A DNA stretch of 64,000 nt from Caldicellulosiruptor changbaiensis (GTDB lineage: Bacteria > Bacillota > Thermoanaerobacteria > Caldicellulosiruptorales > Caldicellulosiruptoraceae), in the NCBI RefSeq assembly GCF_003999255.1, contig NZ_CP034791.1, positions 1,652,501 to 1,716,500 on the forward strand. Direction: 5' to 3'. The notes below the pieces were generated by a model. The model saw only the letters and a program-made list of their open reading frames with translations, did not search any database and was not told the DNA's origin. The position numbers and the translations under genes are program-made. Every line of letters starts with the position of its first letter. The first letter of the stretch is position 1. Positions 1 through 64,000 of this stretch are shown piece after piece.

Positions 1-257
1 GTGGTGGGGTGGCTATGAAAATTGCCAAGTAATACCCAACCATTTTTCCGCATATCTTTTACTGCTGCAAACTGCTCAAGCGGATCCATTGAAAAATGCT
101 CTGGGCTTTGGTCAACATTGGTAAGCAAATAAACCTTTTTGACAATTCTTTTTTCATCTTCAATAACTCCACCCAGAAGTCCGCACGCCTCTATAGGCAA
201 GCTATTTAAACAATGAGTCAAAATTTCTTCATATAATGTTTTTGGTAATATTATCAA
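1..257 (-). CDS. JAMM/MPN-family metalloprotease, partial (C-terminus outside window)
   Basis: Only the first 85 codons are present; the protein continues past the left edge. It starts at a TTG with an AGGAGGG site about 8 bases upstream and reads MIILPKTLYEEILTHC. It then shows EACGLLGG (the conserved Glu strand of JAMM proteases) and, at the window edge, NFHSHPTT, which is the zinc-binding H-x-H-P part of the EX(n)HSHPX(7)SXXD motif. JAMM proteases of this bacterial type trim residues after the Gly-Gly of sulfur carrier proteins (the Mec+, QbsD and HcyD examples). It lies 50 bp downstream of the ThiF-like gene in the same direction, and the nearby carrier has a C-terminal extension needing such trimming. 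The family is clear; the exact substrate is inferred. Confidence 0.85.
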   Translation of the reverse strand, partial: MIILPKTLYEEILTHCLNSLPIEACGLLGGVIEDEKRIVKKVYLLTNVDQSPEHFSMDPLEQFAAVKDMRKNGWVLLGNFHSHPT

Positions 258-306
258 TTTTTTTCGTCCCTCCTGTTTTTCAACGTCTGCTTTAACAGCT
301 TTTTCT

Positions 307-1119
307 TTAGCTTTTTAAATCACACTGAGGCTGTTCATAGTCAATTAACTCTTTTATTGTTGGATTTGGCCCGCATATTTCACAGCTTTCTCTCTTGTTT
401 ATCTTTACTTTTCTAAATTCCATCTTCAAAGCGTTGTAAATCAGGATATATCCTGTTAGAAGTTCACCAATTCCAAGCAAATATTTAATTGCTTCTGTTG
501 CCTGGATTGTGCCAATTATACCACCCATCACACCTAAAACTCCTGCCTGTCTGCAAGTTGGAACTGCATCAGGTGGTGGTGGGTTTTGAAAGATACATCT
601 AAAGCACGGCCCTTTCTCTGGCACATAAGTCATGGTTTGCCCATCAAATCTTATGATACCTGCATGTGAAAATGGTTTTTTTAGCATTACACAGGCATCG
701 TTTATTAAAAATTTTGTTGGAAAGTTGTCTGTGCCGTCGATTATAAAGTCATAATTCCTATCTTTTATGATATCTATAATATTGCTTGAATTTACCATTT
801 CACGATAAGTTACTACTTCCACATCAGGATTCATTTGGTTTATCTTTTCCTTTGCAGAAAACACCTTTGGCTTGCCTACATCAGGTGTAAAGTGTATTAT
901 TTGTCTTTGAAGATTGGAAAGCTCAACTGCGTCAAAATCGACAAGCCCGATTGTTCCAACACCGGCAGCTGCCAAAAACATTGCAGCAGGGGAACCAAGT
1001 CCCCCAGTCCCAATGATCAAAACCTTAGATTCCAAAAGTTTTTGCTGTCCTTTTGCGCCAACCTCGTTCAGGATGATATGTCTTGAGTATCTTTCAAGTT
1101 GTGTATCTGTTAACTTCAT
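307..1119 (-). CDS. ThiF/MoeB/HesA-family sulfur-carrier adenylyltransferase
   Basis: An E1-like enzyme that adenylates the C-terminal glycine of a ThiS/MoaD-type carrier before sulfur transfer. The 270 residues match the usual MoeB length without a rhodanese domain. Visible features are the nucleotide-binding GTGGLGSP (37-44), the acceptor segment NLQRQ (69-73), the active-site Cys at about 189 in PTCRQAGVLG, and the zinc pairs CFRC (172/175) and CEIC (246/249). Its start codon overlaps the stop of the ThiS-like gene by 4 bp (ATGA), so the two are translationally coupled. The cargo could belong to molybdopterin, thiamine or cysteine/homocysteine metabolism. The neighbours (JAMM protease, sulfonate-type ABC transporter) and the lack of thiG or moaE favour the amino-acid sulfur pathway, which is an inference. 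Confidence 0.88.
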   Translation of the reverse strand: MKLTDTQLERYSRHIILNEVGAKGQQKLLESKVLIIGTGGLGSPAAMFLAAAGVGTIGLVDFDAVELSNLQRQIIHFTPDVGKPKVFSAKEKINQMNPDVEVVTYREMVNSSNIIDIIKDRNYDFIIDGTDNFPTKFLINDACVMLKKPFSHAGIIRFDGQTMTYVPEKGPCFRCIFQNPPPPDAVPTCRQAGVLGVMGGIIGTIQATEAIKYLLGIGELLTGYILIYNALKMEFRKVKINKRESCEICGPNPTIKELIDYEQPQCDLKS

Positions 1120-1325
1120 AATAGTCCCCCTCCCATGAAATATAAAAACTCAACCTCATCGCCATCTTTTACTGTAACTTTATCATATTCACTTCTGGGG
1201 ATAATTTGACCGTTGAGCTGCACTGTTACGTATTCTTTCATTGAGACATTTAAAGCATCTAACATCTCAAAGATTGTCATCTCTCTTTCAATTTGTACTT
1301 CATTACCATTTGCCTTAATTTTCAT
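1116..1325 (-). CDS. ThiS/MoaD-like sulfur carrier protein with C-terminal extension
   Basis: A 69-residue beta-grasp protein of ThiS/MoaD size that carries sulfur as a C-terminal thiocarboxylate. It begins MKIKANGNEVQIEREMT and shows the family's VTVQLNGQIIPRSEY and KDGDEVEFLYFMGG segments. Canonical carriers end in Gly-Gly; here the end is GGGLL, so two leucines follow the glycine run and would have to be removed before activation. A JAMM protease gene two positions downstream could do this. It overlaps the adenylyltransferase gene by 4 bp and follows the transporter permease by 26 bp. The fold assignment is secure; the pathway is inferred. Confidence 0.9.
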   Translation of the reverse strand: MKIKANGNEVQIEREMTIFEMLDALNVSMKEYVTVQLNGQIIPRSEYDKVTVKDGDEVEFLYFMGGGLL

Positions 1326-1351
1326 TCTTTTCTACCTCCCTCATAAATTTT

Positions 1352-2161
1352 TCATGTATTTTTAAGGCCCCATCTAAGTCTTATCTGATTTTCTAAAGGG
1401 CCAAATATTGCCTTTTCTACAACAAGTCCGAAAATAATTGTTACTATCATCACGCTAATGACCTGACTCATATCTGCAAGGTCTCTTCCAACCATAAGTA
1501 CTTGTCCCAAACCTTTTGTAGCAAAGAGCATCTCACCTGCCATCAATGCTCTAAATGCAAACGACCAACCTTGTTTCATTCCTGAGATAACATAGGGAAG
1601 GCTTGCGGGGATTATTACATTTAAGTAAAGTGTTATACCTTTTGCACCCATTGTTTTTGCTGCTTTTATATAAAGTGGATTTACATTTTTAATGCCTGAC
1701 TCAACTGCAAGTGTTATAGAAAATAGAGAACCAATTGCAGTTACAAATATAATGGCTTTTTCTGAAAGACCATACCATAGTATGGCAAATGGTAACCAGC
1801 AGACGCTTGGCAATGTCTGAAAACCAAGAATAAGTGGTCTTAAATTTCTATCTAAAAATCCGAACTTTACTATTGAAAGTCCAAGAATAATTCCCGCAAT
1901 AAGAGAAATCAAATAACCTATAACCATTCTTTTAGTTGTTGCCCAGATTGCTATGAACAAAACATTGTTATCCAGAAGTCTTATAAAAGTTTCTGCTACT
2001 GATACAGGAGATGGAAACACATAAGGTTTCCATATCTTAAAAAGCTCAACAAAAATTCTATAGACCAATTCCCAAACTGCTATCAGAGCTATATAAAACA
2101 GTGTCCTTTTCAAAACTCCAATCGCTATCGTATTCTGCTTTTGCAATCTTTTCCACCTCAT
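1352..2161 (-). CDS. ssuC: ABC transporter permease, sulfonate/taurine/nitrate (SsuC/TauC) type
   Basis: An integral membrane subunit with about six hydrophobic segments and the cytoplasmic EAA loop (AAKTMGAKGITLYLNVIIPASLPYVISG, about 170-197) that docks on the ATPase. PSPVSVAETF near residue 51 is typical of SsuC, TauC and NrtB permeases. The longest frame overlaps the ATPase gene by 104 bp. An in-frame TTG at 2146 has a GAGGTGG site 6 bases upstream and may be the true start. It is part of a minus-strand SBP-ATPase-permease operon continuing into the sulfur carrier genes, which suggests a sulfur substrate. The substrate cannot be read from the sequence. Confidence 0.88.
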   Translation of the reverse strand: MRWKRLQKQNTIAIGVLKRTLFYIALIAVWELVYRIFVELFKIWKPYVFPSPVSVAETFIRLLDNNVLFIAIWATTKRMVIGYLISLIAGIILGLSIVKFGFLDRNLRPLILGFQTLPSVCWLPFAILWYGLSEKAIIFVTAIGSLFSITLAVESGIKNVNPLYIKAAKTMGAKGITLYLNVIIPASLPYVISGMKQGWSFAFRALMAGEMLFATKGLGQVLMVGRDLADMSQVISVMIVTIIFGLVVEKAIFGPLENQIRLRWGLKNT

Positions 2162-2897
2162 CTTTTAACTCTTTCATAATAGCAGATATCATATAGACTA
2201 TGTCAGGATTATCAAGAAGTCGCGGCCTTGCAAGTCTTATTTCAAAAACCTTTTTGATTTTTCCCGGGTTTGAAGACATAACCACAACTTTGTCTGCTAA
2301 AAGAACCGCTTCTTCTATATTGTGAGTCACAAATATAATTGTCTTTTTAGTCTCCCACCAGATTCGCTGAAGTTCAAGCAGTAGGATATTTTTTGTCTGA
2401 CTGTCAAGTGCTGCAAAAGGTTCATCCATAAGAAGAACTTCAGAGTCAAGCGTCAATGCCCTTGCTAATGCAACTCTTTGTTTCATTCCACCTGATAATT
2501 GGTGAACATAAACGTCTTTAAACTTAGTCAGGTGAACCATCTTTAAGTATTTAAGCGCCCTTTCATGTCTATCTTTTTTGGGCACACCTCGTATTTTCAT
2601 ACCAAATTCAACATTGTCAATTACTTTTAGCCATGGAAATAAAGCTGACTCTTGAAACATTACAACTCTATCTGGACCAGGTGACAAGACTTCTCTGCCG
2701 TTTAAAAAAATTTTTCCCTCAGTGGGTTTTTCAAGCCCAGCTATTATATTCAAAAGTGTAGATTTGCCACAGCCAGATGGACCGAGAATGCATATAAACT
2801 CTCCATTTTGTACTTCTAAATTTATTTTTTCTAACACATTTATTTCTTTGTTTTTTGATTGAAATCTCTTACTTACATTTTCAATCACCAATGCCAA
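2058..2897 (-). CDS. ssuB: ABC transporter ATP-binding protein, SsuB/TauB/NrtD type
   Basis: Energises import through the adjacent permease. It has a complete nucleotide-binding domain: Walker A GPSGCGKST (39-47), signature LSGGMKQR (134-141), Walker B VLLMDEP (154-160), and the H-loop in IIFVTHNIEEA. The FQESALFPWL Q-loop region is characteristic of the nitrate/sulfonate/taurine ATPase group. It lies 3 bp after the substrate-binding protein stop. The C-terminal tail of about 30 residues overlaps the start of the permease gene; this may be real or may reflect an over-extended permease start. Confidence 0.9.
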   Translation of the reverse strand: MALVIENVSKRFQSKNKEINVLEKINLEVQNGEFICILGPSGCGKSTLLNIIAGLEKPTEGKIFLNGREVLSPGPDRVVMFQESALFPWLKVIDNVEFGMKIRGVPKKDRHERALKYLKMVHLTKFKDVYVHQLSGGMKQRVALARALTLDSEVLLMDEPFAALDSQTKNILLLELQRIWWETKKTIIFVTHNIEEAVLLADKVVVMSSNPGKIKKVFEIRLARPRLLDNPDIVYMISAIMKELKDEVEKIAKAEYDSDWSFEKDTVLYSSDSSLGIGL

Positions 2898-2900
2898 TTT

Positions 2901-3929
2901 TCAGTACACCTCTTTGTTTTTGATTCTATCTAAAATTTCTGTATTCACTAATTCTTCAATATTTGGTTTTCCTCTTAAGTATCCCAAGTCAAAATATGAC
3001 TCAATGGCTTTCTCCAAAGGCTCTCTTTGTATTTCACTTGTAAGTTTGATATTTTTGAATGACTCATTTAAAACATCTTCGGGCAATGGCTTAGAAGTTA
3101 TCTCAGAAATCTGTCTATTTATCATCTTGCATGATTTTTCAGGATTTTTTTCAATATAATCTGTTATCTCTAAATGTGCTATGAGAAATTTTTCTACAAT
3201 ATCAGAATGCTCTTTTAAAAACTTTGAAGTTGTTATAATTACTGTTGTAGGAATATCTATGTATTGTGCTATTTGGCTACCGTCAAGCACAACATTGGCA
3301 TTTACTTCTTTTTTCAACCTTGTTCCCCAAGGTTCAGGAACAAGTGCTACATCTATCTCATTTCTGTCAAGCAGAGTTTTAATATCTGGATTTTCAGCTT
3401 GAATAATCTCAATATTTCCACCTTTGGTAGTATCTTTAAGTCCAGCTTTGTTTAATAAAAACCTTAATACAATATCCTGGGTATTCCCAAATTGAGGAAC
3501 TGCAATTTTCTTGCCTTTTAAGTCATCTAAATTTTTTATATTTAAATCCTGCCTTGAGACCAGCATCATTCCTCCATTTGCAGCTCCTGCGATAATCTTT
3601 ATTTCACCGTTTGTCTTTTCAAACCCGTTTATCGCAGGAATTGGCCCAATATAACCTATGTCAACCTCATCTGCTAAAAACGCTTCTATCTCGGCCGGAC
3701 CTGCATTGAAAACCTTATATTCAACCTTTACATCTTTGCCTATCCTTTTTTGGAAAATGCCAAGTTCTTTCCCTACCAACGCTTGGGCATGAGTTATATT
3801 CGGGAAAAATGCAATTCTTACTTTAAGATTTTTGTCTTCTTTTCTTGCATAACATCCTGAAAGGAGAAATAACAAAGTAATTGGCAGTATAATTAAGGCA
3901 GCCACTTTATAATATCTTTTTATTGCCAT
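2901..3929 (-). CDS. ssuA: Substrate-binding lipoprotein, SsuA/NMT1 type
   Basis: The extracytoplasmic receptor of the sulfonate-type importer. A basic N-terminus and hydrophobic stretch end in the lipobox LLSGC (Cys26), so it is predicted to be lipid-anchored outside the membrane. The mature part follows the SsuA/TauA/NMT1 pattern: RIAFFPNITHAQALVGKELG, IEAFLADEVDIGYIGPIPAI, KGKKIAVPQFGNTQDI and the EPWGTRL hinge segment. Of 342 residues, about 317 are mature, normal for the family. It is first in its operon, behind a consensus promoter and a leader of about 140 nt with a hairpin. The substrate is unknown; alkanesulfonate, taurine or another small sulfur compound would suit the downstream genes. 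Confidence 0.88.
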   Translation of the reverse strand: MAIKRYYKVAALIILPITLLFLLSGCYARKEDKNLKVRIAFFPNITHAQALVGKELGIFQKRIGKDVKVEYKVFNAGPAEIEAFLADEVDIGYIGPIPAINGFEKTNGEIKIIAGAANGGMMLVSRQDLNIKNLDDLKGKKIAVPQFGNTQDIVLRFLLNKAGLKDTTKGGNIEIIQAENPDIKTLLDRNEIDVALVPEPWGTRLKKEVNANVVLDGSQIAQYIDIPTTVIITTSKFLKEHSDIVEKFLIAHLEITDYIEKNPEKSCKMINRQISEITSKPLPEDVLNESFKNIKLTSEIQREPLEKAIESYFDLGYLRGKPNIEELVNTEILDRIKNKEVY

Positions 3930-3992
3930 TTATGTGCCTCCCTAATATCAACTATTTATATCAAAATACTCTGAATTAAAGTTATTTTTTTA

Positions 3993-4022
3993 CCTCTGCC
4001 CACACCTGCTTTTGAGCAGAGG
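3993..4022 (-). promoter_or_regulatory. Stem-loop in the 5' leader of the ssuA operon
   Basis: On the minus strand CCTCTGC pairs with GCAGAGG (7 bp) around a 16-nt loop containing a competing CTGC...GCAG helix. No U-run follows (the next bases are A-rich), so it is not a simple terminator. It sits between the promoter at 4077-4105 and the gene start at 3929. It may be a regulatory leader structure or mRNA stabiliser; I recognise no known riboswitch. The rest of 3930-4343 shows no gene. Confidence 0.4.
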
Positions 4023-4076
4023 CAAATTGTTATTTTTTGTATTCTTAAATTTCTATCTAAATACTTGGTTATTAAA

Positions 4077-4105
4077 ATTATAATATAGCATTATTTCCAT
4101 GTCAA
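4077..4105 (-). promoter_or_regulatory. Sigma-A-type promoter of the ssuA operon
   Basis: Read on the minus strand: TTGACA, a 17-base spacer, then TATAAT, a perfect consensus match. The predicted start near 4070 gives a leader of about 140 nt before ssuA. A perfect promoter plus a long structured leader suggests regulation after initiation or by a repressor. Confidence 0.75.
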
Positions 4106-4343
4106 TACCCATTCAAAAATTTATAATCCAAAGTTGCAACAACGATACTAAAGATTGTTAAGTACAGCTGTTATATAGGATTAAAAACATAGCTACCAAA
4201 TAGCTCACGTATCAAACCAGAGACTAAATTCTACAAAATAGCCCCATCTTTATCGCTACTAAAAAGAAAACTATTTGCTATAATGAAGCATTCAAAAAAC
4301 ATGGCAGTAACACCCAGTTGGATTGAAAGCCAAACATGCTGCC

Positions 4344-4871
4344 TTACCCATCCTGCCTTCTCTTAAGATACTCTTTGTACCCTGCTTCCTCTAACTCTTT
4401 TGCCTTTTCTTCAACTTCATTTTTCATCCTCTCTTTGTACTCGGCTATTTTTTTTCTTATTTCAGGATACTTCACCCCTAAAATCTCAGCAGCCAAAATT
4501 CCGGCATTTTTAGCATTGTTGATTGCAACAGTCGCCACAGGAACACCTGCCGGCATCTGAACAATGGATAAAAGAGAATCAAGTCCATTTAAAGAAGATG
4601 TTTTTACAGGAACACCAATAACTGGCAAGTTTGAAATTGAAGCAACCATTCCTGGAAGATGGGCAGCTCCGCCAGCACCAGCAATAATTACCTCAATTCC
4701 CCTTTCCTCTGCCTCTTTTGCATATTTGACCATCCTCTCAGGTGTCCTGTGTGCAGACACAATTGTCATCTCATACTCAACTCCAAAATCTTCTAAGACT
4801 TTTGCTGCCTCTTTCATAACAGGCAAATCTGAGTCGCTTCCCATAATTATTCCAACAAGTGGTTTCTTCAT
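4344..4871 (-). CDS. purE: N5-carboxyaminoimidazole ribonucleotide mutase (PurE, class I)
   Basis: Moves the carboxyl group of N5-CAIR to C4 to form CAIR in purine synthesis. It has the class I signature GSDSDLPVM (11-19), the SAHRTPERM active-site segment with its conserved His, and [14 protein letters not shown]. Length is 175 residues, about 10 longer than usual because of a charged C-terminal tail. It starts 6 bp after purK with GGAGGTG upstream, so both partners of the two-step carboxylation are co-transcribed. Confidence 0.96.
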
Positions 4872-4877
4872 TACATT

Positions 4878-6032
4878 TTACACCTCCGATTTTATTTTTA
4901 ACACTTCCTTTACTTTCTTTGCCTTTTCTATAGCTCTTTCTAAATTATCGTCGAGTATTGTTATATGTCCCATTTTTCTGAAAGGTGCGGTTACTTTTTT
5001 GCCATAGAAATGAAAAGAAACACCTTCTATTGAAAGTGCATTAATCAACCCCTCTATGACAGGTGTCCCTTTGTACCCATCTTCACCTAATAGATTTATC
5101 ATCACAGCAGGAGACAAAAGCTTGGTAGAACCCAGTGGCAAATCACAAATGGCCCGAAGGTGCTGTTCAAACTGACTCGTAATGCAGGCTTCTATGGTAT
5201 AGTGGCCTGAGTTGTGCGGCCTTGGAGCAATCTCGTTTATTAAAATTTTTCTGTCTTTTGTCAAAAAGAGCTCAACTCCAAAAACACCAACACCTTGGAG
5301 TGCTTCAACTGCCTTGATTGCTATCTTCTTTGCTTCATCCTCTATATCCTTTTCAACTCTTGCTGGTACAATGAGCATATCGAGAATGTTTGCAATCTCA
5401 TCAAAAACCATTTCTACAACAGGATATGAAACAACATCTCCTTTTTTATTTCTTGCAACAATAACAGCAAGTTCTTTCTCCACGTCTACAAATTCTTCTA
5501 TATAAGATTCAGTTTTGAGAACTTTATTTATATCGTCTTTACTTTTTATAACCACAACTCCTCTACCATCATATCCGCCTTTTGTTGCTTTCTGAACAAG
5601 CGGAAAACCAAAGTTTTCAAAAAAAGATATATCAAAGCTCTCTACCCTTTCAAACCTCGGTACAGGAAGCCCTGCACTTTGTAACACCTGTTTTTGCTTC
5701 AGTTTGTCTTGAATTATCTCTAAGCAATATGGAGATGGCAGAATATTGTATCCCTTATCATAAAGTTCTTTTAGAACGCTTGTGTTAATATGCTCTATTT
5801 CATACGTTGTAATGTCACTTTTTTCAACAAGCTCTTTTAATTTTTCTGGACTGTAAAAATCACTTACAATCAGCTCGTCTGAAACTGAAGCTGCAGGACA
5901 CGCAGCACTTGGGTCTAAAGAGATAACATAAAACCCCATCTGCTTTGCCTTTTGAGAGAGCATCTTCCCAAGCTGTCCACCGCCAATTATGCCTATTTTC
6001 ATAAGAGGATAGCCAAAAACTCTTTTGTCCAT
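4878..6032 (-). CDS. purK: N5-carboxyaminoimidazole ribonucleotide synthase (PurK)
   Basis: An ATP-grasp enzyme making N5-CAIR from AIR, bicarbonate and ATP, the substrate of PurE encoded just downstream. The N-terminal MKIGIIGGGQLGKML is diagnostic, followed by the ATP-grasp core (VQKATKGGYDGRGVVVI, EEFVDVEKEL, LINEIAPRPHNSGHYTIEA). The chosen start adds 10 residues before MKIGIIGGG; it has a purine-rich GGGGGAAAAG upstream, whereas the inner ATG has no visible ribosome site. Length is 384 residues, normal. The rest of the purine pathway is not in this window. Confidence 0.95.
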   Translation of the reverse strand: MDKRVFGYPLMKIGIIGGGQLGKMLSQKAKQMGFYVISLDPSAACPAASVSDELIVSDFYSPEKLKELVEKSDITTYEIEHINTSVLKELYDKGYNILPSPYCLEIIQDKLKQKQVLQSAGLPVPRFERVESFDISFFENFGFPLVQKATKGGYDGRGVVVIKSKDDINKVLKTESYIEEFVDVEKELAVIVARNKKGDVVSYPVVEMVFDEIANILDMLIVPARVEKDIEDEAKKIAIKAVEALQGVGVFGVELFLTKDRKILINEIAPRPHNSGHYTIEACITSQFEQHLRAICDLPLGSTKLLSPAVMINLLGEDGYKGTPVIEGLINALSIEGVSFHFYGKKVTAPFRKMGHITILDDNLERAIEKAKKVKEVLKIKSEV

Positions 6033-6082
6033 TCTTTTCCCCCATCTCTCCTTTTAAAAGTGTAGCTGTTTTTAAAACTTTC

Positions 6083-6140
6083 AAAAAATGACCTCCTCAT
6101 AGAATTAAGAATATTTTATCTTCAATTCCATGAGGAGGTC
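6083..6140 (-). terminator. Rho-independent terminator after the DUF4914-like gene
   Basis: A 17-bp stem (arms 6090-6106 and 6124-6140, one non-Watson-Crick position) with a 17-nt loop, followed on the minus strand by ATTTTTT. It separates the upstream minus-strand gene (6178-8046) from purK. Confidence 0.8.
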
Positions 6141-6177
6141 AACAGCTTGAAAGTATATTCTATTTAAAAAATATATT

Positions 6178-8046
6178 CTACTTTATCAACGAAACATAAT
6201 CCTCTAAACTCCCGTCATCTAAGCAACATTCTATAATCTGTCTTCCAAGAGGATGCAAATCCAATGTTTTGAACTTGACAATCTCTTTCTTGAAGAAATC
6301 TGTCAAAATCTTTGCACCTTCCATATATCCTTCTTCACCAACTTCTGGCTGAAGGTCAACCTGAAGTAAAAACTTTGGAATATATGTTCCTTCAACCTTC
6401 ATGTACTCAAGGGCATACCCTAAAAGAGGAAGTTTTGCTGGCTTTAGCTGATCGGACCTTAGTCTCACATTTCCTCTTTTTGCCAAGTACTCTCTTGTAA
6501 TCCACTGAGGCATAAAGCCAACTTTATACGCACCAATGTATTGATTTGGAATGAGAATATACTGAGTTCTTGTAAATTGTAATATCTGCTCTAAAAGAAG
6601 GTTTGCCTGCTTTACCATAAGACCTGTTGCAAATGGCCAGTAAGAACCAACACCTTCAGAGCTCAAAGCTTCAGCCTGTGTTATGCTTGGGTTAGCATGG
6701 CCACGGGGACTAACAAGCCTCCATAGCCATGCCAGTGCAGGTGGTAGAAGGTGAAATATGCCTACTATTCCATACGTAGGTTTTGACTTTGTGCAAGGTG
6801 GTGTTCTTACCCCAAAACTTCGTATATCAACCTCAACAGGTTCATCTACAATATTAGGGATGAACCTGCGGGGTAAAATCACTCTCGGATTTGGACAAGG
6901 CTTGCCTGGTTCATCCATTGTATGCTCCCAAATAAGGCAAGTTGAACCAGGCACACCTTCTAAGTTTAAGAAAATAAGTGGCTCTGGCGGATGAATGCAA
7001 AGCCTTTCTAATTGCGGGTCTGTGCCATAATGAGTGATATTGTCAAGCCTTACAAACCAGCCTTGTTCTGCATCCTTTACAACCATTTTAGAACCTGTTT
7101 GAAGGCTGGGATGAACAAGAGCGATATCATCTGTAACAGGATGGATTTCACAAGACTCTTTTATCTCAAGGTATATTTTCTCTTTTGTAATAATGTTTTC
7201 GCCCAAAAGAACCCTGTTGTCTTTTTCTCTATGCATCTGCTGGCACATCTCGCTTTTGCCGCCACCGCTTGCACCTTCGTGCATGATTGTTATGACATTG
7301 TCATATGGCGTGACAATTCTGACAGTTGAGGCGTGCGCAGCTACCCAACCTTCCATCTCGCCAATGTTCAAAAGTACACCATATACGCCTTTTTTAGCGC
7401 TCGGCCCTGGATACAGGTTATACGAAAATATCTCATGAACACTGTTTACCCTATTGTGTACAACCACTTGCTTGCCGTTAAAATGTGTGTGTCTGAATGG
7501 TGGAGCAACATAAATTACCGCTTTCGGCTCAAAAAGCTCAATCTTTTCGAATTCACTTCTTGGAATAAACCCCTGAATATCAGCAAGTGCAAAACCAAAA
7601 AACGCAGCATTAAGCGGTGCTATCACAAGCGCAGGATAGCCGTGTTCTTTCCCACCAGCATAGAAACCATATACAATCAGTTCTTGTTTTTTTAACCACT
7701 CAAATGTTTCTTTTCTGACCTCTTCAAAATTATCTCCGTATACATCTTTATACCTTGGTTTATCAGTCTCACCTTCATCACCAATAATTAAACTATCAGG
7801 GTCTCTTCGTCTCATGTATACATCTGGATAATTAACAACAATGCCATTTTTGCACCTTGTGACAATTGCCTCAACTACTTCATCCTTGCCTTCAACCTCG
7901 TATTTGACCTCAAAAATCATATTGTCTTTTCCACCAAGTGATAGGTCAATAAAATCAGATCTTTTTTCAGGCATAGTTATTCCCTTGCAGCTATTTAAAA
8001 TATCAAAAACTTCATCTTTTATTTTCAAGTTCAGTAATTTATTCAT
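6178..8046 (-). CDS. PEPCK-like P-loop protein, DUF4914-type, function unknown
   Basis: A 622-residue soluble protein. At 258-267 it has GASGGGKSEM, a phosphate-binding loop, and near 305 TDDIALVHP, resembling the kinase-2 metal site of the phosphoenolpyruvate carboxykinase fold. Other conserved-looking blocks are HNRVNSVHEIFSYNLYPGP, VRIVTPYDNVITIMHE and RSFGVRTPPC. True PEPCK signatures (GTP type FPSACGKTN, ATP type GLSGTGKTT) are not matched, so I do not call it pckA or pckG. From memory it fits the uncharacterised DUF4914 family. It starts with ATG behind GGAGGTATTT, 28 bp after the upstream 141-residue gene, and ends at a strong terminator. A nucleotide-dependent kinase or carboxykinase-like activity is likely, but the substrate is unknown. 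Confidence 0.6.
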   Translation of the reverse strand: MNKLLNLKIKDEVFDILNSCKGITMPEKRSDFIDLSLGGKDNMIFEVKYEVEGKDEVVEAIVTRCKNGIVVNYPDVYMRRRDPDSLIIGDEGETDKPRYKDVYGDNFEEVRKETFEWLKKQELIVYGFYAGGKEHGYPALVIAPLNAAFFGFALADIQGFIPRSEFEKIELFEPKAVIYVAPPFRHTHFNGKQVVVHNRVNSVHEIFSYNLYPGPSAKKGVYGVLLNIGEMEGWVAAHASTVRIVTPYDNVITIMHEGASGGGKSEMCQQMHREKDNRVLLGENIITKEKIYLEIKESCEIHPVTDDIALVHPSLQTGSKMVVKDAEQGWFVRLDNITHYGTDPQLERLCIHPPEPLIFLNLEGVPGSTCLIWEHTMDEPGKPCPNPRVILPRRFIPNIVDEPVEVDIRSFGVRTPPCTKSKPTYGIVGIFHLLPPALAWLWRLVSPRGHANPSITQAEALSSEGVGSYWPFATGLMVKQANLLLEQILQFTRTQYILIPNQYIGAYKVGFMPQWITREYLAKRGNVRLRSDQLKPAKLPLLGYALEYMKVEGTYIPKFLLQVDLQPEVGEEGYMEGAKILTDFFKKEIVKFKTLDLHPLGRQIIECCLDDGSLEDYVSLIK

Positions 8047-8073
8047 TGTAATAAATACCTCCTGTTCGAAATT

Positions 8074-8499
8074 TTAGTTATTCTCAATAAACTCTATTTT
8101 CTCAAGTACAAGCCTCAAGATGTATCTGTAATCGTCTACAGTTTCCTTTGTTTTCTTGATATCGTCAGAATTATCCTTCAAAAACTCTACAACATAACCT
8201 TCCAAACACTGCACAACAACCTTTAAATCTTTGAGAAAGTTTTTGTCTTTGTTTGTGTAAAAGGTAAGTGTCTTTGTGTTGAGGTGAAATACATCCAACA
8301 AGACAAGTGGCAATGCCCATATATCAACATAGCTCCCGTCCCAAAAGTATTTGTAAAAGAAGGTTGCTAAAAAAGGATTGGTTTCACAATAATCTTTAAA
8401 AAACTTCTCTATAAGTATAAAAAAACTCTTTCTTGTCAAAAGTTTTGAAGCCAAATCTTTTGTTCTGTGGAGGTTTACCTCATAAATCTCAGCAAACAA
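8074..8499 (-). CDS. Uncharacterised 141-residue protein
   Basis: I do not recognise the family. The frame begins at TTG with a strong AAGGAGGTATT upstream and is in operon with the PEPCK-like gene 28 bp downstream. The protein is soluble, rich in aromatics and Lys/Glu, and looks mainly helical (RKSFFILIEKFFKDYCETN, DYRYILRLVLEKIEFIENN). There is no signal peptide, cysteine motif or nucleotide-binding loop. It may be an accessory subunit of the neighbour; that rests on linkage only. Confidence 0.6.
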   Translation of the reverse strand: MFAEIYEVNLHRTKDLASKLLTRKSFFILIEKFFKDYCETNPFLATFFYKYFWDGSYVDIWALPLVLLDVFHLNTKTLTFYTNKDKNFLKDLKVVVQCLEGYVVEFLKDNSDDIKKTKETVDDYRYILRLVLEKIEFIENN

Positions 8500-8544
8500 T
8501 ACAAATACCTCCTTAAGTTACATTTTCAACCTTAACACAACAAC

Positions 8545-8592
8545 AAAAAAAGCCAATATTTGCAAAGCTTTTTGCCTTGCAAATATTGGCTT
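8545..8592 (-). terminator. Rho-independent terminator after the DUF2294 gene
   Basis: On the minus strand AAGCCAATATTTGCAA pairs with its complement across a 10-nt loop, followed by TTTTTTTG. The stem of about 16 bp lies 49 bp past the stop of the 8641-9000 gene and before the next start at 8499. Confidence 0.85.
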
Positions 8593-8640
8593 ACCTTGCA
8601 ACTGGCCTTTTTTCTGGCCCTTTGCTCGGTCTGCCAATTC

Positions 8641-9000
8641 CTACCTTAGGCGTTTTTCTAAGTTCTCGTTCAAAGTTATCACTATCACCTTTTCCCCATT
8701 GGCAGTGTTGACATCAGAGTATATTCCCGCAATGTCAACATCTATAACCTCTTTTATGAGTTTTTCTAACTCATCCTTTGCATTTTCAAAGAGGGTTGCT
8801 CTTACCTTCTTGATAAGCTCAACCCCATCTTTTGTTTGGGCAAGCTTTTTTTCTGTTGGACTTAAAAAGCCAAGTAATCTCACAACTATTATATCCTCTG
8901 TGATTATTGTCTTTATCTGTTTAGGGCCCCTGCCCATGTATTCCATCTCAAACTTGCTGACTGCTTCACTGATTTTTGCTTCTATTTGTCCTTTTGTCAT
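8641..9000 (-). CDS. DUF2294-type small protein
   Basis: A 119-residue protein with the layout of the DUF2294 family: an N-terminal helix, EYMGRGPKQIKTIITEDIIVVRLLGFLSPTEKKL, and a helical C-terminal half ending in INVDIAGIYSD-like sequence (VIDVDIAGIYSDVNTANGE). No catalytic residues, membrane segments or Cys motifs are visible. Members of this family are widespread in Firmicutes and have no settled function that I know of. It appears to be a single-gene transcript bounded by terminators on both sides. Confidence 0.65.
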   Translation of the reverse strand: MTKGQIEAKISEAVSKFEMEYMGRGPKQIKTIITEDIIVVRLLGFLSPTEKKLAQTKDGVELIKKVRATLFENAKDELEKLIKEVIDVDIAGIYSDVNTANGEKVIVITLNENLEKRLR

Positions 9001-9180
9001 CCCTTTTCATTTTTTGTTACCAGTTAATCTGTTTATAAGTATAGCAAAATGAAATTTGAATGTCAAGATTATTCAAAAATTTTTTGTAGTAAACTTTTAA
9101 CAGATTGATATTAAAGCCATTTTGGACAACCAACCTGTAAATTTTGCAAGTTTACATTTTTATTTTTTCATTATTCAGCC

Positions 9181-9224
9181 AAAAAAATAGTGCTACCCAA
9201 ACAACTTTTGGGCAGCACTATTTT
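9181..9224 (-). terminator. Rho-independent terminator of the hcp operon
   Basis: On the minus strand AAAATAGTGCTGCCCAA pairs with TTGGGTAGCACTATTTT (one mismatch) around a short loop, followed by further T residues. It lies about 27 bp after the hcp stop. Confidence 0.8.
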
Positions 9225-9250
9225 AGATTTTTGTAAATCCTAAAAGAACT

Positions 9251-10900
9251 TTATTTCCTGCTTAAAATCTCATTTAAATCTTTTTCAGGATTAGATATTG
9301 GTTTTATATTGAACTTTTCGACTAAAACCTGCAAAATATTCGGTGATACAAAAGCTGGCAATGATGGACCTAAATAGATGTTCTTCAAGCCCAAGGATAG
9401 TAGTGTCAATAGTATTGCAACAGCTTTTTGTTCAAACCATGAGAGAACTAAGGTAAGTGGTAGGTCATTTACATCACAATTGAATGCCTTTGCAAGCTCA
9501 ATTGCAATGACAAGAGCTGAGTATGCATCATTGCACTGACCAATATCCAAAAGTCTTGGAAACTCGCCAATAGTACCAAAATCCTTTTTGTTAAATCTGT
9601 ACTTGCCACACGCTAAGGTCAAAATCAACGTATCCTTTGGCGTCTTTTCTGCAAACTCTGTATAGTAGTTTCCGCCTGGTTTTGCACCATCACATCCACC
9701 AATTAAGAAGAAGTGCTTAATTTGGCCGCTTTTGACTGCATCAATTATTTTGTTTGCAATGCCAAGCACAGTGTGATGTCCAAAGCCAACAAGTATCTTC
9801 TTTTCTTCTTCATCCTCTTGCCAGCCACCAAGTTCAAGCGCCTTCTGGATTATTGGCGTAAAGTCCTTTTTGCCATCTACTTCTTCAATGTGTGCAACAC
9901 CATCAAATCCGACGACGCCTGTTGTGAAAATTCTATCTTTATAGCTGTCTTTTGGCTTTTGCAGACAGTTTGTTGTCATCAAGATACAACCTGGAATTCC
10001 ATCAAATTCTTTTTGCTGGTCTTGCCATGCACCACCATAGTTTCCTACTAAATGTTTGTATTTTTTGAGCTCTGGATAGCCATGTGCAGGTAACATCTCA
10101 CCATGGGTGTAGATATTAATGCCTTTTCCTTCTGTCTGTTCTAAAAGTTCTTTTAGATCTTTTAAATCATGTCCAGAGACAATTATAAATGGTCCTTTCT
10201 TCTTTGAAATCAAAACCTCTGTTGGCTGTGGATGACCAAAGGTTTGTGTGTGTGCTTCATCAAGTATCTGCATGCACCTGAAGTTCATCTTACCAAGTTC
10301 CATGTTTAGGTTAAACAGTTCATCTGCTGAGATGCTGTTGTCTAAGGTCCTTGCGAGTGCTGTAAAGAAGAAATTGTTTATATTTTCATCTTGCTTGCCA
10401 AGCCTTGCTGCATGATGAGCATATGCAGCCATTCCTTTTATTCCATATATTAGAAGTTCTCTGAGTGACCTTATATCCTCGTCAATCTCATCTGCCAAAA
10501 TCCCAACCTTTTTCCCATCTTCAATCATCTTTTCTACATCTTCTGGTAGTCTGTAATCTACTGCAGCAGGTACGTTTTGTAAGCTACCCACCTGATTTTT
10601 GAGATTTTCTTTTACTGTTTGTGCTTCAAGGATATACTTTACAAATCTTTTCTCATCAAAGTTTACGTTTGTAAGTGTTGAAAACAGGGCATCCATCATG
10701 AATCTTGTTGTGTACTGATCAATTTTCTTTCCCTGTTTTAAAAGTTGGTCACCTAAGTAAGCAATGCCCTTTAGCTGGTACAAAAGAAGATCTTGCAAGT
10801 TAGCAACTCTGCTGTCTTTGCCACAAACGCCAACCCTTGTGCAGCCTTTTCCACCTGCTGTCTGTTCACACTGAAAACAAAACATCTCTGTTTGAATCAT
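9251..10900 (-). CDS. hcp: Hybrid cluster protein (hydroxylamine reductase)
   Basis: Reduces hydroxylamine and, in several bacteria, nitric oxide; it protects against nitrosative stress. From the chosen ATG it begins MIQTEMFCFQCEQTAGG with the N-terminal cluster cysteines at 8, 11, 20 and 26 (C-X2-C-X8-C-X5-C). Later come hybrid-cluster ligand segments such as NYGGAWQDQ, TNCLQKP and IGGCDGAKPG. The reading frame opens 18 bases earlier at a TTG, but GGAGGTG lies about 10 bases before this ATG. Length is 549 residues, as expected. It is second in an operon with a ferredoxin-like gene, opposite a Crp/Fnr regulator. Confidence 0.96.
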   Translation of the reverse strand: MIQTEMFCFQCEQTAGGKGCTRVGVCGKDSRVANLQDLLLYQLKGIAYLGDQLLKQGKKIDQYTTRFMMDALFSTLTNVNFDEKRFVKYILEAQTVKENLKNQVGSLQNVPAAVDYRLPEDVEKMIEDGKKVGILADEIDEDIRSLRELLIYGIKGMAAYAHHAARLGKQDENINNFFFTALARTLDNSISADELFNLNMELGKMNFRCMQILDEAHTQTFGHPQPTEVLISKKKGPFIIVSGHDLKDLKELLEQTEGKGINIYTHGEMLPAHGYPELKKYKHLVGNYGGAWQDQQKEFDGIPGCILMTTNCLQKPKDSYKDRIFTTGVVGFDGVAHIEEVDGKKDFTPIIQKALELGGWQEDEEEKKILVGFGHHTVLGIANKIIDAVKSGQIKHFFLIGGCDGAKPGGNYYTEFAEKTPKDTLILTLACGKYRFNKKDFGTIGEFPRLLDIGQCNDAYSALVIAIELAKAFNCDVNDLPLTLVLSWFEQKAVAILLTLLSLGLKNIYLGPSLPAFVSPNILQVLVEKFNIKPISNPEKDLNEILSRK

Positions 10901-10946
10901 TTCAAATAACACCTCCAAAAGTTATCTATAGATTTTTACCCAAAAT

Positions 10947-11672
10947 TTATTCTTTTATACCACCATCGGTGGTAATTGTAACCTCTGAATACGGTAAAAT
11001 CTTTTGTGCCTGAAGCATAGCTTTTTTAACTATATTTGCAATACCAGTACAGCACGGCACTTCCATCTTGACAACTGTTATACTCTTGATTTCATGATTT
11101 TGGATTATCTCTAAAATCTTTTCATAGTAATATTCAATATCGTCAAGTTTGGGACACCCTATTATTGTAACCTTTCCTTTCATAAAATCCTTGTGAAAAG
11201 ACGCATAAGCATACGCAACACAGTCAGCTGCAATCAAAAGGTGGCTACCTTCAAAAAACTTAGCATATGGATTGACAAGAGCAAGCTGCACAGGCCAGTT
11301 AATAAGCTCAGATGAATCTTGCACCTCTTGCACTGAAGGCTTAGCAGCTTCCGAAGGTGCAGCAGCTTCTTTTTTCTCAATAATCCTTTCTTGTGAACCC
11401 GGACACATACATGAAAATTCTCTCTTAGATTTAGTTTTTTCAATTCTCTCTTCTACAGCCTTTTCATTAAAAGGCTTCACATCTGCCTCAATTATCTCAA
11501 TTGCCCCAGTTGGACAAACAGGAAGACAGTTCCCAAGCCCATCACAGTACTCTTCGCTCACAAGTTTTGCCTTGCCATCTACCAGCTCAATTGCACCCTC
11601 AACGCAGGCATTTACACAAAGACCACAACCATTGCATTTTTCTTCATCAATTTTGATTATTTTTCTCACCAT
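10947..11672 (-). CDS. 4Fe-4S ferredoxin-type protein linked to hcp
   Basis: Probable electron donor for Hcp. The N-terminus holds CNGCGLCVNAC, a full 4Fe-4S set, and CDGLGNCLPVC, a second set lacking one canonical Cys spacing. A linker rich in Lys, Glu and Ala follows, then a C-terminal domain with more cysteines (CMCPGS, ADCVAY, GCPKLDD, VPCCTG). Genes of this layout often sit beside hcp in clostridia. The ATG used has GAGGG 10 bases upstream; a TTG two codons earlier is also possible. It is first in its operon and probably controlled by the operator at 11735-11748. Confidence 0.88.
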   Translation of the reverse strand: MVRKIIKIDEEKCNGCGLCVNACVEGAIELVDGKAKLVSEEYCDGLGNCLPVCPTGAIEIIEADVKPFNEKAVEERIEKTKSKREFSCMCPGSQERIIEKKEAAAPSEAAKPSVQEVQDSSELINWPVQLALVNPYAKFFEGSHLLIAADCVAYAYASFHKDFMKGKVTIIGCPKLDDIEYYYEKILEIIQNHEIKSITVVKMEVPCCTGIANIVKKAMLQAQKILPYSEVTITTDGGIKE

Positions 11673-11734
11673 ATCCAATCATCCCTCTCTGTTTAGTTGC
11701 AATTATATTTTATATGGTTTAGAATATATTTGCG

Positions 11735-11748
11735 GTAACATATGTTAC
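11735..11748. promoter_or_regulatory. HcpR-type palindromic operator
   Basis: GTAACATATGTTAC is a perfect 14-bp palindrome in the 105-bp divergent region between the ferredoxin-hcp operon and the Crp/Fnr gene. GTAAC-N4-GTTAC is the pattern I recall for HcpR of clostridia. On the minus strand a TATAAAATATAAT -10 region lies so that the palindrome centre is about 40-46 bases upstream of the likely start, a class II activator position. Confidence 0.75.
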
Positions 11749-11777
11749 AGTTTTAAATTTTGAGAGGAGAAAATTTT

Positions 11778-12458
11778 ATGAGCTATTCTAAACTATCCAA
11801 AACGAAATTATTTAAAGGTATAGAAGAAAATGATATCGAAAGGCTTTTGTGTGGCTGCAGCTTGGTCCAAAAGAGTTTTGAAAAAGATGAGATAATTGCG
11901 TTTGAAGGAGATGAATGCACTTCCATAGGAATAATACTTGAAGGAATGGTGGATATTAAAAAGGTCTCTACTTCTGGCAAAGAATATACAATAACAACTT
12001 TGCTTCCCGGAGATACATTTGGAGAAGCCGTGATATTTTCCTCATCAAATTTTTTCCCAGCGACAGTTGTTGCTAAGTCTAATACAACTATCTTGTTTAT
12101 CCCAAAAGATACTATTATAAATCTCAGTAAGAAAAGTGAAAAGTTCTTGCACAACTTTTTAAATATATTGTCAGATAGAATTCTTCTTTTAAACTCAAAA
12201 TTAAAAGAATCTACACTTATAACTCTGCGACAAAAGATCTGTAATTTTTTGCTTGAAGAGTTCAAAAAGCAAAAAAGCCTCAAGATAAAGCTTTCTCTTT
12301 CAAAGCAGGAACTTGCAGAAAAGTTCAATGTGCAAAGGCCTTCTTTGTCAAGAGAGCTGATAAAGATGAGAGAAGAGGGACTTATAGATTTTGGGGGAAA
12401 GGAAATTTGGATTAAAAATCTGGAAAGAATTGAAGAGTATTTATATGAAAATGCTTAA
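11778..12458 (+). CDS. hcpR: Crp/Fnr-family regulator, HcpR-like
   Basis: A 226-residue regulator with an N-terminal cyclic-nucleotide-binding-type beta barrel (GIILEGMVDIKKVSTSGKEYTITTLLPGDTFGEAVIF) and a C-terminal winged helix with recognition helix NVQRPSLSRELIKMREEGLIDF. There is no Fnr-type N-terminal cysteine cluster. In studied HcpR proteins the sensor domain binds haem and responds to NO; this is family knowledge, not visible here. ATG chosen because GAGAGGAG precedes it by 8 bases; the frame opens 18 bases earlier. It is divergent from the ferredoxin-hcp operon with a shared palindrome, so activating hcp is its likely job. Confidence 0.85.
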   Translation: MSYSKLSKTKLFKGIEENDIERLLCGCSLVQKSFEKDEIIAFEGDECTSIGIILEGMVDIKKVSTSGKEYTITTLLPGDTFGEAVIFSSSNFFPATVVAKSNTTILFIPKDTIINLSKKSEKFLHNFLNILSDRILLLNSKLKESTLITLRQKICNFLLEEFKKQKSLKIKLSLSKQELAEKFNVQRPSLSRELIKMREEGLIDFGGKEIWIKNLERIEEYLYENA

Positions 12459-12568
12459 AAAATACCGTTAAAGAAAAAAAGAGGCTGTCACACCTCAATA
12501 TTTGATATGCTCCCGAAATTGGGATATAATATTAGTTCAGCTTTTGATAATGTATCAAGCATTTAAGT

Positions 12569-12592
12569 AGATTGCTTCCATGGAAGCAATCT
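12569..12592. repeat. 24-bp perfect palindrome
   Basis: AGATTGCTTCCA followed by its exact reverse complement, with no spacer, inside a 386-bp gap. No U-run follows, so it is not a normal terminator. It could be a protein-binding site or part of a decayed insertion sequence end. Confidence 0.6.
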
Positions 12593-12603
12593 AAAACAAA
12601 TTA

Positions 12604-12729
12604 GAACCAGAAAAATCAGAGCAATATATTCCAGTATTAAATTTTGTCCAGCTTTTGAAAAATTTGTGCGTGAAAAGCTTTGAAATGGTAATACCAAAAA
12701 ATAAAGGTAGGCAAGATTATCCTGAATGA
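12604..12729 (+). pseudogene. Possible N-terminal remnant of a transposase
   Basis: A 41-codon open stretch reads EPEKSEQYIPVLNFVQLL, then PKNKGRQDYPE and a stop. It resembles the N-terminal part of DDE transposases, where a KxxGRxxYP segment is common. No start codon or ribosome site is present and the frame is interrupted. The preceding GAGGCTGTC at 12481 resembles insertion-sequence ends. The rest of 12459-12844 shows only AT-rich sequence and the palindrome at 12569. Low confidence. Confidence 0.3.
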
Positions 12730-12844
12730 TTTCTTACCAAGAGGGATGGTTCAATTTAAATACACAAAATTGTTTACAGACCCATAAGTGAAACACAATA
12801 AAATCTATTTTCAAAAGAAATACTGTCCTGATTTGAGAACTTGT

Positions 12845-13261
12845 TTATTGCTTGATAATCTTATGAACAAAATCAAAAGGAGTTATCGCTCTTGATGTAA
12901 GCTTTTTAAACTTATCATCTCTTGTTATTAACCACTCCGCCCTAATTTTTTTTGCACATCGAAGTTGTAAAGCATCTTCTAAATCTTTTATAGCTGAATT
13001 TTTCAAAGCATCTTCTACATCCTTTTTATTTATACTAACAAGTTTTACTATACCAAGTAATGCTTCAATACCTTGACGTGCTTTTTCATTTCCTAAATTT
13101 TTGGAGATAAAATAATAAATATCTGTTACAGCAAAAGAAGCAATGTACCCTTCCACAATGTTTTGCTCACAAAACTTTAATACTTTATAGGAATCAACGT
13201 CAAATGGTGATCTTTTTAATAAAACATCCAAAATAACATTAGTGTCAATTAGCACCTTCAT
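12845..13261 (-). CDS. PIN-domain toxin (VapC family)
   Basis: A 138-residue PIN-domain ribonuclease, the toxin of a type II pair. The N-terminal MKVLIDTNVILDVLL carries the first acidic residue of the PIN active site. Glu and Asp residues in KDVEDALKNSAIKDLEDALQL and WLITRDDKF complete the usual acidic set. Its start overlaps the end of the antitoxin gene by 17 bp, the usual coupled arrangement. The RNA target cannot be told from the sequence. Confidence 0.88.
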   Translation of the reverse strand: MKVLIDTNVILDVLLKRSPFDVDSYKVLKFCEQNIVEGYIASFAVTDIYYFISKNLGNEKARQGIEALLGIVKLVSINKKDVEDALKNSAIKDLEDALQLRCAKKIRAEWLITRDDKFKKLTSRAITPFDFVHKIIKQ

Positions 13262-13484
13262 ACTTTTTTAGCCTCTCATTCCTTATTTGTTTTACATCTA
13301 TCTCTTTATTACTGCAATTCTCCAGCAAACCATATAAAAAATCTACTGCAGAGGCATCACTCTTTCTAATTGGTATAAGTTTAGCAACCTGCTTTCCATT
13401 TTTTGTAATAATAATCTCTTCTTTCTCAGCAAGTTTCAAATATTTCCCTACTCTCATTTTAAATTCTGTTGCATTCACAATCAT
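13245..13484 (-). CDS. Phd/YefM-family antitoxin
   Basis: A 79-residue antitoxin with the N-terminal DNA-binding fold of Phd/YefM proteins (NATEFKMRVGKYLKLAEKEEIIITKNGKQVAKLIPI) and a charged C-terminal half that would wrap the toxin. ATG chosen because GAGGTGAT lies just upstream; the frame opens three codons earlier at GTG inside that site. It precedes and overlaps the PIN toxin gene and probably represses both genes. Confidence 0.87.
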   Translation of the reverse strand: MIVNATEFKMRVGKYLKLAEKEEIIITKNGKQVAKLIPIRKSDASAVDFLYGLLENCSNKEIDVKQIRNERLKKYEGAN

Positions 13485-13493
13485 AGCTATCAC

Positions 13494-13906
13494 CTCATTT
13501 TAAAGCTTAGCTATTTTTATTGTAACATAAAATAGTCATTGTTGTAAATCGCATTTTGACCAGTTGGACGGTTTCTTTTTTAAAACTTTTTTATGAAAAA
13601 TTGAAATTCGGAGTAGTACTATTTTTTGAACATTCCAAAAATCATTGCTGAATAAATGATATTAACCCATATAGGCGAGAACCTGAATAGAGTATAATGA
13701 AAAATAAAAAAACATTCGATGTTGGTAAAATAAAGAAAAATAAGCAATGAAAGGTTATCTCAGAGGATGGTTAACATAGATGACTATATCTACTAAAAAA
13801 GAAAAAATAAAAACTTCTATTTGGAACAAGCAATTTCTAAAGGTATAATATACCAATTGTCTTAAGTGGTAAAATTTTACTCAACAACACTATTCAAAAG
13901 ATAGCT
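13494..13906. other. Gene-free AT-rich gap
   Basis: About 410 bp between the antitoxin and acr3. No open frame with a ribosome site, no strong stem-loop and no recognisable transposon end were found. It may hold decayed mobile DNA. Confidence 0.4.
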
Positions 13907-14959
13907 TCAATTGTATGCACCATAAAACCTCTTTTTAAAATACAAAGCCACATTTACAAGCATGAGCATAACAGGCACCTCAATCAGCGGTCCAATTACA
14001 GTTGCAAATGCTTCTCCTGAACCCAAACCAAATGTTGCAACAGCAACCGCAATTGCAAGTTCAAAGTCGTTACTCGCCGCTGTCAAGCCGACAGTTGCAC
14101 TTTCTGGATATGGATATCTCATCTTATATGAAGTAAAGAAAGTTATCAAGAACATCATTACAAAGTAAAAAGTAAGAGGTATTGCAATCCTTATAACGTG
14201 TAGTGGAAGTTCAACAATGTATTTACCTTTAAGAGAAAACATCACAATGACTGTAAATAACAATGCAACTAAGGTTATAGGACTTATTTTCTTTACAAAG
14301 CTGTCTTCATACCATTCTCTTCCTTTTTTCTTTACCAGTATAACCCTTGTTAATAGTCCTGCAATAAATGGAATACCAAGATAGATAAATACCGAAATCG
14401 CAATATCTTTCATTGAAATATGAAGAGCAATGTTTTTTGTATCAACACCAAAAATAGGTGGCAAGACTTTTATAAATACATATGCAAAAATTGAATATGT
14501 CAATACCTGCCATAGGGCATTCAAAGCAACAAGCACTGCAACATAGTCTCTATCTCCATCAGCAAGGTCATTCCACACAAGTACCATAGCAATACATCTT
14601 GCCAAACCTACTAAAATAACCCCAATCATATAGTGCGGATAGTCTCTCAAAAGCAAAATTGCTAACAAAAACATCACAACAGGTCCAATAAACCAGTTAA
14701 AAAGTATTGCTATTCCAAAAGGCTTTCTTCCTTGCCTCATTTTGTTTATCTCTTCATATCTTACCTTTGCAAGTGGCGGGTACATCATCATTATAAGCCC
14801 AAGTGCAATTGGAATTGAAGTTGTGCCGATACTCAGCTTATTTAAAATGTTTGCAAAGTTTGGGAAGAAATAGCCAATCAAGACACCTACAATCATTGCA
14901 AGCAAAATCCAAAGAGTTAAAAACCTGTCTAAAAATGAAAGTCCTTTTTTGTGATCCAT
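13907..14959 (-). CDS. acr3: ACR3-family arsenite efflux transporter
   Basis: Exports As(III) across the membrane. A 350-residue protein with about ten hydrophobic segments. The family blocks are present: [33 protein letters not shown], with the conserved Cys in transmembrane segment 4, and the C-terminal [16 protein letters not shown] and [10 protein letters not shown], with the conserved Glu. It lies 2 bp downstream of arsC in the order arsR-arsC-acr3. Regulation is presumably by ArsR at the operator upstream of arsR. Confidence 0.95.
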
Positions 14960-14961
14960 TG

Positions 14962-15375
14962 TTATTTTGCACCTCCATAATATTCTTTTTTCACTCTTTC
15001 AATCAAATCTAAAATCTTCTTCTCTATCTCATCTCTGATTTTTCTAAACTCTTCAATGGGTTTTCCTGCAGGGTCGCTCAAGCCCCAGTCTTCTTTGTGT
15101 TTGCAAGGTAAGTATGGACATTCCACTCCGCAGCCCATTGTAATTAAATAATCTACCTCTTTGGGAATATCAAAAATTGTTTTTGGAAATTGATTTGAGA
15201 TGTCAATCCCCTTCTCTTTCATAACCTCAATTGCCAAAGGATTGACTCTATCTGCTATCTCTGTACCTGCACTGTAGACTTCAATTAAGTCCTCACCATA
15301 GTAACGTGCAAAACCTTCTGCCATCTGGCTTCGGCAGGAATTCCCAACACACACAAAAGCAACTTTTGGTTTCAT
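14962..15375 (-). CDS. arsC: Arsenate reductase, thioredoxin-coupled low-Mr phosphatase type
   Basis: Reduces arsenate to arsenite for export by Acr3. The catalytic P-loop CVGNSCRS near the N-terminus follows C-X5-R of low-molecular-weight tyrosine phosphatases. The redox cysteines of the thioredoxin-linked class are in [25 protein letters not shown]. The frame opens 81 bases earlier, but the ATG before [10 protein letters not shown] has GGGGG upstream and gives the usual length of about 137 residues. The longer frame would run 59 bases into arsR. Confidence 0.93.
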
Positions 15376-15397
15376 ACCTAAGGCATCCCCCTTTTTT

Positions 15398-15775
15398 TTA
15401 ACTTTTTGTAAAAGCTTTATTAGCTTCTTCTGTTGCTTTTTCACAGCTAAATCCATTTTTATTTTCTTCTTTTAGCTTCTTCAAATCACTTTTGAAAGGC
15501 TCTTCAGACGAAAATTTTGTCTTCAAAAACTCACAAAGCTCACCATATTCTCTGCAAAACTCCTCAGATACGCGATAATAAATCCACTGAGACGTTTTTC
15601 TGTAAGAAACAATTCCCCTCATTTTTAGGACCTGAAGATGTCTTGAAACATTTGACTGAGTAAGCCCTAAGACCTTTTCAATCTCACACACGCAAAGTTC
15701 GTTTTCTAAAAGAAGATTCAAAATCCTAAGCCTATTTTGGTCGCCCAATGCTTTGAAAATTTCAGCAAGTTTCAT
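15398..15775 (-). CDS. arsR: ArsR-family arsenic-responsive repressor
   Basis: A 125-residue winged-helix repressor. The ELCVCEIEKVLGLTQSNVSRHLQVLKMRGIV segment carries both the As(III)-binding CxC and the recognition helix. The C-terminus is extended and rich in Lys and Glu with one more Cys (GFSCEK). The chosen ATG gives MKLAEIFKALGDQNRL; the upstream ATG at 15820 lies at the predicted transcription start and is unlikely to be used. First gene of arsR-arsC-acr3, probably autoregulated. Confidence 0.93.
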   Translation of the reverse strand: MKLAEIFKALGDQNRLRILNLLLENELCVCEIEKVLGLTQSNVSRHLQVLKMRGIVSYRKTSQWIYYRVSEEFCREYGELCEFLKTKFSSEEPFKSDLKKLKEENKNGFSCEKATEEANKAFTKS

Positions 15776-15796
15776 ATCTTTCACTCTTCTCTTTCC

Positions 15797-15849
15797 ATGA
15801 TTATATTTAAATTTAATCATATAATATCAAATTGTTAAGAGTTTGTCAA
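15797..15849 (-). promoter_or_regulatory. Promoter and putative ArsR operator of the ars operon
   Basis: On the minus strand TTGACA (15844-15849), 17 bases, TATTAT (15821-15826). Just downstream is an inverted repeat ATGATTA-N10-TAATCAT (15797-15820) covering the predicted start, a fitting ArsR site. Confidence 0.7.
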
Positions 15850-16024
15850 TAAAAATTATGTGAATTAGCTCGAATAGGTGTAGAGATATTTACCACAACG
15901 AAAGAATGTGCGAAGATACTAACGAGAAGGTTATAAAAAGAATTGAGGCTGCCTCTATCCTGACCATGAATATAATTAAAAAGTGTAATCTCCCATTCAA
16001 AAGAAACATTCAAAAACTACCAGG

Positions 16025-17193
16025 ATGGGAGGGCAGCCTACTATAAATATTATATCATATCACGAAATAAGAAAAATATCTCCCGAAAAAGCAAGAGAAT
16101 TAATTCGAAAAGTATTTGAAGTAAATAGCAAAAACGTATCAAAAACTGCTAAAATATTACCTGTATCAAGACACACTGTAAGAAGAGCAATTTACGGTCC
16201 TCTTGAGGATAAATCAAGAAAACCTAAAGCTTGTCCAAGAAAACTTTCTTCTGAGCTTGAAAATCTCATTATCCAAGAGGCTAAAAGAACAGGATTCAAG
16301 AATACAGACGTCTTTCGCTTTATTTATTCAGAAAATACGGAGTCAAAATAAGTGAAAACACGATAAAGTCAATTCTTAAAAGAAATGCTGTACCGAGAAA
16401 AACAAGGAAGACAAAAAAGGGAGAAAGAAGTTTGTATGACTACGAGACTCTTATTCCTTTTTCTGAGTTTCAGCTTGATACAAAGCATCTTTTAGATAAA
16501 GACAGCCTTCCAAAAGAAGTATATGAACACATTAAAAAATACAACTTACCGTGTTATGAGTGGAACATGATAGATGTTGCAACAAGAACAAGATTTACGG
16601 CTTACTCCTATGAACTGTCATCTGCTTTTGGCTTTATGTTTATATCCTTGGTTGCTTTGTGGCTAAGAATACATAATGTGAGAACCCCAATAAAAATCCG
16701 ATTGGATAATGGAGAAGAATTTTGCGGAGGAAGTGAAAGAAAGTTAAAGGAGTGGAATGAGATGCTGTCATTTTTGGGAGTAGAATTAAAGCCTATTCCA
16801 CCAAAAGCAAAACACCTGATGGGTATAATTGAAAATTCACCAAGAAGCAGATGATGAATATTTTTTGATGATTCACATGCTGAAAGATGTAAAACAAAAG
16901 ATGATTTTCTTCAGAGAGCCCAGAAATGGCAGGATACATGGAATTTCTTCAGACCTCATAGTGGTAAAGGAATGAATGGGAGGACACCATTTGAAAAGTT
17001 CATAGATTCGAAATCTCTGGTCTCCTCCCACGTTTTTCAGTTTCCTACGTTACTTCTTGAGGACATTCTGAAGAAGGTAGGTACTTTCTATCCTATTTTC
17101 TGTAATAAATTAGGTGGTAAATATGTCTTCACCAAGTGCCAATTATGTGAATTAGAGGAAATGTTTTTTATAAAAAATTGTTGTTTTCAGTAA
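16025..17193 (+). pseudogene. Broken DDE transposase with rve integrase core
   Basis: A frame starting at an ATG reads a helix-turn-helix region (KTAKILPVSRHTVRRAIYG) for about 100 codons, then shifts near 16320. The second frame has the integrase core with the first two catalytic acids (FQLDTKHLL, IRLDNGEEFCGG) and reaches GIIENS, the catalytic Glu region, before a second shift near 16840. Further shifts occur up to about 16880, and the tail reads WNFFRPHSGKGMNGRTPFEK. It resembles IS481-like or related integrase-type elements. At least two frameshifts show it is inactive. No clear terminal repeats were found; an imperfect stem (AGGCTGCC/GGCAGCCT, 15943-16040) lies just before it. Confidence 0.75.
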
Positions 17194-17465
17194 AACAATC
17201 ATCCCACTAAATTCGGTACATATGGTTAAAATATAATTGATTGGGACAAGAGTGGAAGTTTATTCTAAAAAATAAAAAGTAAATTCTAAAAATTTGAAAA
17301 TTTGAATTTTTAAACAACACTATGCAAAAAGCAAAAAATATTCTCCAAATTTCCTCTAACCGAAAAATGTCTATTTACAGTGTAAATTTCATTACAAATG
17401 TCACATTAAATTTAGCATGATTTACTTAATATCATCTTTATTTCATAGCAAAACTCATATCTTTT
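17194..17465. other. AT-rich gap after transposase remnant
   Basis: Probably the decayed right flank of the preceding insertion sequence. No gene, terminator or clear repeat is visible. Confidence 0.35.
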
Positions 17466-17915
17466 TTATTCATTCAACATTTGCTCAATAATTTCTGCTG
17501 CATCCTTTACAAACTTAGGACAAACTGTTCTAAAAAGATTATTCTCTTCAGCATACTTTCTGCCTTCAGGAGTGCTTATATCACACTTCAAAAGCTCGTT
17601 ACAAATAATAGTTCCATTTTTTTCTTTAAATTTCTCTGCAAAATCTCTCACCTTTTTATAAGTAGTGACTTTTGCTTCTTTGTCTTTTGAATCTGTATTA
17701 CCATATTTTAAGCCAATGAGCATAAAAGCTCCCGTTACAGCCCCACAAACGTGGCCTAAACTTCCCATTCCACCACCAAATGCACAACCAATTTTTAGAG
17801 CATCTTCTTTTTTAAAACCCAACTCCTCACAATAAGTAGAAAATACAGCTTGTGAACATGTAAAACCTTCCAGAAACTTTTCAACAGCAATATCTGCTTT
17901 GTTCATTAATTTCAC
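17466..17915 (-). CDS. C_GCAxxG_C_C family (CGCAxxGCC) protein
   Basis: A 149-residue protein matching the small redox family named for its cysteine pattern. Visible are FTCSQAV, IGCAFGGGMGSLGHVCGAVTGAFMLIGLKYG, and later CNELLKCDIS and RTVCPKF, the conserved Cys set. These proteins are common in anaerobes, often near electron-transfer or metal-related genes, and their role is unsettled. Gene is preceded by GAGGTG and divergent from an ArsR regulator across about 100 bp that holds an inverted repeat TTGTTAT-N4-ATAACAA, suggesting shared control. Confidence 0.85.
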   Translation of the reverse strand: MKLMNKADIAVEKFLEGFTCSQAVFSTYCEELGFKKEDALKIGCAFGGGMGSLGHVCGAVTGAFMLIGLKYGNTDSKDKEAKVTTYKKVRDFAEKFKEKNGTIICNELLKCDISTPEGRKYAEENNLFRTVCPKFVKDAAEIIEQMLNE

Positions 17916-17954
17916 CTCATCTTGTTATTTTCATAACAATTATAACATATTCTA

Positions 17955-17983
17955 TTGAGATTTTTCAAAAAGAAATTTATTAT
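17955..17983 (+). promoter_or_regulatory. Putative promoter of the first ArsR-type gene
   Basis: TTGAGA, 17 bases, TATTAT in the divergent region. On the other strand TTGAAA and TATAAT with an 18-base spacer could serve the 17466-17915 gene. Confidence 0.5.
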
Positions 17984-18022
17984 ATAATTACAAAGTTATA
18001 GGGAGAATTGGGGCGAAATAAA

Positions 18023-18340
18023 ATGACAAGTAAAGAAGAAATTATAGCAAAGATATTTAAGGCCTTATCACATCCCGTTAGAATCAGAATTGTAAAACTT
18101 TTGTTAGACGAACCTAAGTATGTTTGTGAACTGCAGGAAATGGTTGAGTTTAGCCAACCAAATCTTGCTCAGCATTTGAGAATACTAAAAGATGCACAAA
18201 TTTTAGCACCCGAAAAGATTGGGTTAAATGTTTGTTACAAACTCAAAAATGAAAATGTAAAAAAATTATTTGAAGTTGCAAAAATACTGGCAGATTCTGT
18301 ATTAGAAGAATTACAACATGTAAAGGAAGAAAATATTTAA
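18023..18340 (+). CDS. ArsR/SmtB-family regulator (first of a pair)
   Basis: A 105-residue winged-helix protein (IFKALSHPVRIRIVKLLLDEPKYVCELQEMVEFSQPNLAQHLRILKDAQIL). The recognition helix QPNLAQHL is normal, but the ArsR CxC is reduced to a single Cys in KYVCELQEM, so the effector may not be arsenite. The ATG used gives MTSKEEIIAKIFKAL; the frame opens five codons earlier at TTG. It lies 57 bp before a second ArsR gene that has its own promoter, and is divergent from the C_GCAxxG_C_C gene. Confidence 0.85.
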   Translation: MTSKEEIIAKIFKALSHPVRIRIVKLLLDEPKYVCELQEMVEFSQPNLAQHLRILKDAQILAPEKIGLNVCYKLKNENVKKLFEVAKILADSVLEELQHVKEENI

Positions 18341-18347
18341 AAGGTTA

Positions 18348-18376
18348 TTGACAATATTTGAATATTCGAATATACT
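18348..18376 (+). promoter_or_regulatory. Promoter with embedded ArsR-type operator
   Basis: TTGACA (18348-18353), 17 bases, TATACT (18371-18376). The spacer holds ATATTTGAATATTCGAATAT, an imperfect inverted repeat typical of ArsR/SmtB sites, so binding would block polymerase. A near copy lies at 18723-18742. Confidence 0.7.
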
Positions 18377-18397
18377 GGATGTGAAAGGAGTTGTAAC

Positions 18398-18673
18398 ATG
18401 GAAGAGAGGATTTATAAAAGAATTTCAGAATATTTCAAAGCTCTTTCTCATCCAACAAGGATAAAAATTATTGAACTTCTTGCAAAGTCAGAGATGTGCG
18501 TTTGTGAAATGATGGCAAAACTCCAATTAGACCAATCTCATATTTCAAGGCATCTTATAATTTTAAAAAGCAATGGTATGGTTGAAGACAGGAGAGAAGG
18601 AAATAGGGTTTTTTATAGAGTAGTAGACAAGAATGTAATTGAGATTGTAGAAAAAATCAAAGAAAAATTCTGA
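18398..18673 (+). CDS. ArsR/SmtB-family regulator (second of a pair)
   Basis: A 91-residue repressor with the complete metalloid motif: SEMCVCEMMAKLQLDQSHISRHLIILKSNGMV contains both CxC and the recognition helix. It starts with ATG behind GAAAGGAG. Its promoter carries a likely operator, implying autoregulation, and a second similar site downstream could bring the ferredoxin/HdrA-like genes under the same control. As(III), Sb(III) or a thiol-reactive signal is plausible. Confidence 0.88.
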   Translation: MEERIYKRISEYFKALSHPTRIKIIELLAKSEMCVCEMMAKLQLDQSHISRHLIILKSNGMVEDRREGNRVFYRVVDKNVIEIVEKIKEKF

Positions 18674-18722
18674 AGATAATCGAAGTAGAAGTTTCAAAAT
18701 AATTTTTTATTTTTTGTTATGT

Positions 18723-18742
18723 ATATTTGATTATTCGCATAT
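18723..18742 (+). promoter_or_regulatory. Second ArsR-type operator with possible promoter
   Basis: ATATTTGATTATTCGCATAT differs from the 18355 site at few positions. TTGATT (18727-18732) and TATAAG with a 16-base spacer would make a weak promoter overlapping it. It could drive the ferredoxin and HdrA-like genes starting 230 bp downstream. Confidence 0.5.
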
Positions 18743-18960
18743 TTAAATTATAAGAGGAACAAAAATCCATCTTTTAGTGAAATAAAGAGGTGGACCAAAA
18801 CACCACTTTATACAATTGGGGTATTGTCTTTTAATCTCAATATTATCAACGTATTTAAGGTTACGTCTATTATATAGCAGTACTCTCGAGCTTTTTAGGG
18901 GCTTTAAGTTCAGCCTTTAGGTCAAGTCGATTTAAAATTGAGAATAAACAACCTTTTGAA
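18743..18960. other. Gap with possible transposase 3' remnant
   Basis: On the minus strand 18885-18955 encodes ILNRLDLKAELKAPKKLE and a stop, resembling the C-terminus of some transposases. No start or further domain is visible. GGTGGACCAAAACACC at 18791 is a small imperfect inverted repeat. Confidence 0.25.
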
Positions 18961-18974
18961 AGGAGGTGAAAATA

Positions 18975-19181
18975 GTGGCTAAAAACTGGTATCCTATTAT
19001 TGACAAAGAAAAATGTATCCAATGCTATCAATGTGTCAATTTTTGCCCACACGGCGTTTATGAAATTGGTCAAGATGGTTATCCTCTTGTGAAAAATCCA
19101 GATAACTGTGTTGAATTTTGTCGTGGTTGTCAAAAAGTTTGTGAGAATAATGCTATAAAATATTATGGAGATAAGGAGTGA
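18975..19181 (+). CDS. 4Fe-4S ferredoxin-like protein
   Basis: A 68-residue protein with CIQCYQCVNFCPHGVY, a full 4Fe-4S motif followed by Pro, and CVEFCRGCQKVCENNAIKYYG, a second cluster motif. Predicted small soluble dicluster electron carrier. GTG start chosen because AAAGGAGGTG ends 7 bases upstream; the longer frame begins inside that site. It lies 6 bp before the HdrA-like gene, so the two are certainly co-translated and probably partners. Confidence 0.88.
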   Translation: MAKNWYPIIDKEKCIQCYQCVNFCPHGVYEIGQDGYPLVKNPDNCVEFCRGCQKVCENNAIKYYGDKE

Positions 19182-19187
19182 TAGGAA

Positions 19188-19547
19188 ATGGCAAAAAAAG
19201 GACTTTTACTATGCGTTTGTCAGGGTACGTGCCCATCATTTCACAAGATGGACATTTTTGAGGTTTTAAATAGTTTAAGAAGAGAAGGAATCTTTGAATG
19301 GGTAGGTTTACATCCTCAGCTTTGTTCTGATGATGGTGAAAAATACCTTAGAGAGCTTTTAAAAGGCGCTGAAATCGACCAGCTCTACGTTGCAGGTTGT
19401 GACCCAACCATGCAAAGAAAAATGTACAGGGATGCATTTGAAGCTGTAGGCTTCCCAAAAGAAAAACATATTGGTGTAGAAATCAGAAATATGGATACAC
19501 AACAAGCGATTGAGGCTATAAAAAATGCCGTAAAAGCAAACTCTTAG
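19188..19547 (+). CDS. Stand-alone HdrA-N-terminal-domain-like iron-sulfur protein
   Basis: A 119-residue protein beginning MAKKGLLLCVCQGTCPSFHKMD. It continues with HPQLCSDDGEKYLRELLKGAEIDQLYVAGCDPTMQRKMYRDAFEAVGFP. This follows the N-terminal domain of heterodisulfide reductase subunit A (a VCxCG-like start, LCSxDG, and AxCxPxxxxxxFRxAxxxAG), but the FAD domain and the rest of HdrA are absent. Cysteines at 9, 11, 15, 46 and about 64 could bind a cluster. Good GGAG-type site upstream. With the ferredoxin 6 bp upstream it may form a small electron-transfer pair under ArsR control. Similarity is by eye; function unknown. Confidence 0.65.
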   Translation: MAKKGLLLCVCQGTCPSFHKMDIFEVLNSLRREGIFEWVGLHPQLCSDDGEKYLRELLKGAEIDQLYVAGCDPTMQRKMYRDAFEAVGFPKEKHIGVEIRNMDTQQAIEAIKNAVKANS

Positions 19548-19564
19548 TTTTATTAAAATCTTTT

Positions 19565-19622
19565 CCCCACCATTTTAGCTCAATTCAAGAAAGTTAAAAT
19601 GGTGGGGATTTCTTATTTCTTT
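19565..19622 (+). terminator. Rho-independent terminator after the HdrA-like gene
   Basis: CCCCACCATTTTA (19565-19577) pairs with TAAAATGGTGGGG (19595-19607), followed by ATTTCTTATTTCTTTT. A 13-bp stem 18 bp past the stop codon. The following stretch to 19884 has no gene. Confidence 0.85.
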
Positions 19623-19884
19623 TGACTTTGTCAATTGACAATTTAGATAGCTTGAGAGTACTATGATCGTAAATAAAAGGGCGTAAAAAGGTAAACTCCT
19701 AACTTTTCCTTTATATCTGCTCAAATATTTAAACTTTTGTTACTGAAAAAGCAAAAAATCTTTATTTTGGCTTTATAGTAAATACTGGGGTGGATAAATG
19801 GAGAAAATATAGCACTTACTTTGAATGCCTGCTATAATAAGATTGTTTTTAGGGAATAAAAGAACCCAAAAGAAACGAGGCATC

Positions 19885-20078
19885 CTAATACTTTGCTTTC
19901 TCCATAAGAAGCTTTACGTAGCGGTTGTATCTATCTTTGAATCTGGTGCAAAGGTTGTGAAATTTAGAGGCAACTTCATCAAATGAAGAAGAGAGCTTTA
20001 TTCTATCAAGTTCTTTATTAAACTGTGAGGCATTGGCTTTGGTCATGTATTTGCGAATATTTTTCTGAAGATGAACAA
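19885..20078 (-). pseudogene. IS256-family transposase, 3' fragment beyond the IS21 insertion
   Basis: Minus-strand frame VHLQKNIRKYMTKANASQ through RYNRYVKLLMEKAKY and a stop. It continues precisely the fragment at 22553-23292: removing the IS21 element and one copy of TGAACAA restores the frame as QLCFVHLQKNIRKYM. The stop comes about 60 residues after the conserved VH, well short of a full IS256 transposase, so the C-terminal part was lost independently. Confidence 0.75.
20072..20078. repeat. Target-site duplication, left copy (IS21)
   Basis: TGAACAA directly before the left IS21 terminus; the matching copy is at 22553-22559. Seven bp fits the 4-8 bp duplications of the IS21 family. Confidence 0.8.
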
Positions 20079-20205
20079 TGTTAATGATAAAATAAAATCA
20101 TCAGAAATGACACTAAAAATTCCCCACCTGCCACTTAAAAAGAAGCCTTCTGTAGTGTAGAATGGAAAGTATGGAAAAACTACAGAAGGAGAAGATAACA
20201 AGAAA

Positions 20206-21699
20206 ATGTTGGGGGTTGCAATGCATACAACAATCTACACACTTTTCAAACGGGGATACAACAAAAGTCAAATAGCAAGATTGTTAGACGTGGATAGAAA
20301 AACTGTTAGAAAAGTAATCCATGACATTGAACAGAAGGGAGAAGTCGAGAGGAAATCAAAAGGTTCTGTATTAGATAATTACAGGGAGTTTATTGAGGCA
20401 AAGGTTAATAAAGGACACTCAGCAAAGAAGATACATCAAGACTTGCAAGCGGAATTTGATTTTGAAGGAAGCTATTCTAATGTAAGAAGATATGTCCAAA
20501 AGTTAAAACAAAAGATAGCAAATTCAAAGGTGTACATGGTTTTAACAACACTGCCTGCAGAAGAAGCACAAGTTGATTTTGGATATATAGGTAAGATAAA
20601 AGTTGATGGAAAATTCAAAAAAGCATGGGTATTTACAATGGTTTTAAGCTATTCAAGATATATGTATGCAGAGATAGTATTCGACCAAACAGTTGAAACA
20701 TTTATCCAGTGTCATAAGAACGCATTCAAGTATTTTGGAGGAGTAGTAGAAGTTGTGAAGATAGACAACTTAAAAGCAGGTGTATTGAGCGTTGATTTTT
20801 ATGAGGCGCAAATACAAAAAGATTATGCAAGTTTTGCGAGCCACTATGGATTTTTACCTCAGCCATGCAGGGTGTATACACCGACTGATAAAGGCAAAGT
20901 AGAATCAGCAATTAAGTATGTTAAGCAAAACTGTTTTTCTGGAGAAGAATTTAAAGATATTGATGAGGCGAGGGAACATTTAAAAAACTGGCTTGATAAT
21001 GTAGCAAATGTGAGAGTACATGGCACAACCAAGAAAGTTCCCAAAGAAGTTTTCATCTCAGAAGAGAAGGAAAAGTTAATAGCTCTTCCTATTGAGGAAT
21101 ATTACATATCAAGAAGTTCAATTCACAAAGTAGCTACTAACTGTCATCTCATATACAAAGGGAACTACTATTCAGTGCCATATGAGTATGCAGGACGTGA
21201 AGTAGAAGTAGTTGAGATAGGCAGTTTTTTGAGGGTGTTCTTTGAAGGTAAAGAAATAGCCCTTCATCAGATTGTCAAAAACAATGAGAAGGGCAAATAC
21301 GTAACCAACAAAGAACACTATCCCTCGTCTAAGAATATAACAATTGAGGATATAATGTCAAGACAGAGGGATAAAATGGCAGAGATTGGTAATTGGGCGT
21401 TGGAGTTTTTTGAGGAATTTATTAAACGGGAAGGATTTAAAAAATATGATTACAGGAGCATAAGTGGGATAATAGCACTAAAAGAAAGATATGGAGCTGA
21501 GACAGTAGACAATGCGTGTAAGAGGGCTTTAAAATTTGGAGGGCTAAGCTACAAAGTTGTCAAGAACATATGTGAAAAAGGGATAAGCGATTTACCTGAG
21601 TATGAAGACGAGAGCTATGTTAATGAGGAAAGAACAGAGCTTTACAGGGATATCAGGGAATATAACAAATTGCTTGAGATAGGGGAATTGCAAATATGA
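20206..21699 (+). CDS. istA: IS21 transposase IstA
   Basis: A 497-residue DDE transposase. The N-terminal helix-turn-helix reads IYTLFKRGYNKSQIARLLDVDRKTVRKVI. The rve catalytic core has QVDFGYIG (first Asp, about 126), VKIDNLKAGV (second Asp) and DKGKVESAIKYVK (Glu). The C-terminal mu-type beta domain includes NCHLIYKGNYYSVPYEY. It cuts and joins the element ends with help from IstB. The start is either this ATG (AAGGAG 12 bases upstream) or the ATG five codons on, after GGGGGTT. The frame is intact. Confidence 0.95.
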   Translation: MLGVAMHTTIYTLFKRGYNKSQIARLLDVDRKTVRKVIHDIEQKGEVERKSKGSVLDNYREFIEAKVNKGHSAKKIHQDLQAEFDFEGSYSNVRRYVQKLKQKIANSKVYMVLTTLPAEEAQVDFGYIGKIKVDGKFKKAWVFTMVLSYSRYMYAEIVFDQTVETFIQCHKNAFKYFGGVVEVVKIDNLKAGVLSVDFYEAQIQKDYASFASHYGFLPQPCRVYTPTDKGKVESAIKYVKQNCFSGEEFKDIDEAREHLKNWLDNVANVRVHGTTKKVPKEVFISEEKEKLIALPIEEYYISRSSIHKVATNCHLIYKGNYYSVPYEYAGREVEVVEIGSFLRVFFEGKEIALHQIVKNNEKGKYVTNKEHYPSSKNITIEDIMSRQRDKMAEIGNWALEFFEEFIKREGFKKYDYRSISGIIALKERYGAETVDNACKRALKFGGLSYKVVKNICEKGISDLPEYEDESYVNEERTELYRDIREYNKLLEIGELQI

Positions 21700-22469
21700 A
21701 TGATCTTTTGTTGGGGAAGCTAAAGGATTTGAAATTATCCGGGATAATAAAAAGTTTTGATTTAAGAGTAGAAGAAGCTATTAAGAATAATTTTTCGTAT
21801 CAAGAGTTTTTTGAGATATTGATAAATGATGAAGTGAGTAACAGGAGAATAAACAGTAATCAAAAGAGGATAAGCAAAGCGAGGTTTCCATGGCACAAGA
21901 CATTAGAAGAATATAATTTTAATTATCAGCCTTCAATAAATAAGAGGTTTATATACAATTTGGCGACCTGTGAATTTGTCCGCAAGAAAGAGAATGTGGC
22001 CTTCATAGGACCGCCAGGGACAGGGAAGACACATCTTGCAATAGCGATAGGACTTAAAGCTGTAGCACTTGGATATAGAGTTTTGTTTACCACAGCAAAT
22101 GAGATGTTAGAAGAGTTGTATATTTCAAGAGCGGATAATTCGTATCAACAAAAGCTAAAAAACTATGTTAATGTGGATTTGTTAATAATAGATGAGCTGG
22201 GCTTAAGGAAATTTAATCAAAGCAGTGTAGATGATTTTTATGAGATAATATCAAAGAGATATGAGAGAGGATCGATAATAATAACCACAAACAAAGTATT
22301 TGAAGAGTGGCCGAGGATATTTTATGATCCAGTTTTAGCGACAGCGATTTTAGATAGATTTGTACATCACTGTCATTTTGTGGTTATCAAAGGTGAAAGT
22401 TATAGGATGAAGCAAAGGGAGGGTGCTATCAAAGCTTTAACAGATGATTCCAAGAATGAGTCAAATTAG
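21696..22469 (+). CDS. istB: IS21 helper ATPase IstB
   Basis: A 257-residue AAA+ protein of the DnaC/IstB group that delivers target DNA to IstA. Walker A GPPGTGKTH lies about 105-113 and Walker B DLLIIDELG about 163-171; the C-terminal AILDRFVHHCHFVVIKGESYRMK is the usual IstB ending. ATG overlaps the istA stop by 4 bp (ATGA). It is complete, unlike the istB relic at 25093. Confidence 0.95.
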   Translation: MNDLLLGKLKDLKLSGIIKSFDLRVEEAIKNNFSYQEFFEILINDEVSNRRINSNQKRISKARFPWHKTLEEYNFNYQPSINKRFIYNLATCEFVRKKENVAFIGPPGTGKTHLAIAIGLKAVALGYRVLFTTANEMLEELYISRADNSYQQKLKNYVNVDLLIIDELGLRKFNQSSVDDFYEIISKRYERGSIIITTNKVFEEWPRIFYDPVLATAILDRFVHHCHFVVIKGESYRMKQREGAIKALTDDSKNESN

Positions 22470-22552
22470 TTAAATAATGATAATTAAATTTTTTTTAAAA
22501 CAGGTGGGGAAAAAATATTATCAAAAGTGGGGAAAAGGTATTGACAATAACA

Positions 22553-22559
22553 TGAACAA
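22553..22559. repeat. Target-site duplication, right copy (IS21)
   Basis: TGAACAA directly after the right terminus, matching 20072-20078. Confidence 0.8.
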
Positions 22560-23292
22560 AGCAGAGCTGGTGGTCAGCATGTGGATATACGGCTTTAAAT
22601 GTTTCAATTATTCCCGGAAAATCATCGCTAACAATTATTAAAAACTCTCTTTTTAGCCCACGATTTATCAGGTCTTCAAAAACTTTGTTTTAAGTTGGCT
22701 CTGTTTTTCTTGCCAAAGAAGGTGTAAAGGCCAAAGATGTCTTTTTTACCTTCCATGTCGATGCCAAGAACTATATAACATGCAGCTTTTTTAACTTTTG
22801 AACCATCTTTAATTTCGCGGTGGTAGGCCTCAATTATTAATGCAAAGGCTGCTTCGGGTAATTCTCTTTGCTTGAAAAGCTCTAACTTGCTTTTGAGCTC
22901 ATCTTTAATTTTATTTAGTTCTTCATAAGAAGTAAAGCAGGTTAAGGCTTTTGTGAGTATTGAAAAGAGAAAATTCTGAATAACCGTTGACAACAATGGA
23001 CATAGTTTTGAGAGAGGATGTGGGGTCTGAAATCGCAAGTAGAAGTTCTTGGGAAGAATATTTTAAGGTTACCCATATAGGTGTGGCGAGTTTTCTATCA
23101 TAAAAACCGCTGAGCTTGTCATCTTCGTTTTTAAGAAGATAGATTTGGCACTGAGGCAGCATAAGCTAGTTAAGTAATCTTCCAGCAATTTTCAAAAAAG
23201 GGCTGTGATGGTGTTAAAGCTTAGCAATACTGATTTAATACTTTTTCAACAGCAATATTTCTGAACATTTCATAATATGTTTTTTCATCCAT
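22553..23292 (-). pseudogene. IS256-family (Mutator-type) transposase, 5' fragment
   Basis: Minus-strand reading from ATG at 23292 gives MDEKTYYEMFRNIAVEKVLNQYC and then a stop. Later frames give DDKLSGFYDRKLATPI, then after a shift RELPEAAFALIIEAYHREIK, KKAACYIVLGIDMEGKKD, and toward the IS21 junction a frame ending in ADHQLCFVH. These are IS256 blocks in order (NGYYER-like, the VDAxY-like catalytic strand, AxxxxLGI-EGxKDxLG, QxCxVH). Several frameshifts and an Asp-to-Glu change in the catalytic strand show it was dead or dying. IS21 interrupts it at codon VH. Confidence 0.75.
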
Positions 23293-23419
23293 AATTACCA
23301 GCCACTTGTGATTTTATTATACACTAGACACAATTTTATTTTAACATCCGTAATTATTAACTTTTTTTATTATGACATCTTAAATTTAAATCAAGCAAAT
23401 TATTGATAGAATTAGAATT

Positions 23420-23505
23420 AAGCACTTTATCAGATGCCTCTTGTTTAGATGTTTTTGGTTGGGATAATAATGTTTTAGCATGGCAGGCATCTGAGTAAAG
23501 TGCTT
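23420..23505. repeat. Long inverted repeat with 47-nt loop
   Basis: AAGCACTTTATCAGATGCC (23420-23438) pairs with GGCATCTGAGTAAAGTGCTT (23486-23505), about 19 bp with a one-base irregularity, followed on the plus strand by TTTTTTATTT. The T-run would allow a plus-strand terminator, but the loop is unusually long and no plus-strand gene ends here. It may instead be an insertion-sequence end or MITE-like hairpin. The rest of 23293-23670 shows no gene. Confidence 0.45.
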
Positions 23506-23682
23506 TTTTTATTTCTAAAAAAAATATTGGAATTAACCATTCCAACATTTATTATAGAATTTTTTTAAAATTTTCTTGAAAAATTGAGGAGAATAAAATA
23601 TAATTTTTAGTAGGCATATATATGCTTAATACATATATATGAAGAAATTTAATTTAAAATAAAGAATAAGGTGGTGAGAAAA

Positions 23683-24069
23683 GTGTGCGGGCACGAAGGT
23701 CATGATGGTAAAAAAAGCTGCCATTGCCCCGGTTTTAAATTGGAAAGGTTTATACAGCCGTGTCTTCTTTTGCTTTTATACGAAAAGCCGTCGCACGGCT
23801 ATGAATTAATGGAGAGGCTTTCGGATTTTGGGTTCAACGAGTGTATAGATCCAGGAGCGATTTACAGGAATTTGAGAAAGATGGAGGAAGAGGGGCTTAT
23901 AAAATCCGAATGGGATACACAGGGAAAAGGCCCTGCAAAAAGACTTTACGAATTGACCGAAGAAGGGAAGGAAGCTCTTTACAACTGGGCCGAACATGTC
24001 AAAAGGCAGATAAAAAGAATGGAGTATTTTTTGAAGCGTTACGGCGAAAATTTCGGTGAAGGAAGGTGA
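23683..24069 (+). CDS. PadR-family regulator with N-terminal Cys/His cluster
   Basis: A 128-residue winged-helix repressor. LYEKPSHGYELMERLSDFGF and the tail of EEEGLIKSEWDTQGKGPAKRLYELTEEGKEAL are typical PadR. Before the DNA-binding domain is MCGHEGHDGKKSCHCPG, rich in Cys and His and probably metal-binding, which is unusual for PadR. GTG start chosen because AAGGTGG lies 5-7 bases before it. The C-terminal end overlaps the next gene's ribosome site. By eye the gene is richer in G and C than its surroundings, suggesting acquisition with the two permease genes. Confidence 0.85.
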   Translation: MCGHEGHDGKKSCHCPGFKLERFIQPCLLLLLYEKPSHGYELMERLSDFGFNECIDPGAIYRNLRKMEEEGLIKSEWDTQGKGPAKRLYELTEEGKEALYNWAEHVKRQIKRMEYFLKRYGENFGEGR

Positions 24070-24073
24070 AATT

Positions 24074-24553
24074 TTGTTTACCCTTATTTTGTATATTATC
24101 TCTATAGCTTTTCTTATCGTTTCCCTTTATAAGGACAAAAAAAAGACCAAGATGGCCCTTATGAAATCTTGGAAATCCTTTGAAAACATTCTACCTGCTT
24201 TTGCGGGTGTGCTGGCTTTAATAGGATTGGTTTTAACGATATTGACTCCGGAGATTATATCAAAAATTATAGGAGCAAATACCGGATTTTTGGGAATGTT
24301 TATAACATCAATCATAGGGTCAATTACCCTCATCCCCGGCTTTGTAGCCTTTCCTTTGGCAGCATCTTTGATTCAAAGGGGTGCGGGGGTAATGCAGATA
24401 GCCGTATTTATATCAACCCTTATGATGGTAGGCTTTGTTACCTTACCCCTTGAAATAAGCTATTTTGGAAAGAGGGTGGCCATTTTGAGGAATGCGTTAA
24501 GCTATATATTTTCCTTTATAGTAGCCTTGATAATAGGAATGGTGGTAAGATGA
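24074..24553 (+). CDS. ArsP/DUF318-type permease, half-size (first half)
   Basis: A 159-residue membrane protein with four or five hydrophobic segments. KSWKSFENILPAFAGVLALIGLVLTILTPEIISKIIG and GSITLIPGFVAFPLAASLIQRGAGVMQIAVFISTLMMVG resemble one half of the COG0701 permeases (ArsP_1), normally about 300-350 residues. The start used is TTG six bases after GGAAGGTG; an in-frame GTG at 24056 is an alternative that would overlap padR. It overlaps the next permease gene by 4 bp, so the two halves are made together and probably form one heterodimeric transporter. Substrate unknown; organoarsenical or metal export is a guess from the family. Confidence 0.7.
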   Translation: MFTLILYIISIAFLIVSLYKDKKKTKMALMKSWKSFENILPAFAGVLALIGLVLTILTPEIISKIIGANTGFLGMFITSIIGSITLIPGFVAFPLAASLIQRGAGVMQIAVFISTLMMVGFVTLPLEISYFGKRVAILRNALSYIFSFIVALIIGMVVR

Positions 24554-25080
24554 AGTTTTTTAAAAGGTATGTGCTTTTTATTTTAATTATCCTTTTGGAT
24601 GTAATAATCTTATTCGTAAATAAACAACTCGGAATCAAAATTTTTATAAATACTACGTCCAACTTCCTCAATATGCTTGGCGTAATACCGCCTATATTTT
24701 TGCTCCTGGGGCTTCTAGATACATGGGTGCCCAGGGAGACCATTATAAAGTACCTTGGAGAGAAGTCAGGGATTAAAGGGGTATTGCTCAGCATATTTTT
24801 AGGTTCTGCTGCAGCGGGGCCCCTTTACGGCGCCTTTCCGGTAGCTGAGGTAATGATAAAAAAAGGTGCCAAGTTTTCAAATATATTGATATTTCTCGGG
24901 GCGTGGTCTACCCTGAAAATTCCTATGTTTTTGTTTGAAATGACTTCCCTCGGCACTAAATTCGCCATCACCAGATGGATTGTGGATGTGATAGGCATAA
25001 TATTAATTGCTGTTTTGACTGATAAATTGATAAATAGTGAAGAAAAGCAGAGGATTTACAGTAGGAAATTATGGTCTTAA
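24550..25080 (+). CDS. ArsP/DUF318-type permease, half-size (second half)
   Basis: A 176-residue membrane protein. NMLGVIPPIFLLLGLLDTWVPRETIIKYLGEKSG and LLSIFLGSAAAGPLYGAFPVAEVMIKKGAKFSNILIFLGAWSTLKIP follow the other half of COG0701 permeases; the Gly/Pro-rich GSAAAGPLYGAFP loop is especially typical. ATG overlaps the previous stop (ATGA). A frameshift splitting one gene is unlikely because both halves have their own starts and the coupling is regular. Ends just before an IstB relic. Confidence 0.7.
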   Translation: MKFFKRYVLFILIILLDVIILFVNKQLGIKIFINTTSNFLNMLGVIPPIFLLLGLLDTWVPRETIIKYLGEKSGIKGVLLSIFLGSAAAGPLYGAFPVAEVMIKKGAKFSNILIFLGAWSTLKIPMFLFEMTSLGTKFAITRWIVDVIGIILIAVLTDKLINSEEKQRIYSRKLWS

Positions 25081-25092
25081 TATATTATTTTA

Positions 25093-25390
25093 AAGTATTT
25101 TTCGAAGTACAAGGTTTTAATAATAGACGAGATAGGATATTTACCTATAGGCAATGATGCAGCAAATTTGTTTTTTCAACTAATATCAGAAAGAATACGA
25201 AAAGAGCAGTACAATAATAACAACAAACGTTGTATTTTCAGAATGGGAGGAGATATTTGGTGGAGCGAGTATAGCAAATGCAATTTGGGATAGGCTGCTC
25301 CATCATTCTAATGTAATATCAATAAAGGGACCATCGTATAGATTACAGTCAAAAACAGCTTACTCTAGCAGTTCAAACCAGCAAAACTAA
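25093..25390 (+). pseudogene. IstB-like ATPase remnant of another IS21 element
   Basis: The frame KYFSKYKVLIIDEIGYLPIGNDAANLFFQLISERIRKEQ matches the Walker B region of IstB. It then shifts, and later frames resemble the FSEWEEIFGGASIANAIWDRLLHHS ending. The N-terminal half with Walker A is missing. It is different in sequence from the intact istB at 21696, so it comes from a separate element. Confidence 0.75.
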
Positions 25391-25466
25391 GTTAATTTCT
25401 TGTACATTATTATTTTCGATTTTTTGTTCATTTTGATATTCACATTTACAATGATTAGGATAGGTT

Positions 25467-25653
25467 GAAGATTATATAGATTATTACAACACGAAGAGGT
25501 ATCAGAAAGCAATTAAAATGCATGTCACCATTGGAGTATCGCAACCATCTTCTTGGTATATCAAGATAATAAAGGTAGCACCAACCTCTGTGCTTGGTGC
25601 TACCTGAAAAAATTTTTATTATTTTCTCTGTCTACTTGACAGGGGGCAGTTCA
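25467..25653 (+). pseudogene. IS3-family (IS150-like) right-end remnant
   Basis: EDYIDYYNTKRYQK and, after a one-base shift, CMSPLEYRNHLLG and a stop are the C-terminus of IS3-family OrfB (YNxxRxxxxLxxxSPxEYR). Beyond it, GTCTACTTGACAGGGGGCAG at 25630 and the next bases form a right terminal repeat of the TGAACTG type seen in this family. Between them a stem GGTAGCACCAA/TTGGTGCTACC (25574-25604) followed by T-rich sequence may be the element's terminator. The left part of the element is absent. Confidence 0.7.
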
Positions 25654-25676
25654 CTTTCCTGACAGCCTCAAGTTTG

Positions 25677-26579
25677 CTACTCAAACAGGGCGTCAATAAA
25701 CTCTCTTGGATTAAATTCTTGGAGGTCGTCTATCTTTTCACCAACACCAATGAATTTCACAGGAATTTTTAGCTCATCACAGATAGAAACAACAATTCCA
25801 CCTTTTGCTGTACCATCAAGCTTGGTAAGAACAATTCCTGAAATGTTTACTGCTTGGTTAAATTCCTTTGCTTGAATGAGTCCATTTTGACCAGTTGTTG
25901 CGTCAATCACAAGCAAGGTTTCTTTCTCAGCCTCTGGCATTTGCTGATTTATCACACGGTCAATTTTTTTAAGCTCTTCAATCAGGTTTTTCTTTGTATG
26001 AAGTCTTCCTGCTGTGTCAACAATTAGAACATCAGCCTTTCTTGCTCTCATTGCTTGAATGCCGTCAAACACAACTGCTGCAGGGTCAGCACCCTCAACG
26101 TGTTTTATAATATCGCACCCAACTCTCTTTGCCCAAACCTCAAGTTGGTCGATTGCAGCTGCTCTGAATGTATCTGCTGCTGCAATGATAACCTTTTTCC
26201 CATTTGATTTTAAAAGGTTTGCAATCTTGCCAATTGAGGTTGTCTTCCCAACTCCATTTACGCCCACCATGAGAATTATCAAAGGATACTTCTCTTTTAA
26301 TTTGTTGGGTAGGTTTATGAGATTGAACATCTCTTCTTTTAAAAGATCTTTAACAGCTTGGCTATCTGAAATCTTGTTCATTTTAACTTTTTCTTTGAGG
26401 TTTTCTATAATCTTTTGAGATGTTTTTACACCAACATCAGACAGTACTAAAACCTCTTCAAGCTCATCAAATAACTCATCATCCACCTGTTTGAATGCTT
26501 TTAACAAATTTTCAACCCTTTCAGTAAAGTTCTTTTTTGTCTTTGAAAGTCCTTCTTTTAATCTGTCAAAAAACCCCAT
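25677..26579 (-). CDS. ftsY: Signal recognition particle receptor FtsY
   Basis: A GTPase that docks SRP-ribosome complexes at the membrane for protein insertion. The NG domain is complete: GVNGVGKTTSIGK (P-loop, about 106-118), DTFRAAAIDQL, DTAGR and TKLDGTAKGG near the C-terminus. Only about 300 residues long, so the acidic A domain of E. coli FtsY is missing, as is usual in Gram-positives; the N-terminus starts MGFFDRLKEGLSKTKKN, an amphipathic membrane-targeting helix. ATG with AAAGGATG upstream, 6 bp after smc, the conserved smc-ftsY order. Confidence 0.97.
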   Translation of the reverse strand: MGFFDRLKEGLSKTKKNFTERVENLLKAFKQVDDELFDELEEVLVLSDVGVKTSQKIIENLKEKVKMNKISDSQAVKDLLKEEMFNLINLPNKLKEKYPLIILMVGVNGVGKTTSIGKIANLLKSNGKKVIIAAADTFRAAAIDQLEVWAKRVGCDIIKHVEGADPAAVVFDGIQAMRARKADVLIVDTAGRLHTKKNLIEELKKIDRVINQQMPEAEKETLLVIDATTGQNGLIQAKEFNQAVNISGIVLTKLDGTAKGGIVVSICDELKIPVKFIGVGEKIDDLQEFNPREFIDALFE

Positions 26580-26585
26580 TTCTCA

Positions 26586-29500
26586 TCATCCTTTCTGTAT
26601 TTTTTCTAATTTGAGTGACAACACCTTTGACACACCTTGCTCTTCCATTGTAACACCATAGAGTATATCTGCAATCTCCATAGTAGGTTTTCTATGAGTG
26701 ACAATTATAATCTGGCTCTGATTATTTAGATTTTTAAGAAACTGGGCAAATCTCTGAACATTTGCCTCGTCTAAGCTTGAGTCAATCTCATCTAATATAC
26801 ACAAAAGAGAACCTTTGAACATTAAAAATGCGAACAGAAGAGCTATTGCAGTTAAGGCCTTCTCTCCTCCAGAAAGAAGGTTTATATTTTGAAGCTTTTT
26901 GCCAGGTGGTTTTACATCAATGTCAACACCAAACTCCTCCTCACTTTGGATTAGTTTTAAGTCGCAGCTACCACCATTGAATAGTTCTTTAAAAATCTCT
27001 GAAAACAAGAACTTTATTTTTTCAAAATTCTCCAAGAATATATTTTTCATATTCTTATCAAGCTCATTTATAAGGTTTTTTAGCTCTTTGCTTGTCTTTT
27101 CTAAATCTTCAATTTGCCTTTCCAAAAACTCCACTCTTTCATTCAGTCTCTTTTCTTGCTCTATTGAATAAAGGTTGACTGGCCCAAGCTGTTCAATAGC
27201 TGAAGAGAGATTTACAATCTCTTCTTCTTTTTTTACTGACCACTCAATTTCCCCATCTGGCAAATTTATCTCTTCTTTGAAAAGATCAAAATATTTTTCT
27301 TTTATGGTCCCAATTTGATTCTCTAAGTTGTTTTTTTCAATAATAAGGCTATTTACTCTTCGCTCTATACTTTGAATTTCTTCGGATATTTTATTTGCCA
27401 TCTCGGCTTCTTTAGTGCACACAAAAGCCAAGTTTGAGTGTTCTTTTTCCATTTTCTCAATCTCATCTTTTAGTTTGTCAAGATGATTCTTTTGGACCTC
27501 AACCACATGCGAAACTTCACTAATTTGCCCCTCAAGCTCTTTTATCTCTTGATCACACTTTAACTTCTGTTCTTGTTTTTTTGTCTTTTGATCTTCTAAA
27601 TTTTTTAAGCTTTGCTGTGCACTTTCGAGCTTATGCTTAAAAATAGAAATCTCTGCTTCAATCTGATTTTTTTCTTCTAAAAGTCTCCTGTACTCATTGT
27701 CAAACAAGTTGTGATCTTCTTTTAATTTTCTAAGCCTTGACTTTAAATCCGAGGCCATTCTTTCAATCTCTGCTTTTGAATCTTCTAAGATTTGTATGTT
27801 TTTTCTGGTAATCTCAATGTCGCTCTGTAGGTTAGTTGTCTGATCATTTATAACCTTTTTTTCATTTTCTAAAGACCCTCTTTTTTGAATTAGCTGCTCT
27901 TTTTTATATTCACACATCTCAATCTCTTTTTCCATACCATCAATCTCGGAAATTAAATCCTTAATTTTATCATCTATTGATTCTTTTTTCTGATTCAAAT
28001 TATATACTTCTTGACTCTTTTCTAAAATCTGCTTTTCCAAGCTATCGAGTTCAGATGTCAAATTTAAAACTTGAGTTTCTAACTCATCTTTTTCAACTTT
28101 TCTTTCAAGCAAAGAAAAGTCAGCTTTTTTTTCACCGCCAACGAAAATTCCACCAGGGTTTATAAGTTCACCAGAAAGAGTTACACATCGTGATCTATAT
28201 GAAGTTTTTCTTTGATACTCTATAGCATTGTCAATAGTATCAAACACAAGCGTTCGTCCAACCAATAGCTCTATAACCTTCCTAAATTCCTCTTTTGCTT
28301 CTACAAATTCATCTGCAAACCCAAGGAAGCCTTCTGCTTTCACATCTTCTTTAGAAGACGAAATCACTACTGTTTCAATTGGAACAATTGTCACTTTTCC
28401 AAGCTTTTCATTTTTAGCAAGCTCAATAATACTCTTAGCGTCACTTTCATTTTTAACAACAAGATGCTGTATTGCATTGCCAAGAGCTGATTCAACAGCT
28501 TTTACATATTGCCTTTTTACATTGATTAAGCTTCCAACAGTTCCATATAAGTCTATTGGCAAGTTTTTTACCCTTTTGAATATTTCTTTTATGGTTTTAC
28601 TATATCCTTCTAAATTCTCCTCCATTGCCTTTAATACATTTAGTTTCTCTTTTTTCTTTATCATCTCACTAGAAAGTTCATGTACTTTGTTTTGTACATC
28701 TAAAAGTTGTTTTTCTCTTTCCTTTATATCTTGTTTTATGTTATCAAGCTCTTTTGACAGTCTTTCCTTCTCAGCTTCCAACTTACTTTTTTGTAATTCT
28801 TTCTCTGTCTTTATCTTATCCAGTCTTTGAAGTTCATTTAAAATCTCTTTTTCTTCCTCATCTATTCTGTTTTCTCTTTCAAGCAAAGCGTTCTTGAGAT
28901 GCAAAAGGCCATTTAACTTTTGATTATCTTTTTCAATCTGAGATATCTTCTCTATTAGCTCTGTTTCCTTGTTTTGAATCTCATTTTCAATCTGAAAAAT
29001 CCCATCTTTTATATCTTCCAATTCTTCCAAAAGCTTGCTCTGTTTTTCGACAATCTGATTGTAAATATGATCTTTTTTAGAAAGTTTTTCTTTATAATCT
29101 GACAAAACTCTTACAATTTCGTGACCTTCTTCATCAATCTTTTTGAGGTCATTTGTTATATCCTCAAGGAGCTGAAATTTGCCTTCAAGCTGTTTTTTTA
29201 AAAATTTCAGTTTTGAAGTATTCTCAGCAAGTTCATCTTTCAGTCTACTGTAATTTTCTTTAGAACTTTCAAGTTGCTGAGTCAATAAATCAAGTTGAAG
29301 CTTCTTTTCGCTCAATCTTTTCTCAATTTCCAGTTTGCTATTTGTAAGCTTTTCAAGATCTTCTTTTAAACTTTCTATCTGTGCTTCTGTAGACTTGTAG
29401 TTCTCGCTTGCCAATTTATAGCTAAAAAGATACTTTTCTCTTTTTAAATCTGACAGCTTTCTATTCAGCTCTATGTATGCCTTTGCTTTTTCAACCTCTG

Positions 29501-30119
29501 GCCCTATTTCTTCAAGCTGAGATTTTAGCTCAAATATTACATCCTGAAGTCTTAAGATGTTCTCGTGAGTATTTTTTAGCTTCCTCTCAGCCTCTTCTTT
29601 TCTGTATTTGTACTTTGTAATACCACACGCCTCTTCAAATATTTTATATCTTTCAAATGGCCTTGCATTTATTATCTCATCAACTCTGCCCTGGGAGATA
29701 ATTGAATATCCATCTTTGCCAAGACCCGAATCAAGAAAAAGCTCGTAGATGTCTTTTAACCTGCAGGCTGTCTTGTTGATAAAAAACTCGCTCTCACCGC
29801 TTCTAAAAAGCCTTCTTGTAATTACAACCTCTTCAAAATCAATAGGCAGTTTTCCATCAGAGTTGTCAAAGCATATAGAAACCTCTGCAAACCCCTGTGA
29901 CCTTCTCTTTTCTGTCCCGGCAAAAATTAAATCTTCAAGTTTACTTGCACGCAAAAGTTTAAGGCTCTGCTCACCCAAAGCCCATCTAATTGCGTCAGTG
30001 ATATTGCTCTTGCCACAACCGTTTGGTCCAACTATTGCAGTAATGCCTTTTTCAAACTCTATCCGTGTCTTTTCACAAAAAGATTTAAAACCATAGATTT
30101 CAAGCCATTTTATGTACAT
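26586..30119 (-). CDS. smc: Chromosome segregation ATPase SMC
   Basis: The condensin core of about 1177 residues. N-terminal head with MYIKWLEIYGFKSF and GPNGCGKSN; first coiled coil; a hinge around residues 510-660 (YGTVGSLI, LVVKNESDAKSIIELAK, LSGELINPGGIFVGG); second coiled coil; and C-terminal head with LLSGGEKALTAIALLFA and CILDEIDSSLDEANVQRF. It folds back on itself and dimerises at the hinge to organise chromosomes. The start is ATG at MYIKW; the frame opens six codons earlier without a ribosome site. scpA and scpB are not in this window. Confidence 0.97.
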   Translation of the reverse strand: MYIKWLEIYGFKSFCEKTRIEFEKGITAIVGPNGCGKSNITDAIRWALGEQSLKLLRASKLEDLIFAGTEKRRSQGFAEVSICFDNSDGKLPIDFEEVVITRRLFRSGESEFFINKTACRLKDIYELFLDSGLGKDGYSIISQGRVDEIINARPFERYKIFEEACGITKYKYRKEEAERKLKNTHENILRLQDVIFELKSQLEEIGPEVEKAKAYIELNRKLSDLKREKYLFSYKLASENYKSTEAQIESLKEDLEKLTNSKLEIEKRLSEKKLQLDLLTQQLESSKENYSRLKDELAENTSKLKFLKKQLEGKFQLLEDITNDLKKIDEEGHEIVRVLSDYKEKLSKKDHIYNQIVEKQSKLLEELEDIKDGIFQIENEIQNKETELIEKISQIEKDNQKLNGLLHLKNALLERENRIDEEEKEILNELQRLDKIKTEKELQKSKLEAEKERLSKELDNIKQDIKEREKQLLDVQNKVHELSSEMIKKKEKLNVLKAMEENLEGYSKTIKEIFKRVKNLPIDLYGTVGSLINVKRQYVKAVESALGNAIQHLVVKNESDAKSIIELAKNEKLGKVTIVPIETVVISSSKEDVKAEGFLGFADEFVEAKEEFRKVIELLVGRTLVFDTIDNAIEYQRKTSYRSRCVTLSGELINPGGIFVGGEKKADFSLLERKVEKDELETQVLNLTSELDSLEKQILEKSQEVYNLNQKKESIDDKIKDLISEIDGMEKEIEMCEYKKEQLIQKRGSLENEKKVINDQTTNLQSDIEITRKNIQILEDSKAEIERMASDLKSRLRKLKEDHNLFDNEYRRLLEEKNQIEAEISIFKHKLESAQQSLKNLEDQKTKKQEQKLKCDQEIKELEGQISEVSHVVEVQKNHLDKLKDEIEKMEKEHSNLAFVCTKEAEMANKISEEIQSIERRVNSLIIEKNNLENQIGTIKEKYFDLFKEEINLPDGEIEWSVKKEEEIVNLSSAIEQLGPVNLYSIEQEKRLNERVEFLERQIEDLEKTSKELKNLINELDKNMKNIFLENFEKIKFLFSEIFKELFNGGSCDLKLIQSEEEFGVDIDVKPPGKKLQNINLLSGGEKALTAIALLFAFLMFKGSLLCILDEIDSSLDEANVQRFAQFLKNLNNQSQIIIVTHRKPTMEIADILYGVTMEEQGVSKVLSLKLEKIQKG

Positions 30120-30223
30120 CTTTAGCTCTTCCCCCATAAAGATTAAAACAACAATTATTTTAGCAAAAATATAGGGACAATTCTATACCAGTGTTCAAAA
30201 GTCGAGTATTTTAGAGATAAAGT

Positions 30224-30251
30224 AAAAAAGGCAGGATTTCTAAATCCTGCC
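30224..30251 (-). terminator. Rho-independent terminator of metNIQ
   Basis: On the minus strand GGCAGGATTT pairs with AAATCCTGCC around a 2-3-nt loop, followed by TTTTTTACTTT. It lies 47 bp after the metQ stop and before smc. Confidence 0.85.
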
Positions 30252-30297
30252 ACAATAAGTAGTTCTAACTTTTGTGTTCTTCTTAAACTATCTTTAA

Positions 30298-31149
30298 TTA
30301 AAAAGCAGGTACAACTGCACCTTTATGCTTCTTATTAATGAATTTCTTTACTTCCGGAGAATTCAACGCTTTGGCCAATTCTTTTAGTTCAGGTCTGGAT
30401 TCATCACCTTTGCGAACTGCTAATACATTAACATATGGAGAATTAGCATTTTCAATAAACAACGCGTCTTTTGTTGGAACAAGTTTTGCCTCTAAAGCAT
30501 AATTAGTGTTTATAACTGCTGCATCAACATCCGGTAACACTCTTGGTAAAGTGGCTGCTTCAAGTTCAACGATTTTTATTTTTTTAGGATTTTTGATAAT
30601 GTCACTTACTTTGGCTTTAATACCGACATTTGGTTTTAGTTTTATTAATCCCGCTGATTGCAAAAGTAGCAAAGCTCTACCACCATTTGTAGCATCATTT
30701 GGTATAGCAATTGTGGCCCCCTGTTTTAATTGGCTAAGTTTTTTTACTTTTCGAGAATATATTCCCATTGGTTCAATATGCACTTTTGCAATATATGTTA
30801 GATTAAGACGATGTTGTTTTGAAAAATCCTCAAGATAAGGTATATGTTGGAAGAAATTAGCGTCTAACTCTTTGTCAGCCAGTTTGAGATTTGGCTGGAT
30901 ATAATCTGTGAACTCTACAATCTCTAATCTGATTCCCTTTTTCTCAAGAATAGGTTTTACAACATTTAAAATTTCTGCGTGAGGCACGGGTGTTGCACCA
31001 ACTTTTATGGTTATTTTTTTCTTCACAGTAGTTTGTGTCTGTTTAGCAGAGGTATTTGCCTGCTTTGCGCCATACCCAACAAGTGAAACTATTAAAAGTC
31101 CAAATATTAATAATGTTATCAAAATTCTTTTCCTAATAAGTCTTTTCAT
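30298..31149 (-). CDS. metQ: Methionine-binding protein MetQ (NlpA family), lipobox Cys missing
   Basis: Receptor of the MetNIQ methionine importer. It has the NlpA/MetQ blocks KVGATPVPHAEILNVVKPILEKKGI, DYIQPNLKLADKELDANFFQHIPYLEDF, PMGIYSRKVKKLSQLKQGATIAIPNDATNGGRALLLLQ and the C-terminal NSPYVNVLAVRKGDE. The signal region reads LLIFGLLIVSLVGYGAKQ: the position expected for the lipobox Cys is Tyr (TAT rather than TGT), so normal lipid anchoring seems impossible. The start is ATG with AGAAGGAGG; the frame opens 24 codons earlier. Third in metN-metI-metQ. Substrate could also be another amino acid. Confidence 0.88.
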   Translation of the reverse strand: MKRLIRKRILITLLIFGLLIVSLVGYGAKQANTSAKQTQTTVKKKITIKVGATPVPHAEILNVVKPILEKKGIRLEIVEFTDYIQPNLKLADKELDANFFQHIPYLEDFSKQHRLNLTYIAKVHIEPMGIYSRKVKKLSQLKQGATIAIPNDATNGGRALLLLQSAGLIKLKPNVGIKAKVSDIIKNPKKIKIVELEAATLPRVLPDVDAAVINTNYALEAKLVPTKDALFIENANSPYVNVLAVRKGDESRPELKELAKALNSPEVKKFINKKHKGAVVPAF

Positions 31150-31183
31150 AATTAAACCCCTCCTTCTACAATAAATTTTAATG

Positions 31184-31837
31184 TTACCTATTTCTTGATA
31201 GCCGTCGAACAAAAAAATCACCTACAAGCTGCGTCAACTGCACCATAGCAATCAAAATTGCTACAGTCCAAAGCATTATATCAATCATAAACCGCTGATA
31301 CCCATACCTGACAGCCAAATCTCCTAATCCTCCACCACCTATAACACCTGCCATAGCCGAATACCCTATCAGATTTATAGCCGTAATAGTAATTCCTGAA
31401 ACTATCGAAGGCAAGGCTTCAGGAATTAACACTTTTATTACAATTTGAAACGGGGAAGCCCCCATAGCCTGTGCCGCTTCAATAACACCACGGTCTACCT
31501 CTCTCAAAGCTGTTTCTGTGAGCCTGCCCATAAAAGGAATAGCTGCAACTGACAAAGGTACAATAGCCGCGGTAGTTCCAATTGATGTTCCAACTATCAG
31601 TCGGGTAAAAGGCATAAGGACTATCAAAAGAATCACAAATGGTATTGAACGAAATATATTTACAATGGTACTTAATATTTTATTTAAAATATCATTTTGA
31701 AGTATTTGCCCCTTGTCAGTCACCATAAGGAGCACACCAAGTGGTATTCCCAGCACTGTTGCTATAAGGGTCGAAATAACCACCATGTATATAGTTTGCC
31801 ATGTAGAAACTAATAACAGCTGCAAAGTTTCAGACAT
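31184..31837 (-). CDS. metI: Methionine ABC transporter permease MetI
   Basis: A 217-residue membrane subunit with five hydrophobic segments. The family start TWQTIYMVVISTLIATVLGIPLGVLL, the NIFRSIPFVILL region and the coupling loop EAAQAMGASPFQIVIKVLIPEALPSIVSG are all present. It overlaps the end of metN by 8 bp. The GGGGLGDLAVRYGYQRF segment near the C-terminus is typical of MetI. Confidence 0.95.
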   Translation of the reverse strand: MSETLQLLLVSTWQTIYMVVISTLIATVLGIPLGVLLMVTDKGQILQNDILNKILSTIVNIFRSIPFVILLIVLMPFTRLIVGTSIGTTAAIVPLSVAAIPFMGRLTETALREVDRGVIEAAQAMGASPFQIVIKVLIPEALPSIVSGITITAINLIGYSAMAGVIGGGGLGDLAVRYGYQRFMIDIMLWTVAILIAMVQLTQLVGDFFVRRLSRNR

Positions 31838-32861
31838 TATCTATCACCTCCACCTCAAGCCCCAACTCCCTCAGATATCTTAAAACACCTTCAATTTCGT
31901 TATTACCTCTCAGTTCAACTATGAGAGTACCATAAGGTATACCTTGAATCTGATCAATATTCCCATAGAGCATATTGATATCCATGTCAAACTTTTTAAT
32001 GATACTGCTCAAAATAGGCTCAGCAGTAACCTCACCAAAAAAGTCAATCTTGATAATTTTCCATTCCAAATGGCTACGGTGGAGGTTTCTAATTTTATCT
32101 TTTAATTCCTCTGGAAGTTCAGAAAAAGTCAAAGATCTTAAGAAATTTCGAGCAATTCTTGTCTTTGGATTTGCAAATATTTCAGTAAGTAGTCCTTGTT
32201 CAACAATTTGACCTTTTTCCATCACTGCCACTTTGTTGCAAATTTGTTTGACAACATTCATCTCGTGCGTTACCACTACAATGGTAATTCCAAACTCTTT
32301 GTTAATTTCTTTAAGAAGATTCAAAATAGACAAAGTGGTCTCCGGATCTAACGCTGAGGTTGCCTCATCACACAAGAGTACTTTTGGATTGTTAGCCAGG
32401 GCCCTGGCTATGCCTACGCGCTGTTTTTGTCCACCTGATAGCTGCGATGGATAGCTATTTGCTTTATTAGTAAGCCCAACCAATTCTAAAAGCTCTTTTA
32501 CTCTACTGTCTATTGTTTTTTTGTCCAGCCCTGCAATTTCTAAAGGAAACGCTACATTCCCTTTAACTGTTCGGGATGACAAAAGGTTAAAATGTTGAAA
32601 TATTATGCCTACCTTTTTTCGCATTTCTTTCAGCTCAGCAGGAGAAAGCTTTGTCATTTCAACCCCATCTATTTCTACTGATCCATAGGTAGGTTTTTCT
32701 AGCATATTTATACATCGAATAAGTGTACTTTTACCAGCACCACTGGGACCTATAATCCCAAAAATGTCACCTTTTTCTATGTTCAAATTAACATTATCTA
32801 ATGCCTTGATAGCTATCCCATTTGAGTGGTATATTTTTGTAAGATTTCCAATTCTGATCAA
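31830..32861 (-). CDS. metN: Methionine ABC transporter ATP-binding protein MetN
   Basis: The ATPase of the importer, 343 residues. Walker A GPSGAGKST (about 38-46), signature LSGGQKQR, Walker B VLLCDEATSALDP. After about residue 250 comes a C-terminal regulatory domain of the ACT-like NIL type (LSSIIKKFDMDINMLYGNIDQIQGIPYGTLIVELRG), which in the E. coli protein binds methionine and inhibits transport from inside. It begins behind AGAGGAGGAAG at the end of a long leader. Confidence 0.95.
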   Translation of the reverse strand: MIRIGNLTKIYHSNGIAIKALDNVNLNIEKGDIFGIIGPSGAGKSTLIRCINMLEKPTYGSVEIDGVEMTKLSPAELKEMRKKVGIIFQHFNLLSSRTVKGNVAFPLEIAGLDKKTIDSRVKELLELVGLTNKANSYPSQLSGGQKQRVGIARALANNPKVLLCDEATSALDPETTLSILNLLKEINKEFGITIVVVTHEMNVVKQICNKVAVMEKGQIVEQGLLTEIFANPKTRIARNFLRSLTFSELPEELKDKIRNLHRSHLEWKIIKIDFFGEVTAEPILSSIIKKFDMDINMLYGNIDQIQGIPYGTLIVELRGNNEIEGVLRYLRELGLEVEVIDNV

Positions 32862-33254
32862 TAATCTTCCTCCTCTGAAAGTATGTTTTATAATGTCAGC
32901 TTCCCAATCAATTCTTCAGAAAAACTTTAGATACCTAAAATTATTTGCTCAATTATCAAGATCCAAGTCTATTTGAAGCATATGCGCACCATCTTCTATT
33001 CAATCTCCCACACCTCAAGCTGAAGCACATAGGACAATAGGACATTGAATTACACAATTACTTTAAATACAAGCCATAAAAATTACATTAAAAATTTATT
33101 AATATCAAACATCCTCAAAAAGAGCAGTTGATAGATATTTTTCACTTTAAATTTTTGAATTGTTGGGTATAAAGGTTAGTAAGATTTCTTGCAATTCTTG
33201 CCTTATTATTACTCCTCTTTTTTACTCCGAGTATTTTTATATGTTTAGTCAGTT
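32862..33254 (-). promoter_or_regulatory. Long leader upstream of metNIQ, no gene
   Basis: About 390 nt lie between the predicted start and metN with no open frame. On the minus strand there is a CTCGGAG / GAGGAGTAATAA region at the 5' end and a GAAGATGGTGCGCATATGCTTC hairpin about 150 nt before the gene. I see neither the SAM riboswitch core (AGAGGTGGAGGGA...) nor a clear T-box (GGTGGxACCGCG), and no terminator. It may be a degraded T-box or an unknown leader RNA. Confidence 0.35.
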
Positions 33255-33260
33255 GCTTTT

Positions 33261-33289
33261 ATTTTAATATCTTAAAAAACATTTGTCAA
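33261..33289 (-). promoter_or_regulatory. Putative promoter of metNIQ
   Basis: On the minus strand TTGACA (33284-33289), 17 bases, TAAAAT (33261-33266). Confidence 0.65.
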
Positions 33290-33418
33290 TAAATTTTAGA
33301 ATAAAAAATTCCGATAATTTGCATCGAAATAGTATAGATTTATTTTGAAATACTTTCTTTTAACCTAACAACAGCTCATAATGAAATGTGCCTTTTTTCA
33401 AATGACTGTAAAACAAAT

Positions 33419-33446
33419 AAAAAAAGCAGGTAGTTTATCTACCTGC
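33419..33446 (-). terminator. Rho-independent terminator after spoVS
   Basis: On the minus strand GCAGGTAG pairs with CTACCTGC around ATAAA-type loop, followed by TTTTTTTATTT. It is 23 bp past the spoVS stop. Confidence 0.85.
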
Positions 33447-33468
33447 CCACTTTAAAAAGTCTCCTTTG

Positions 33469-33729
33469 TTATCTTGCTTGGACTATGAACTTTATTGCCG
33501 TTCTCTCTTCTCCATCGATATTAATTTCTGAAAACGCAGGGATTACAATCAAATCAATCCCATTTGGTGCCACTTTACCTCTTGCAATTGCAATGGCTTT
33601 AACAGCCTGATTTACAGCACCTGCTCCAACTGCCTGAAGTTCTGCGCATCTTTTTTCTTTAATCACAGCAGTCAGAGCCCCTGCCACCTTCTGTGGTTTT
33701 GATGTAGCAGCAACTTTTAGAACTTCCAT
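33469..33729 (-). CDS. spoVS: Stage V sporulation protein S (SpoVS)
   Basis: An 86-residue Alba-like protein: MEVLKVAATSKPQKVAGALTAVIKEKR, then AVGAGAVNQAVKAIAIARGKVAPNGIDLIVIPAFSEI. It matches SpoVS over nearly its whole length. In Bacillus it affects spore coat assembly; it also occurs in non-sporulating thermophiles, where its role is unclear. ATG at MEVLKV is chosen because AGGAGGT lies 9 bases upstream; the ATG three codons earlier directly abuts it. A single-gene transcript ending in a strong terminator. Confidence 0.95.
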   Translation of the reverse strand: MEVLKVAATSKPQKVAGALTAVIKEKRCAELQAVGAGAVNQAVKAIAIARGKVAPNGIDLIVIPAFSEINIDGEERTAIKFIVQAR

Positions 33730-33841
33730 CCTTTCCATACCTCCTGAATATGGTGTTATGACAGCTTGTTCAACTATTCAGTTATATAATTCTACATGAT
33801 TTAAAAAATTCCTTCTTGGCAAGTAGAAAATTTTTTAAATA

Positions 33842-34681
33842 TCAATGCCCCAAAATTTTATTGTATCTTCTTATTATCATGTTTGCACAGGTATTTATAA
33901 TAAGGACAATGATAATCAACAGTGTTGCCGTAGCATAAGAGTTCACTTTTGAAAGACCTTCAGAAGAAAGAATATACAAGTGCACAGCCATTGTCCTTGC
34001 CGGGCTAAATATGCTTGTTGGAAGGTTCAAAGAACTTCCTGCAGTCAAAAGCACTGCAGCAGTCTCACCTATCGCCCTTCCAACACCTAAAATTACACCT
34101 GTCAAAATACCTGGCATTGCAGGAGGTATGACCACTTTTGCAATCGTCTGCCATTTTGTGGCACCAAGGGCAAGACTGCCTTCTCTAAAGGACATAGGAA
34201 CTGTTTTTAAAGCTTCTTCGGATGTCCTCACAATTGTTGGCAAAATCATTATTGACAAAGTAAGCGCACCAGACAAGATAGACCATCTAAATCCAAGAGC
34301 AATGACAAAAAAAGCAAAACCAAAAAGCCCATAGATAATTGAAGGGATTCCAGCTAATGTTTCAGTACCAAATCTAATAAGCGACAATATCTTCCCTTTT
34401 TTTGCGTATTCTGTAAGATAGATTGCAGCCAAAACACCAATTGGCGCAGCAATAATCACTGCTAAGATTGTAATGTAAATGGTACCAACTATTACAGGGA
34501 AGATTCCCCCGCTTTTTCCCATATCTTCAGGATACTCAGTGATAAACGATAATTTTATCCCTTGTATTCCATTTACTACAATGTGAAATAAAATTGCCAA
34601 AAGAATAGCAATTGTTATCAATGTAAATATTCCAATAATGGCAAACACAATACCCTGTATTATTTTATTTTTCTTTATCAT
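33842..34681 (-). CDS. pstA: Phosphate ABC transporter permease PstA
   Basis: A 279-residue inner-membrane subunit with six hydrophobic segments. Family marks: ITEYPEDMGKSGGIFPVIVGTIYITILAVIIAAPIGVLAAIYLTEYAK and the coupling loop REGSLALGATKWQTIAKVVIPPAMPGILTGVILG. Overlaps pstC by 4 bp. In most bacteria pstB follows here; in this window the next gene downstream is spoVS, so the ATPase must be encoded elsewhere. Confidence 0.95.
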   Translation of the reverse strand: MIKKNKIIQGIVFAIIGIFTLITIAILLAILFHIVVNGIQGIKLSFITEYPEDMGKSGGIFPVIVGTIYITILAVIIAAPIGVLAAIYLTEYAKKGKILSLIRFGTETLAGIPSIIYGLFGFAFFVIALGFRWSILSGALTLSIMILPTIVRTSEEALKTVPMSFREGSLALGATKWQTIAKVVIPPAMPGILTGVILGVGRAIGETAAVLLTAGSSLNLPTSIFSPARTMAVHLYILSSEGLSKVNSYATATLLIIIVLIINTCANMIIRRYNKILGH

Positions 34682-35532
34682 CTTTCTTCACCAACTCTTC
34701 TTGCAATTACATTTGCAATTGTATTTAAAATCATGATAATCACAAAAAGTACAATACCAGTTGCAAAAAGTGCCTGAGCATGTTTTCCTGATGCATACCC
34801 CATCTCAATTGCAATATTTCCTGTGAGAGTCCTTACCTGGTCAAATATCCCTTTTGGAATCTTGGGACTGTTACCTGCAACCATAATTACTGCCATAGTC
34901 TCGCCAATTGCTCTTCCCATCCCCAATATCACTGAGGCAATTATACCTGACCTTGCAGCTGGTAAAATTACTCCTTTTATTGTCTGCCAGTGGGTTGCAC
35001 CAAGTGCCAATGAACCTTCCTTATACTCCTTTGGCACAGACCTAATCGAAACTTCTGATATATTTATAATAGTTGGTAGAATCATAATTCCCAAGATTAT
35101 TGATGAAGCCAAAACTGAAAAACCTGAACCGCCAAACATTTTTCTTATAAGCGGTACAATTACAACAAGCCCGTAAAAACCATACACAACAGAAGGAATA
35201 CCAGCAAGAAGTTCAACAAAAGGTCGAACTGCCCTCGCAACTTTTTCGCTCACAAGCTCACCCAAAAATATTGCAGTTGCAATACCAATAGGAACTCCTA
35301 TTATAATTGCCCCCAAAGTTACATACACAGAGCCAATTATCATTGGCAAAATACCAAACTTGCCACTCAAGGGTGCCCATTTTGTACCAAGAATAAAATT
35401 GAAAAGCCCGTATTCTTTGATTATTGAAAAGCCTTCTTTGAATATAAATATTGTTATCAACAAGACAGAGATGACAGAAACCACCGCAGCAAGGAGCAAA
35501 ATTAACTCGATTAGGCGATTCTTTTTTGGCAT
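34678..35532 (-). CDS. pstC: Phosphate ABC transporter permease PstC
   Basis: A 284-residue partner of PstA with six hydrophobic segments. GTKWAPLSGKFGILPMIIGSVYVTLGAIIIGVPIGIATAIFLGELV and KEGSLALGATHWQTIKGVILPAARSGIIASVILGMGRAIGETMAVIMVAGN are diagnostic. Follows pstS by 65 bp and overlaps pstA, so all three are one transcript from the PHO-box promoter. Confidence 0.95.
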   Translation of the reverse strand: MPKKNRLIELILLLAAVVSVISVLLITIFIFKEGFSIIKEYGLFNFILGTKWAPLSGKFGILPMIIGSVYVTLGAIIIGVPIGIATAIFLGELVSEKVARAVRPFVELLAGIPSVVYGFYGLVVIVPLIRKMFGGSGFSVLASSIILGIMILPTIINISEVSIRSVPKEYKEGSLALGATHWQTIKGVILPAARSGIIASVILGMGRAIGETMAVIMVAGNSPKIPKGIFDQVRTLTGNIAIEMGYASGKHAQALFATGIVLFVIIMILNTIANVIARRVGEER

Positions 35533-35597
35533 CCCTTTCTTCTCCTCATTTTCAAAATTTTCTGCAAAAATCTATCTTGAATTTAATATCCAAAATC

Positions 35598-36416
35598 TTA
35601 CTTAACTTTTATATAATGGTACTTTTCTACTATAGCCTGTCCTTTGCTACTGAGAGCAAAGTCAATAAAGTCTTTTACAAGTCCTGTTGGCTTGTTCTTT
35701 GTCAAGAATAGAAACGGCCTTTGTAGTTTGTACTTGCCGTTTTTGACATTCTCTTCTGTTGCCTCAACACCCTCAATACTTACAGCCTTGACAGTTGAGT
35801 CAACAACTCCCATCGAAATAAATCCAATTGCATTTGGGTCTTGTGAAATTGACTGCTTTACAGCACCAGTTGATGGCTGTACAACTGCAGAGTCTGTTAT
35901 GCTTTCACCTTTCATAACAAGCTCTTCAAATGCACCACGTGTACCTGAACCTTCTTCACGTGTTACAACAACAATCTGTGCGTCTTTTCCACCAACATCT
36001 TTCCAATTTTTAATCTTTCCTGAATAGATATTTCTTATCTGTGACAAGGTAAGATTTTTGATTGGGTTTGAAGGATTGACAACAATTGCTATTCCATCAA
36101 TTGCAATCTTGAATTCCTTTAGACCCTTTTCTTCTGGTTTTAGCTCACGCGAAGATGTTCCAATGTCAGCAACACCATCTCTTGCTGATTTTATTCCAAC
36201 TCCAGAACCACCACCCTGAACCTCAATCTTTGTATCAGGATGCTTTTGCATAAACGCTTTTGCCAAATCGTCTGCCAAAGGTTGAACAGAGGTAGAACCT
36301 GCAACTGTAATTGACTTTTTAGAAGATGGGCCTTGAACAGTTGAACTTTTGCATCCAAACAGCAAAAAGCTTAGCATACTAATTATCAAAAACAGAGTAA
36401 CAACTTTTTTGTTCAT
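35598..36416 (-). CDS. pstS: Phosphate-binding lipoprotein PstS
   Basis: High-affinity phosphate receptor. The signal peptide MNKKVVTLFLIISMLSFLLFGC ends in a lipobox with Cys22. The mature part has ITVAGSTSVQPLADDLAKAF, VQGGGSGVGIKSARDGVADIG, IAIDGIAIVVNPSNPI and TREEGSGTRGAFEE, the phosphate-contact loops. The ATG used has GAGGAGTG upstream; the frame opens five codons earlier at a TTG. First gene of pstSCA; the region upstream carries four PhoP-type repeats. Confidence 0.96.
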   Translation of the reverse strand: MNKKVVTLFLIISMLSFLLFGCKSSTVQGPSSKKSITVAGSTSVQPLADDLAKAFMQKHPDTKIEVQGGGSGVGIKSARDGVADIGTSSRELKPEEKGLKEFKIAIDGIAIVVNPSNPIKNLTLSQIRNIYSGKIKNWKDVGGKDAQIVVVTREEGSGTRGAFEELVMKGESITDSAVVQPSTGAVKQSISQDPNAIGFISMGVVDSTVKAVSIEGVEATEENVKNGKYKLQRPFLFLTKNKPTGLVKDFIDFALSSKGQAIVEKYHYIKVK

Positions 36417-36492
36417 CTTTTCACTCCTCAATAAAAGTTTTTGTTTACAAAATATTTTTACCCTTTGTATCGATTCTTATATTTTTAATTCT

Positions 36493-36541
36493 ATAATATC
36501 AATGTTAAATCAATTTAAAATGAACGTTAAATCTATGTTAA
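36493..36541 (-). promoter_or_regulatory. PHO box (four PhoP repeats) and -10 of pstSCA
   Basis: On the minus strand TTAACA, TTAACG, TTTAAA and TTAACA lie exactly 11 bp apart (starting at 36536, 36525, 36514 and 36503 on the plus strand), each separated by 5 bases. A TATTAT -10 (36493-36498) follows at the spacing seen in Bacillus Pho promoters, where PhoP binds direct repeats of TT(A/C)ACA. No good -35 is present, so activation by phosphorylated PhoP in phosphate starvation is expected. Confidence 0.85.
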
Positions 36542-36548
36542 AAACACC

Positions 36549-37574
36549 TCACAGCCCTTTAATATCAATAATCACCTCTTTTTCATCAGCCAAAATTCTT
36601 ATCGCATCTGGGTCTTCATATTCGTTTATGATCTTTATGGCATCTAAATTGTACCTTTCTTTTAGACGCTCAATATTTCTTTTCTTCTGCCCTACGAGTT
36701 TTGAAAAGTTTTTTGGATGTACAAAAATTTTAAGATCCTTTATGTTTTCCTCTACCAGGACTTTTGTCACCCTTCTAAATATTATTTCTGAATCAACAAG
36801 TTCACCAAATGAAGGATGAAATGGACCTGCAACCACCTTAGCGTTATAATTTATCTCTTCTGTTGGCTGAAGGCCTACCCTTATGACCTTCACATTATTG
36901 TCTATAAAGATTTCTTTTATTTGACTACTAATTAAAACTGCTTCCTCCAAAGACAAAGGTTGATACTCACCTTTTTTATACATCTCAGCAAGATACGTGT
37001 CCTCGATAACTAAGGTAGGGTAAATTCTTGCAATGTTGGGCTGATAATTGCATAAAATCTCAGCACTTTTTATATCTTTCTCAAGAGTTGAGCTTGGAAG
37101 ACCTACCATAAGCTGCACACCTAACAAAAAATCAAATGATTTTATAAGTTCTATTGCCTTAACTGAATCTTTTGCAGTGTGCCCTCTTTTTGAGGCTTCT
37201 AAAACATCATCAAACATACTCTGTATACCAAGCTCTATTGTTTTTACATTGTAATCTTTTAAAAATCCCAAAATTTCTTTATCTATACAATCTGGTCTTG
37301 TGGAAATTCGAATACTTTTTATCTTTTCGAAGCTTTTTGCAAGCTCAAGAAGTTTTTGCTGCATTTTGATATCAATAGCCGTAAAATTCCCTCCATAATA
37401 TGCAAGTTCTACATCTTCACCTTTATTTTTGCTAAGTCCCTCTTCAATCTGACGTTTTATTCTCTGCACAGTCACATCCTCTTTTTCACCTGAGATTATT
37501 TTCTGGTTGCAAAATATACACTTAAAAGGGCAGCCATATTGAGGAATAAAAATAGGAAGAATCCTGCACTTCAA
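36549..37574 (-). CDS. Elp3-like radical SAM protein (no acetyltransferase domain)
   Basis: A 341-residue radical SAM enzyme. CPFKCIFC (15-22) is the CxxxCxxC that binds the 4Fe-4S cluster, in MKCRILPIFIPQYGCPFKCIFCNQ order. AYYGGNFTAI, ISTRPDCIDKEIL, ELGIQSMFDDVLEASKRGHT and GVQLMVGLPSST follow the Elp3/COG1243 group. Archaeal and eukaryal Elp3 have an added acetyltransferase domain for tRNA wobble-uridine modification; that is missing here. It overlaps rnc by 4 bp, the common clostridial order. A tRNA-related role is plausible but not shown. Confidence 0.82.
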   Translation of the reverse strand: MKCRILPIFIPQYGCPFKCIFCNQKIISGEKEDVTVQRIKRQIEEGLSKNKGEDVELAYYGGNFTAIDIKMQQKLLELAKSFEKIKSIRISTRPDCIDKEILGFLKDYNVKTIELGIQSMFDDVLEASKRGHTAKDSVKAIELIKSFDFLLGVQLMVGLPSSTLEKDIKSAEILCNYQPNIARIYPTLVIEDTYLAEMYKKGEYQPLSLEEAVLISSQIKEIFIDNNVKVIRVGLQPTEEINYNAKVVAGPFHPSFGELVDSEIIFRRVTKVLVEENIKDLKIFVHPKNFSKLVGQKKRNIERLKERYNLDAIKIINEYEDPDAIRILADEKEVIIDIKGL

Positions 37575-38260
37575 TCTTCTATCACTCCCAGCTTTTTAAG
37601 TGCATTTAAAGCTGCCTCTTGCTGCGCTTCCTTCTTGCTATTTCCATACCCTTCTGAAATTTTATTTTTTCCAATGTAGAGCTCTGACTTGAACCTTGAT
37701 AAATTATTTTCAAGGTTTTCATAATCTATATATTTAATCTCAATATTTTTCTCTCTCTGAATAAATTCTTGAAGCTTTGTTTTGTAATCATAAAAGAGTT
37801 TTCCCTCAGCAGCCTTTTTAATAAACGGTTCTATAAGATTTATGACTATTTTTTCAGCCATCTCAAATCCTGATTCCAGAAAAATACCACCAAATATTGC
37901 CTCAAGCACATCCGACCAAATTGATTTGTTATTCTCAAAACCTTCTTTTTTTTCATTCTTTCCAAATACAATATACCTTTTCAGATTCAGCGTTTCAGCA
38001 ACCTTTGAGAGTGTCTCACTGCACACAATTGTTGCGCGAAGATTTGTAAGCTCACCTTCTGAAAGCTGTGGAAAATGTTCAAAAAGGTATTTGCTCACAA
38101 CAAGTTCTAACACTGCATCACCCAAAAACTCAAGCCTTTCATAGCAATATATAGCATCGTGAGTTGCTGATTTGTGAGTAAGTGCAAGCTTTAATAAACT
38201 CGGATTTTTAAACCTATAACCAAGTTTTTTCTCTATATCTGTCATTTCCGTACCTCTCAT
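37571..38260 (-). CDS. rnc: Ribonuclease III
   Basis: Double-strand-specific RNase for rRNA and mRNA processing. The signature ERLEFLGDAVLELVVS and downstream acidic segment SDVLEAIFGGIFLESGF supply the metal-binding residues; the C-terminal dsRNA-binding domain is DYKTKLQEFIQREKNIEIKYI through GNSKKEAQQEAALNALKKL. Length 229 residues, normal. The first ATG (AGGAG 10 bases upstream) or the one five codons later (AGAGGT 6 bases upstream) could be used. Confidence 0.96.
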   Translation of the reverse strand: MRGTEMTDIEKKLGYRFKNPSLLKLALTHKSATHDAIYCYERLEFLGDAVLELVVSKYLFEHFPQLSEGELTNLRATIVCSETLSKVAETLNLKRYIVFGKNEKKEGFENNKSIWSDVLEAIFGGIFLESGFEMAEKIVINLIEPFIKKAAEGKLFYDYKTKLQEFIQREKNIEIKYIDYENLENNLSRFKSELYIGKNKISEGYGNSKKEAQQEAALNALKKLGVIED

Positions 38261-38311
38261 TGCTGTATTTCTCCTATCTTACACAAAATACTCAAAACAC
38301 TCAAAAAATAT

Positions 38312-38349
38312 AAATGCCCCAACTACTCGAGTACTCAATTGGGGCATTT
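38312..38349 (-). terminator. Rho-independent terminator of the fatty-acid operon
   Basis: On the minus strand AAATGCCCCAA pairs with TTGGGGCATTT, followed by ATATTTTTT. It lies 5 bp after the fabF stop. Confidence 0.8.
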
Positions 38350-38353
38350 AATA

Positions 38354-39592
38354 TCAGTCTTCATATCTTTTTAAAACAAGCACTGCGTTGTGTCCACCAA
38401 ATCCAAATGAATTTGTCATTGCATACTTGATACTTCTCTCTTTCCCTTGGTTTACTGTATAGTCCAAATCACACTCTTCATCTTTTGTAGCATAGTTTAT
38501 AGTTGGTGGAACAAACTGGTTATAAACTGACAAAGCTGTAATGAGCGCCTCAACAGCACCTGCTCCACCAAGCCAGTGCCCTGTCATAGACTTTGTTGAA
38601 CTAATTGAAAGCTTGTATGCATGCTCCCCAAACACCTTTTTGATTGCAAGCGTTTCAAACTTGTCGTTGTATGGTGTGGATGTACCATGTGCGTTTATAT
38701 AATCAATCTCCTGAGGTTCAATTCCCGCATCCTTTATTGCTTTTTGCATTGCAAGCATAGGACCTTCGCCTTCTGGGTCAGGTGCTGTTATATGATATGC
38801 ATCATCTGAAGCACCATATCCAACAACCTCAGCATAAATCTTAGCTCCACGCTTTTTGGCATGCTCAAGTTCTTCTAAAATTAGTATTGCTGAACCTTCG
38901 CCCATTACAAACCCGTCTCTATCCTTGTCAAAAGGTCTGCAGGCAGTTTGCGGGTCAGGATTTGTTGACATTGCCTTCATAGCACAAAATCCAGCAAACG
39001 AAAGCGGAGTTATTGCTGCTTCAGCTCCCCCTGTGATGATAATATCAGCATCTTCGCGCTGAATCATCTTAAACGCCTCACCAATTGCATGAGCAGATGA
39101 TGCACATGCTGTTACAATTGTTTCATTAATTCCTTTAAAACCATAAGTTATGGCAATATGTCCTGCAGCAATGTTAGCTATCATCATTGGAACAAAGAAT
39201 GGACTTACCCTTGAGGGTCCTTTTTCTCTCAAAATGTTTGCCTGCTCTTCTAATGTTTCAATTCCACCAATTCCACTTCCAATCACAACCCCAACTTTTG
39301 TCTTGTCGATATCTTCCAAGTTCAATTTGCTATCCTCAATAGCAAGCTTTGTTGCTGCCAAAGCAAAGTGTGTGAACCTATCCATTCTCCTTGCTTCTTT
39401 TTTATCTATGTAATTTGTTGGATCAAAGTCAACAATCTCTGCTGCAACCTTTGTTGGGTAGTTTGAAACGTCAAACTTTTCCACAACTTTGATACCATTT
39501 TTCCCAGATTTTATTGCATTCCAGAATGTATCTATATCAAACCCTAAGGAGGATATAACACCAAGGCCAGTTATAACAATTCTTCTTTTCAA
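38354..39592 (-). CDS. fabF: 3-oxoacyl-ACP synthase II (FabF)
   Basis: Condensing enzyme of fatty-acid elongation: acyl-ACP plus malonyl-ACP. The catalytic triad is visible: Cys in [15 protein letters not shown], His in [11 protein letters not shown] and His in [13 protein letters not shown]. About 412 residues from the chosen TTG, which has AGGAGG 9 bases upstream; the frame opens three codons earlier inside that spacing. Last gene of the fapR-plsX-fabH-fabD-fabG-acpP-fabF operon. Confidence 0.97.
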
Positions 39593-39673
39593 TGTAAGCA
39601 ACCTCCTAAATTTTAAAGTTGAATACTTTACCCCTGCTTTTTTTTTAAAGCCAAAGCAGGGGCAAGTACTTTC

Positions 39674-39910
39674 TTATTGATGCTCTTCAATATATTTCAC
39701 TGCATCGGCAACTGTTCTAATCTTTTCTGCATCTTCATCTGGAATTTCAATGTTGAATTCCTCTTCAAGCTCCATGATAAGTTCAACAATATCCAATGAG
39801 TCTGCTCCAAGGTCGTCTAAAAATGATGATTCAGGTGTGATTCTGTCCTCTTCAATGTCAAGTTTGTCAGCTATAATCTTCTTCACCTTTTCAAAGATTT
39901 CACTGTTCAC
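39674..39910 (-). CDS. acpP: Acyl carrier protein
   Basis: A 78-residue acidic carrier. [21 protein letters not shown] contains the Ser that receives 4'-phosphopantetheine. GTG start ([17 protein letters not shown]) chosen for the GGAGGTG site 6 bases upstream; the frame opens five codons earlier at TTG. It sits between fabG and fabF, as in most Firmicutes. Confidence 0.97.
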
Positions 39911-39966
39911 AAAAAACACCTCCAAAAATTTTGGATTTTAAAATAATGCTCACTATAAGAATATTA

Positions 39967-40713
39967 TTACATAATCATCCCACCGTCAACAACAATAACC
40001 TGCCCGGTAATATACGACGACAAACTTGATGCCAAAAACAGGGCTACATTTGCAACCTCGTCAGCCTCACCAAACCGACCAAGTGGGATGGAAGAAAGCA
40101 TCATTTCTTTTACCTTGTCACTCAAAACCTCTGTCATGTCAGTCTTTATAAACCCAGGAGCAATTGCATTTACTCTGATATTGCGAGAAGCAAGCTCTTT
40201 TGCAAGCGACTTTGTAAGACCTATTATACCAGCCTTAGACGCAGCATAATTTGCTTGCCCCACATTTCCCATAATCCCCACAACCGATGAAATATTTATT
40301 ATATTCCCTTCTCTTTGCTTTATCATAATCTTTGATGCTGCTTTTGCACACAAGAACGCCCCTTTTAGGTTAATAGCAATTACCTTGTCAAAGTCTTCCT
40401 CGTTCATTCTAAGAACCAAGCCATCTTTGGTAATGCCAGCATTGTTCACAAGAATGTCAAGTCTTCCGAACTCTTTTTCTATTTGTGAAAACATAGCATT
40501 TACTTCTTCTGAGTTTGAGACATCACACTTTATTATAAGTGCCCTGACTCCAAGTTTTTCTATCTCATCTTTTAGGCTTTGTGCCTGGGATTGGCTTGAT
40601 GAATAGTTGATTATAACATTTGCACCATTATGGGCAAACTTTAAAGCTATCGCCCTTCCAATACCTCTTGAAGCACCTGTTATTAGGGCTATTTTATCTT
40701 TTAAAAGCTGCAT
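39967..40713 (-). CDS. fabG: 3-oxoacyl-ACP reductase (FabG)
   Basis: NADPH-dependent reductase of the elongation cycle, a short-chain dehydrogenase of 248 residues. TGASRGIGRAIALKF is the cofactor-binding loop; NNAG, ISSVVGIMGNVGQANYAASKAG (Ser, Tyr, Lys) form the active site; the C-terminus YITGQVIVVDGGM is typical. ATG with AGGAGGAAA upstream. Confidence 0.96.
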   Translation of the reverse strand: MQLLKDKIALITGASRGIGRAIALKFAHNGANVIINYSSSQSQAQSLKDEIEKLGVRALIIKCDVSNSEEVNAMFSQIEKEFGRLDILVNNAGITKDGLVLRMNEEDFDKVIAINLKGAFLCAKAASKIMIKQREGNIINISSVVGIMGNVGQANYAASKAGIIGLTKSLAKELASRNIRVNAIAPGFIKTDMTEVLSDKVKEMMLSSIPLGRFGEADEVANVALFLASSLSSYITGQVIVVDGGMIM

Positions 40714-40752
40714 ACCCTAATTTCCTCCTACTTCAAAATCTACTTTTTGCTA

Positions 40753-41664
40753 TTATAGATTTTTAACATCTTCCACCTTGTTTATGTTGACAATCTTCAA
40801 ATCCTTTTTTATTTTCTTAACAAGTCCACTCAAAACATTCCCTGGACCTATTTCAACAAAGGTGTCAAATCCCTCTTCAATCAGCTTATTAACACATCCC
40901 AAAAAATTGACTGTTGTATACACCTGTCTTTCAAGAAGGTCTACAATGTTGTCTTTTGACAGATACTCTGCTGTAACATTTGACAAAACAGGAATTTGAG
41001 GCTCTTTAATATCAATCTCCAAAAGGTGCTTTTTTAGTTTTTCTCCAGCTCCTTTAATTAAACTGCAGTGAAACGGAGCTGAGACATTGAGCTCGACACA
41101 CCTCTTTGCTCCCTTTTGTTTTGCTATCTCCATTGCAAAGTACACAGCCGCTTTATGCCCAGAGATGACAGTCTGGTCAGGTGAGTTTATATTTGAAATC
41201 TCAACAGTGCCTTTGCTACTTGCTTCTTGACAAACCTCTTTTACAGCATCTATTGAGAGCCCAATCACTGCTGCCATTGTGCCAATTCCTTCTGGTACTT
41301 CATTTTGCATGTACTCGCCCCTTTTTGAAACAAGCCACACTGCTGTCTTAAACTCAATACTTCCTGCAGCAACCAACGCTGAGTACTCGCCCAAGCTCTG
41401 ACCAAAAGCAGCATCTGGTTTTATTTTGTCTTTCACAGCTTCATATATTGCAATTGAAGTTGTCAAAATTGCTGGCTGTGTCATCTTTGTAAGTTTTAGT
41501 TCTTCCTCTGGTCCATTGAATATAATGTTCTTCAAATCAAAGCCAAGCGCTTCATTTGCCAAATCAAAAATCTTCTTTGACTCATCAAAGTTTTGATAAA
41601 AGTCAAGTCCCATTCCAACAAACTGTGCACCTTGCCCAGGAAACATTACCGCAACCTTTCCCAT
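40753..41664 (-). CDS. fabD: Malonyl-CoA:ACP transacylase (FabD)
   Basis: Charges ACP with malonate. The nucleophile Ser lies in FGQSLGEYSALVAAG (about 88-102), the conserved Arg in WLVSKRGEYMQ and the catalytic His in SAPFHCSLIKGAGEKL. Starts MGKVAVMFPGQGAQFVGMG, the family hallmark. Length 303 residues. Co-directional with fabH (22 bp upstream) and fabG. Confidence 0.97.
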   Translation of the reverse strand: MGKVAVMFPGQGAQFVGMGLDFYQNFDESKKIFDLANEALGFDLKNIIFNGPEEELKLTKMTQPAILTTSIAIYEAVKDKIKPDAAFGQSLGEYSALVAAGSIEFKTAVWLVSKRGEYMQNEVPEGIGTMAAVIGLSIDAVKEVCQEASSKGTVEISNINSPDQTVISGHKAAVYFAMEIAKQKGAKRCVELNVSAPFHCSLIKGAGEKLKKHLLEIDIKEPQIPVLSNVTAEYLSKDNIVDLLERQVYTTVNFLGCVNKLIEEGFDTFVEIGPGNVLSGLVKKIKKDLKIVNINKVEDVKNL

Positions 41665-41686
41665 TTGCTTTTTACACCTTTCCTTT

Positions 41687-42673
41687 CTATACCCATTTAA
41701 TAACAGTAGATGCCCATGTCAAGCCACCGCCAAATCCAACCAAAACAACCTTATCGCCTTTTTTTATCTTTCCCTCTTCTACCGCTTCGTCAAGAGCGAT
41801 AGGAATTGATGCTGCAGAAGTATTGCCATACTTGTGAAGGTTTACAAAGACCTTTTCCATAGGTATTTTTAATCTCTTTGCAGCACTTTCTATTATTCTT
41901 ATATTTGCCTGATGTGGAATAAAAACATCTATATCAGATGAGCTGAGTCCCACCTTCTCTAAAACCTTTTCCACTGCATATGGCATAATCTTAACTGCAA
42001 ATTTATAGACTTCATTACCTTCCATATAGATTTTTCTAAAGTTTGGATTTTCTTTTACCTGTGAATAAGTCACATCACTCAGTCCAAACGCATGACAGTG
42101 AAGCAAAAGCCCGTTTTCTCCATCGCTTCCAAGCTCAAATCCCAAAATACCTTGCTCATCACTGCTACTCAAAATTGCAGCACCAGCTCCATCGCCAAAC
42201 AAAACACATGTTGACCTGTCAGACCAGTTTGTTATTTTTGAAAGTGCTTCTGCTCCTATCACAAGCGCGTTTTTGCAAAACCCGTTTTGGATAAACTGTG
42301 TTGCAATTGCCATCGCATAGATAAAACCAGAACACGCAGCTGAAATGTCAAAAGCAAACGCATTTTTAAGTTTTAGCTCCTTTTGAACAAGGCAAGCTGT
42401 TGAAGGAAAGAACATCTCAGGTGTGACAGTTGCAACAATCACAAGGTCAATGTCATCTGGTAAAATACTTGCTTTGTCCATTGCATTTTTGGCAGCTCTC
42501 ACCGCCAAATCGGTCGTGGAAGTTGTGCCATCAACAATCCTTCGCTCTTTTATACCTGTTCTTTGAGTTATCCATTCATCTGAAGTGTCAACCATCTTCT
42601 CTAAGTCATAATTGGTAAGGATTCTGTCTGGAACATATCTTCCGGTTGAGAGAATCTTGACATTTTGAGCCAT
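41687..42673 (-). CDS. fabH: 3-oxoacyl-ACP synthase III (FabH)
   Basis: Starts fatty-acid synthesis by condensing an acyl-CoA with malonyl-ACP. Catalytic Cys in [14 protein letters not shown], His in [11 protein letters not shown] and Asn in [15 protein letters not shown]. The [11 protein letters not shown] loop for CoA binding is present. 328 residues, normal. In Gram-positive bacteria FabH often prefers branched primers, which would suit this organism but is not read from the sequence. Confidence 0.97.
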
Positions 42674-42675
42674 TT

Positions 42676-43680
42676 TTAGACCTCACTTTCGGCTGTGATT
42701 TCTTCTTTAAGTAACTCTAATACATTATTTTCATAAAATGCTTTGGCTTGGTTTATACCATTGAAAATGGCTTGGCCGTCAGAAGAACCATGGCATTTAA
42801 TGATAATTCCATCTATACCTAAAAGAGGAGCTCCTCCTACTTCCTTGTAATCATACTTTCCTTTTAAGTTTTTTAAGTATGGTTTTAACAAAAGCCCACC
42901 TATTTTAGCTTTAAGGCTCAGCTTTGCTATGTCTTTTAATATATCAAAAAAGAGAAGTCCAAAACCTTCTGTCAGTTTCAAAACAATGTTCCCTACAAAT
43001 CCATCACAAACAACTATATCAGGCGGTGAAAATGGTAAATCTCGTGCCTCTACATTCCCAACAAAGTTTATATTCTTTGCATTTTTCAGAATTTCATAAG
43101 ACTGTTTAGAAAGTTCATTGCCCTTTGTTTCTTCTGTGCCTATATTCAAAAGTCCTACTGTAGGGTTGTTTTTACCAAGGACCTTGCTGACATAAACAGT
43201 TGCCATCTGGGCAAATTGCAGGATGTTAATTGGCCTACAATCTGTGTTAGAACCCACATCAATTAAAAGATACTGGCCACTTTTGTAAGGAAGTTTTGTG
43301 GTAAGTGCAGGCCTGTCTATACCTTTAATTCTTCCAACTATCAAAAGTCCGCCTGCCATTAGCGCACCTGTACTTCCAGCTGAAACAAAAGCGTCTATTT
43401 GCTTTTCTTTTAAGTATTGCAGGCCAACAACAATTGATGAGTCTTTTTTTTGCCTTATAGCTTTTACTGGTTCATCATCAAATTCTATTTTCTCTTTGCA
43501 ATCAACTATCTCAACTCTTGAAAGGTCTTTTATCCTATCTACACACTCTTTCTCAATCACACTTTTATTCCCGAAAAGAACAACGTTGTCTTGACTATTT
43601 TGAGCAAGATATATCGCAACTCCTTCAATAACCGAAGATGGTGCATTATCTCCGCCCATTGCATCAATACCTATCTTCAT
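42676..43680 (-). CDS. plsX: Phosphate acyltransferase PlsX
   Basis: Makes acyl-phosphate from acyl-ACP for PlsY-dependent phospholipid synthesis. [20 protein letters not shown] start and [31 protein letters not shown] and [17 protein letters not shown] are the standard blocks. 334 residues. It lies between fapR and fabH with 2-5 bp spacing, the conserved Bacillus/Clostridium layout. Confidence 0.97.
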
Positions 43681-43685
43681 AAACC

Positions 43686-44273
43686 CTACACTCCTGTCTG
43701 GCCTGTTTCTTTGTTTTCATCATCTATTGCAACAAGGATAAACTTACCTCTAAAGACCTCTTCATTGTTTCTTTTGATAAACACCCATACTATATACTTG
43801 TTATTTCTCTTCTTCTTTAGCTCAGCTCTGGCAACAAGCCTGTCATTTGCAAAGACAGGCGTTTTGTACTTGATATTTGCAATACCGATGAGTGCTGCTT
43901 TTGCGTCAATCACAGACATTGCAATGGACTCTGCAAACGCATAGATATGCTGCCCTTTTACCATCTGAGAATTTGAAAAGGTCATCCAAAGCTCTGGCTC
44001 AAAAGTGGCAATAGCATAGCTGCCAAGCTCTATGTCAATTATCTCACCAACAACATCCCGTGGTGAGATAGTTTTGAGCTTTCCAAGACTTTCTTTTGCC
44101 ATCTCTTTTATTCTTTCTCTTACCTCTTTGATGTCCAATATAGCCCTGTCAAGCCTAATTGTCTGGACAGAACAACCAAACTCCTCTGCAAGTTCCTCAT
44201 CTGTTATAAACGGATTTTCTTTTATTTTCTGTAGCAGCAACCTGTGTCTTTCCTTCCTGGATAACTTTGCCAT
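43686..44273 (-). CDS. fapR: FapR, malonyl-CoA-responsive repressor of lipid synthesis
   Basis: Represses fatty-acid genes until malonyl-CoA binds. The N-terminal winged helix is KIKENPFITDEELAEEFGCSVQTIRLDRAILDIKEVRERI. The C-terminal hot-dog domain has YKTPVFANDRLVARAELKKKRNNKYIVWVFIKRNNEEVFRGKFILVAI. 195 residues, matching the family. First gene of the operon, with likely FapR sites directly upstream, implying autoregulation. Confidence 0.95.
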   Translation of the reverse strand: MAKLSRKERHRLLLQKIKENPFITDEELAEEFGCSVQTIRLDRAILDIKEVRERIKEMAKESLGKLKTISPRDVVGEIIDIELGSYAIATFEPELWMTFSNSQMVKGQHIYAFAESIAMSVIDAKAALIGIANIKYKTPVFANDRLVARAELKKKRNNKYIVWVFIKRNNEEVFRGKFILVAIDDENKETGQTGV

Positions 44274-44290
44274 GTCTTTATCACCATGAT

Positions 44291-44322
44291 TTAATATTTG
44301 ATATTAATATCAGGTATTAAAT
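44291..44322 (-). promoter_or_regulatory. FapR operator(s)
   Basis: On the minus strand TTTAATACCTGATATTAAT closely resembles the Bacillus FapR box (TTAGTACCxxxTACTAA type). It overlaps a second perfect palindrome TTAATATTTGATATTAA (44291-44307). Both lie just downstream of the predicted start, where repressor would block transcription. Confidence 0.8.
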
Positions 44323-44334
44323 TCTTATGCCAAT

Positions 44335-44363
44335 ATTATATAAAAATATGACTTAATTTTCAA
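44335..44363 (-). promoter_or_regulatory. Promoter of the fapR-fab operon
   Basis: On the minus strand TTGAAA (44358-44363), 17 bases, TATAAT (44335-44340). The start would be near 44328, immediately before the FapR boxes. Confidence 0.75.
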
Positions 44364-44370
44364 TAACAAA

Positions 44371-44392
44371 AAAGCCACTTTTTGAAAGTGGC
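44371..44392 (-). terminator. Rho-independent terminator after galU
   Basis: On the minus strand GCCACTTT pairs with AAAGTGGC around a 3-nt loop, followed by TTTTTTG. 14 bp past the galU stop. Confidence 0.82.
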
Positions 44393-44405
44393 CAGGAAAA
44401 AGGTT

Positions 44406-45314
44406 TTAAATCTTTTCTAATTGACTTAATTTTTCTTTATAATCTTTAGCATTTACAATTGTGACAAGATAGTTATAAAAATCTTTTCCGATATCTTCTC
44501 TTGAAAGTGCAATTTCAACTGTTGCCTGCAAGAACCCAAGTTTGTTTCCAACATCATATCTTTTTCCTTCAAACTCATAAGCGTACATAGCCTCCTTTTG
44601 GGAAAGCTCTCTTAAGGCATCAGTTAGTTGAATCTCTCCTCCAATTCCTTCTTTTGTGTGTTCCAATATGTTTAAAATCTCTGGTGTGATTATGTATCTT
44701 CCTAAAACAGCAATATTTGAAGGTGATTCTTCCTTCTTTGGCTTCTCAACAAGGTCTTTTACCTTGTAAATTCTCTCTTCAATCTGCTTTCCTGCAACAA
44801 TTCCGTATTTGCTAACATCTTCATCTGGTACTTTTTGAACACCCAAAATTGTTGTCCTGTACTCTTCGTACACCTCAATTAGCTGTTTTAAACAAGGCTT
44901 TTCTGATATAATTATGTCATCACCTAAAAGTACAGCAAATGGCTCATTGTCAATAAAAAGCCTTGCACAGTACACAGCATCACCCAAACCCCTTGGCTCT
45001 TTTTGGCGGATATAATGTACATTGTAATCAGCAATCTTTCTTATCATCTGAAGATTGTCAAAGTCCTTTTTGTTCTCAAGAGCAACCTCAAGCTCAAACG
45101 ACTTGTCAAAATGGTCTTCTATAGCTCTTTTGCCGCGTCCTGTGACTATTAAAATGCTCTCTATTCCCGATTCTAACGCCTCTTCAACTATATACTGTAT
45201 TGTAGGCTTGTCAACAATAGGAAGCATCTCTTTGGGCTGGGCCTTTGTTGCAGGCAAAAACCTTGTCCCAAGTCCTGCTGCAGGAATGATTGCCTTTTTT
45301 ATAAGCCTTTTCAT
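44406..45314 (-). CDS. galU: UTP-glucose-1-phosphate uridylyltransferase
   Basis: Makes UDP-glucose for cell-surface sugars. KKAIIPAAGLGTRFLPATKAQPKEMLPIVDKPTIQYIVEEA is the classic nucleotide-sugar pyrophosphorylase start; LLGDDII, GLGDAVYCAR and LVEKPKKEESPSN follow. About 302 residues from the ATG with GAGGGTGG upstream; the frame opens 11 codons earlier. An epimerase gene two positions upstream may use the product. Confidence 0.95.
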   Translation of the reverse strand: MKRLIKKAIIPAAGLGTRFLPATKAQPKEMLPIVDKPTIQYIVEEALESGIESILIVTGRGKRAIEDHFDKSFELEVALENKKDFDNLQMIRKIADYNVHYIRQKEPRGLGDAVYCARLFIDNEPFAVLLGDDIIISEKPCLKQLIEVYEEYRTTILGVQKVPDEDVSKYGIVAGKQIEERIYKVKDLVEKPKKEESPSNIAVLGRYIITPEILNILEHTKEGIGGEIQLTDALRELSQKEAMYAYEFEGKRYDVGNKLGFLQATVEIALSREDIGKDFYNYLVTIVNAKDYKEKLSQLEKI

Positions 45315-45397
45315 TCTACTTGCCACCCTCTTTAAATTTTTTGTCAAGAATAAAATTTAACTTTATAGTTATTATTATACCATATTTTACAACAAAA

Positions 45398-45433
45398 AAA
45401 ATAAAGCACGACCATAAAAATTGGTCGTGCTTT
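45398..45433 (-). terminator. Rho-independent terminator after the DUF1292 gene
   Basis: On the minus strand AAAGCACGACCA pairs with TGGTCGTGCTTT around a 7-nt loop, followed by ATTTTTTTT. T-rich on both strands, so it may act in both directions. Confidence 0.82.
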
Positions 45434-45443
45434 ATTTTCTCAA

Positions 45444-45746
45444 TTATTCTTCGTCTTCTTCATCATACATGTCAAAGTCTTCATCATCAAAGCGGGACTG
45501 GAAGATTTCAAATACGTTTTCAAGCTCCTCCTCATCTTCTACACCAACATAGACCTCTTCTCCGTCTCTATCTTCAATTCGCAGTATGATGACCTCTGCC
45601 TCTTCGTCTTCCTTTTCAATCTCTTCTAAAGGAAGAAGGACTATATAGTCATTACCATTGTAATTGACCTTATCAAGCATTTCAAATGATATCTCTCTTC
45701 CTTCCTCGTCTACTAATGTTACAACATTGTCTGCAAACATATCCAT
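45444..45746 (-). CDS. DUF1292 (YrzB-like) acidic protein
   Basis: A 100-residue, very acidic protein. NVVTLVDEEGREISFEMLDKVNYNGNDYIVLLPLEE and VIILRIEDRDGEEVYVGVEDEEELENVFEIFQ match the DUF1292 domain common in Firmicutes, often near alaS, yrrL or yrzL genes; here that setting is absent. The C-terminal DDEDFDMYDEEDEE tail is almost pure Asp and Glu. No enzymatic motif is visible. Confidence 0.82.
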   Translation of the reverse strand: MDMFADNVVTLVDEEGREISFEMLDKVNYNGNDYIVLLPLEEIEKEDEEAEVIILRIEDRDGEEVYVGVEDEEELENVFEIFQSRFDDEDFDMYDEEDEE

Positions 45747-45827
45747 ATAATTTCACCTCTTTTCTAAATATAGATTATTGTAATACAAAAAATGGCACAT
45801 GTCAACATGAAATTCATTTACAATATA

Positions 45828-46145
45828 TTATCCCCACCAAATTTCATCATAACCATCATCCTCATCCTTTGGCCCTTCGTAAAAGTCTACAAAGCAAGTC
45901 TTACCAGTAGCCGTGTCAATCAGCTTTAACCTGAACATAAAATCTGGATGCTCTATCTTATCAACCGCATCATAGTCATAGCTATTTTCTTTGGCAACCT
46001 CAAACCCATACGCCTTCAGGTCAGATATAACCTCTTCAATCTCCCTCTCAAAGTCAATGTCAACCTCAGGAATATTTCCTTCTTTCAAAAGCTTTGCAAC
46101 CTCTTCAATCTCACCTGTTTGATATCTAAAGCCTCTTTTTATCAT
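45828..46145 (-). CDS. Uncharacterised 105-residue acidic protein
   Basis: Not recognised. YQTGEIEEVAKLLKEGNIPEVDIDFEREIEEVISDLKAYGFEVAKEN is helical and acidic; FMFRLKLIDTATGKTCFVDFYEG suggests a small beta sheet. It ends with DEIWWG. No membrane segment or cysteine pair is present. It stands alone between the epimerase and the DUF1292 gene, with 70-80 bp on each side. The frame is clean and its codon use matches neighbours, so it is likely real. Confidence 0.6.
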   Translation of the reverse strand: MIKRGFRYQTGEIEEVAKLLKEGNIPEVDIDFEREIEEVISDLKAYGFEVAKENSYDYDAVDKIEHPDFMFRLKLIDTATGKTCFVDFYEGPKDEDDGYDEIWWG

Positions 46146-46217
46146 CTCAAGACTACCCCTTTTCTAAAGATGGTTTCATTTTTTTAACAATATAATGATA
46201 CCCTCATTTAGCTTTTG

Positions 46218-47135
46218 TTAAACAGATTTATTTTTAAAATATTCAATGGTTTTTTCAAGTCCTTCTTTTAATAAATATTTTGGACTCCATGAAAGCAGAC
46301 TTTTTAGTAAACTGTTGTCAAGCGTGCTGTGCTGAATATCCCCTGGTCTTTTTTGCGTATATACAGCACTTTTTTGATATCCTGTCAAGCCTGAAATTAT
46401 TTCAAATAGCTCATTTATAGAAACTCTTGTATTTGTACTCAAATTAAATGTACCTTTTATCGGATTTTGAAGTGCAAGATAATTTGCTTCAGCAACATCT
46501 TCTACAAATATAAAATCTCGAGTTTGATTGCCATCACCAAAAATCACAACATCTTTGCCATTTTGCATTCTCTCACAAAATATTGAAACAACTCCACCTT
46601 CTCCAAATGGGTCCTGCCTTGGTCCATAGACATTTGAATATCTGAAGATAACATACTCAAAGCCATAACTTTGTGCAAATCTCTCTATATACTTTTCTGC
46701 CGTGAGCTTAGATATCCCGTAAAATGACATCGGATTTTTTGGGTGATTTTCATCTATAGGAAGATACTGAGGCTCACCATAGACCGCAGCTGATGAAGCA
46801 TAGATAAACTTTTTTATCTCGTACTTTGCGCAAAAACTCAATAAATTCAGCGTACCCAAAATATTTACGCTACAGTCCAAAATTGGGTCTTCCATTGACT
46901 TTGTCACACTTACCTGTGCTGCCTGATGAATACAATATTCAATTTTGTTCTCTTTAAATACATCTTCCAAGTTATCTCGAATGTCAAGTTTATAAAATTT
47001 GGCTTTTGGATTTATATTTCTAAGATCCCCTGAAATCAAATTATCAACAACACACACATCATAGTCCTTCTCAATCAACTTGTCTACAATATGTGAGCCA
47101 ATAAAGCCTGCACCACCTGTCACAAGTACAGCCAA
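46218..47135 (-). CDS. NAD-dependent sugar epimerase/dehydratase (UDP-glucose 4-epimerase-like)
   Basis: A 305-residue extended short-chain dehydrogenase. VTGGAGFIGSHIVDKLI binds NAD; the catalytic YGISKLTAEKY holds the YxxxK pair; SSAAVYGEPQYLPIDE supplies the Ser/Thr. FRYSNVYGPRQDPFGEGGVVSIF and GDGNQTRDFIFVEDVA match UDP-glucose 4-epimerase and related enzymes. It may interconvert UDP-glucose and UDP-galactose, using the product of nearby galU. Which sugar is used cannot be settled here. Confidence 0.85.
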   Translation of the reverse strand: MAVLVTGGAGFIGSHIVDKLIEKDYDVCVVDNLISGDLRNINPKAKFYKLDIRDNLEDVFKENKIEYCIHQAAQVSVTKSMEDPILDCSVNILGTLNLLSFCAKYEIKKFIYASSAAVYGEPQYLPIDENHPKNPMSFYGISKLTAEKYIERFAQSYGFEYVIFRYSNVYGPRQDPFGEGGVVSIFCERMQNGKDVVIFGDGNQTRDFIFVEDVAEANYLALQNPIKGTFNLSTNTRVSINELFEIISGLTGYQKSAVYTQKRPGDIQHSTLDNSLLKSLLSWSPKYLLKEGLEKTIEYFKNKSV

Positions 47136-47241
47136 AAACTTACACTCCTTTTTAAAAAAATCATAAAAAAAGTATATCTCTAATTTAACTTAATTGCAAA
47201 CTCTGATATAATATTAGAGATGAGAAATTTCAAAGGAGGCT

Positions 47242-47847
47242 TTGTTAATAAATAAAATGAATACAAAAAAGGTCATTCTCTACGGTTTACATATTCTTAA
47301 AAACCATTTTTTAACAACAATCATCTTTATCGCATTTATGTACTTATATTTCTCGCTTTTTAGAGGAACTATTTCCCAATTAATTAGCGGAATTGTTATT
47401 TCTATATTGTATCTGTATGGAAACTTTTCAAGCGGAAGATATCATGCAAAGAAAAGAGATGCTCTGCCTTTAAGTGCTGCTACACTGTCAATTATCATCT
47501 CTACTATTCCAAGTATAGTTTTTGCTTACCTTGCCTCTATAAATGTGTCTTTAAATGACAAAGGTCTTCTTAAAACACACTGGCTGAATGTAGTATATAG
47601 GCTCTGGAACTCACCATTTATTGGAATTTTCTCCTACGCAGATGAGGTCGCTAAAAATATGCATTCAAAATCTCCAATTGTGATTTCATACTGGATAGTA
47701 GCAGCTTTTTTGCCAGTAGCCTCATTCTTAGGTTATGCAATTGGAATCCTTGAGGCAAAAGGAAAAGTTAAACTTCCTGAATACTCTCTACTTCCAAAAA
47801 AGAAAGGCCAGAATAAAAAGCAAGGTAAAACCGGGAAATCCTATTAA
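47242..47847 (+). CDS. Membrane protein of unknown function (about four helices)
   Basis: A 201-residue protein. Hydrophobic segments appear at about 22-42 (HFLTTIIFIAFMYLYFSLFRG), 46-64, 77-100 (SAATLSIIISTIPSIVFAYLASI) and 150-172. The tail PKKKGQNKKQGKTGKSY is strongly basic and probably cytoplasmic. The family is not recognised. The frame opens at TTG two bases after GGAGG; the ATG at 47257 fits better as a codon but lies 18 bases from that site. Its 3' end overlaps bofA on the other strand by 60 bp. Promoter TATAAT at 47205-47213 region lies close upstream. Confidence 0.7.
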   Translation: MLINKMNTKKVILYGLHILKNHFLTTIIFIAFMYLYFSLFRGTISQLISGIVISILYLYGNFSSGRYHAKKRDALPLSAATLSIIISTIPSIVFAYLASINVSLNDKGLLKTHWLNVVYRLWNSPFIGIFSYADEVAKNMHSKSPIVISYWIVAAFLPVASFLGYAIGILEAKGKVKLPEYSLLPKKKGQNKKQGKTGKSY

Positions 47848-47973
47848 TGTACCAACTGCAAGGTTTATAATGTTAAATCCAATGTGAAGTCCGTATGGTT
47901 CAAATAAGAAATTAAAAAGCACAATAAAACAGCAAGTGAACAAAAATCTAATTAGAAAATCCAATATTTTCAT
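47788..47973 (-). CDS. bofA: BofA-family protein
   Basis: A 61-residue membrane protein with two hydrophobic helices. HIGFNIINLAVGTLIGFPGFTLLFILAFLF matches the conserved C-terminal part of BofA, the inhibitor of pro-sigma-K processing in Bacillus. Its position after ybaB-recR-yaaL repeats the Bacillus and Clostridium order, which strongly supports it despite its small size. Ribosome site AAGGAAG is distant, so the start is uncertain. It overlaps the convergent membrane-protein gene by 60 bp, and a terminator lies between yaaL and this gene. Confidence 0.78.
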   Translation of the reverse strand: MKILDFLIRFLFTCCFIVLFNFLFEPYGLHIGFNIINLAVGTLIGFPGFTLLFILAFLFWK

Positions 47974-48040
47974 CTTGTAATTTAATATCTTCCTTAAGAA
48001 ATAGTTTCTTTAATCTATTTTATGTAAAACCAAAAATAAA

Positions 48041-48069
48041 AAGAACCCTCTTTTTTACTGAGGGTTCTT
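48041..48069 (-). terminator. Rho-independent terminator overlapping the yaaL stop
   Basis: On the minus strand AAGAACCCTC pairs with GAGGGTTCTT around an AT-rich loop, followed by TTTATTTTT. The stem includes the last yaaL codons. It would separate bofA from the ybaB-recR-yaaL transcript unless it is leaky. Confidence 0.82.
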
Positions 48070-48306
48070 TTTTAGTAGTTTATACAAGTAGTTTAGCCAC
48101 TTTTCAGCAAGTATCTGCTGGTAGATAGCAATCTCAATTAAATCCTGGTCTGAAGAGTAGTTAAAAAGAGTATTTGCACCTTCTAAAAGTCCTTTTACGT
48201 ATCTGAGTAAGTACTCATAATCCTTTCCTTTTTGTTTTTTAATCTGCAAAAGCAGTTCATCATTAGATGCCTGGTTTGAAATAATGCTTAAAACTTCCAT
48301 ATTCAT
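48055..48306 (-). CDS. YaaL-like DUF2508 protein
   Basis: An 83-residue mostly helical protein, LLQIKKQKGKDYEYLLRYVKGLLEGANTLFNYSSDQDLIEIAIYQQILAEKWLNYLYKLLKK. The length, position between recR and bofA, and the DLIEIAIYQQxAAExxYxYL-like pattern fit DUF2508 (YaaL of Bacillus). No function is known to me. Confidence 0.78.
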   Translation of the reverse strand: MNMEVLSIISNQASNDELLLQIKKQKGKDYEYLLRYVKGLLEGANTLFNYSSDQDLIEIAIYQQILAEKWLNYLYKLLKKNPQ

Positions 48307-48371
48307 CTTTCAAACTGCCTATAAAATATTTCTGTTATATATTATGCACCAATATTTGCTTTGATATAACA

Positions 48372-48971
48372 CTAAATTTCTTTTCTTCCTTCTATTGCTT
48401 TAAGAATTGTTACCTCATCTGCGTATTCAATATCGCCGCCAACCGGAATACCACGGGCAATTCTTGTCACTTTAATACCCATTGGCTTTATAAGTCTTGC
48501 CAAGTATGACGCTGTTGCCTCACCATCCACATCCGGGTTTGTAGCAATTATTACTTCTTTTACATTAGTATCAGCAAGTCTTTTTAGAAGAACATCAATT
48601 GTCAGCTGTTCAGGATATTTACCTTTGAGCGGTGATATTGCACCATGCAGTACATGGTAAAGTCCTTTGTACTCCTTTACCTTTTCAAGGGCTACAACAT
48701 CCTGAGGCTCCTCAACAACACAAATTATGCTTCTGTCTCTTTTATCGTCACTGCATATATGACAAATATCATCTTCTGTAAAGTTGCAACATATTTTGCA
48801 CAATTTTGTGCTATTTTTGGCACTTAAGATTGCCTCTGCCAATGCTTTTACATCTTCATTTTTCATATTAATTATATAAAAAGCAAGCCTCTGTGCAGTT
48901 TTTTGGCCTATGCCAGGCAGTTTTTCGAGCTGCTGGATAAGTTTTGAGATAGCATTTTCTTTTGCCTGCAT
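48372..48971 (-). CDS. recR: Recombination mediator RecR
   Basis: With RecO helps load RecA on gapped DNA. The N-terminal helix-hairpin-helix is [18 protein letters not shown]. The zinc finger [16 protein letters not shown] lies about 57-72, and the Toprim domain has [13 protein letters not shown] and [17 protein letters not shown]. 199 residues, normal. It starts 17 bp after ybaB, the conserved order. Confidence 0.97.
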
Positions 48972-48988
48972 ATTATATCAACCTCATC

Positions 48989-49330
48989 TTAAAAAAGACC
49001 TGGAAACCCAAAACCTGCTACCTTTTGCATCTCTTCTTCTATCATTTTTTCAACCTTTCTAATTGCCTCATTTACACATGCAACTATCAGATCCTGAAGT
49101 GTTTCAATGTCATCTGGGTCAACAACCTCTGGTGAAATCTCAATACTTTTAATCTCCTTTTTACCATTTATAACAACCTTTACAGCACCGCCACCTGCAG
49201 TAGCTTCAACTTCTCTTTGGTTTAACTCTTCTTGTAGCTTTTCAATCTCCTCTTGCATCTTTTTTGCCTGTTTTTGAAGCTGATTTATGTTAAAACCGCC
49301 ACCAAGTCCTGGAAACCTGTTTTTTGCCAT
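48989..49330 (-). CDS. YbaB/EbfC nucleoid-associated protein
   Basis: A 113-residue DNA-binding protein. NINQLQKQAKKMQEEIEKLQEELNQREVEATAGGGAVKVVINGKKEIKSIEISPEVVDPDDIETLQDLIVACVNEA is the full family pattern, a helical arm plus central sheet. In Bacillus it lies between dnaX and recR; dnaX is not upstream here, where an sbcC-like gene is found instead. Confidence 0.93.
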   Translation of the reverse strand: MAKNRFPGLGGGFNINQLQKQAKKMQEEIEKLQEELNQREVEATAGGGAVKVVINGKKEIKSIEISPEVVDPDDIETLQDLIVACVNEAIRKVEKMIEEEMQKVAGFGFPGLF

Positions 49331-49389
49331 GTTCTTTTTTACCTCCTCATTTTTGCATTATAGCTTCAACATTTGAAAATACTCATATA

Positions 49390-51963
49390 TTATACAACAA
49401 AAATTTTGGACCCTTCCACATCTTTTTTTACAACTATCCTCTGGTCAAACGCGTCCATCAAATCCTCAATATGGGTTATTACAAGTATTGTATCAAATTG
49501 GTCCTTGATTTGATTTAAACACTCTATTATGTGGTCTTTCCCTTCTTCATCCTGTGACCCAAAACCCTCGTCCAAGATTAGCATTTTAATTGAGGCACCT
49601 GCTCTTTTTAAAAGTACCTTTGCAAGAGCTATCCGAATAGCAAAGTTGATTCTGAAAAGTTCGCCCCCTGAAAAAAGTTCGTAGTTTCTTGTACCATTTT
49701 TATCTGAAATCTCTATTTGGAGTGTTTCTATTGTCTTACCAGAGGCCATTTCCTTTTGTGTTTTAAAATCAATTGAAAAAGCCCCGTTTGTCAAAAGTTT
49801 TAAAAGCCGGTTTGCCTCATCCCTGACAAGTGGCAGCGTGTTTGCAATTATCTCATTTTTAATTCCATCAGGACCAGTTATGTCAATGATGATATCATAA
49901 ATTTCTATTTCTCTTTTTATCCCTTCTATCTCTTTTTCAAGTACAAGCAGCTTTTCCTTTGCCTCTTTGACTTGGCTGAGCTTCTGCTCAAAAATGCCTA
50001 TTTCTTTTAAGACAGAGTTTAAATCTTCTTGAAGCTGATTGATTTTGGTCTCATAACTATTTATATCTGATTTAATCTTTGTAAGTTTTTCGTCTAATGA
50101 TTGAGAAAGCATATTAGATAATTCTTTGTCTATCTCTTGAATCTTCTTTGAAAGTTCATCTTCCTCCTTTTGATACTCAAGCATATTCTTTTTCAGATTC
50201 TCTGCCTTTACCTTGTTTATCTCTATTGTTTTTAGTAAATTTTGATATACCTCAAGCTCTTTTACCTTTTGTAAATGAGCATTGTAATCTTCCTCATTAA
50301 AGTTTAATCTATCAAGTTCATCCTTTAAATCTTTTAGTTTTAACTCAAGTTTTATTATTTCCTGCTCACAGACTTTTATATTTTGTTCATCGTGAAAAAT
50401 TGAATCTTGTAAGTTTTTGATATTTTGTTTTTTTTGCTCTATTTTTGCCTTTAAATTTTCATATGCACCATGAAGCTTCTTCTCTTTTGTGCGTAAAACC
50501 TCTTCTTGTTTTACCTTTTCTTCAAGCTCTTGATACTCTTTTTTAAGGCTTGATAGCTTTGTATTTAATTTTTCTTTCTTTTCTTTGTACTCCTTCCCTT
50601 GAGATGCTATTTCTCTCTTAATATGCTCCTTTTCCTCTTCGCCATTTATCTCGCGCAAACATACAGGACATTTTCCTTTATTTGACTCAATTAACTTATA
50701 GCTTGTTGCAAGTTCTTTAAGCTTACTATCAACTACTTCTAAAAACTTCTCAATCTTTGTAATCTCCTCTCTTTTTACTTCTAATTCTTGCTTTAGTCCT
50801 TTAACCTTCTCAAGCTCTTTCTCAACGTTGGAAATCTCAATTTCTGACTTTTTTAACTCTTCATCATACTTAGAAAGCTCCGAGTTTTCGTTGCCAAGCT
50901 TTGCAGTAGTCTCTTTCACAGATTTTTCAAATATCTTTTTTTGCTCTATCTTCCCACTTATCTCCTTTTCAATAAGCGCTATGTCATTCTTCAGTTTCAC
51001 AAATGTATCATAGTCTTTTTTAAGAGCTTCTAAATTGTTTTTGAGAGTCTCATATTCTCTTGCTTTTAAAGTTATTTCAGGTTCACTTTTTAGCTCATCT
51101 TCTATCTTTGAAAGCTCTTTTTTGCTATCTTCAATCCTCTGTTTTATATTCTCATGTTTTCTTTTAATCTCTTCTCTTTCTTTTTTCTTTTCTTCAATGG
51201 TCTTGAGGTTTTGCTCTGTTTCATATTTTTGAAATATAAGACTATTTAGCTCATTTTTAAGCGCATCTAACTCGCCTGCAATCTTCTTTGATTTTTCTTC
51301 AAGCTCTAAGATAGATGTTTTGATACTCTCTTCTTCACAAGTAATTTTTATCTTCTCTTCACTTTCCTTGATTTTGAGATCAAGCACTACCTTTTTTTCT
51401 TTCCTCTTTTCCTTTGCAAGCTCATTTATTCTGTCATACACGCTGAGGTTCAAAATCTTAGCTAAAATCTCGCGCCTCTCCTCTGGTGATGATAACAAAA
51501 AGTCTTCTGTTCGCTTTTGAGAAAGGTATGCCGAGTGTAAAAACACGTTAAAGTCTATCCCTAAAATCCTTTCCAGTCTGTTTTGTGTCTGGGTATAGTT
51601 TGCTTCACTAATTGGAATAAGCACATCGTTTTTCTTGATAAAAAGAGAAAGATATTTTTTCCCTCTTCTATCAAGCCTTCTCACAACCCTGTACACAAGC
51701 TTATCTATCTCAAACTCAAACTCAACCTGCATGTAATCTTTATGTGAGTTTATATACTCTGTCTCTGAGATTTTGCCCCGCTTGCCAGTCTGAAGCCTTT
51801 CAAATTCCCCGAAAAGTGCCCATGCAATTGCCTCTGCAATAGATGACTTTCCATTTCCATTTTTACCTACAATACATGCAACCTTGATATTTTTAAAGTC
51901 AATCTCATTGAAACTTTCACCATATGATTTAAAATTCTCAATCTTCAAATAAAGTGGTCTCAA
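49390..51963 (-). CDS. sbcC: SbcC/Rad50-family ATPase
   Basis: Partner of the SbcD/Mre11 nuclease in processing DNA ends and hairpins. N-terminal LRPLYLKIENFKSYGES and GKNGNGKSSIAEAIAWALFG (Walker A); long coiled coils with the zinc-hook GKCPVCLREI in the middle; C-terminal ELFSGGELFRINFAIRIAL signature and MLILDEGFGSQDEEG Walker B. The TTG used has GGTGGGGG upstream and lies just after the sbcD stop. About 857 residues, which is nearer archaeal Rad50 than the 1000+ of E. coli SbcC. Fifth gene of the nurA-herA operon. Confidence 0.94.
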   Translation of the reverse strand: MRPLYLKIENFKSYGESFNEIDFKNIKVACIVGKNGNGKSSIAEAIAWALFGEFERLQTGKRGKISETEYINSHKDYMQVEFEFEIDKLVYRVVRRLDRRGKKYLSLFIKKNDVLIPISEANYTQTQNRLERILGIDFNVFLHSAYLSQKRTEDFLLSSPEERREILAKILNLSVYDRINELAKEKRKEKKVVLDLKIKESEEKIKITCEEESIKTSILELEEKSKKIAGELDALKNELNSLIFQKYETEQNLKTIEEKKKEREEIKRKHENIKQRIEDSKKELSKIEDELKSEPEITLKAREYETLKNNLEALKKDYDTFVKLKNDIALIEKEISGKIEQKKIFEKSVKETTAKLGNENSELSKYDEELKKSEIEISNVEKELEKVKGLKQELEVKREEITKIEKFLEVVDSKLKELATSYKLIESNKGKCPVCLREINGEEEKEHIKREIASQGKEYKEKKEKLNTKLSSLKKEYQELEEKVKQEEVLRTKEKKLHGAYENLKAKIEQKKQNIKNLQDSIFHDEQNIKVCEQEIIKLELKLKDLKDELDRLNFNEEDYNAHLQKVKELEVYQNLLKTIEINKVKAENLKKNMLEYQKEEDELSKKIQEIDKELSNMLSQSLDEKLTKIKSDINSYETKINQLQEDLNSVLKEIGIFEQKLSQVKEAKEKLLVLEKEIEGIKREIEIYDIIIDITGPDGIKNEIIANTLPLVRDEANRLLKLLTNGAFSIDFKTQKEMASGKTIETLQIEISDKNGTRNYELFSGGELFRINFAIRIALAKVLLKRAGASIKMLILDEGFGSQDEEGKDHIIECLNQIKDQFDTILVITHIEDLMDAFDQRIVVKKDVEGSKIFVV

Positions 51964-51982
51964 AATTGATCCCCCACCTTTT

Positions 51983-53242
51983 TTAGTCACCTTGTACCTC
52001 TTCAAACAAGGATTTAAATGTCGCAACCACATCATCTTTGCTTTTTATATCTTTATACTTTGGGCTTGCAGATAAAAACCTTTCAAATGCAAAAATAGGA
52101 TCTGATTTTTCATCAACCTCGACAATTCTAAAATCTCTTTTGGCATCAGTAACTTCTATCTCAATTGGGGCTAAAATGAAACACCTATCTTTTAAGTGCT
52201 CTTCTACTTTGGTCAAACTAAGTCTTTCTTTTAGCAAACTCTGTGTCCTTATTATAAGCTTTACAACCGATGCTTTAATGTTAGCAGATGAGTTTTCTTC
52301 TAATTTCTTTATTTTTTTGTCTATCTCTGAAATGAGCACTTTTTCTACATCACCATTTGCCTCAAACAAATCAATTTCAAGCTGATAAAAAGGCCTGACA
52401 ACAACAGGCTTAAACTCAAACCAAAAATTTTCTCTGCCTATTTCAAATACCACAAAACCTTTTTGGTCTTGTGTTTCTGAAAAGTCTATTCTGTCAGGCG
52501 AGCCACAGTACACAACTGCCGGATTTTTGGAATTTAAAATCTGGGGCTTGTGAATATGTCCAAGTGCAACAAACTTAAGTTTTGGATGCAAAAGCACAGA
52601 AAGCGGTACTTTTACATCTTTCCCTATCATAATCATTCTTTCACTGCCAACTTCAGCTTCATTGACTGTAAAATGGCCTGCCAAGATTGTCGGTATATCA
52701 TCTCTTGAGGAGTCTAAAACCTCTGTCAATTTTTCTTCGAAGAAATTTGCAATGTTTTGTTCAAGCTGCTCAATCTTCTCAGGGATTGTTTTATCTATAA
52801 ACCTTTCAAGGTAAAGATAGGGTACAGCTATAACTCTGAGTTTTTCTCCCTTTATATCAAACACCCTTGTTTCAAAAAGCTTATCCATCACAACAATATT
52901 TTCTTGCTCGAATATTTCAAAAACCTTGACTGAATGATGTTTTGCCTCAAACGGGTGCATGTCATGATTCCCAGGTACTATTACAACCAATACGCCTTCT
53001 TTTGCAATCTCAACAACCCTTTTGTAGAACATATTTCGCAAGGTAGAGTTCGGCTCTCTGTCCTTGAATATATCACCAGTGATGAGCAAAAGGTCTATAT
53101 GGTTTTGCCTTATATACTCTAAGATTCTATCAAATGTCCTGAAAAAATCATGAACACGCGACCCCAGCCCATCTGGAGTCTCTTTGCTATATGTTGTCAC
53201 ACCAAAATGAAGGTCTGCTGTGTGAACACCTCGTATTGGCAT
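51983..53242 (-). CDS. sbcD: SbcD/Mre11-family nuclease
   Basis: A manganese-dependent 3'-5' exonuclease and endonuclease. The phosphoesterase motifs are in order: HTADLHFG (7-14), LLITGDIFKDREP, VIVPGNHDMHPFEAKHH, LAGHFTVNEAE and VALGHIHKPQIL. The capping region after about 300 is less conserved. 419 residues. Twenty bp upstream of sbcC, with which it forms the M2R2 complex. Confidence 0.94.
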   Translation of the reverse strand: MPIRGVHTADLHFGVTTYSKETPDGLGSRVHDFFRTFDRILEYIRQNHIDLLLITGDIFKDREPNSTLRNMFYKRVVEIAKEGVLVVIVPGNHDMHPFEAKHHSVKVFEIFEQENIVVMDKLFETRVFDIKGEKLRVIAVPYLYLERFIDKTIPEKIEQLEQNIANFFEEKLTEVLDSSRDDIPTILAGHFTVNEAEVGSERMIMIGKDVKVPLSVLLHPKLKFVALGHIHKPQILNSKNPAVVYCGSPDRIDFSETQDQKGFVVFEIGRENFWFEFKPVVVRPFYQLEIDLFEANGDVEKVLISEIDKKIKKLEENSSANIKASVVKLIIRTQSLLKERLSLTKVEEHLKDRCFILAPIEIEVTDAKRDFRIVEVDEKSDPIFAFERFLSASPKYKDIKSKDDVVATFKSLFEEVQGD

Positions 53243-53273
53243 TTATATTTCACCCTTTATTTTAAAAGACTTT

Positions 53274-54941
53274 TTAATACTCCATATCTTTCAAAAACTC
53301 TTCAGAGGCTTCAAGTGCCTTTCTGTAATTGTCTTCAACATCGCTCTTTGGACTGTAAATCGAAACAAAATCATAAAAGCTCTGGTCATACCCTCTTGTT
53401 TTTATTGCAATTGGCATTGGAACAGCATGACCAATCACAAGTGCCTGCTGTTTTGAATCAAGAGACTCAACAATAGCCCTCAGTTGTTTACTATTTTTCA
53501 TGCCAGCAAGCGCACTTGCAATGTCCGCTTCATCAGAAAGTGCTAAAATCACCCTTGTACCTATTTGTGAGGCAATCTCACTGTCTATCTGAGATGGACG
53601 CTGGTCTATGCACATAAGACTTACCTTTGCCTTTCTCATCTCTCTTGCTATTGTGCCAAATATTGTCTGTTTTGCAACATCCGGTGATAAAAATCTGTGT
53701 GCTTCCTCAATTGCAATAACAAGCGGTCTTGGTGCTGGATATTTTTTTCTGTTTGAGATGTGTTTTTCGTACATCTCCATGTATTTATTGTATATTCTTC
53801 TTGACAATACATTTGTGACAAATAAGTAGTTTAGGAGCTTGTCTCCTTTGCCAAAGGTTATGTCAACGCTAATTCCTTTTTGAAGATAATCAAGGATTAT
53901 ATCAATAGAATTTGTTCCAGGACTTCTGTCGTACTTAAGATAAGGAAGCTCTTTTAATACAGAAAGTTTTCTTATAAGCGCTAAAAGTGAACTTCTGTTG
54001 ACAATAGCCTCACTGTCTTTAAACTCCTCAGCAAGCTCCTCACCATTTACCAAGATTTCCTGAAGCCAATGTCTTCCTTGGGCCTCTAACTTATTTTTAA
54101 GTGCAATCATCACTTGTTCAGCTGTTTCATTTAAGTTTAGCTCTTCAGAGATTGACAAGATGTCCTCAACCTCAACATCTCTCACATCAATCTCAATTGG
54201 AAGCACTCCTGCCCTGTTTACTGAACTGCTCTCAATTGTCATTATCTGCATTTTGTTTCCAAAAAGACTTTTTAAACCTTTTACATGATGGTTTTCCTCA
54301 TCAACGCTATCTGGACCGTGGTCTGAGTGCGCATCAAATATCAGCAAAGACGCCTTATCAGAAAGAATAATCCCTGCCATTATAAGCCTTGCAATAAATG
54401 ACTTTCCTGTGCCTGTTCGACCGTAAATACCACTGCTTCTTTCAATGAACCTGTCTATGTCAATACACACCTGCGTACTTTCGTCCATGTCCAGAACATT
54501 TCCGATAGGGAAAAAACGCTTTGGATCCTTTTCAAAACTTCCAAATACATCTTGGATATCATCATATGTTGCCTTTCTCACGCTTGATGCATGAAGAGGA
54601 ATATTTCTAATTGGCTGGTTTTTACCTTCTTGCAAGTCAAATGCAAGAATAGGCTGGGCCTTAAATATTGTGTAAATTGAAGTTCCTCTTGTGATTCTAT
54701 TTAAAAGAGAAAATTCAGTGCCTCTTGGAAGCTCAGTTAAAGATTGCTTGTTCATACCTTCTATGACCATATCAGTGAGCATACAATAGTACTTTTTCTT
54801 TTCTGTTTGGCTAACCAAGATGCTACCTATTCTTGTATCCTCAATGATAGAATCATCTTCAACCTTTATTGCAAGCCCTTCTAAAAATGAACCGCCTATG
54901 ACTTTGCCAATCTTTTGCTCAGTATAAAACTTTTCTGGCAT
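53274..54941 (-). CDS. herA: HerA-family DNA translocase ATPase
   Basis: A 555-residue hexameric FtsK-HerA superfamily ATPase that drives NurA in DNA-end resection. Its N-terminal HAS-barrel-like domain begins MPEKFYTEQKIGKVIGGSFLEGLAIKVED. Walker A is GIYGRTGTGKSFIARLIMAG (about 170-189), Walker B is RPLVIAIEEAHRFLSP, and the C-terminal part has SQIGTRVILALSDEADIASAL. The order nurA - 197-residue gene - herA - sbcD - sbcC resembles archaeal operons. Bacterial HerA homologues exist in thermophiles and Deinococcus. Confidence 0.88.
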   Translation of the reverse strand: MPEKFYTEQKIGKVIGGSFLEGLAIKVEDDSIIEDTRIGSILVSQTEKKKYYCMLTDMVIEGMNKQSLTELPRGTEFSLLNRITRGTSIYTIFKAQPILAFDLQEGKNQPIRNIPLHASSVRKATYDDIQDVFGSFEKDPKRFFPIGNVLDMDESTQVCIDIDRFIERSSGIYGRTGTGKSFIARLIMAGIILSDKASLLIFDAHSDHGPDSVDEENHHVKGLKSLFGNKMQIMTIESSSVNRAGVLPIEIDVRDVEVEDILSISEELNLNETAEQVMIALKNKLEAQGRHWLQEILVNGEELAEEFKDSEAIVNRSSLLALIRKLSVLKELPYLKYDRSPGTNSIDIILDYLQKGISVDITFGKGDKLLNYLFVTNVLSRRIYNKYMEMYEKHISNRKKYPAPRPLVIAIEEAHRFLSPDVAKQTIFGTIAREMRKAKVSLMCIDQRPSQIDSEIASQIGTRVILALSDEADIASALAGMKNSKQLRAIVESLDSKQQALVIGHAVPMPIAIKTRGYDQSFYDFVSIYSPKSDVEDNYRKALEASEEFLKDMEY

Positions 54942-54961
54942 CTTTCATTCACCCTTTTTTG

Positions 54962-55555
54962 CTATAAGTGAGAAATTAAATTTTCCAGTCTTTCAACAAT
55001 AGGAGTAAGAAGATTTAAGTCATATTTAAGATATGCGTTGAGCTCTTTCCCCATATGTTCTATGTACTCATAATCCTTTTCTCTTGCAATATAGGCAAAG
55101 TAGAGCATCCACGGAATTACCTCAACAATATCAACATCCTTTGCTTTTATAACAGAGTTTAGAAATAAACTGCTTTGTGTTGCCAAAAGTATATCCTTTT
55201 TGTCTGCTAACTCAACCATTGTGTGAAGCCTTATACTTCTGTCCGGAAGGCAGTTTATGAACTTGCCATTTGATATAAAGCCAAGGATTATGCACTTAAA
55301 ATAACCTTTTAAAATCTGCTCAAGCTGCGGATAAAACCTTTTCAGCTCATCAGGTGTCTTCCACAAGGCCCGCGGATATCCTTCTTGTGATATACTTCCT
55401 ATGTCATACCTTGTAACACACCCCAAGACCTTGTAGTTATCAAGCTCAAATTTTATAAACTGGCCGGCTGTAGGAATATTATCAAGGTCCTTTGCTTCAC
55501 ATGTAATTTGAGTAAAAGAAATGTCAATTATCTCACCAACTGCCATCACCAGCAC
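54962..55555 (-). CDS. Uncharacterised protein with HAS-barrel-like N-terminus
   Basis: A 197-residue protein between nurA and herA. GEIIDISFTQITCEAKDLDNIPTAGQFIKFELDNYKVLGCVTRYDIGSI resembles the N-terminal barrel of HerA and of ATP synthase subunits; the remainder is helical (PWMLYFAYIAREKDYEYIEHMGKELNAYL). No catalytic motif or membrane helix is visible. It may link NurA to HerA or regulate loading. The barrel match is by eye and uncertain; linkage is strong since gaps are only 10 and 20 bp. Confidence 0.6.
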   Translation of the reverse strand: MLVMAVGEIIDISFTQITCEAKDLDNIPTAGQFIKFELDNYKVLGCVTRYDIGSISQEGYPRALWKTPDELKRFYPQLEQILKGYFKCIILGFISNGKFINCLPDRSIRLHTMVELADKKDILLATQSSLFLNSVIKAKDVDIVEVIPWMLYFAYIAREKDYEYIEHMGKELNAYLKYDLNLLTPIVERLENLISHL

Positions 55556-55565
55556 AACTCCTTTT

Positions 55566-56738
55566 TTATACTATCCTCTTGACCTTATTATTCTTCTTTG
55601 CAGAATATGGCAAAATAGCATCTCCAACCCCCAAAAGCATATTTTCTATAGCTGCTTTGTCCTGATGTGAGATAGTAGAAAACTCATGAGCATGGGTAAG
55701 TGATATAGGATAACCAAACCCAACCTGGCACTGGTGATATATTGCACCGATACATTTTTTAAGCCATTTTTCATCTTTTGCAACATAAACAGGAATTTCT
55801 ATTCGTGCAATCTCGTAGCCAGTTGCAAGGTAAACAAAGGTAATATCCATGTCTTCAAACTCGTCAAATGCTCTTCCTAAGGTGTAAAATACATTAGAGT
55901 GCTGCCCACTTCTTAGGTGCGAAAACAAAAATACATCTCTTATTCTCTCTATCTTTTCACAATTTCTCTTTTCTTCTCTGCTGCACTCCTTACAATCAAT
56001 CCTCATTTTCTCACAGTTATATATCCTATAAAGATTAGAAATAATAGAGTTCTTTGGCATTGAGATAAAACCACAAACTGCTATGTTTTTTTGTTTTGCC
56101 ACACTAAAAATCCTTTCAAGCTCAAGATTTGCTCTTCTGCCAAAGCGTAAACCCTGCCTGTCTTGTGTCCAATCAATGAGATTTCCATCATAAAGAACAA
56201 GTCTTAGCTCACTTTTTGGTAAAGAGTTTTCAACATACTCTAAAATAGCCATGTACTCTTTTGTTTGTCTTTCTCTTGAGATTTCTGATGGGCTTTTGAT
56301 TGCCTGAGCTTCTTTTCTTGAGTAAAGCTCTTCATCAAGGTAAATGTAAGGATATGTTTGGTAATTAAAATTGCTATTTTCATTGTCATAAGTAATTTCT
56401 ACACAGGCAATGTTCAAAAGGTAGTAAGGCTGTGAGATATGTCTGTCAATCTCTGTATTGCTGCCATCCACCGCAAATACCTCATAATTTGTCTGAACCT
56501 CACAAGAAAACCCCTTCATGAATTCATCGAAATTGCTATAATATGGAAGACAAAATAAGATTTCGTTTTTCTCGTCCTTCCTTGGAATTTTAGAAAGCAC
56601 CTTTTCTATCTTTTGACCATCTAAAAAGCTCAAAAACTTAAAAACCTCATGAATATTTTCTTTTATCTCTTTTTCCTTTTCCAATATCACATTCTTCTTT
56701 TCACTTATCTGCTGGACTAAATTGTGTAAATCTAACAT
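55566..56738 (-). CDS. nurA: NurA-family 5'-3' nuclease
   Basis: A 390-residue protein. EVFAVDGSNTEIDRHIS supplies the first metal-binding Asp of NurA, and LRLVLYDGNLIDWTQ a second; the C-terminal SLTHAHEFSTISHQDKAAIENML fits the final conserved block. An acidic, helical N-terminus precedes these. NurA works with HerA to resect 5' ends after Mre11-Rad50. The ATG used follows a promoter by about 45 bases; the ATG 13 codons earlier would give an almost leaderless mRNA. First gene of the five-gene operon. Confidence 0.82.
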   Translation of the reverse strand: MLDLHNLVQQISEKKNVILEKEKEIKENIHEVFKFLSFLDGQKIEKVLSKIPRKDEKNEILFCLPYYSNFDEFMKGFSCEVQTNYEVFAVDGSNTEIDRHISQPYYLLNIACVEITYDNENSNFNYQTYPYIYLDEELYSRKEAQAIKSPSEISRERQTKEYMAILEYVENSLPKSELRLVLYDGNLIDWTQDRQGLRFGRRANLELERIFSVAKQKNIAVCGFISMPKNSIISNLYRIYNCEKMRIDCKECSREEKRNCEKIERIRDVFLFSHLRSGQHSNVFYTLGRAFDEFEDMDITFVYLATGYEIARIEIPVYVAKDEKWLKKCIGAIYHQCQVGFGYPISLTHAHEFSTISHQDKAAIENMLLGVGDAILPYSAKKNNKVKRIV

Positions 56739-56788
56739 TTTCTCACATCCACTATCCCTAATGTAATCGACCATCATTAATCACTTAA

Positions 56789-56817
56789 ATTATATCATTA
56801 TAAATGAAATTTATCAA
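56789..56817 (-). promoter_or_regulatory. Promoter of the nurA-herA-sbcDC operon
   Basis: On the minus strand TTGATA (56812-56817), 17 bases, TATAAT (56789-56794). The expected start near 56782 supports the NurA start at 56738. Confidence 0.7.
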
Positions 56818-56821
56818 ACAT

Positions 56822-57295
56822 TTATTCGTGTAATAGAACCACAGCGTAAGCTGAAACTCCTTCCTCTCTTCCCTCAAATCCCAAACCTTCTGTTGTTTTC
56901 CCTTTTATGTTCACTTGAGTTTTTTCAATATTTAAAGCTTTTGCAATGTTTGTCTTCATCTCATCTGTGTATGGAGAAATCTTTGGTTTTTGGGCTACTA
57001 TGGTTGTATCTATGTTAATTATACTCATACCCTTGTTTTCCAAAAGTTTTGAAACTTCTTTTAAAAGGATGATACTTGAGATATCCTTGTATTTCATATC
57101 AGTGTCAGGGAAAAGTCTTCCAATATCATTTTCGCCCATAGCACCAAGGATGGCATCAATTATTGCGTGAATCAAAACATCCGCATCAGAATGTCCTAAA
57201 AGCCCTTTTTCAAATGGAATCTCAACACCACCTAAGATTAGTTTTCTGCCTTCTGAAAAGCGGTGCACATCAAAACCAAAACCTACTTTGAACAT
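56822..57295 (-). CDS. ispF: 2-C-methyl-D-erythritol 2,4-cyclodiphosphate synthase
   Basis: Fifth step of the MEP isoprenoid pathway. The zinc ligands are in [40 protein letters not shown] (Asp8, His10, His42 region), and [22 protein letters not shown] closes the active site. 157 residues. ispD is not adjacent. It lies 6 bp after the MNT gene and may be read with it. Confidence 0.97.
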
Positions 57296-57301
57296 TGCTC
57301 T

Positions 57302-57601
57302 TTAATCTCCCCTCTCATAAATTACTACACCCTCTTTTAGTATTTTCTCCTTAAGTGCCTGGCAACTCAATTTATTAAAATCGATTATATCTATCTTGTA
57401 AATCCCTGCTGCTTCGTCTAAGTCTGACATAAGGCCCGGTTCTATTTCTCCTTCTGTTAATATGGCTATATCAATATCTGAATTGTATTTATAATCTTCT
57501 TTTGCTCGTGAGCCAAATAACAATGCTCTTTTAATATTTTTTCTTTTTTTTAACTCCACCACAATTTTATCTAAAACATCTTCAGGAATTCCAAATCTCA
57601 C
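57302..57601 (-). CDS. MNT-domain nucleotidyltransferase (MntA-type antitoxin)
   Basis: A 99-residue minimal nucleotidyltransferase. ALLFGSRAKEDYKYNSDIDIAILTEG has the GS-X(n)-DxD motif. In studied HEPN/MNT pairs the MNT protein adenylylates the HEPN toxin and silences it. GTG start overlaps the HEPN stop (GTGA), after GAGGTGATA. Complete and normal in length. Confidence 0.87.
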   Translation of the reverse strand: MRFGIPEDVLDKIVVELKKRKNIKRALLFGSRAKEDYKYNSDIDIAILTEGEIEPGLMSDLDEAAGIYKIDIIDFNKLSCQALKEKILKEGVVIYERGD

Positions 57602-57996
57602 TCTATCACCTCTTTCATCTTTCTCTCAAGGTCGCAAAACTTAGAAAAATATTTTTCTTTCACTCTTAAATATATCTGCTGAGCTATTTTTTCATCATAT
57701 GTGTGAACAGTTAAATTCCTGTCTTCAATCATAGAAATCCAGGCATCTCCATCACCAATCAGTCCTGCTGAAAAAGCTTCTTTAAAAACTTTCCGCGGTG
57801 TGTTTACATCTGAAATTCCTTCTAATTCAAGATATGCTTTTAAAAGCTTCCAAGCAAGTTCATAGGTGAATTCAAACCTTTGAATCACTGCATCATACAA
57901 TAGCGGATTTGAAGTGTCTTCTTCCAATGCTTCTTTTAACCGAAAAAGAGCTTTTTGATAGTCAGCCAACCTTTCTCTAACTCTTTCTTTATTCAT
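57598..57996 (-). CDS. HEPN-type toxin / nucleotidyltransferase substrate-binding protein (HI0074 family)
   Basis: A 132-residue helical protein: RLKEALEEDTSNPLLYDAVIQRFEFTYELAWKLLKAYLELEGI is the HI0074-family signature. EDRNLTVHTYDE holds the HEPN RX4H ribonuclease motif (R-NLTV-H). Paired with the MNT gene, which it overlaps by 4 bp. Expected to be an RNase toxin or tRNA-directed nuclease when unmodified. Confidence 0.87.
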   Translation of the reverse strand: MNKERVRERLADYQKALFRLKEALEEDTSNPLLYDAVIQRFEFTYELAWKLLKAYLELEGISDVNTPRKVFKEAFSAGLIGDGDAWISMIEDRNLTVHTYDEKIAQQIYLRVKEKYFSKFCDLERKMKEVIE

Positions 57997-58106
57997 AATA
58001 AATTCTCCTCAAAAAGTTTTTGCCTTGGATTAATTATATCACAATTTCAAAATGAAAAAGCCACAGATGGTTGCAATTATATTTCAAGTTCAGCAAACAA
58101 AAAAAT

Positions 58107-58136
58107 TTGACATCCTTGCAGGTTAAATGATATTAT
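58107..58136 (+). promoter_or_regulatory. Promoter of the lysine operon
   Basis: TTGACA (58107-58112), 18 bases, TATTAT (58131-58136), ending about 30 nt before the riboswitch. Confidence 0.7.
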
Positions 58137-58165
58137 TAAATAAACGCAAAAAGTGAATAGCTCAT

Positions 58166-58366
58166 AATATATTAATAGATAGAGGCGCGTCTTTTAAGAG
58201 TAGGCAGGTGGATGTGAAAGAAGACACAGATGAAGCCTGCTGAAAGGAAAAGACGCCGAAGGGAGTTTCTTTCTTCTTGGAAACTTCCCTGGGTGCATGG
58301 AGAATATCCATGCAACTGTCACCAATTGAAAAATTGGTGGAGCGCTATCTGTTAATATATTGTATA
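58166..58366 (+). promoter_or_regulatory. Lysine riboswitch (L box) with antiterminator
   Basis: The aptamer core shows AGAGGCGCG, AAGAGTA, GCTGAAAGG, GACGCCGAAGGGAG, GGGTGCATGG, ACTGTCACC and GGTGGAGCGCTATCT, the conserved lysine-riboswitch order. P1 pairs AATATATTAATAGATAG (58166-58182) with CTATCTGTTAATATATT (58344-58360). The same 3' strand can instead pair with TATACAATATATTAACAGAA (58375-58394), forming a long antiterminator that reaches into the terminator's 5' arm. Lysine binding would favour P1 and so the terminator, shutting off asd-dapA-dapB. Confidence 0.93.
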
Positions 58367-58392
58367 GTCCATTTATACAATATATTAACAGA

Positions 58393-58418
58393 AGCTGGCT
58401 AAAAACCAGCTTTTTTTA
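58393..58418 (+). terminator. Lysine-controlled intrinsic terminator
   Basis: AAGCTGG pairs with CCAGCTT around a CTAAAAA loop, followed by a T-run. It is the expression platform of the lysine riboswitch, 64 bp before asd. Confidence 0.88.
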
Positions 58419-58481
58419 GTTTTATTTGATTTTATACGCCGCAGTAAAGTAAAATATTTTTTAGAGGAGGTCAATTCAAAA

Positions 58482-59483
58482 ATGGCAAGGAAAATCAAAA
58501 TGGCAATAGTCGGCGCAACTGGTATGGTTGGAAGAACATTTTTGAAAGTGTTAGAAGAGAGAAATCTTCCTGTTGAGGAATATTACCTATTTGCTTCAAG
58601 CAGGTCAGCTGGCACAAAGGTTGAGTTTATGGGAAAGGAATACATTGTAGAAGAGCTAAAAGAAGATTCTTTTGACAGAGGGATAGACATTGCACTTTTC
58701 TCAGCTGGTGCATCTACCTCTCTTCACTTTGCACCAATCGCAGCTTCCAAAGGCTGCATTGTAATTGACAACTCAAGCGCATGGCGCATGGAGAAAGATG
58801 TTCCCTTGGTTGTACCAGAGGTAAATCCAGAGGATATCAAGTGGCACAAAGGAATTATCGCAAATCCAAACTGTTCAACAATTCAGGCAGTTGTTGTTCT
58901 AAAACCTTTGCATGACAAGTACAAAATAAAGAGGATTGTGTACTCAACATATCAGGCAGTTTCTGGTGCTGGCTATCAAGGATATTTAGATCTGGAAGAG
59001 GGTTTAAAAGGTGCACCACCAAAGAAATTTCCATACCCAATTGCAGGAAATGTAATTCCTCATATTGACGTTTTCTTAGAAAATGGGTATACAAAAGAAG
59101 AGATGAAGATGATAAACGAAACAAGAAAGATTTTACATGATGATTCCATTAAAATCACAGCTACCACAGTGAGAGTACCTGTATTCAATGGGCACAGTGA
59201 GTCTATCAATGTTGAATTTGAAAAACAATTTGATTTGGAAGAGTTAAAAGAAACCTTGAAGCACGCACCTGGTGTTGTTGTTCAGGACGACCCAGAAAAT
59301 CTTTTGTACCCAATGCCAATTTATGTATCTGGCAAGGATGAAGTGTATGTTGGAAGGATCAGAAGAGATGAGTCTGTTGAAAGTGGCGTAAACCTTTGGG
59401 TTGTTGCTGACAATATTAGAAAAGGGGCAGCTACAAACGCTGTTCAAATAGCTGAAAAGGTAATTGAGTATTTCTTTAGTTAA
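58482..59483 (+). CDS. asd: Aspartate-semialdehyde dehydrogenase
   Basis: Reduces aspartyl phosphate to the semialdehyde, the branch point to lysine, threonine and methionine. VGATGMVGRTFLKVLEER binds NADP; the catalytic Cys lies in GIIANPNCSTIQAVVVLKPL (about 130), the His in VPVFNGHSESINVEF. 333 residues. First gene of the lysine-riboswitch operon, ATG with AGGAGG upstream. Confidence 0.97.
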   Translation: MARKIKMAIVGATGMVGRTFLKVLEERNLPVEEYYLFASSRSAGTKVEFMGKEYIVEELKEDSFDRGIDIALFSAGASTSLHFAPIAASKGCIVIDNSSAWRMEKDVPLVVPEVNPEDIKWHKGIIANPNCSTIQAVVVLKPLHDKYKIKRIVYSTYQAVSGAGYQGYLDLEEGLKGAPPKKFPYPIAGNVIPHIDVFLENGYTKEEMKMINETRKILHDDSIKITATTVRVPVFNGHSESINVEFEKQFDLEELKETLKHAPGVVVQDDPENLLYPMPIYVSGKDEVYVGRIRRDESVESGVNLWVVADNIRKGAATNAVQIAEKVIEYFFS

Positions 59484-59538
59484 TTTTTTCAGTTTGACCA
59501 TAATTTAAAGCTTTGAATAAATGGGAGGTTTTATTGCT

Positions 59539-60426
59539 ATGCCGATTTTCAAAGGCTCAGGTGTTGCCTTGATAACACCTTTTAAGGACGAGGAAAGTGT
59601 GGACTTTGAAGCTCTTGGCAGGCTTGTTGATTTTCATCTTGAGCACAAAACAGATGCTATCATCGTATGTGGTACAACTGGCGAGCCTTCAACAATGCCA
59701 GATGAGGAGCATTTAGAGGTGATTAGATTTGTCATTGATAGGGTAGCTGGCAAAAAACCTGTTATTGCAGGTGTTGGCAGCAACCATACAAAACATGCTG
59801 TATATCTTTCCAAAAAGGCACAAGAACTTGGTGCAGACGGTCTTTTGCATGTAACACCTTACTACAATAAGACAACCCAAAAAGGTCTGATTGAACACTT
59901 TAAAGAAATAAACGATGCTGTTTCAATCCCTATAATTGTCTACAACGTGCCATCAAGAACAGGGCTAAATTTACTCCCTGAGACAATGAAGGAGCTTTCA
60001 AAACTTCCTAATATAAGAGCTGTTAAAGAAGCAAGTGGAAATATTACACAGGTTGCAGAAATTGCTATGCTCTGCCCTGACATTGACATCTACTCTGGAA
60101 ACGACGACCAGATTGTACCAGTACTCTCTGTTGGTGGAATTGGTGTTATCTCTGTTTTGGCTAACATTCTGCCTGATGAGACGCATGACATTGTTGAGTA
60201 TTTCCTAAATGGTCAGGTTGAAAAGGCAAAAGAGCTGCAGCTAAAGCTACTGCCAATTATCAAAGCATTGTTTATTGAGGTAAATCCAATACCTGTAAAA
60301 GAAGCTATGAATATGATGGGATTCAATGTGGGAAGGCCAAGACTGCCGCTTACTACAATGACTGAGAAAAATAGAGAAGTACTCAAAAAAGCTCTTATTG
60401 ACTATGGAATAAACATAAAGGAGTAA
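59539..60426 (+). CDS. dapA: 4-hydroxy-tetrahydrodipicolinate synthase
   Basis: Condenses aspartate semialdehyde with pyruvate. The Schiff-base Lys is in [17 protein letters not shown] (about 160), the catalytic Tyr in [18 protein letters not shown], and [17 protein letters not shown] is the TTGE substrate loop. ATG at MPIFKGSG chosen for GGGAGG 10 bases upstream; the frame opens six codons earlier. 295 residues. Confidence 0.96.
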
Positions 60427-60489
60427 AAAATACGTACTTTCTTTTTAAACACCTCTAAAAAACTAAGCATAAATGGATGTGATGTACAA

Positions 60490-61248
60490 ATGCTGAGAGT
60501 TTTACTTAACGGTTGCAATGGCAAGATGGGTCAGGTTGTTAGCAAGGTTGTAAAATCCTATGAGGATATAGCAATTGTTGCAGGTGTTGATTTGAACACT
60601 ACAAGAAATTTTGACTATCCTGTTTACAGTAATCCTTCTCAAATTCGAGAAGAGTTTGATGTAATAATTGATTTTTCCCTGCCAGAGGCTACACTTGCAA
60701 TTTTAGAATTTGCAAAGGCAAAGAAAAAACCAGTTGTAATTGCCACAACAGGTTTTACGAGTGAGCAGAAAGCGAAGATTGTTGAATTTTCGAAAGAAAT
60801 ACCAATCTTTTGGTCAGCTAACATGTCACTTGGTGTTAACCTTGTTGCAGATCTTGTACAAAAGGCATACAAGACGCTTGGAAGTAAGTTTGATATTGAA
60901 ATTGTTGAAAAACATCACAATCAGAAGATTGACGCACCCTCTGGTACAGCTCTTATGCTTGCAGATGCCATCAATGAGGTTGCAAACAATGCGTATGAGT
61001 ACATCTATGACAGGCACACAAGAAGAAAGAAAAGAGCTCAAAATGAGATAGGAATTTTTTCGGTGCGCGGAGGTACAATTGTTGGTGAGCACAGTGTTAT
61101 TTTTGCGGGCCCGGATGAGATTATAGAGATAAAACACACAGCTCTTTCAAAAGAGGTTTTTGCAAACGGTAGTATTAGAGCTGCAATGTTTATAAAAGAC
61201 AAAAAGCCGGGTATATATAATATGAGTGATTTGATTAATTCAATGTGA
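60490..61248 (+). CDS. dapB: 4-hydroxy-tetrahydrodipicolinate reductase
   Basis: NAD(P)H-dependent second step after DapA. VLLNGCNGKMGQVVSKVV is the nucleotide-binding start; VEKHHNQKIDAPSGTALMLADAI is the active-site signature. 252 residues. The ribosome site is weak (GGATGTGATG), perhaps relying on coupling to dapA 63 bp upstream. Confidence 0.96.
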   Translation: MLRVLLNGCNGKMGQVVSKVVKSYEDIAIVAGVDLNTTRNFDYPVYSNPSQIREEFDVIIDFSLPEATLAILEFAKAKKKPVVIATTGFTSEQKAKIVEFSKEIPIFWSANMSLGVNLVADLVQKAYKTLGSKFDIEIVEKHHNQKIDAPSGTALMLADAINEVANNAYEYIYDRHTRRKKRAQNEIGIFSVRGGTIVGEHSVIFAGPDEIIEIKHTALSKEVFANGSIRAAMFIKDKKPGIYNMSDLINSM

Positions 61249-61260
61249 GGTGTTTTTAAT

Positions 61261-61728
61261 TTGAAGCCTGTGACAAATTTAAATGTCACCCAAAACGTTG
61301 CTATGATAACATTGGATAATGTCCCAAACAAAATAGATCTGATTGCCTCAATCTTCAACGAAGTGGCAAGCCATGGAATAAACATTGATATGATTAGTCA
61401 GACAGCTCCGTACAAAGGAAATATAAATCTATCATTTAGCCTTGACGAGGAAAATGTGCCAAAGGCAATCTCAGCGCTGAGTAAATTCAAAAAGGAGATT
61501 CCACATCTTAGAATTGACATAATTTCTAACCTGACAAAGCTGAGTATCTATGGTGAAGCTATGAGAGATTTGCCGGGCGTTGCAGCATCTCTTTTCACCA
61601 CTTTGGCAGAAGCAGGTGTTGAGCTTAAGATGGTGACAACAAGCGAGGTTGACATTTCATATTTGATTGACCAGAAGGATGAGGAAAAGGCTGTTGAGAT
61701 TATAAAGCAGAGATTTGGATTAGAGTAA
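61261..61728 (+). CDS. Stand-alone ACT-domain protein (aspartokinase regulatory-domain-like)
   Basis: A 155-residue protein with two ACT modules: VAMITLDNVPNKIDLIASIFNEVASHGINIDMISQTAP and LTKLSIYGEAMRDLPGVAASLFTTLAEAGVELKMVTTSEVDISYLI. These match the C-terminal regulatory region of aspartokinase, but the kinase domain is absent; the gene begins cleanly at TTG with GAGGTG, 12 bp after dapB. It may be a lysine-binding regulatory subunit of an aspartokinase encoded elsewhere, similar to a free beta subunit. Last gene before the operon terminator. Confidence 0.85.
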   Translation: MKPVTNLNVTQNVAMITLDNVPNKIDLIASIFNEVASHGINIDMISQTAPYKGNINLSFSLDEENVPKAISALSKFKKEIPHLRIDIISNLTKLSIYGEAMRDLPGVAASLFTTLAEAGVELKMVTTSEVDISYLIDQKDEEKAVEIIKQRFGLE

Positions 61729-61736
61729 ACTTTTAA

Positions 61737-61781
61737 AAGCTGCCCAGATAAGAAAATTTCAAAGTGGGCAGCTTTTTTTAA
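61737..61781 (+). terminator. Rho-independent terminator of the lysine operon
   Basis: AAGCTGCCCA (61737-61746) pairs with TGGGCAGCTT (61765-61774), followed by TTTTTAATATT. 9 bp past the ACT-gene stop. Confidence 0.88.
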
Positions 61782-61864
61782 TATTGAATTTTTCCAAAAC
61801 CCTTAGTATATTTGAAAATTAGAAAAGCTAAAAGCCCTCAAAAAAGAATAAGGGGGAGTTTTGC

Positions 61865-64000
61865 TTGGCAACAGGGGCAAAGTACTATCATTCATGCATA
61901 AACTGTGGTGGTATCAATTCAGATACAAGAAACCAAAAAGGACTTCCATGTGAAAAGTGTCTACCCTTTGAAAATGGCATGAATATCCTTGAAAGTTTAA
62001 AACAATACAATAGCCTCAAAGATTATGCCTACTTTTGGAATTTTCAAAATGAATATAAAGAGTTTGAAGACTTTTTTGTGTCAAAGGTTGGAAAGCCAAT
62101 GACAGGATATCAGCGGCTCTGGGCAAGGCGGCTTTTACTTTCAAAAAGCTTCACATTAATTGCTCCCACAGGCCTTGGTAAGACAACATTTGGACTTGTT
62201 GCAACACTGTGGATGGCAAAAGCTGGCAAGAAGGTAGCTTTAATCTTCCCTACTGTATCACTTGTTGAACAAGCGCATCAGAGACTCCTTGAATTTGCTA
62301 ATAAAGAGCCAAAAGAAAATGTTAAAATTTTGTCATATAAGTCATCAATGAAAAAAACTGAAAAGGATGAGTTTGAAAAAAGCTTTGAAAATGGCGAATT
62401 TGACATCCTAATTGTCTCATCGCAATTTATATCAAAGCGAAAGGACGACCTTGCAAAGAAGGTATTTTCATTAGTGTTTGTAGATGATGTTGATGCTATT
62501 TTGAAATCTTCAAAAAACATTGACACTCTTTTACAGATGATTGGTATTGACCAAAAGACAATTGATAAGACTTTTGAAAACCTCAAAAAAGGCACTAAGT
62601 ATTCTGATCAAAAACTAAACGGCACACCTTCTACTTCATCGAAAGGTATTCTCATTGTATCTTCTGCCACTGCAAAGCCACAAGGACTAAAACCTCTTTT
62701 GTTTAGAGAGTTGCTTGGATTCGAAATAGGTAGATTTACATTCAGTATAAGAAATATTACAAATATAAGAATTGCTGAAAAGTCAAAAGAAAAGCTGCTT
62801 GAGACAATCAGAATTCTCAATGATGGAATCCTGTTATTTGTGGAAAATGAAGAAGAAGGCAAAGACGTGACAAACTTTTTAGAAAATAAAGGAATACCTG
62901 TTGGTAAAACGTGGGAAGATTTCGAAAAAAGTTTTGAGCAATTTAGAGAGGGAAAGCTCAAAATCCTATGTGGTATATACTCATACTATGGAAAGCTTGT
63001 AAGAGGCATAGACCTACCTTTGAGAATAAAGTATTCAATATTTTGGGGAACACCCTCGTTTAGGTTCTCAACAGATATTGAAAAGGCGCCCCGGTTTGTC
63101 TTAGAGAGAGTGTTTTCTGACTATCTTGAAGAACATCCCAAGCTAAAAAGCTTCTTTAAAAACATAGATAGATATCAAGTCGAAAGGTTAAGAGAGGTAG
63201 TAAAAAAATATATTCCTCAAGATAGGTGGGTTGCTTTTGTTAAAAAGTCCTTCCCAAACTTGAAAATCTCAGATGAGGGTCAAATATTCTTTCCTGATGT
63301 TTTCACATATATCCAAGGCTCTGGTAGAACATCACGAATGCTGGGTAGTTCTTTAACAAAAGGAGTTTCAATCCTATTTGAAGATGATAATCTACTTTTT
63401 GAGAGTCTTAGGTCAAGACTCATGTTTTTGCTTGATGAAGAGTGGAAAACCGAAAATGAGGTATGTTTTGAAGATTTGATTAAAGAGGTTGAAATGAGCA
63501 GAAATGAAACTTTAATAAACGAGCGGTCTTCAGATTTAAAGTCAAGGCTTATGATTGTGGAATCACCCACAAAAGCTGAGACAATCTCAAAATTTTTGGA
63601 AAAAGCCTCCACAAGAAGGTATGGAAGGCTCTCTGTATACGAATCAGTGACTCCAGATGGAATTTTGCTCATCACTGCCTCAAAAGGACATGTTTATGAC
63701 CTTGATACAAAAACAGGCCTCCATGGAGTAGAAATATCAAATGGCAACTTTATCCCATACTATAACTCTATCAAACGCTGTACAAGCTGTGGCACACAGT
63801 TTACTGATGAGTACTCTTCGTGTCCCAAATGCGGCTCTGATAAGATTGATGATAAAAAGGAGATATTAAAGGTACTTCGCGAGATAGCAGCTGAAGTAGA
63901 CGAGGTTTTGGTTGCAACAGACCCAGATGTTGAGGGTGAAAAGATTTCATGGGATATATCTCAGTATTTAAAACCTGTCAACCAGAACTTAAGACGAATT
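61865..64000 (+). CDS. rgy: Reverse gyrase, partial (C-terminus outside window)
   Basis: Introduces positive supercoils using ATP; found in hyperthermophilic and some thermophilic bacteria. 712 codons are present, all open. The N-terminus has a zinc finger (YHSCINCGG ... CEKCLPF), then the helicase-like half with SFTLIAPTGLGKTTFG (Walker A) and SLVFVDDVDAIL (Walker B), and YIQGSGRTSR. The topoisomerase I half begins RLMIVESPTKAETISKFLEKA, contains a second zinc finger CTSCGTQFTDEYSSCPKCG, and reaches ATDPDVEGEKISWDI. The catalytic Tyr lies beyond the edge. TTG start with GGGGGAG 7 bases upstream. It follows the lysine operon terminator and is its own transcript. Confidence 0.96.
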   Translation, partial: MATGAKYYHSCINCGGINSDTRNQKGLPCEKCLPFENGMNILESLKQYNSLKDYAYFWNFQNEYKEFEDFFVSKVGKPMTGYQRLWARRLLLSKSFTLIAPTGLGKTTFGLVATLWMAKAGKKVALIFPTVSLVEQAHQRLLEFANKEPKENVKILSYKSSMKKTEKDEFEKSFENGEFDILIVSSQFISKRKDDLAKKVFSLVFVDDVDAILKSSKNIDTLLQMIGIDQKTIDKTFENLKKGTKYSDQKLNGTPSTSSKGILIVSSATAKPQGLKPLLFRELLGFEIGRFTFSIRNITNIRIAEKSKEKLLETIRILNDGILLFVENEEEGKDVTNFLENKGIPVGKTWEDFEKSFEQFREGKLKILCGIYSYYGKLVRGIDLPLRIKYSIFWGTPSFRFSTDIEKAPRFVLERVFSDYLEEHPKLKSFFKNIDRYQVERLREVVKKYIPQDRWVAFVKKSFPNLKISDEGQIFFPDVFTYIQGSGRTSRMLGSSLTKGVSILFEDDNLLFESLRSRLMFLLDEEWKTENEVCFEDLIKEVEMSRNETLINERSSDLKSRLMIVESPTKAETISKFLEKASTRRYGRLSVYESVTPDGILLITASKGHVYDLDTKTGLHGVEISNGNFIPYYNSIKRCTSCGTQFTDEYSSCPKCGSDKIDDKKEILKVLREIAAEVDEVLVATDPDVEGEKISWDISQYLKPVNQNLRRI

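Follow-up and report, generated by a model that had tools for sequence, protein, structure and literature searches.

Organization of the locus

The window, that is, the whole 64-kb stretch of Caldicellulosiruptor changbaiensis DNA that was analysed, contains five open reading frames on the minus strand in the order nurA-P4-herA-mre11/sbcD-rad50/sbcC (Table 1). The preliminary description of this DNA had placed five genes behind one promoter, and this arrangement proved real, with reading frames, protein families and an upstream promoter all identified. Across 17 loci nurA, herA, mre11 and rad50 are adjacent and on the same strand, and the catalytic motifs of their four products are intact in alignments. 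The position beside ispF and ybaB-recR is constant in the Caldicellulosiruptor-type species (7/7), the linkage to ybaB-recR being restricted to this genus. A terminator-like site between rad50 and ybaB-recR was not detected, and transcription may therefore run on into the latter genes.

Table 1. Features of the operon and its surroundings (positions within the window)
Feature	Position	Strand	Description
ybaB + recR	48372..49330	minus	59 nt 3' of rad50, same strand
rad50/sbcC	49390..51963	minus	about 857 aa from TTG at 51963; ORF extends 5' to 52035
mre11/sbcD	51983..53242	minus	calcineurin-like phosphoesterase; TIGR00619 120.6 bits, cut-off 77.65
herA	53274..54941	minus	hexameric-type DNA translocase; PF01935 (DUF87) 5.3e-36
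P4	54962..55555	minus	197 aa; predicted HAS barrel plus C-terminal helix bundle; start probably 55546 (relatives)
nurA	55566..56738	minus	RNase H-like nuclease, about 390 aa; ORF extends 5' to 56777
promoter	56789..56817	minus	TTGATA-17-TATAAT, TG before -10; 5' of nurA
LexA-box-like site	56816..56827	minus	GAATAAATGTTT; abuts and partly overlaps -35 hexamer
ispF	56822..57295	minus	just 5' of operon; stop codon overlaps LexA-box-like site

Components of the operon

NurA, whose start is probably at 56738 (MLDL..) as judged from relatives, belongs to Pfam family PF09376 (2.8e-15, 56.9 bits, cut-off 21). A profile search of PDB sequences returned nothing at E 0.01; the AlphaFold model (pLDDT 77.9) resembles NurA of Sulfolobus (Sso; 2ygk, VIA Z 18.8), of Thermococcus (VIA Z 17.4) and of Deinococcus radiodurans (7f6d chain G, Foldseek 6.9e-8). 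Residues D104, E174, D197 and H364 and a Cys4 motif (C255, C262, C265 and C273; 403-aa numbering) are invariant in 20 aligned sequences. The presence of NurA and HerA in Firmicutes has been reported before (PMC8708640).

HerA scores 125 bits against PF01935 (cut-off 23.2), conserves Walker A (GRTGTGKS) and Walker B (..EEAH) in the alignment and has an N-terminal HAS barrel of its own. Plasmids yielded distant partial matches only. A second HerA-NurA pair, adjoining restriction-modification genes, is encoded in the same genome.

Mre11 is SbcD-like, its invariant residues in the alignment being D10, H12, D57, N92, H93, H190, H229 and H231 and its best solved matches Thermotoga and then E. coli SbcD. 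Rad50, probably starting at the TTG at 51963 after the Shine-Dalgarno sequence AAAGGTGGGGG (a start also favoured by relatives), carries Walker A, the zinc hook CPVC, the SGGE signature and Walker B. Its best match is E. coli SbcC, although at 226.6 bits it falls below the cut-off of the curated SbcC family TIGR00618 (478.5). The pair is similar to bacterial SbcCD, with Thermotoga and E. coli SbcCD as best solved matches, and differs from it in the low-scoring SbcC and in being encoded together with NurA-HerA instead of on its own. In a second version of the operon from Bacillota, Rad50 is divided among three genes. A 'Rad50' profile match beside reverse gyrase was discarded, being the coiled coil of a chemotaxis receptor.

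The remaining protein, P4, fits no Pfam, NCBIfam or PADLOC model, and no PDB sequence matches it. Two relatives, L214 and L087, score above the cut-off (25.2) of the HAS-barrel family PF09378, with 29.9 and 26.0 bits. The AlphaFold model of P4 (pLDDT 89.4, pTM 0.85) is closest to the HAS barrel of HerA (Foldseek 4e-7 to 4d2i; VIA Z 12.7-12.8), and it also superposes on 9c1m (97 residues at rmsd 2.1, VIA Z 12.1) and on F1 beta (73 residues at rmsd 1.4, VIA Z 11.9). The fold is thus predicted to be a HAS barrel and, because relatives exceed the family cut-off as well, the earlier label 'HAS-barrel-like' was right. P4 departs from PF09378 in being a separate protein that adds a helix bundle and lacks an ATPase domain; in the model it looks like a HerA cut down to HAS barrel and helical tail, the motor domain being absent. 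P4 is presented here as a new element of the operon, although a stand-alone HAS-barrel gene may already figure in the original publications on herA clustering and the FtsK-HerA superfamily.

Promoter and putative LexA box

The predicted nurA promoter is strong. Both of its hexamers and the 17-nt distance between them are conserved in 7/7 congeneric genomes; the sequence of the spacer itself varies. The site GAATAAATGTTT fits the pattern GAAYRNATGTTT, derived from the regions upstream of lexA and recA in seven species, and is the sole match to this pattern in the window. The box is exact in all seven nurA promoters of the genus (background 4/1290 windows) and was not seen in exact form in the other operon-bearing genera. 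The LexA motif reported for a thermophilic clostridium agrees with the B. subtilis motif (PMC8457756). Part of the box is the stop codon of ispF; this and the lack of exact matches in the other genera count against SOS control. Even so, the operon is probably under LexA/SOS control and induced by DNA damage.

Distribution among bacteria

P4 was identified in 16 of 398 genomes of the phylum, and the whole operon is present in the same order in all 16. The order nurA-P4-herA-mre11-rad50 occurs in 17 genomes, one of them from Tectomicrobia. P4 also accompanies this HerA clade in all 20 genomes tested from some nine further groups of bacteria, the co-occurrence sample comprising 36 genomes chosen for having either P4 or this HerA. 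P4 is present even where herA lies elsewhere in the genome: of 17 such neighbourhoods that were retrieved, 7 have it directly 3' of nurA. Among the matches listed, 10 of 80 herA loci have P4 flanked by nurA and herA. In Cyanobacteria and some Chloroflexota it is unlinked to both genes. Its neighbours of 400 aa in Cyanobacteria were considered as hidden NurA proteins and rejected (six FtsW/RodA, one FAD oxidoreductase).

The HerA of the window scores 623-739 bits against at least 80 loci of many phyla, all with bacterial record titles (a lower bound, as the loci are the matches listed and the search patterns were built from bacterial proteins), and 87 bits against Sulfolobus (Sso) HerA; by sequence it belongs to a bacterial clade. 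HerA of G035 (Bacillota) groups with Tectomicrobia and Latescibacterota, apart from other Bacillota, and in G043 NurA and P4 join Caldicellulosiruptor in the gene trees while Mre11 joins the f3 genus. The five gene trees are not fully congruent, and we do not claim that the genes were strictly inherited together. Neither do all five proteins branch deep within Firmicutes, an outcome that the preliminary description had considered, as the genes span bacterial phyla and the HerA of G035 falls outside the other Bacillota. Judged from these comparisons, the operon is bacterial in type and represented in many phyla of bacteria.

AddAB-like enzymes

An AddAB-like helicase-nuclease pair was identified in 7/7 congeneric genomes. 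In L041 it comprises proteins of 882 aa and 974 aa, in which UvrD-type domains and a nuclease domain of the PD-(D/E)XK type were recognised, the best family being addA_Gpos at a score below its cut-off. In the second operon-bearing genus, four of five genomes encode a larger AddA-like protein next to a weak AddB-like match and the fifth encodes AddA-like alone, and one operon genome of a third genus has a canonical AddA (1257 bits). G035 gave no AddA-like protein; the sole match there was a UvrD-like frame of 773 aa.

Proposed function and alternatives

The reading that we prefer, with a probability of roughly 0.55, is a bacterial-type operon for double-strand DNA ends, in which P4 is a third subunit of the HAS layer, with induction through LexA and an AddAB-like enzyme acting in parallel. 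Mre11-Rad50 would recognise and open a blocked or broken end; the HerA hexamer would then drive duplex DNA into a NurA dimer seated on the HAS-barrel ring, where NurA would digest it. P4, within the HAS-barrel layer, could bridge the six-fold HerA ring to the two-fold NurA dimer or load NurA on HerA. DNA damage would induce the operon through LexA, and its action would be parallel to that of the AddAB-like enzyme. Complex formation, the placement of P4, the substrate and SOS control are all inferred. The docking has its precedent in solved complexes in which NurA sits on the HAS barrels of HerA (PMC9960219, PMC12977600). The D. radiodurans pair is likewise bacterial, with NurA docked on the HAS barrels; however, it is described with two components only and the organism as lacking Mre11-Rad50 (PMC12977600). 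Against the preferred reading stand the unlinked P4 genes of Cyanobacteria and some Chloroflexota and the doubts over end resection raised for the Thermococcus complex (PMC12977600). The end-resection role suggested earlier survives as joint processing of DNA ends, our best guess, and not as a replacement of AddAB.

A wider proposal, more tentative and somewhat short of even odds, is that P4 is the obligatory third, motor-less subunit of a class of NurA-HerA machines in at least nine bacterial groups, where it would form or complete the HAS crown and adapt it to NurA.

Degradation of foreign DNA is an unlikely alternative, HerA-NurA-P4-Mre11-Rad50 being then a chromosomal nuclease against phages or plasmids like HerA-Sir2 and HerA-DUF4297. 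HerA family members often serve in defence, the HerA of the window is weakly matched by HerA models of PADLOC (best 3.7e-33), and Thermococcus HerA-NurA, which degrades both strands of dsDNA, has been proposed to be anti-viral by authors who doubt its role in end resection (PMC12977600). In HerA-Sir2 and HerA-DUF4297 the ring also feeds a nuclease on its HAS-barrel side (PMC11291478), but those systems have another nuclease, no Mre11-Rad50 and a mobile defence context. The operon, in contrast, occupies a fixed site among housekeeping neighbours, is highly similar across phyla and has a LexA-like box at its promoter. Neither a known partner nuclease nor a defence island was recognised, PADLOC being blank for P4 and NurA, and the other HerA-NurA pair of the genome suits defence better.

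Comparably doubtful is a regulatory role, in which P4 would not be structural and would cap or compete for the HAS-barrel face of HerA, turning NurA binding off. Its fold, the same as that docking face, and its lack of linkage in some phyla agree with this; regulation alone leaves the repeated nurA-P4 adjacency across phyla unexplained, and the position in the operon suits a stoichiometric part equally well.

Horizontal transfer of an archaeal operon along with reverse gyrase, as the preliminary description had suggested, is very improbable. The four enzymes are indeed those of the operon of thermophilic archaea (Sulfolobus, Pyrococcus, Thermococcus), with a NurA of like fold, and a complete reverse gyrase (1121 aa; TIGR01054, 1117.6 bits) does lie 5 kb off, starting at 61865 on the strand opposite to nurA with dap genes between, and near the operon in 7/7 Caldicellulosiruptor-type species. 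In the archaeal order nurA comes last, whereas here it is first and a HAS-barrel gene is added. HerA, and likewise Mre11 and Rad50 with their best matches in SbcD and SbcC, are bacterial by comparison with PDB chains, the only archaeal yardstick used. Outside the genus the operon and reverse gyrase separate: the latter is above cut-off in 9 of 398 genomes of the phylum (the seven of Caldicellulosiruptor type and two operon-less ones) and was found in none of the nine other operon-bearing genomes. An ancient transfer into bacteria, preceding the divergence of the phyla, is possible.

Still less probable is that the operon stands in for AddAB/RecBCD in these bacteria, as G035 taken by itself might suggest, since the AddAB-like pair throughout the genus and the AddA-like and canonical AddA proteins of the second and third operon genera speak against it, and for Caldicellulosiruptor it is largely refuted and we reject it.

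Implications

In archaea herA, mre11, rad50 and nurA form one transcription unit encoding four enzymes (PMC2288612, PMC12977600), but the linkage of NurA-HerA to Mre11-Rad50 is no archaeal hallmark. If P4 is indeed an obligatory subunit, the published bacterial work, on Deinococcus, would cover only a two-component form of an enzyme that mostly has three parts. The role of HerA-NurA in end resection is disputed (PMC12977600), and with a third conserved part, an operon that includes Mre11-Rad50 and apparent LexA control, the question becomes testable in a bacterial genus.

Layout and promoter of the operon

The source genome is a single contig of 2905633 bp, the window being its positions 1652501-1716500. 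The closely packed five-gene set reported in the preliminary description is present on the minus strand, ordered nurA, P4 (197 aa), herA, mre11/sbcD and rad50/sbcC, with intergenic gaps of about 10-31 nt. Moving the rad50 start (Table) makes the apparent mre11-rad50 overlap vanish. The catalytic motifs of the enzymes are intact. A near-consensus promoter sits between ispF and nurA; both hexamers and their 17-nt spacing are conserved in the seven congeneric genomes, the spacer sequence being variable. In NurA of the P4 type a Cys4 motif is invariant; it reads CX6CX2CX7C in the window protein and is probably a zinc ribbon. Directly upstream of ispF lies an MntA/HepT-like nucleotidyltransferase toxin-antitoxin pair, its ORFs overlapping by 4 nt and scoring under the type VII family cut-offs.

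Table. Coordinates of the features, in window positions unless a fetched locus (L) or genome (G; G000, source genome) is named
Feature	Position	Strand	Remark
Five-gene operon	49390-56817	-	
nurA start (probable)	56738	-	corrected by comparison with relatives
P4 start (probable)	55546	-	corrected by comparison with relatives
rad50 start	probably TTG at 51963	-	corrected by comparison with relatives
NurA with Cys4 motif	55566-56738	-	
MntA/HepT-like pair	57302-57996		
AddAB-like pair	L041:4173-9714		
Helicase-profile frame	G179:C1:31529-33493		similar places in G323, G277, G301
Second HerA/NurA-like pair	L042:6005-9431		G000:C1 ~2872005-2875431
Split-rad50 operons	L048:3976-6176, L053, L062, L063, L067, L069, L073-L076, L078, L079, L081		

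P4, a predicted HAS-barrel protein

The HAS (HerA-ATP synthase) barrel is named after two proteins, HerA and F1-ATPase beta. The AlphaFold model of P4 is confident (pLDDT 89.4, pTM 0.85) and comprises a beta barrel and, C-terminal to it, a helix bundle; the ATPase domain is absent. HerA chains ranked top with this model in Foldseek (4e-7). In VIA, Z was 12-13 for HerA and about 12 for the N-terminal barrel of F1-ATPase beta subunits. The predicted fold, together with two P4 relatives exceeding the PF09378 cut-off, supports the HAS-barrel-like identity proposed earlier.

P4 was found in all 20 tested genomes having the operon-type HerA clade, with a linkage that differs by group, the five-gene operon being one arrangement. 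Among the herA loci listed, nurA-P4-herA was identified in Gemmatimonadota, Latescibacterota and Handelsmanbacteria; nurA-P4 with herA at another site occurs in Dadabacteria, Thermodesulfobacteriota, Chloroflexales and the Roseithermus/Salinivenus group, and P4 is unlinked in Cyanobacteria. Such retention under changing linkage is as expected for an obligatory partner. Since in solved complexes the HAS barrels of HerA are the docking site of NurA (PMC9960219; PMC12977600), the extra barrel of P4 would most plausibly sit at that interface. P4 is a probable third subunit of the NurA-HerA machine. No description of such a subunit was found in the literature searched, two founding papers lying outside that search; priority for the stand-alone gene is not claimed. 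The gene set itself is a bacterial version of a known kind.

Affinity and distribution

The set had been considered archaeal in style and perhaps transferred, but by closest relatives it is bacterial, as HerA, Mre11 and Rad50 all score higher against bacterial proteins. The operon-HerA profile gives 623-739 bits on at least 80 loci, those listed including Cyanobacteria, Chloroflexota, Gemmatimonadota, Latescibacterota, Dadabacteria, Dependentiae and others, versus 87 bits on Sulfolobus HerA and only 29-64 on HerA of other Bacillota loci. Mre11 scores 125 bits with Thermotoga Mre11, 99 with E. coli SbcD and 88 with archaeal Mre11 (1ii7); for Rad50, E. coli SbcC is top (152) and archaeal Rad50 (3aux) second (137). 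An ancient exchange between domains is possible.

NurA is present in 57 of 299 Bacillota genomes and so is not rare among Gram-positives; NurA/HerA of Firmicutes and Cyanobacteria are already covered by a review (PMC8708640). In 16 of 398 genomes of the phylum (6 of 266 genera) and in the Tectomicrobia genome KatS3mg131 (locus L086) the five genes stand in this order, P4 included, the flanking ispF and ybaB-recR being found in the Caldicellulosiruptor-type genus only.

A second Bacillota operon type, lacking P4, has the same order in 13 of 13 loci: nurA, herA, mre11-like, rad50N, small coiled coil and rad50C. The N-terminal half of Rad50 (431-506 aa) terminates at a half zinc hook (CPxC), the middle ORF is a coiled coil of 80-118 aa, often ending in ..IPWDLLE, and the C-terminal half (215-245 aa) contains the signature and Walker B. 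The source genome also has a second, distant pair, HerA (681 aa) and NurA-like (484 aa), which adjoins an AlwI-type restriction enzyme and DNA methyltransferases and looks like a defence system.

Reverse gyrase and the AddAB-like pair

A complete reverse gyrase is encoded close to the operon in each of the seven congeneric genomes, on the opposite strand and behind dap genes. The shared set once suggested for the two does not hold: reverse gyrase was not found in the nine other operon-bearing genomes of the phylum, and two further genomes of the phylum have it without the operon. Replacement of AddAB by the operon likewise fails in this genus, because the source genome and all six relatives encode a pair of AddB-like (882 aa) and AddA-like (974 aa) proteins; scoring under the curated AddA cut-off, the pair is properly named AddAB-like. 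The pair is divergent, and the CX2CX5C pattern at the end of both proteins is suggestive of an iron-sulphur nuclease domain. In four other genomes a frame of 860-869 aa matches the AddA/UvrD-type helicase profile and also exceeds the LexA profile cut-off; it may encode a fusion of a helicase with a LexA-type domain.

Regulation and proposed role

The upstream regions of lexA and recA share GAAYRNATGTTT in the seven species, and in 7/7 nurA promoters GAATAAATGTTT is present, overlapping part of the -35 box. This LexA-like match is the sole one in the window, a third of shuffled windows also having one; the pattern occurs in 4 of 1290 random 300-bp stretches and in 3 of 27 nurA promoters of the other Bacillota type. 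Judging from these sites, putative SOS control of the operon is likely.

The operon may act in defence, because the authors of recent Thermococcus HerA-NurA work question resection and point to destruction of dsDNA (PMC12977600). The best guess is an end-processing scheme in which Mre11-Rad50 would clear the DNA end, HerA would pump duplex DNA into NurA and P4 would complete or adapt the HAS-barrel crown, the product feeding RecA-dependent repair in parallel to the AddAB-like enzyme.
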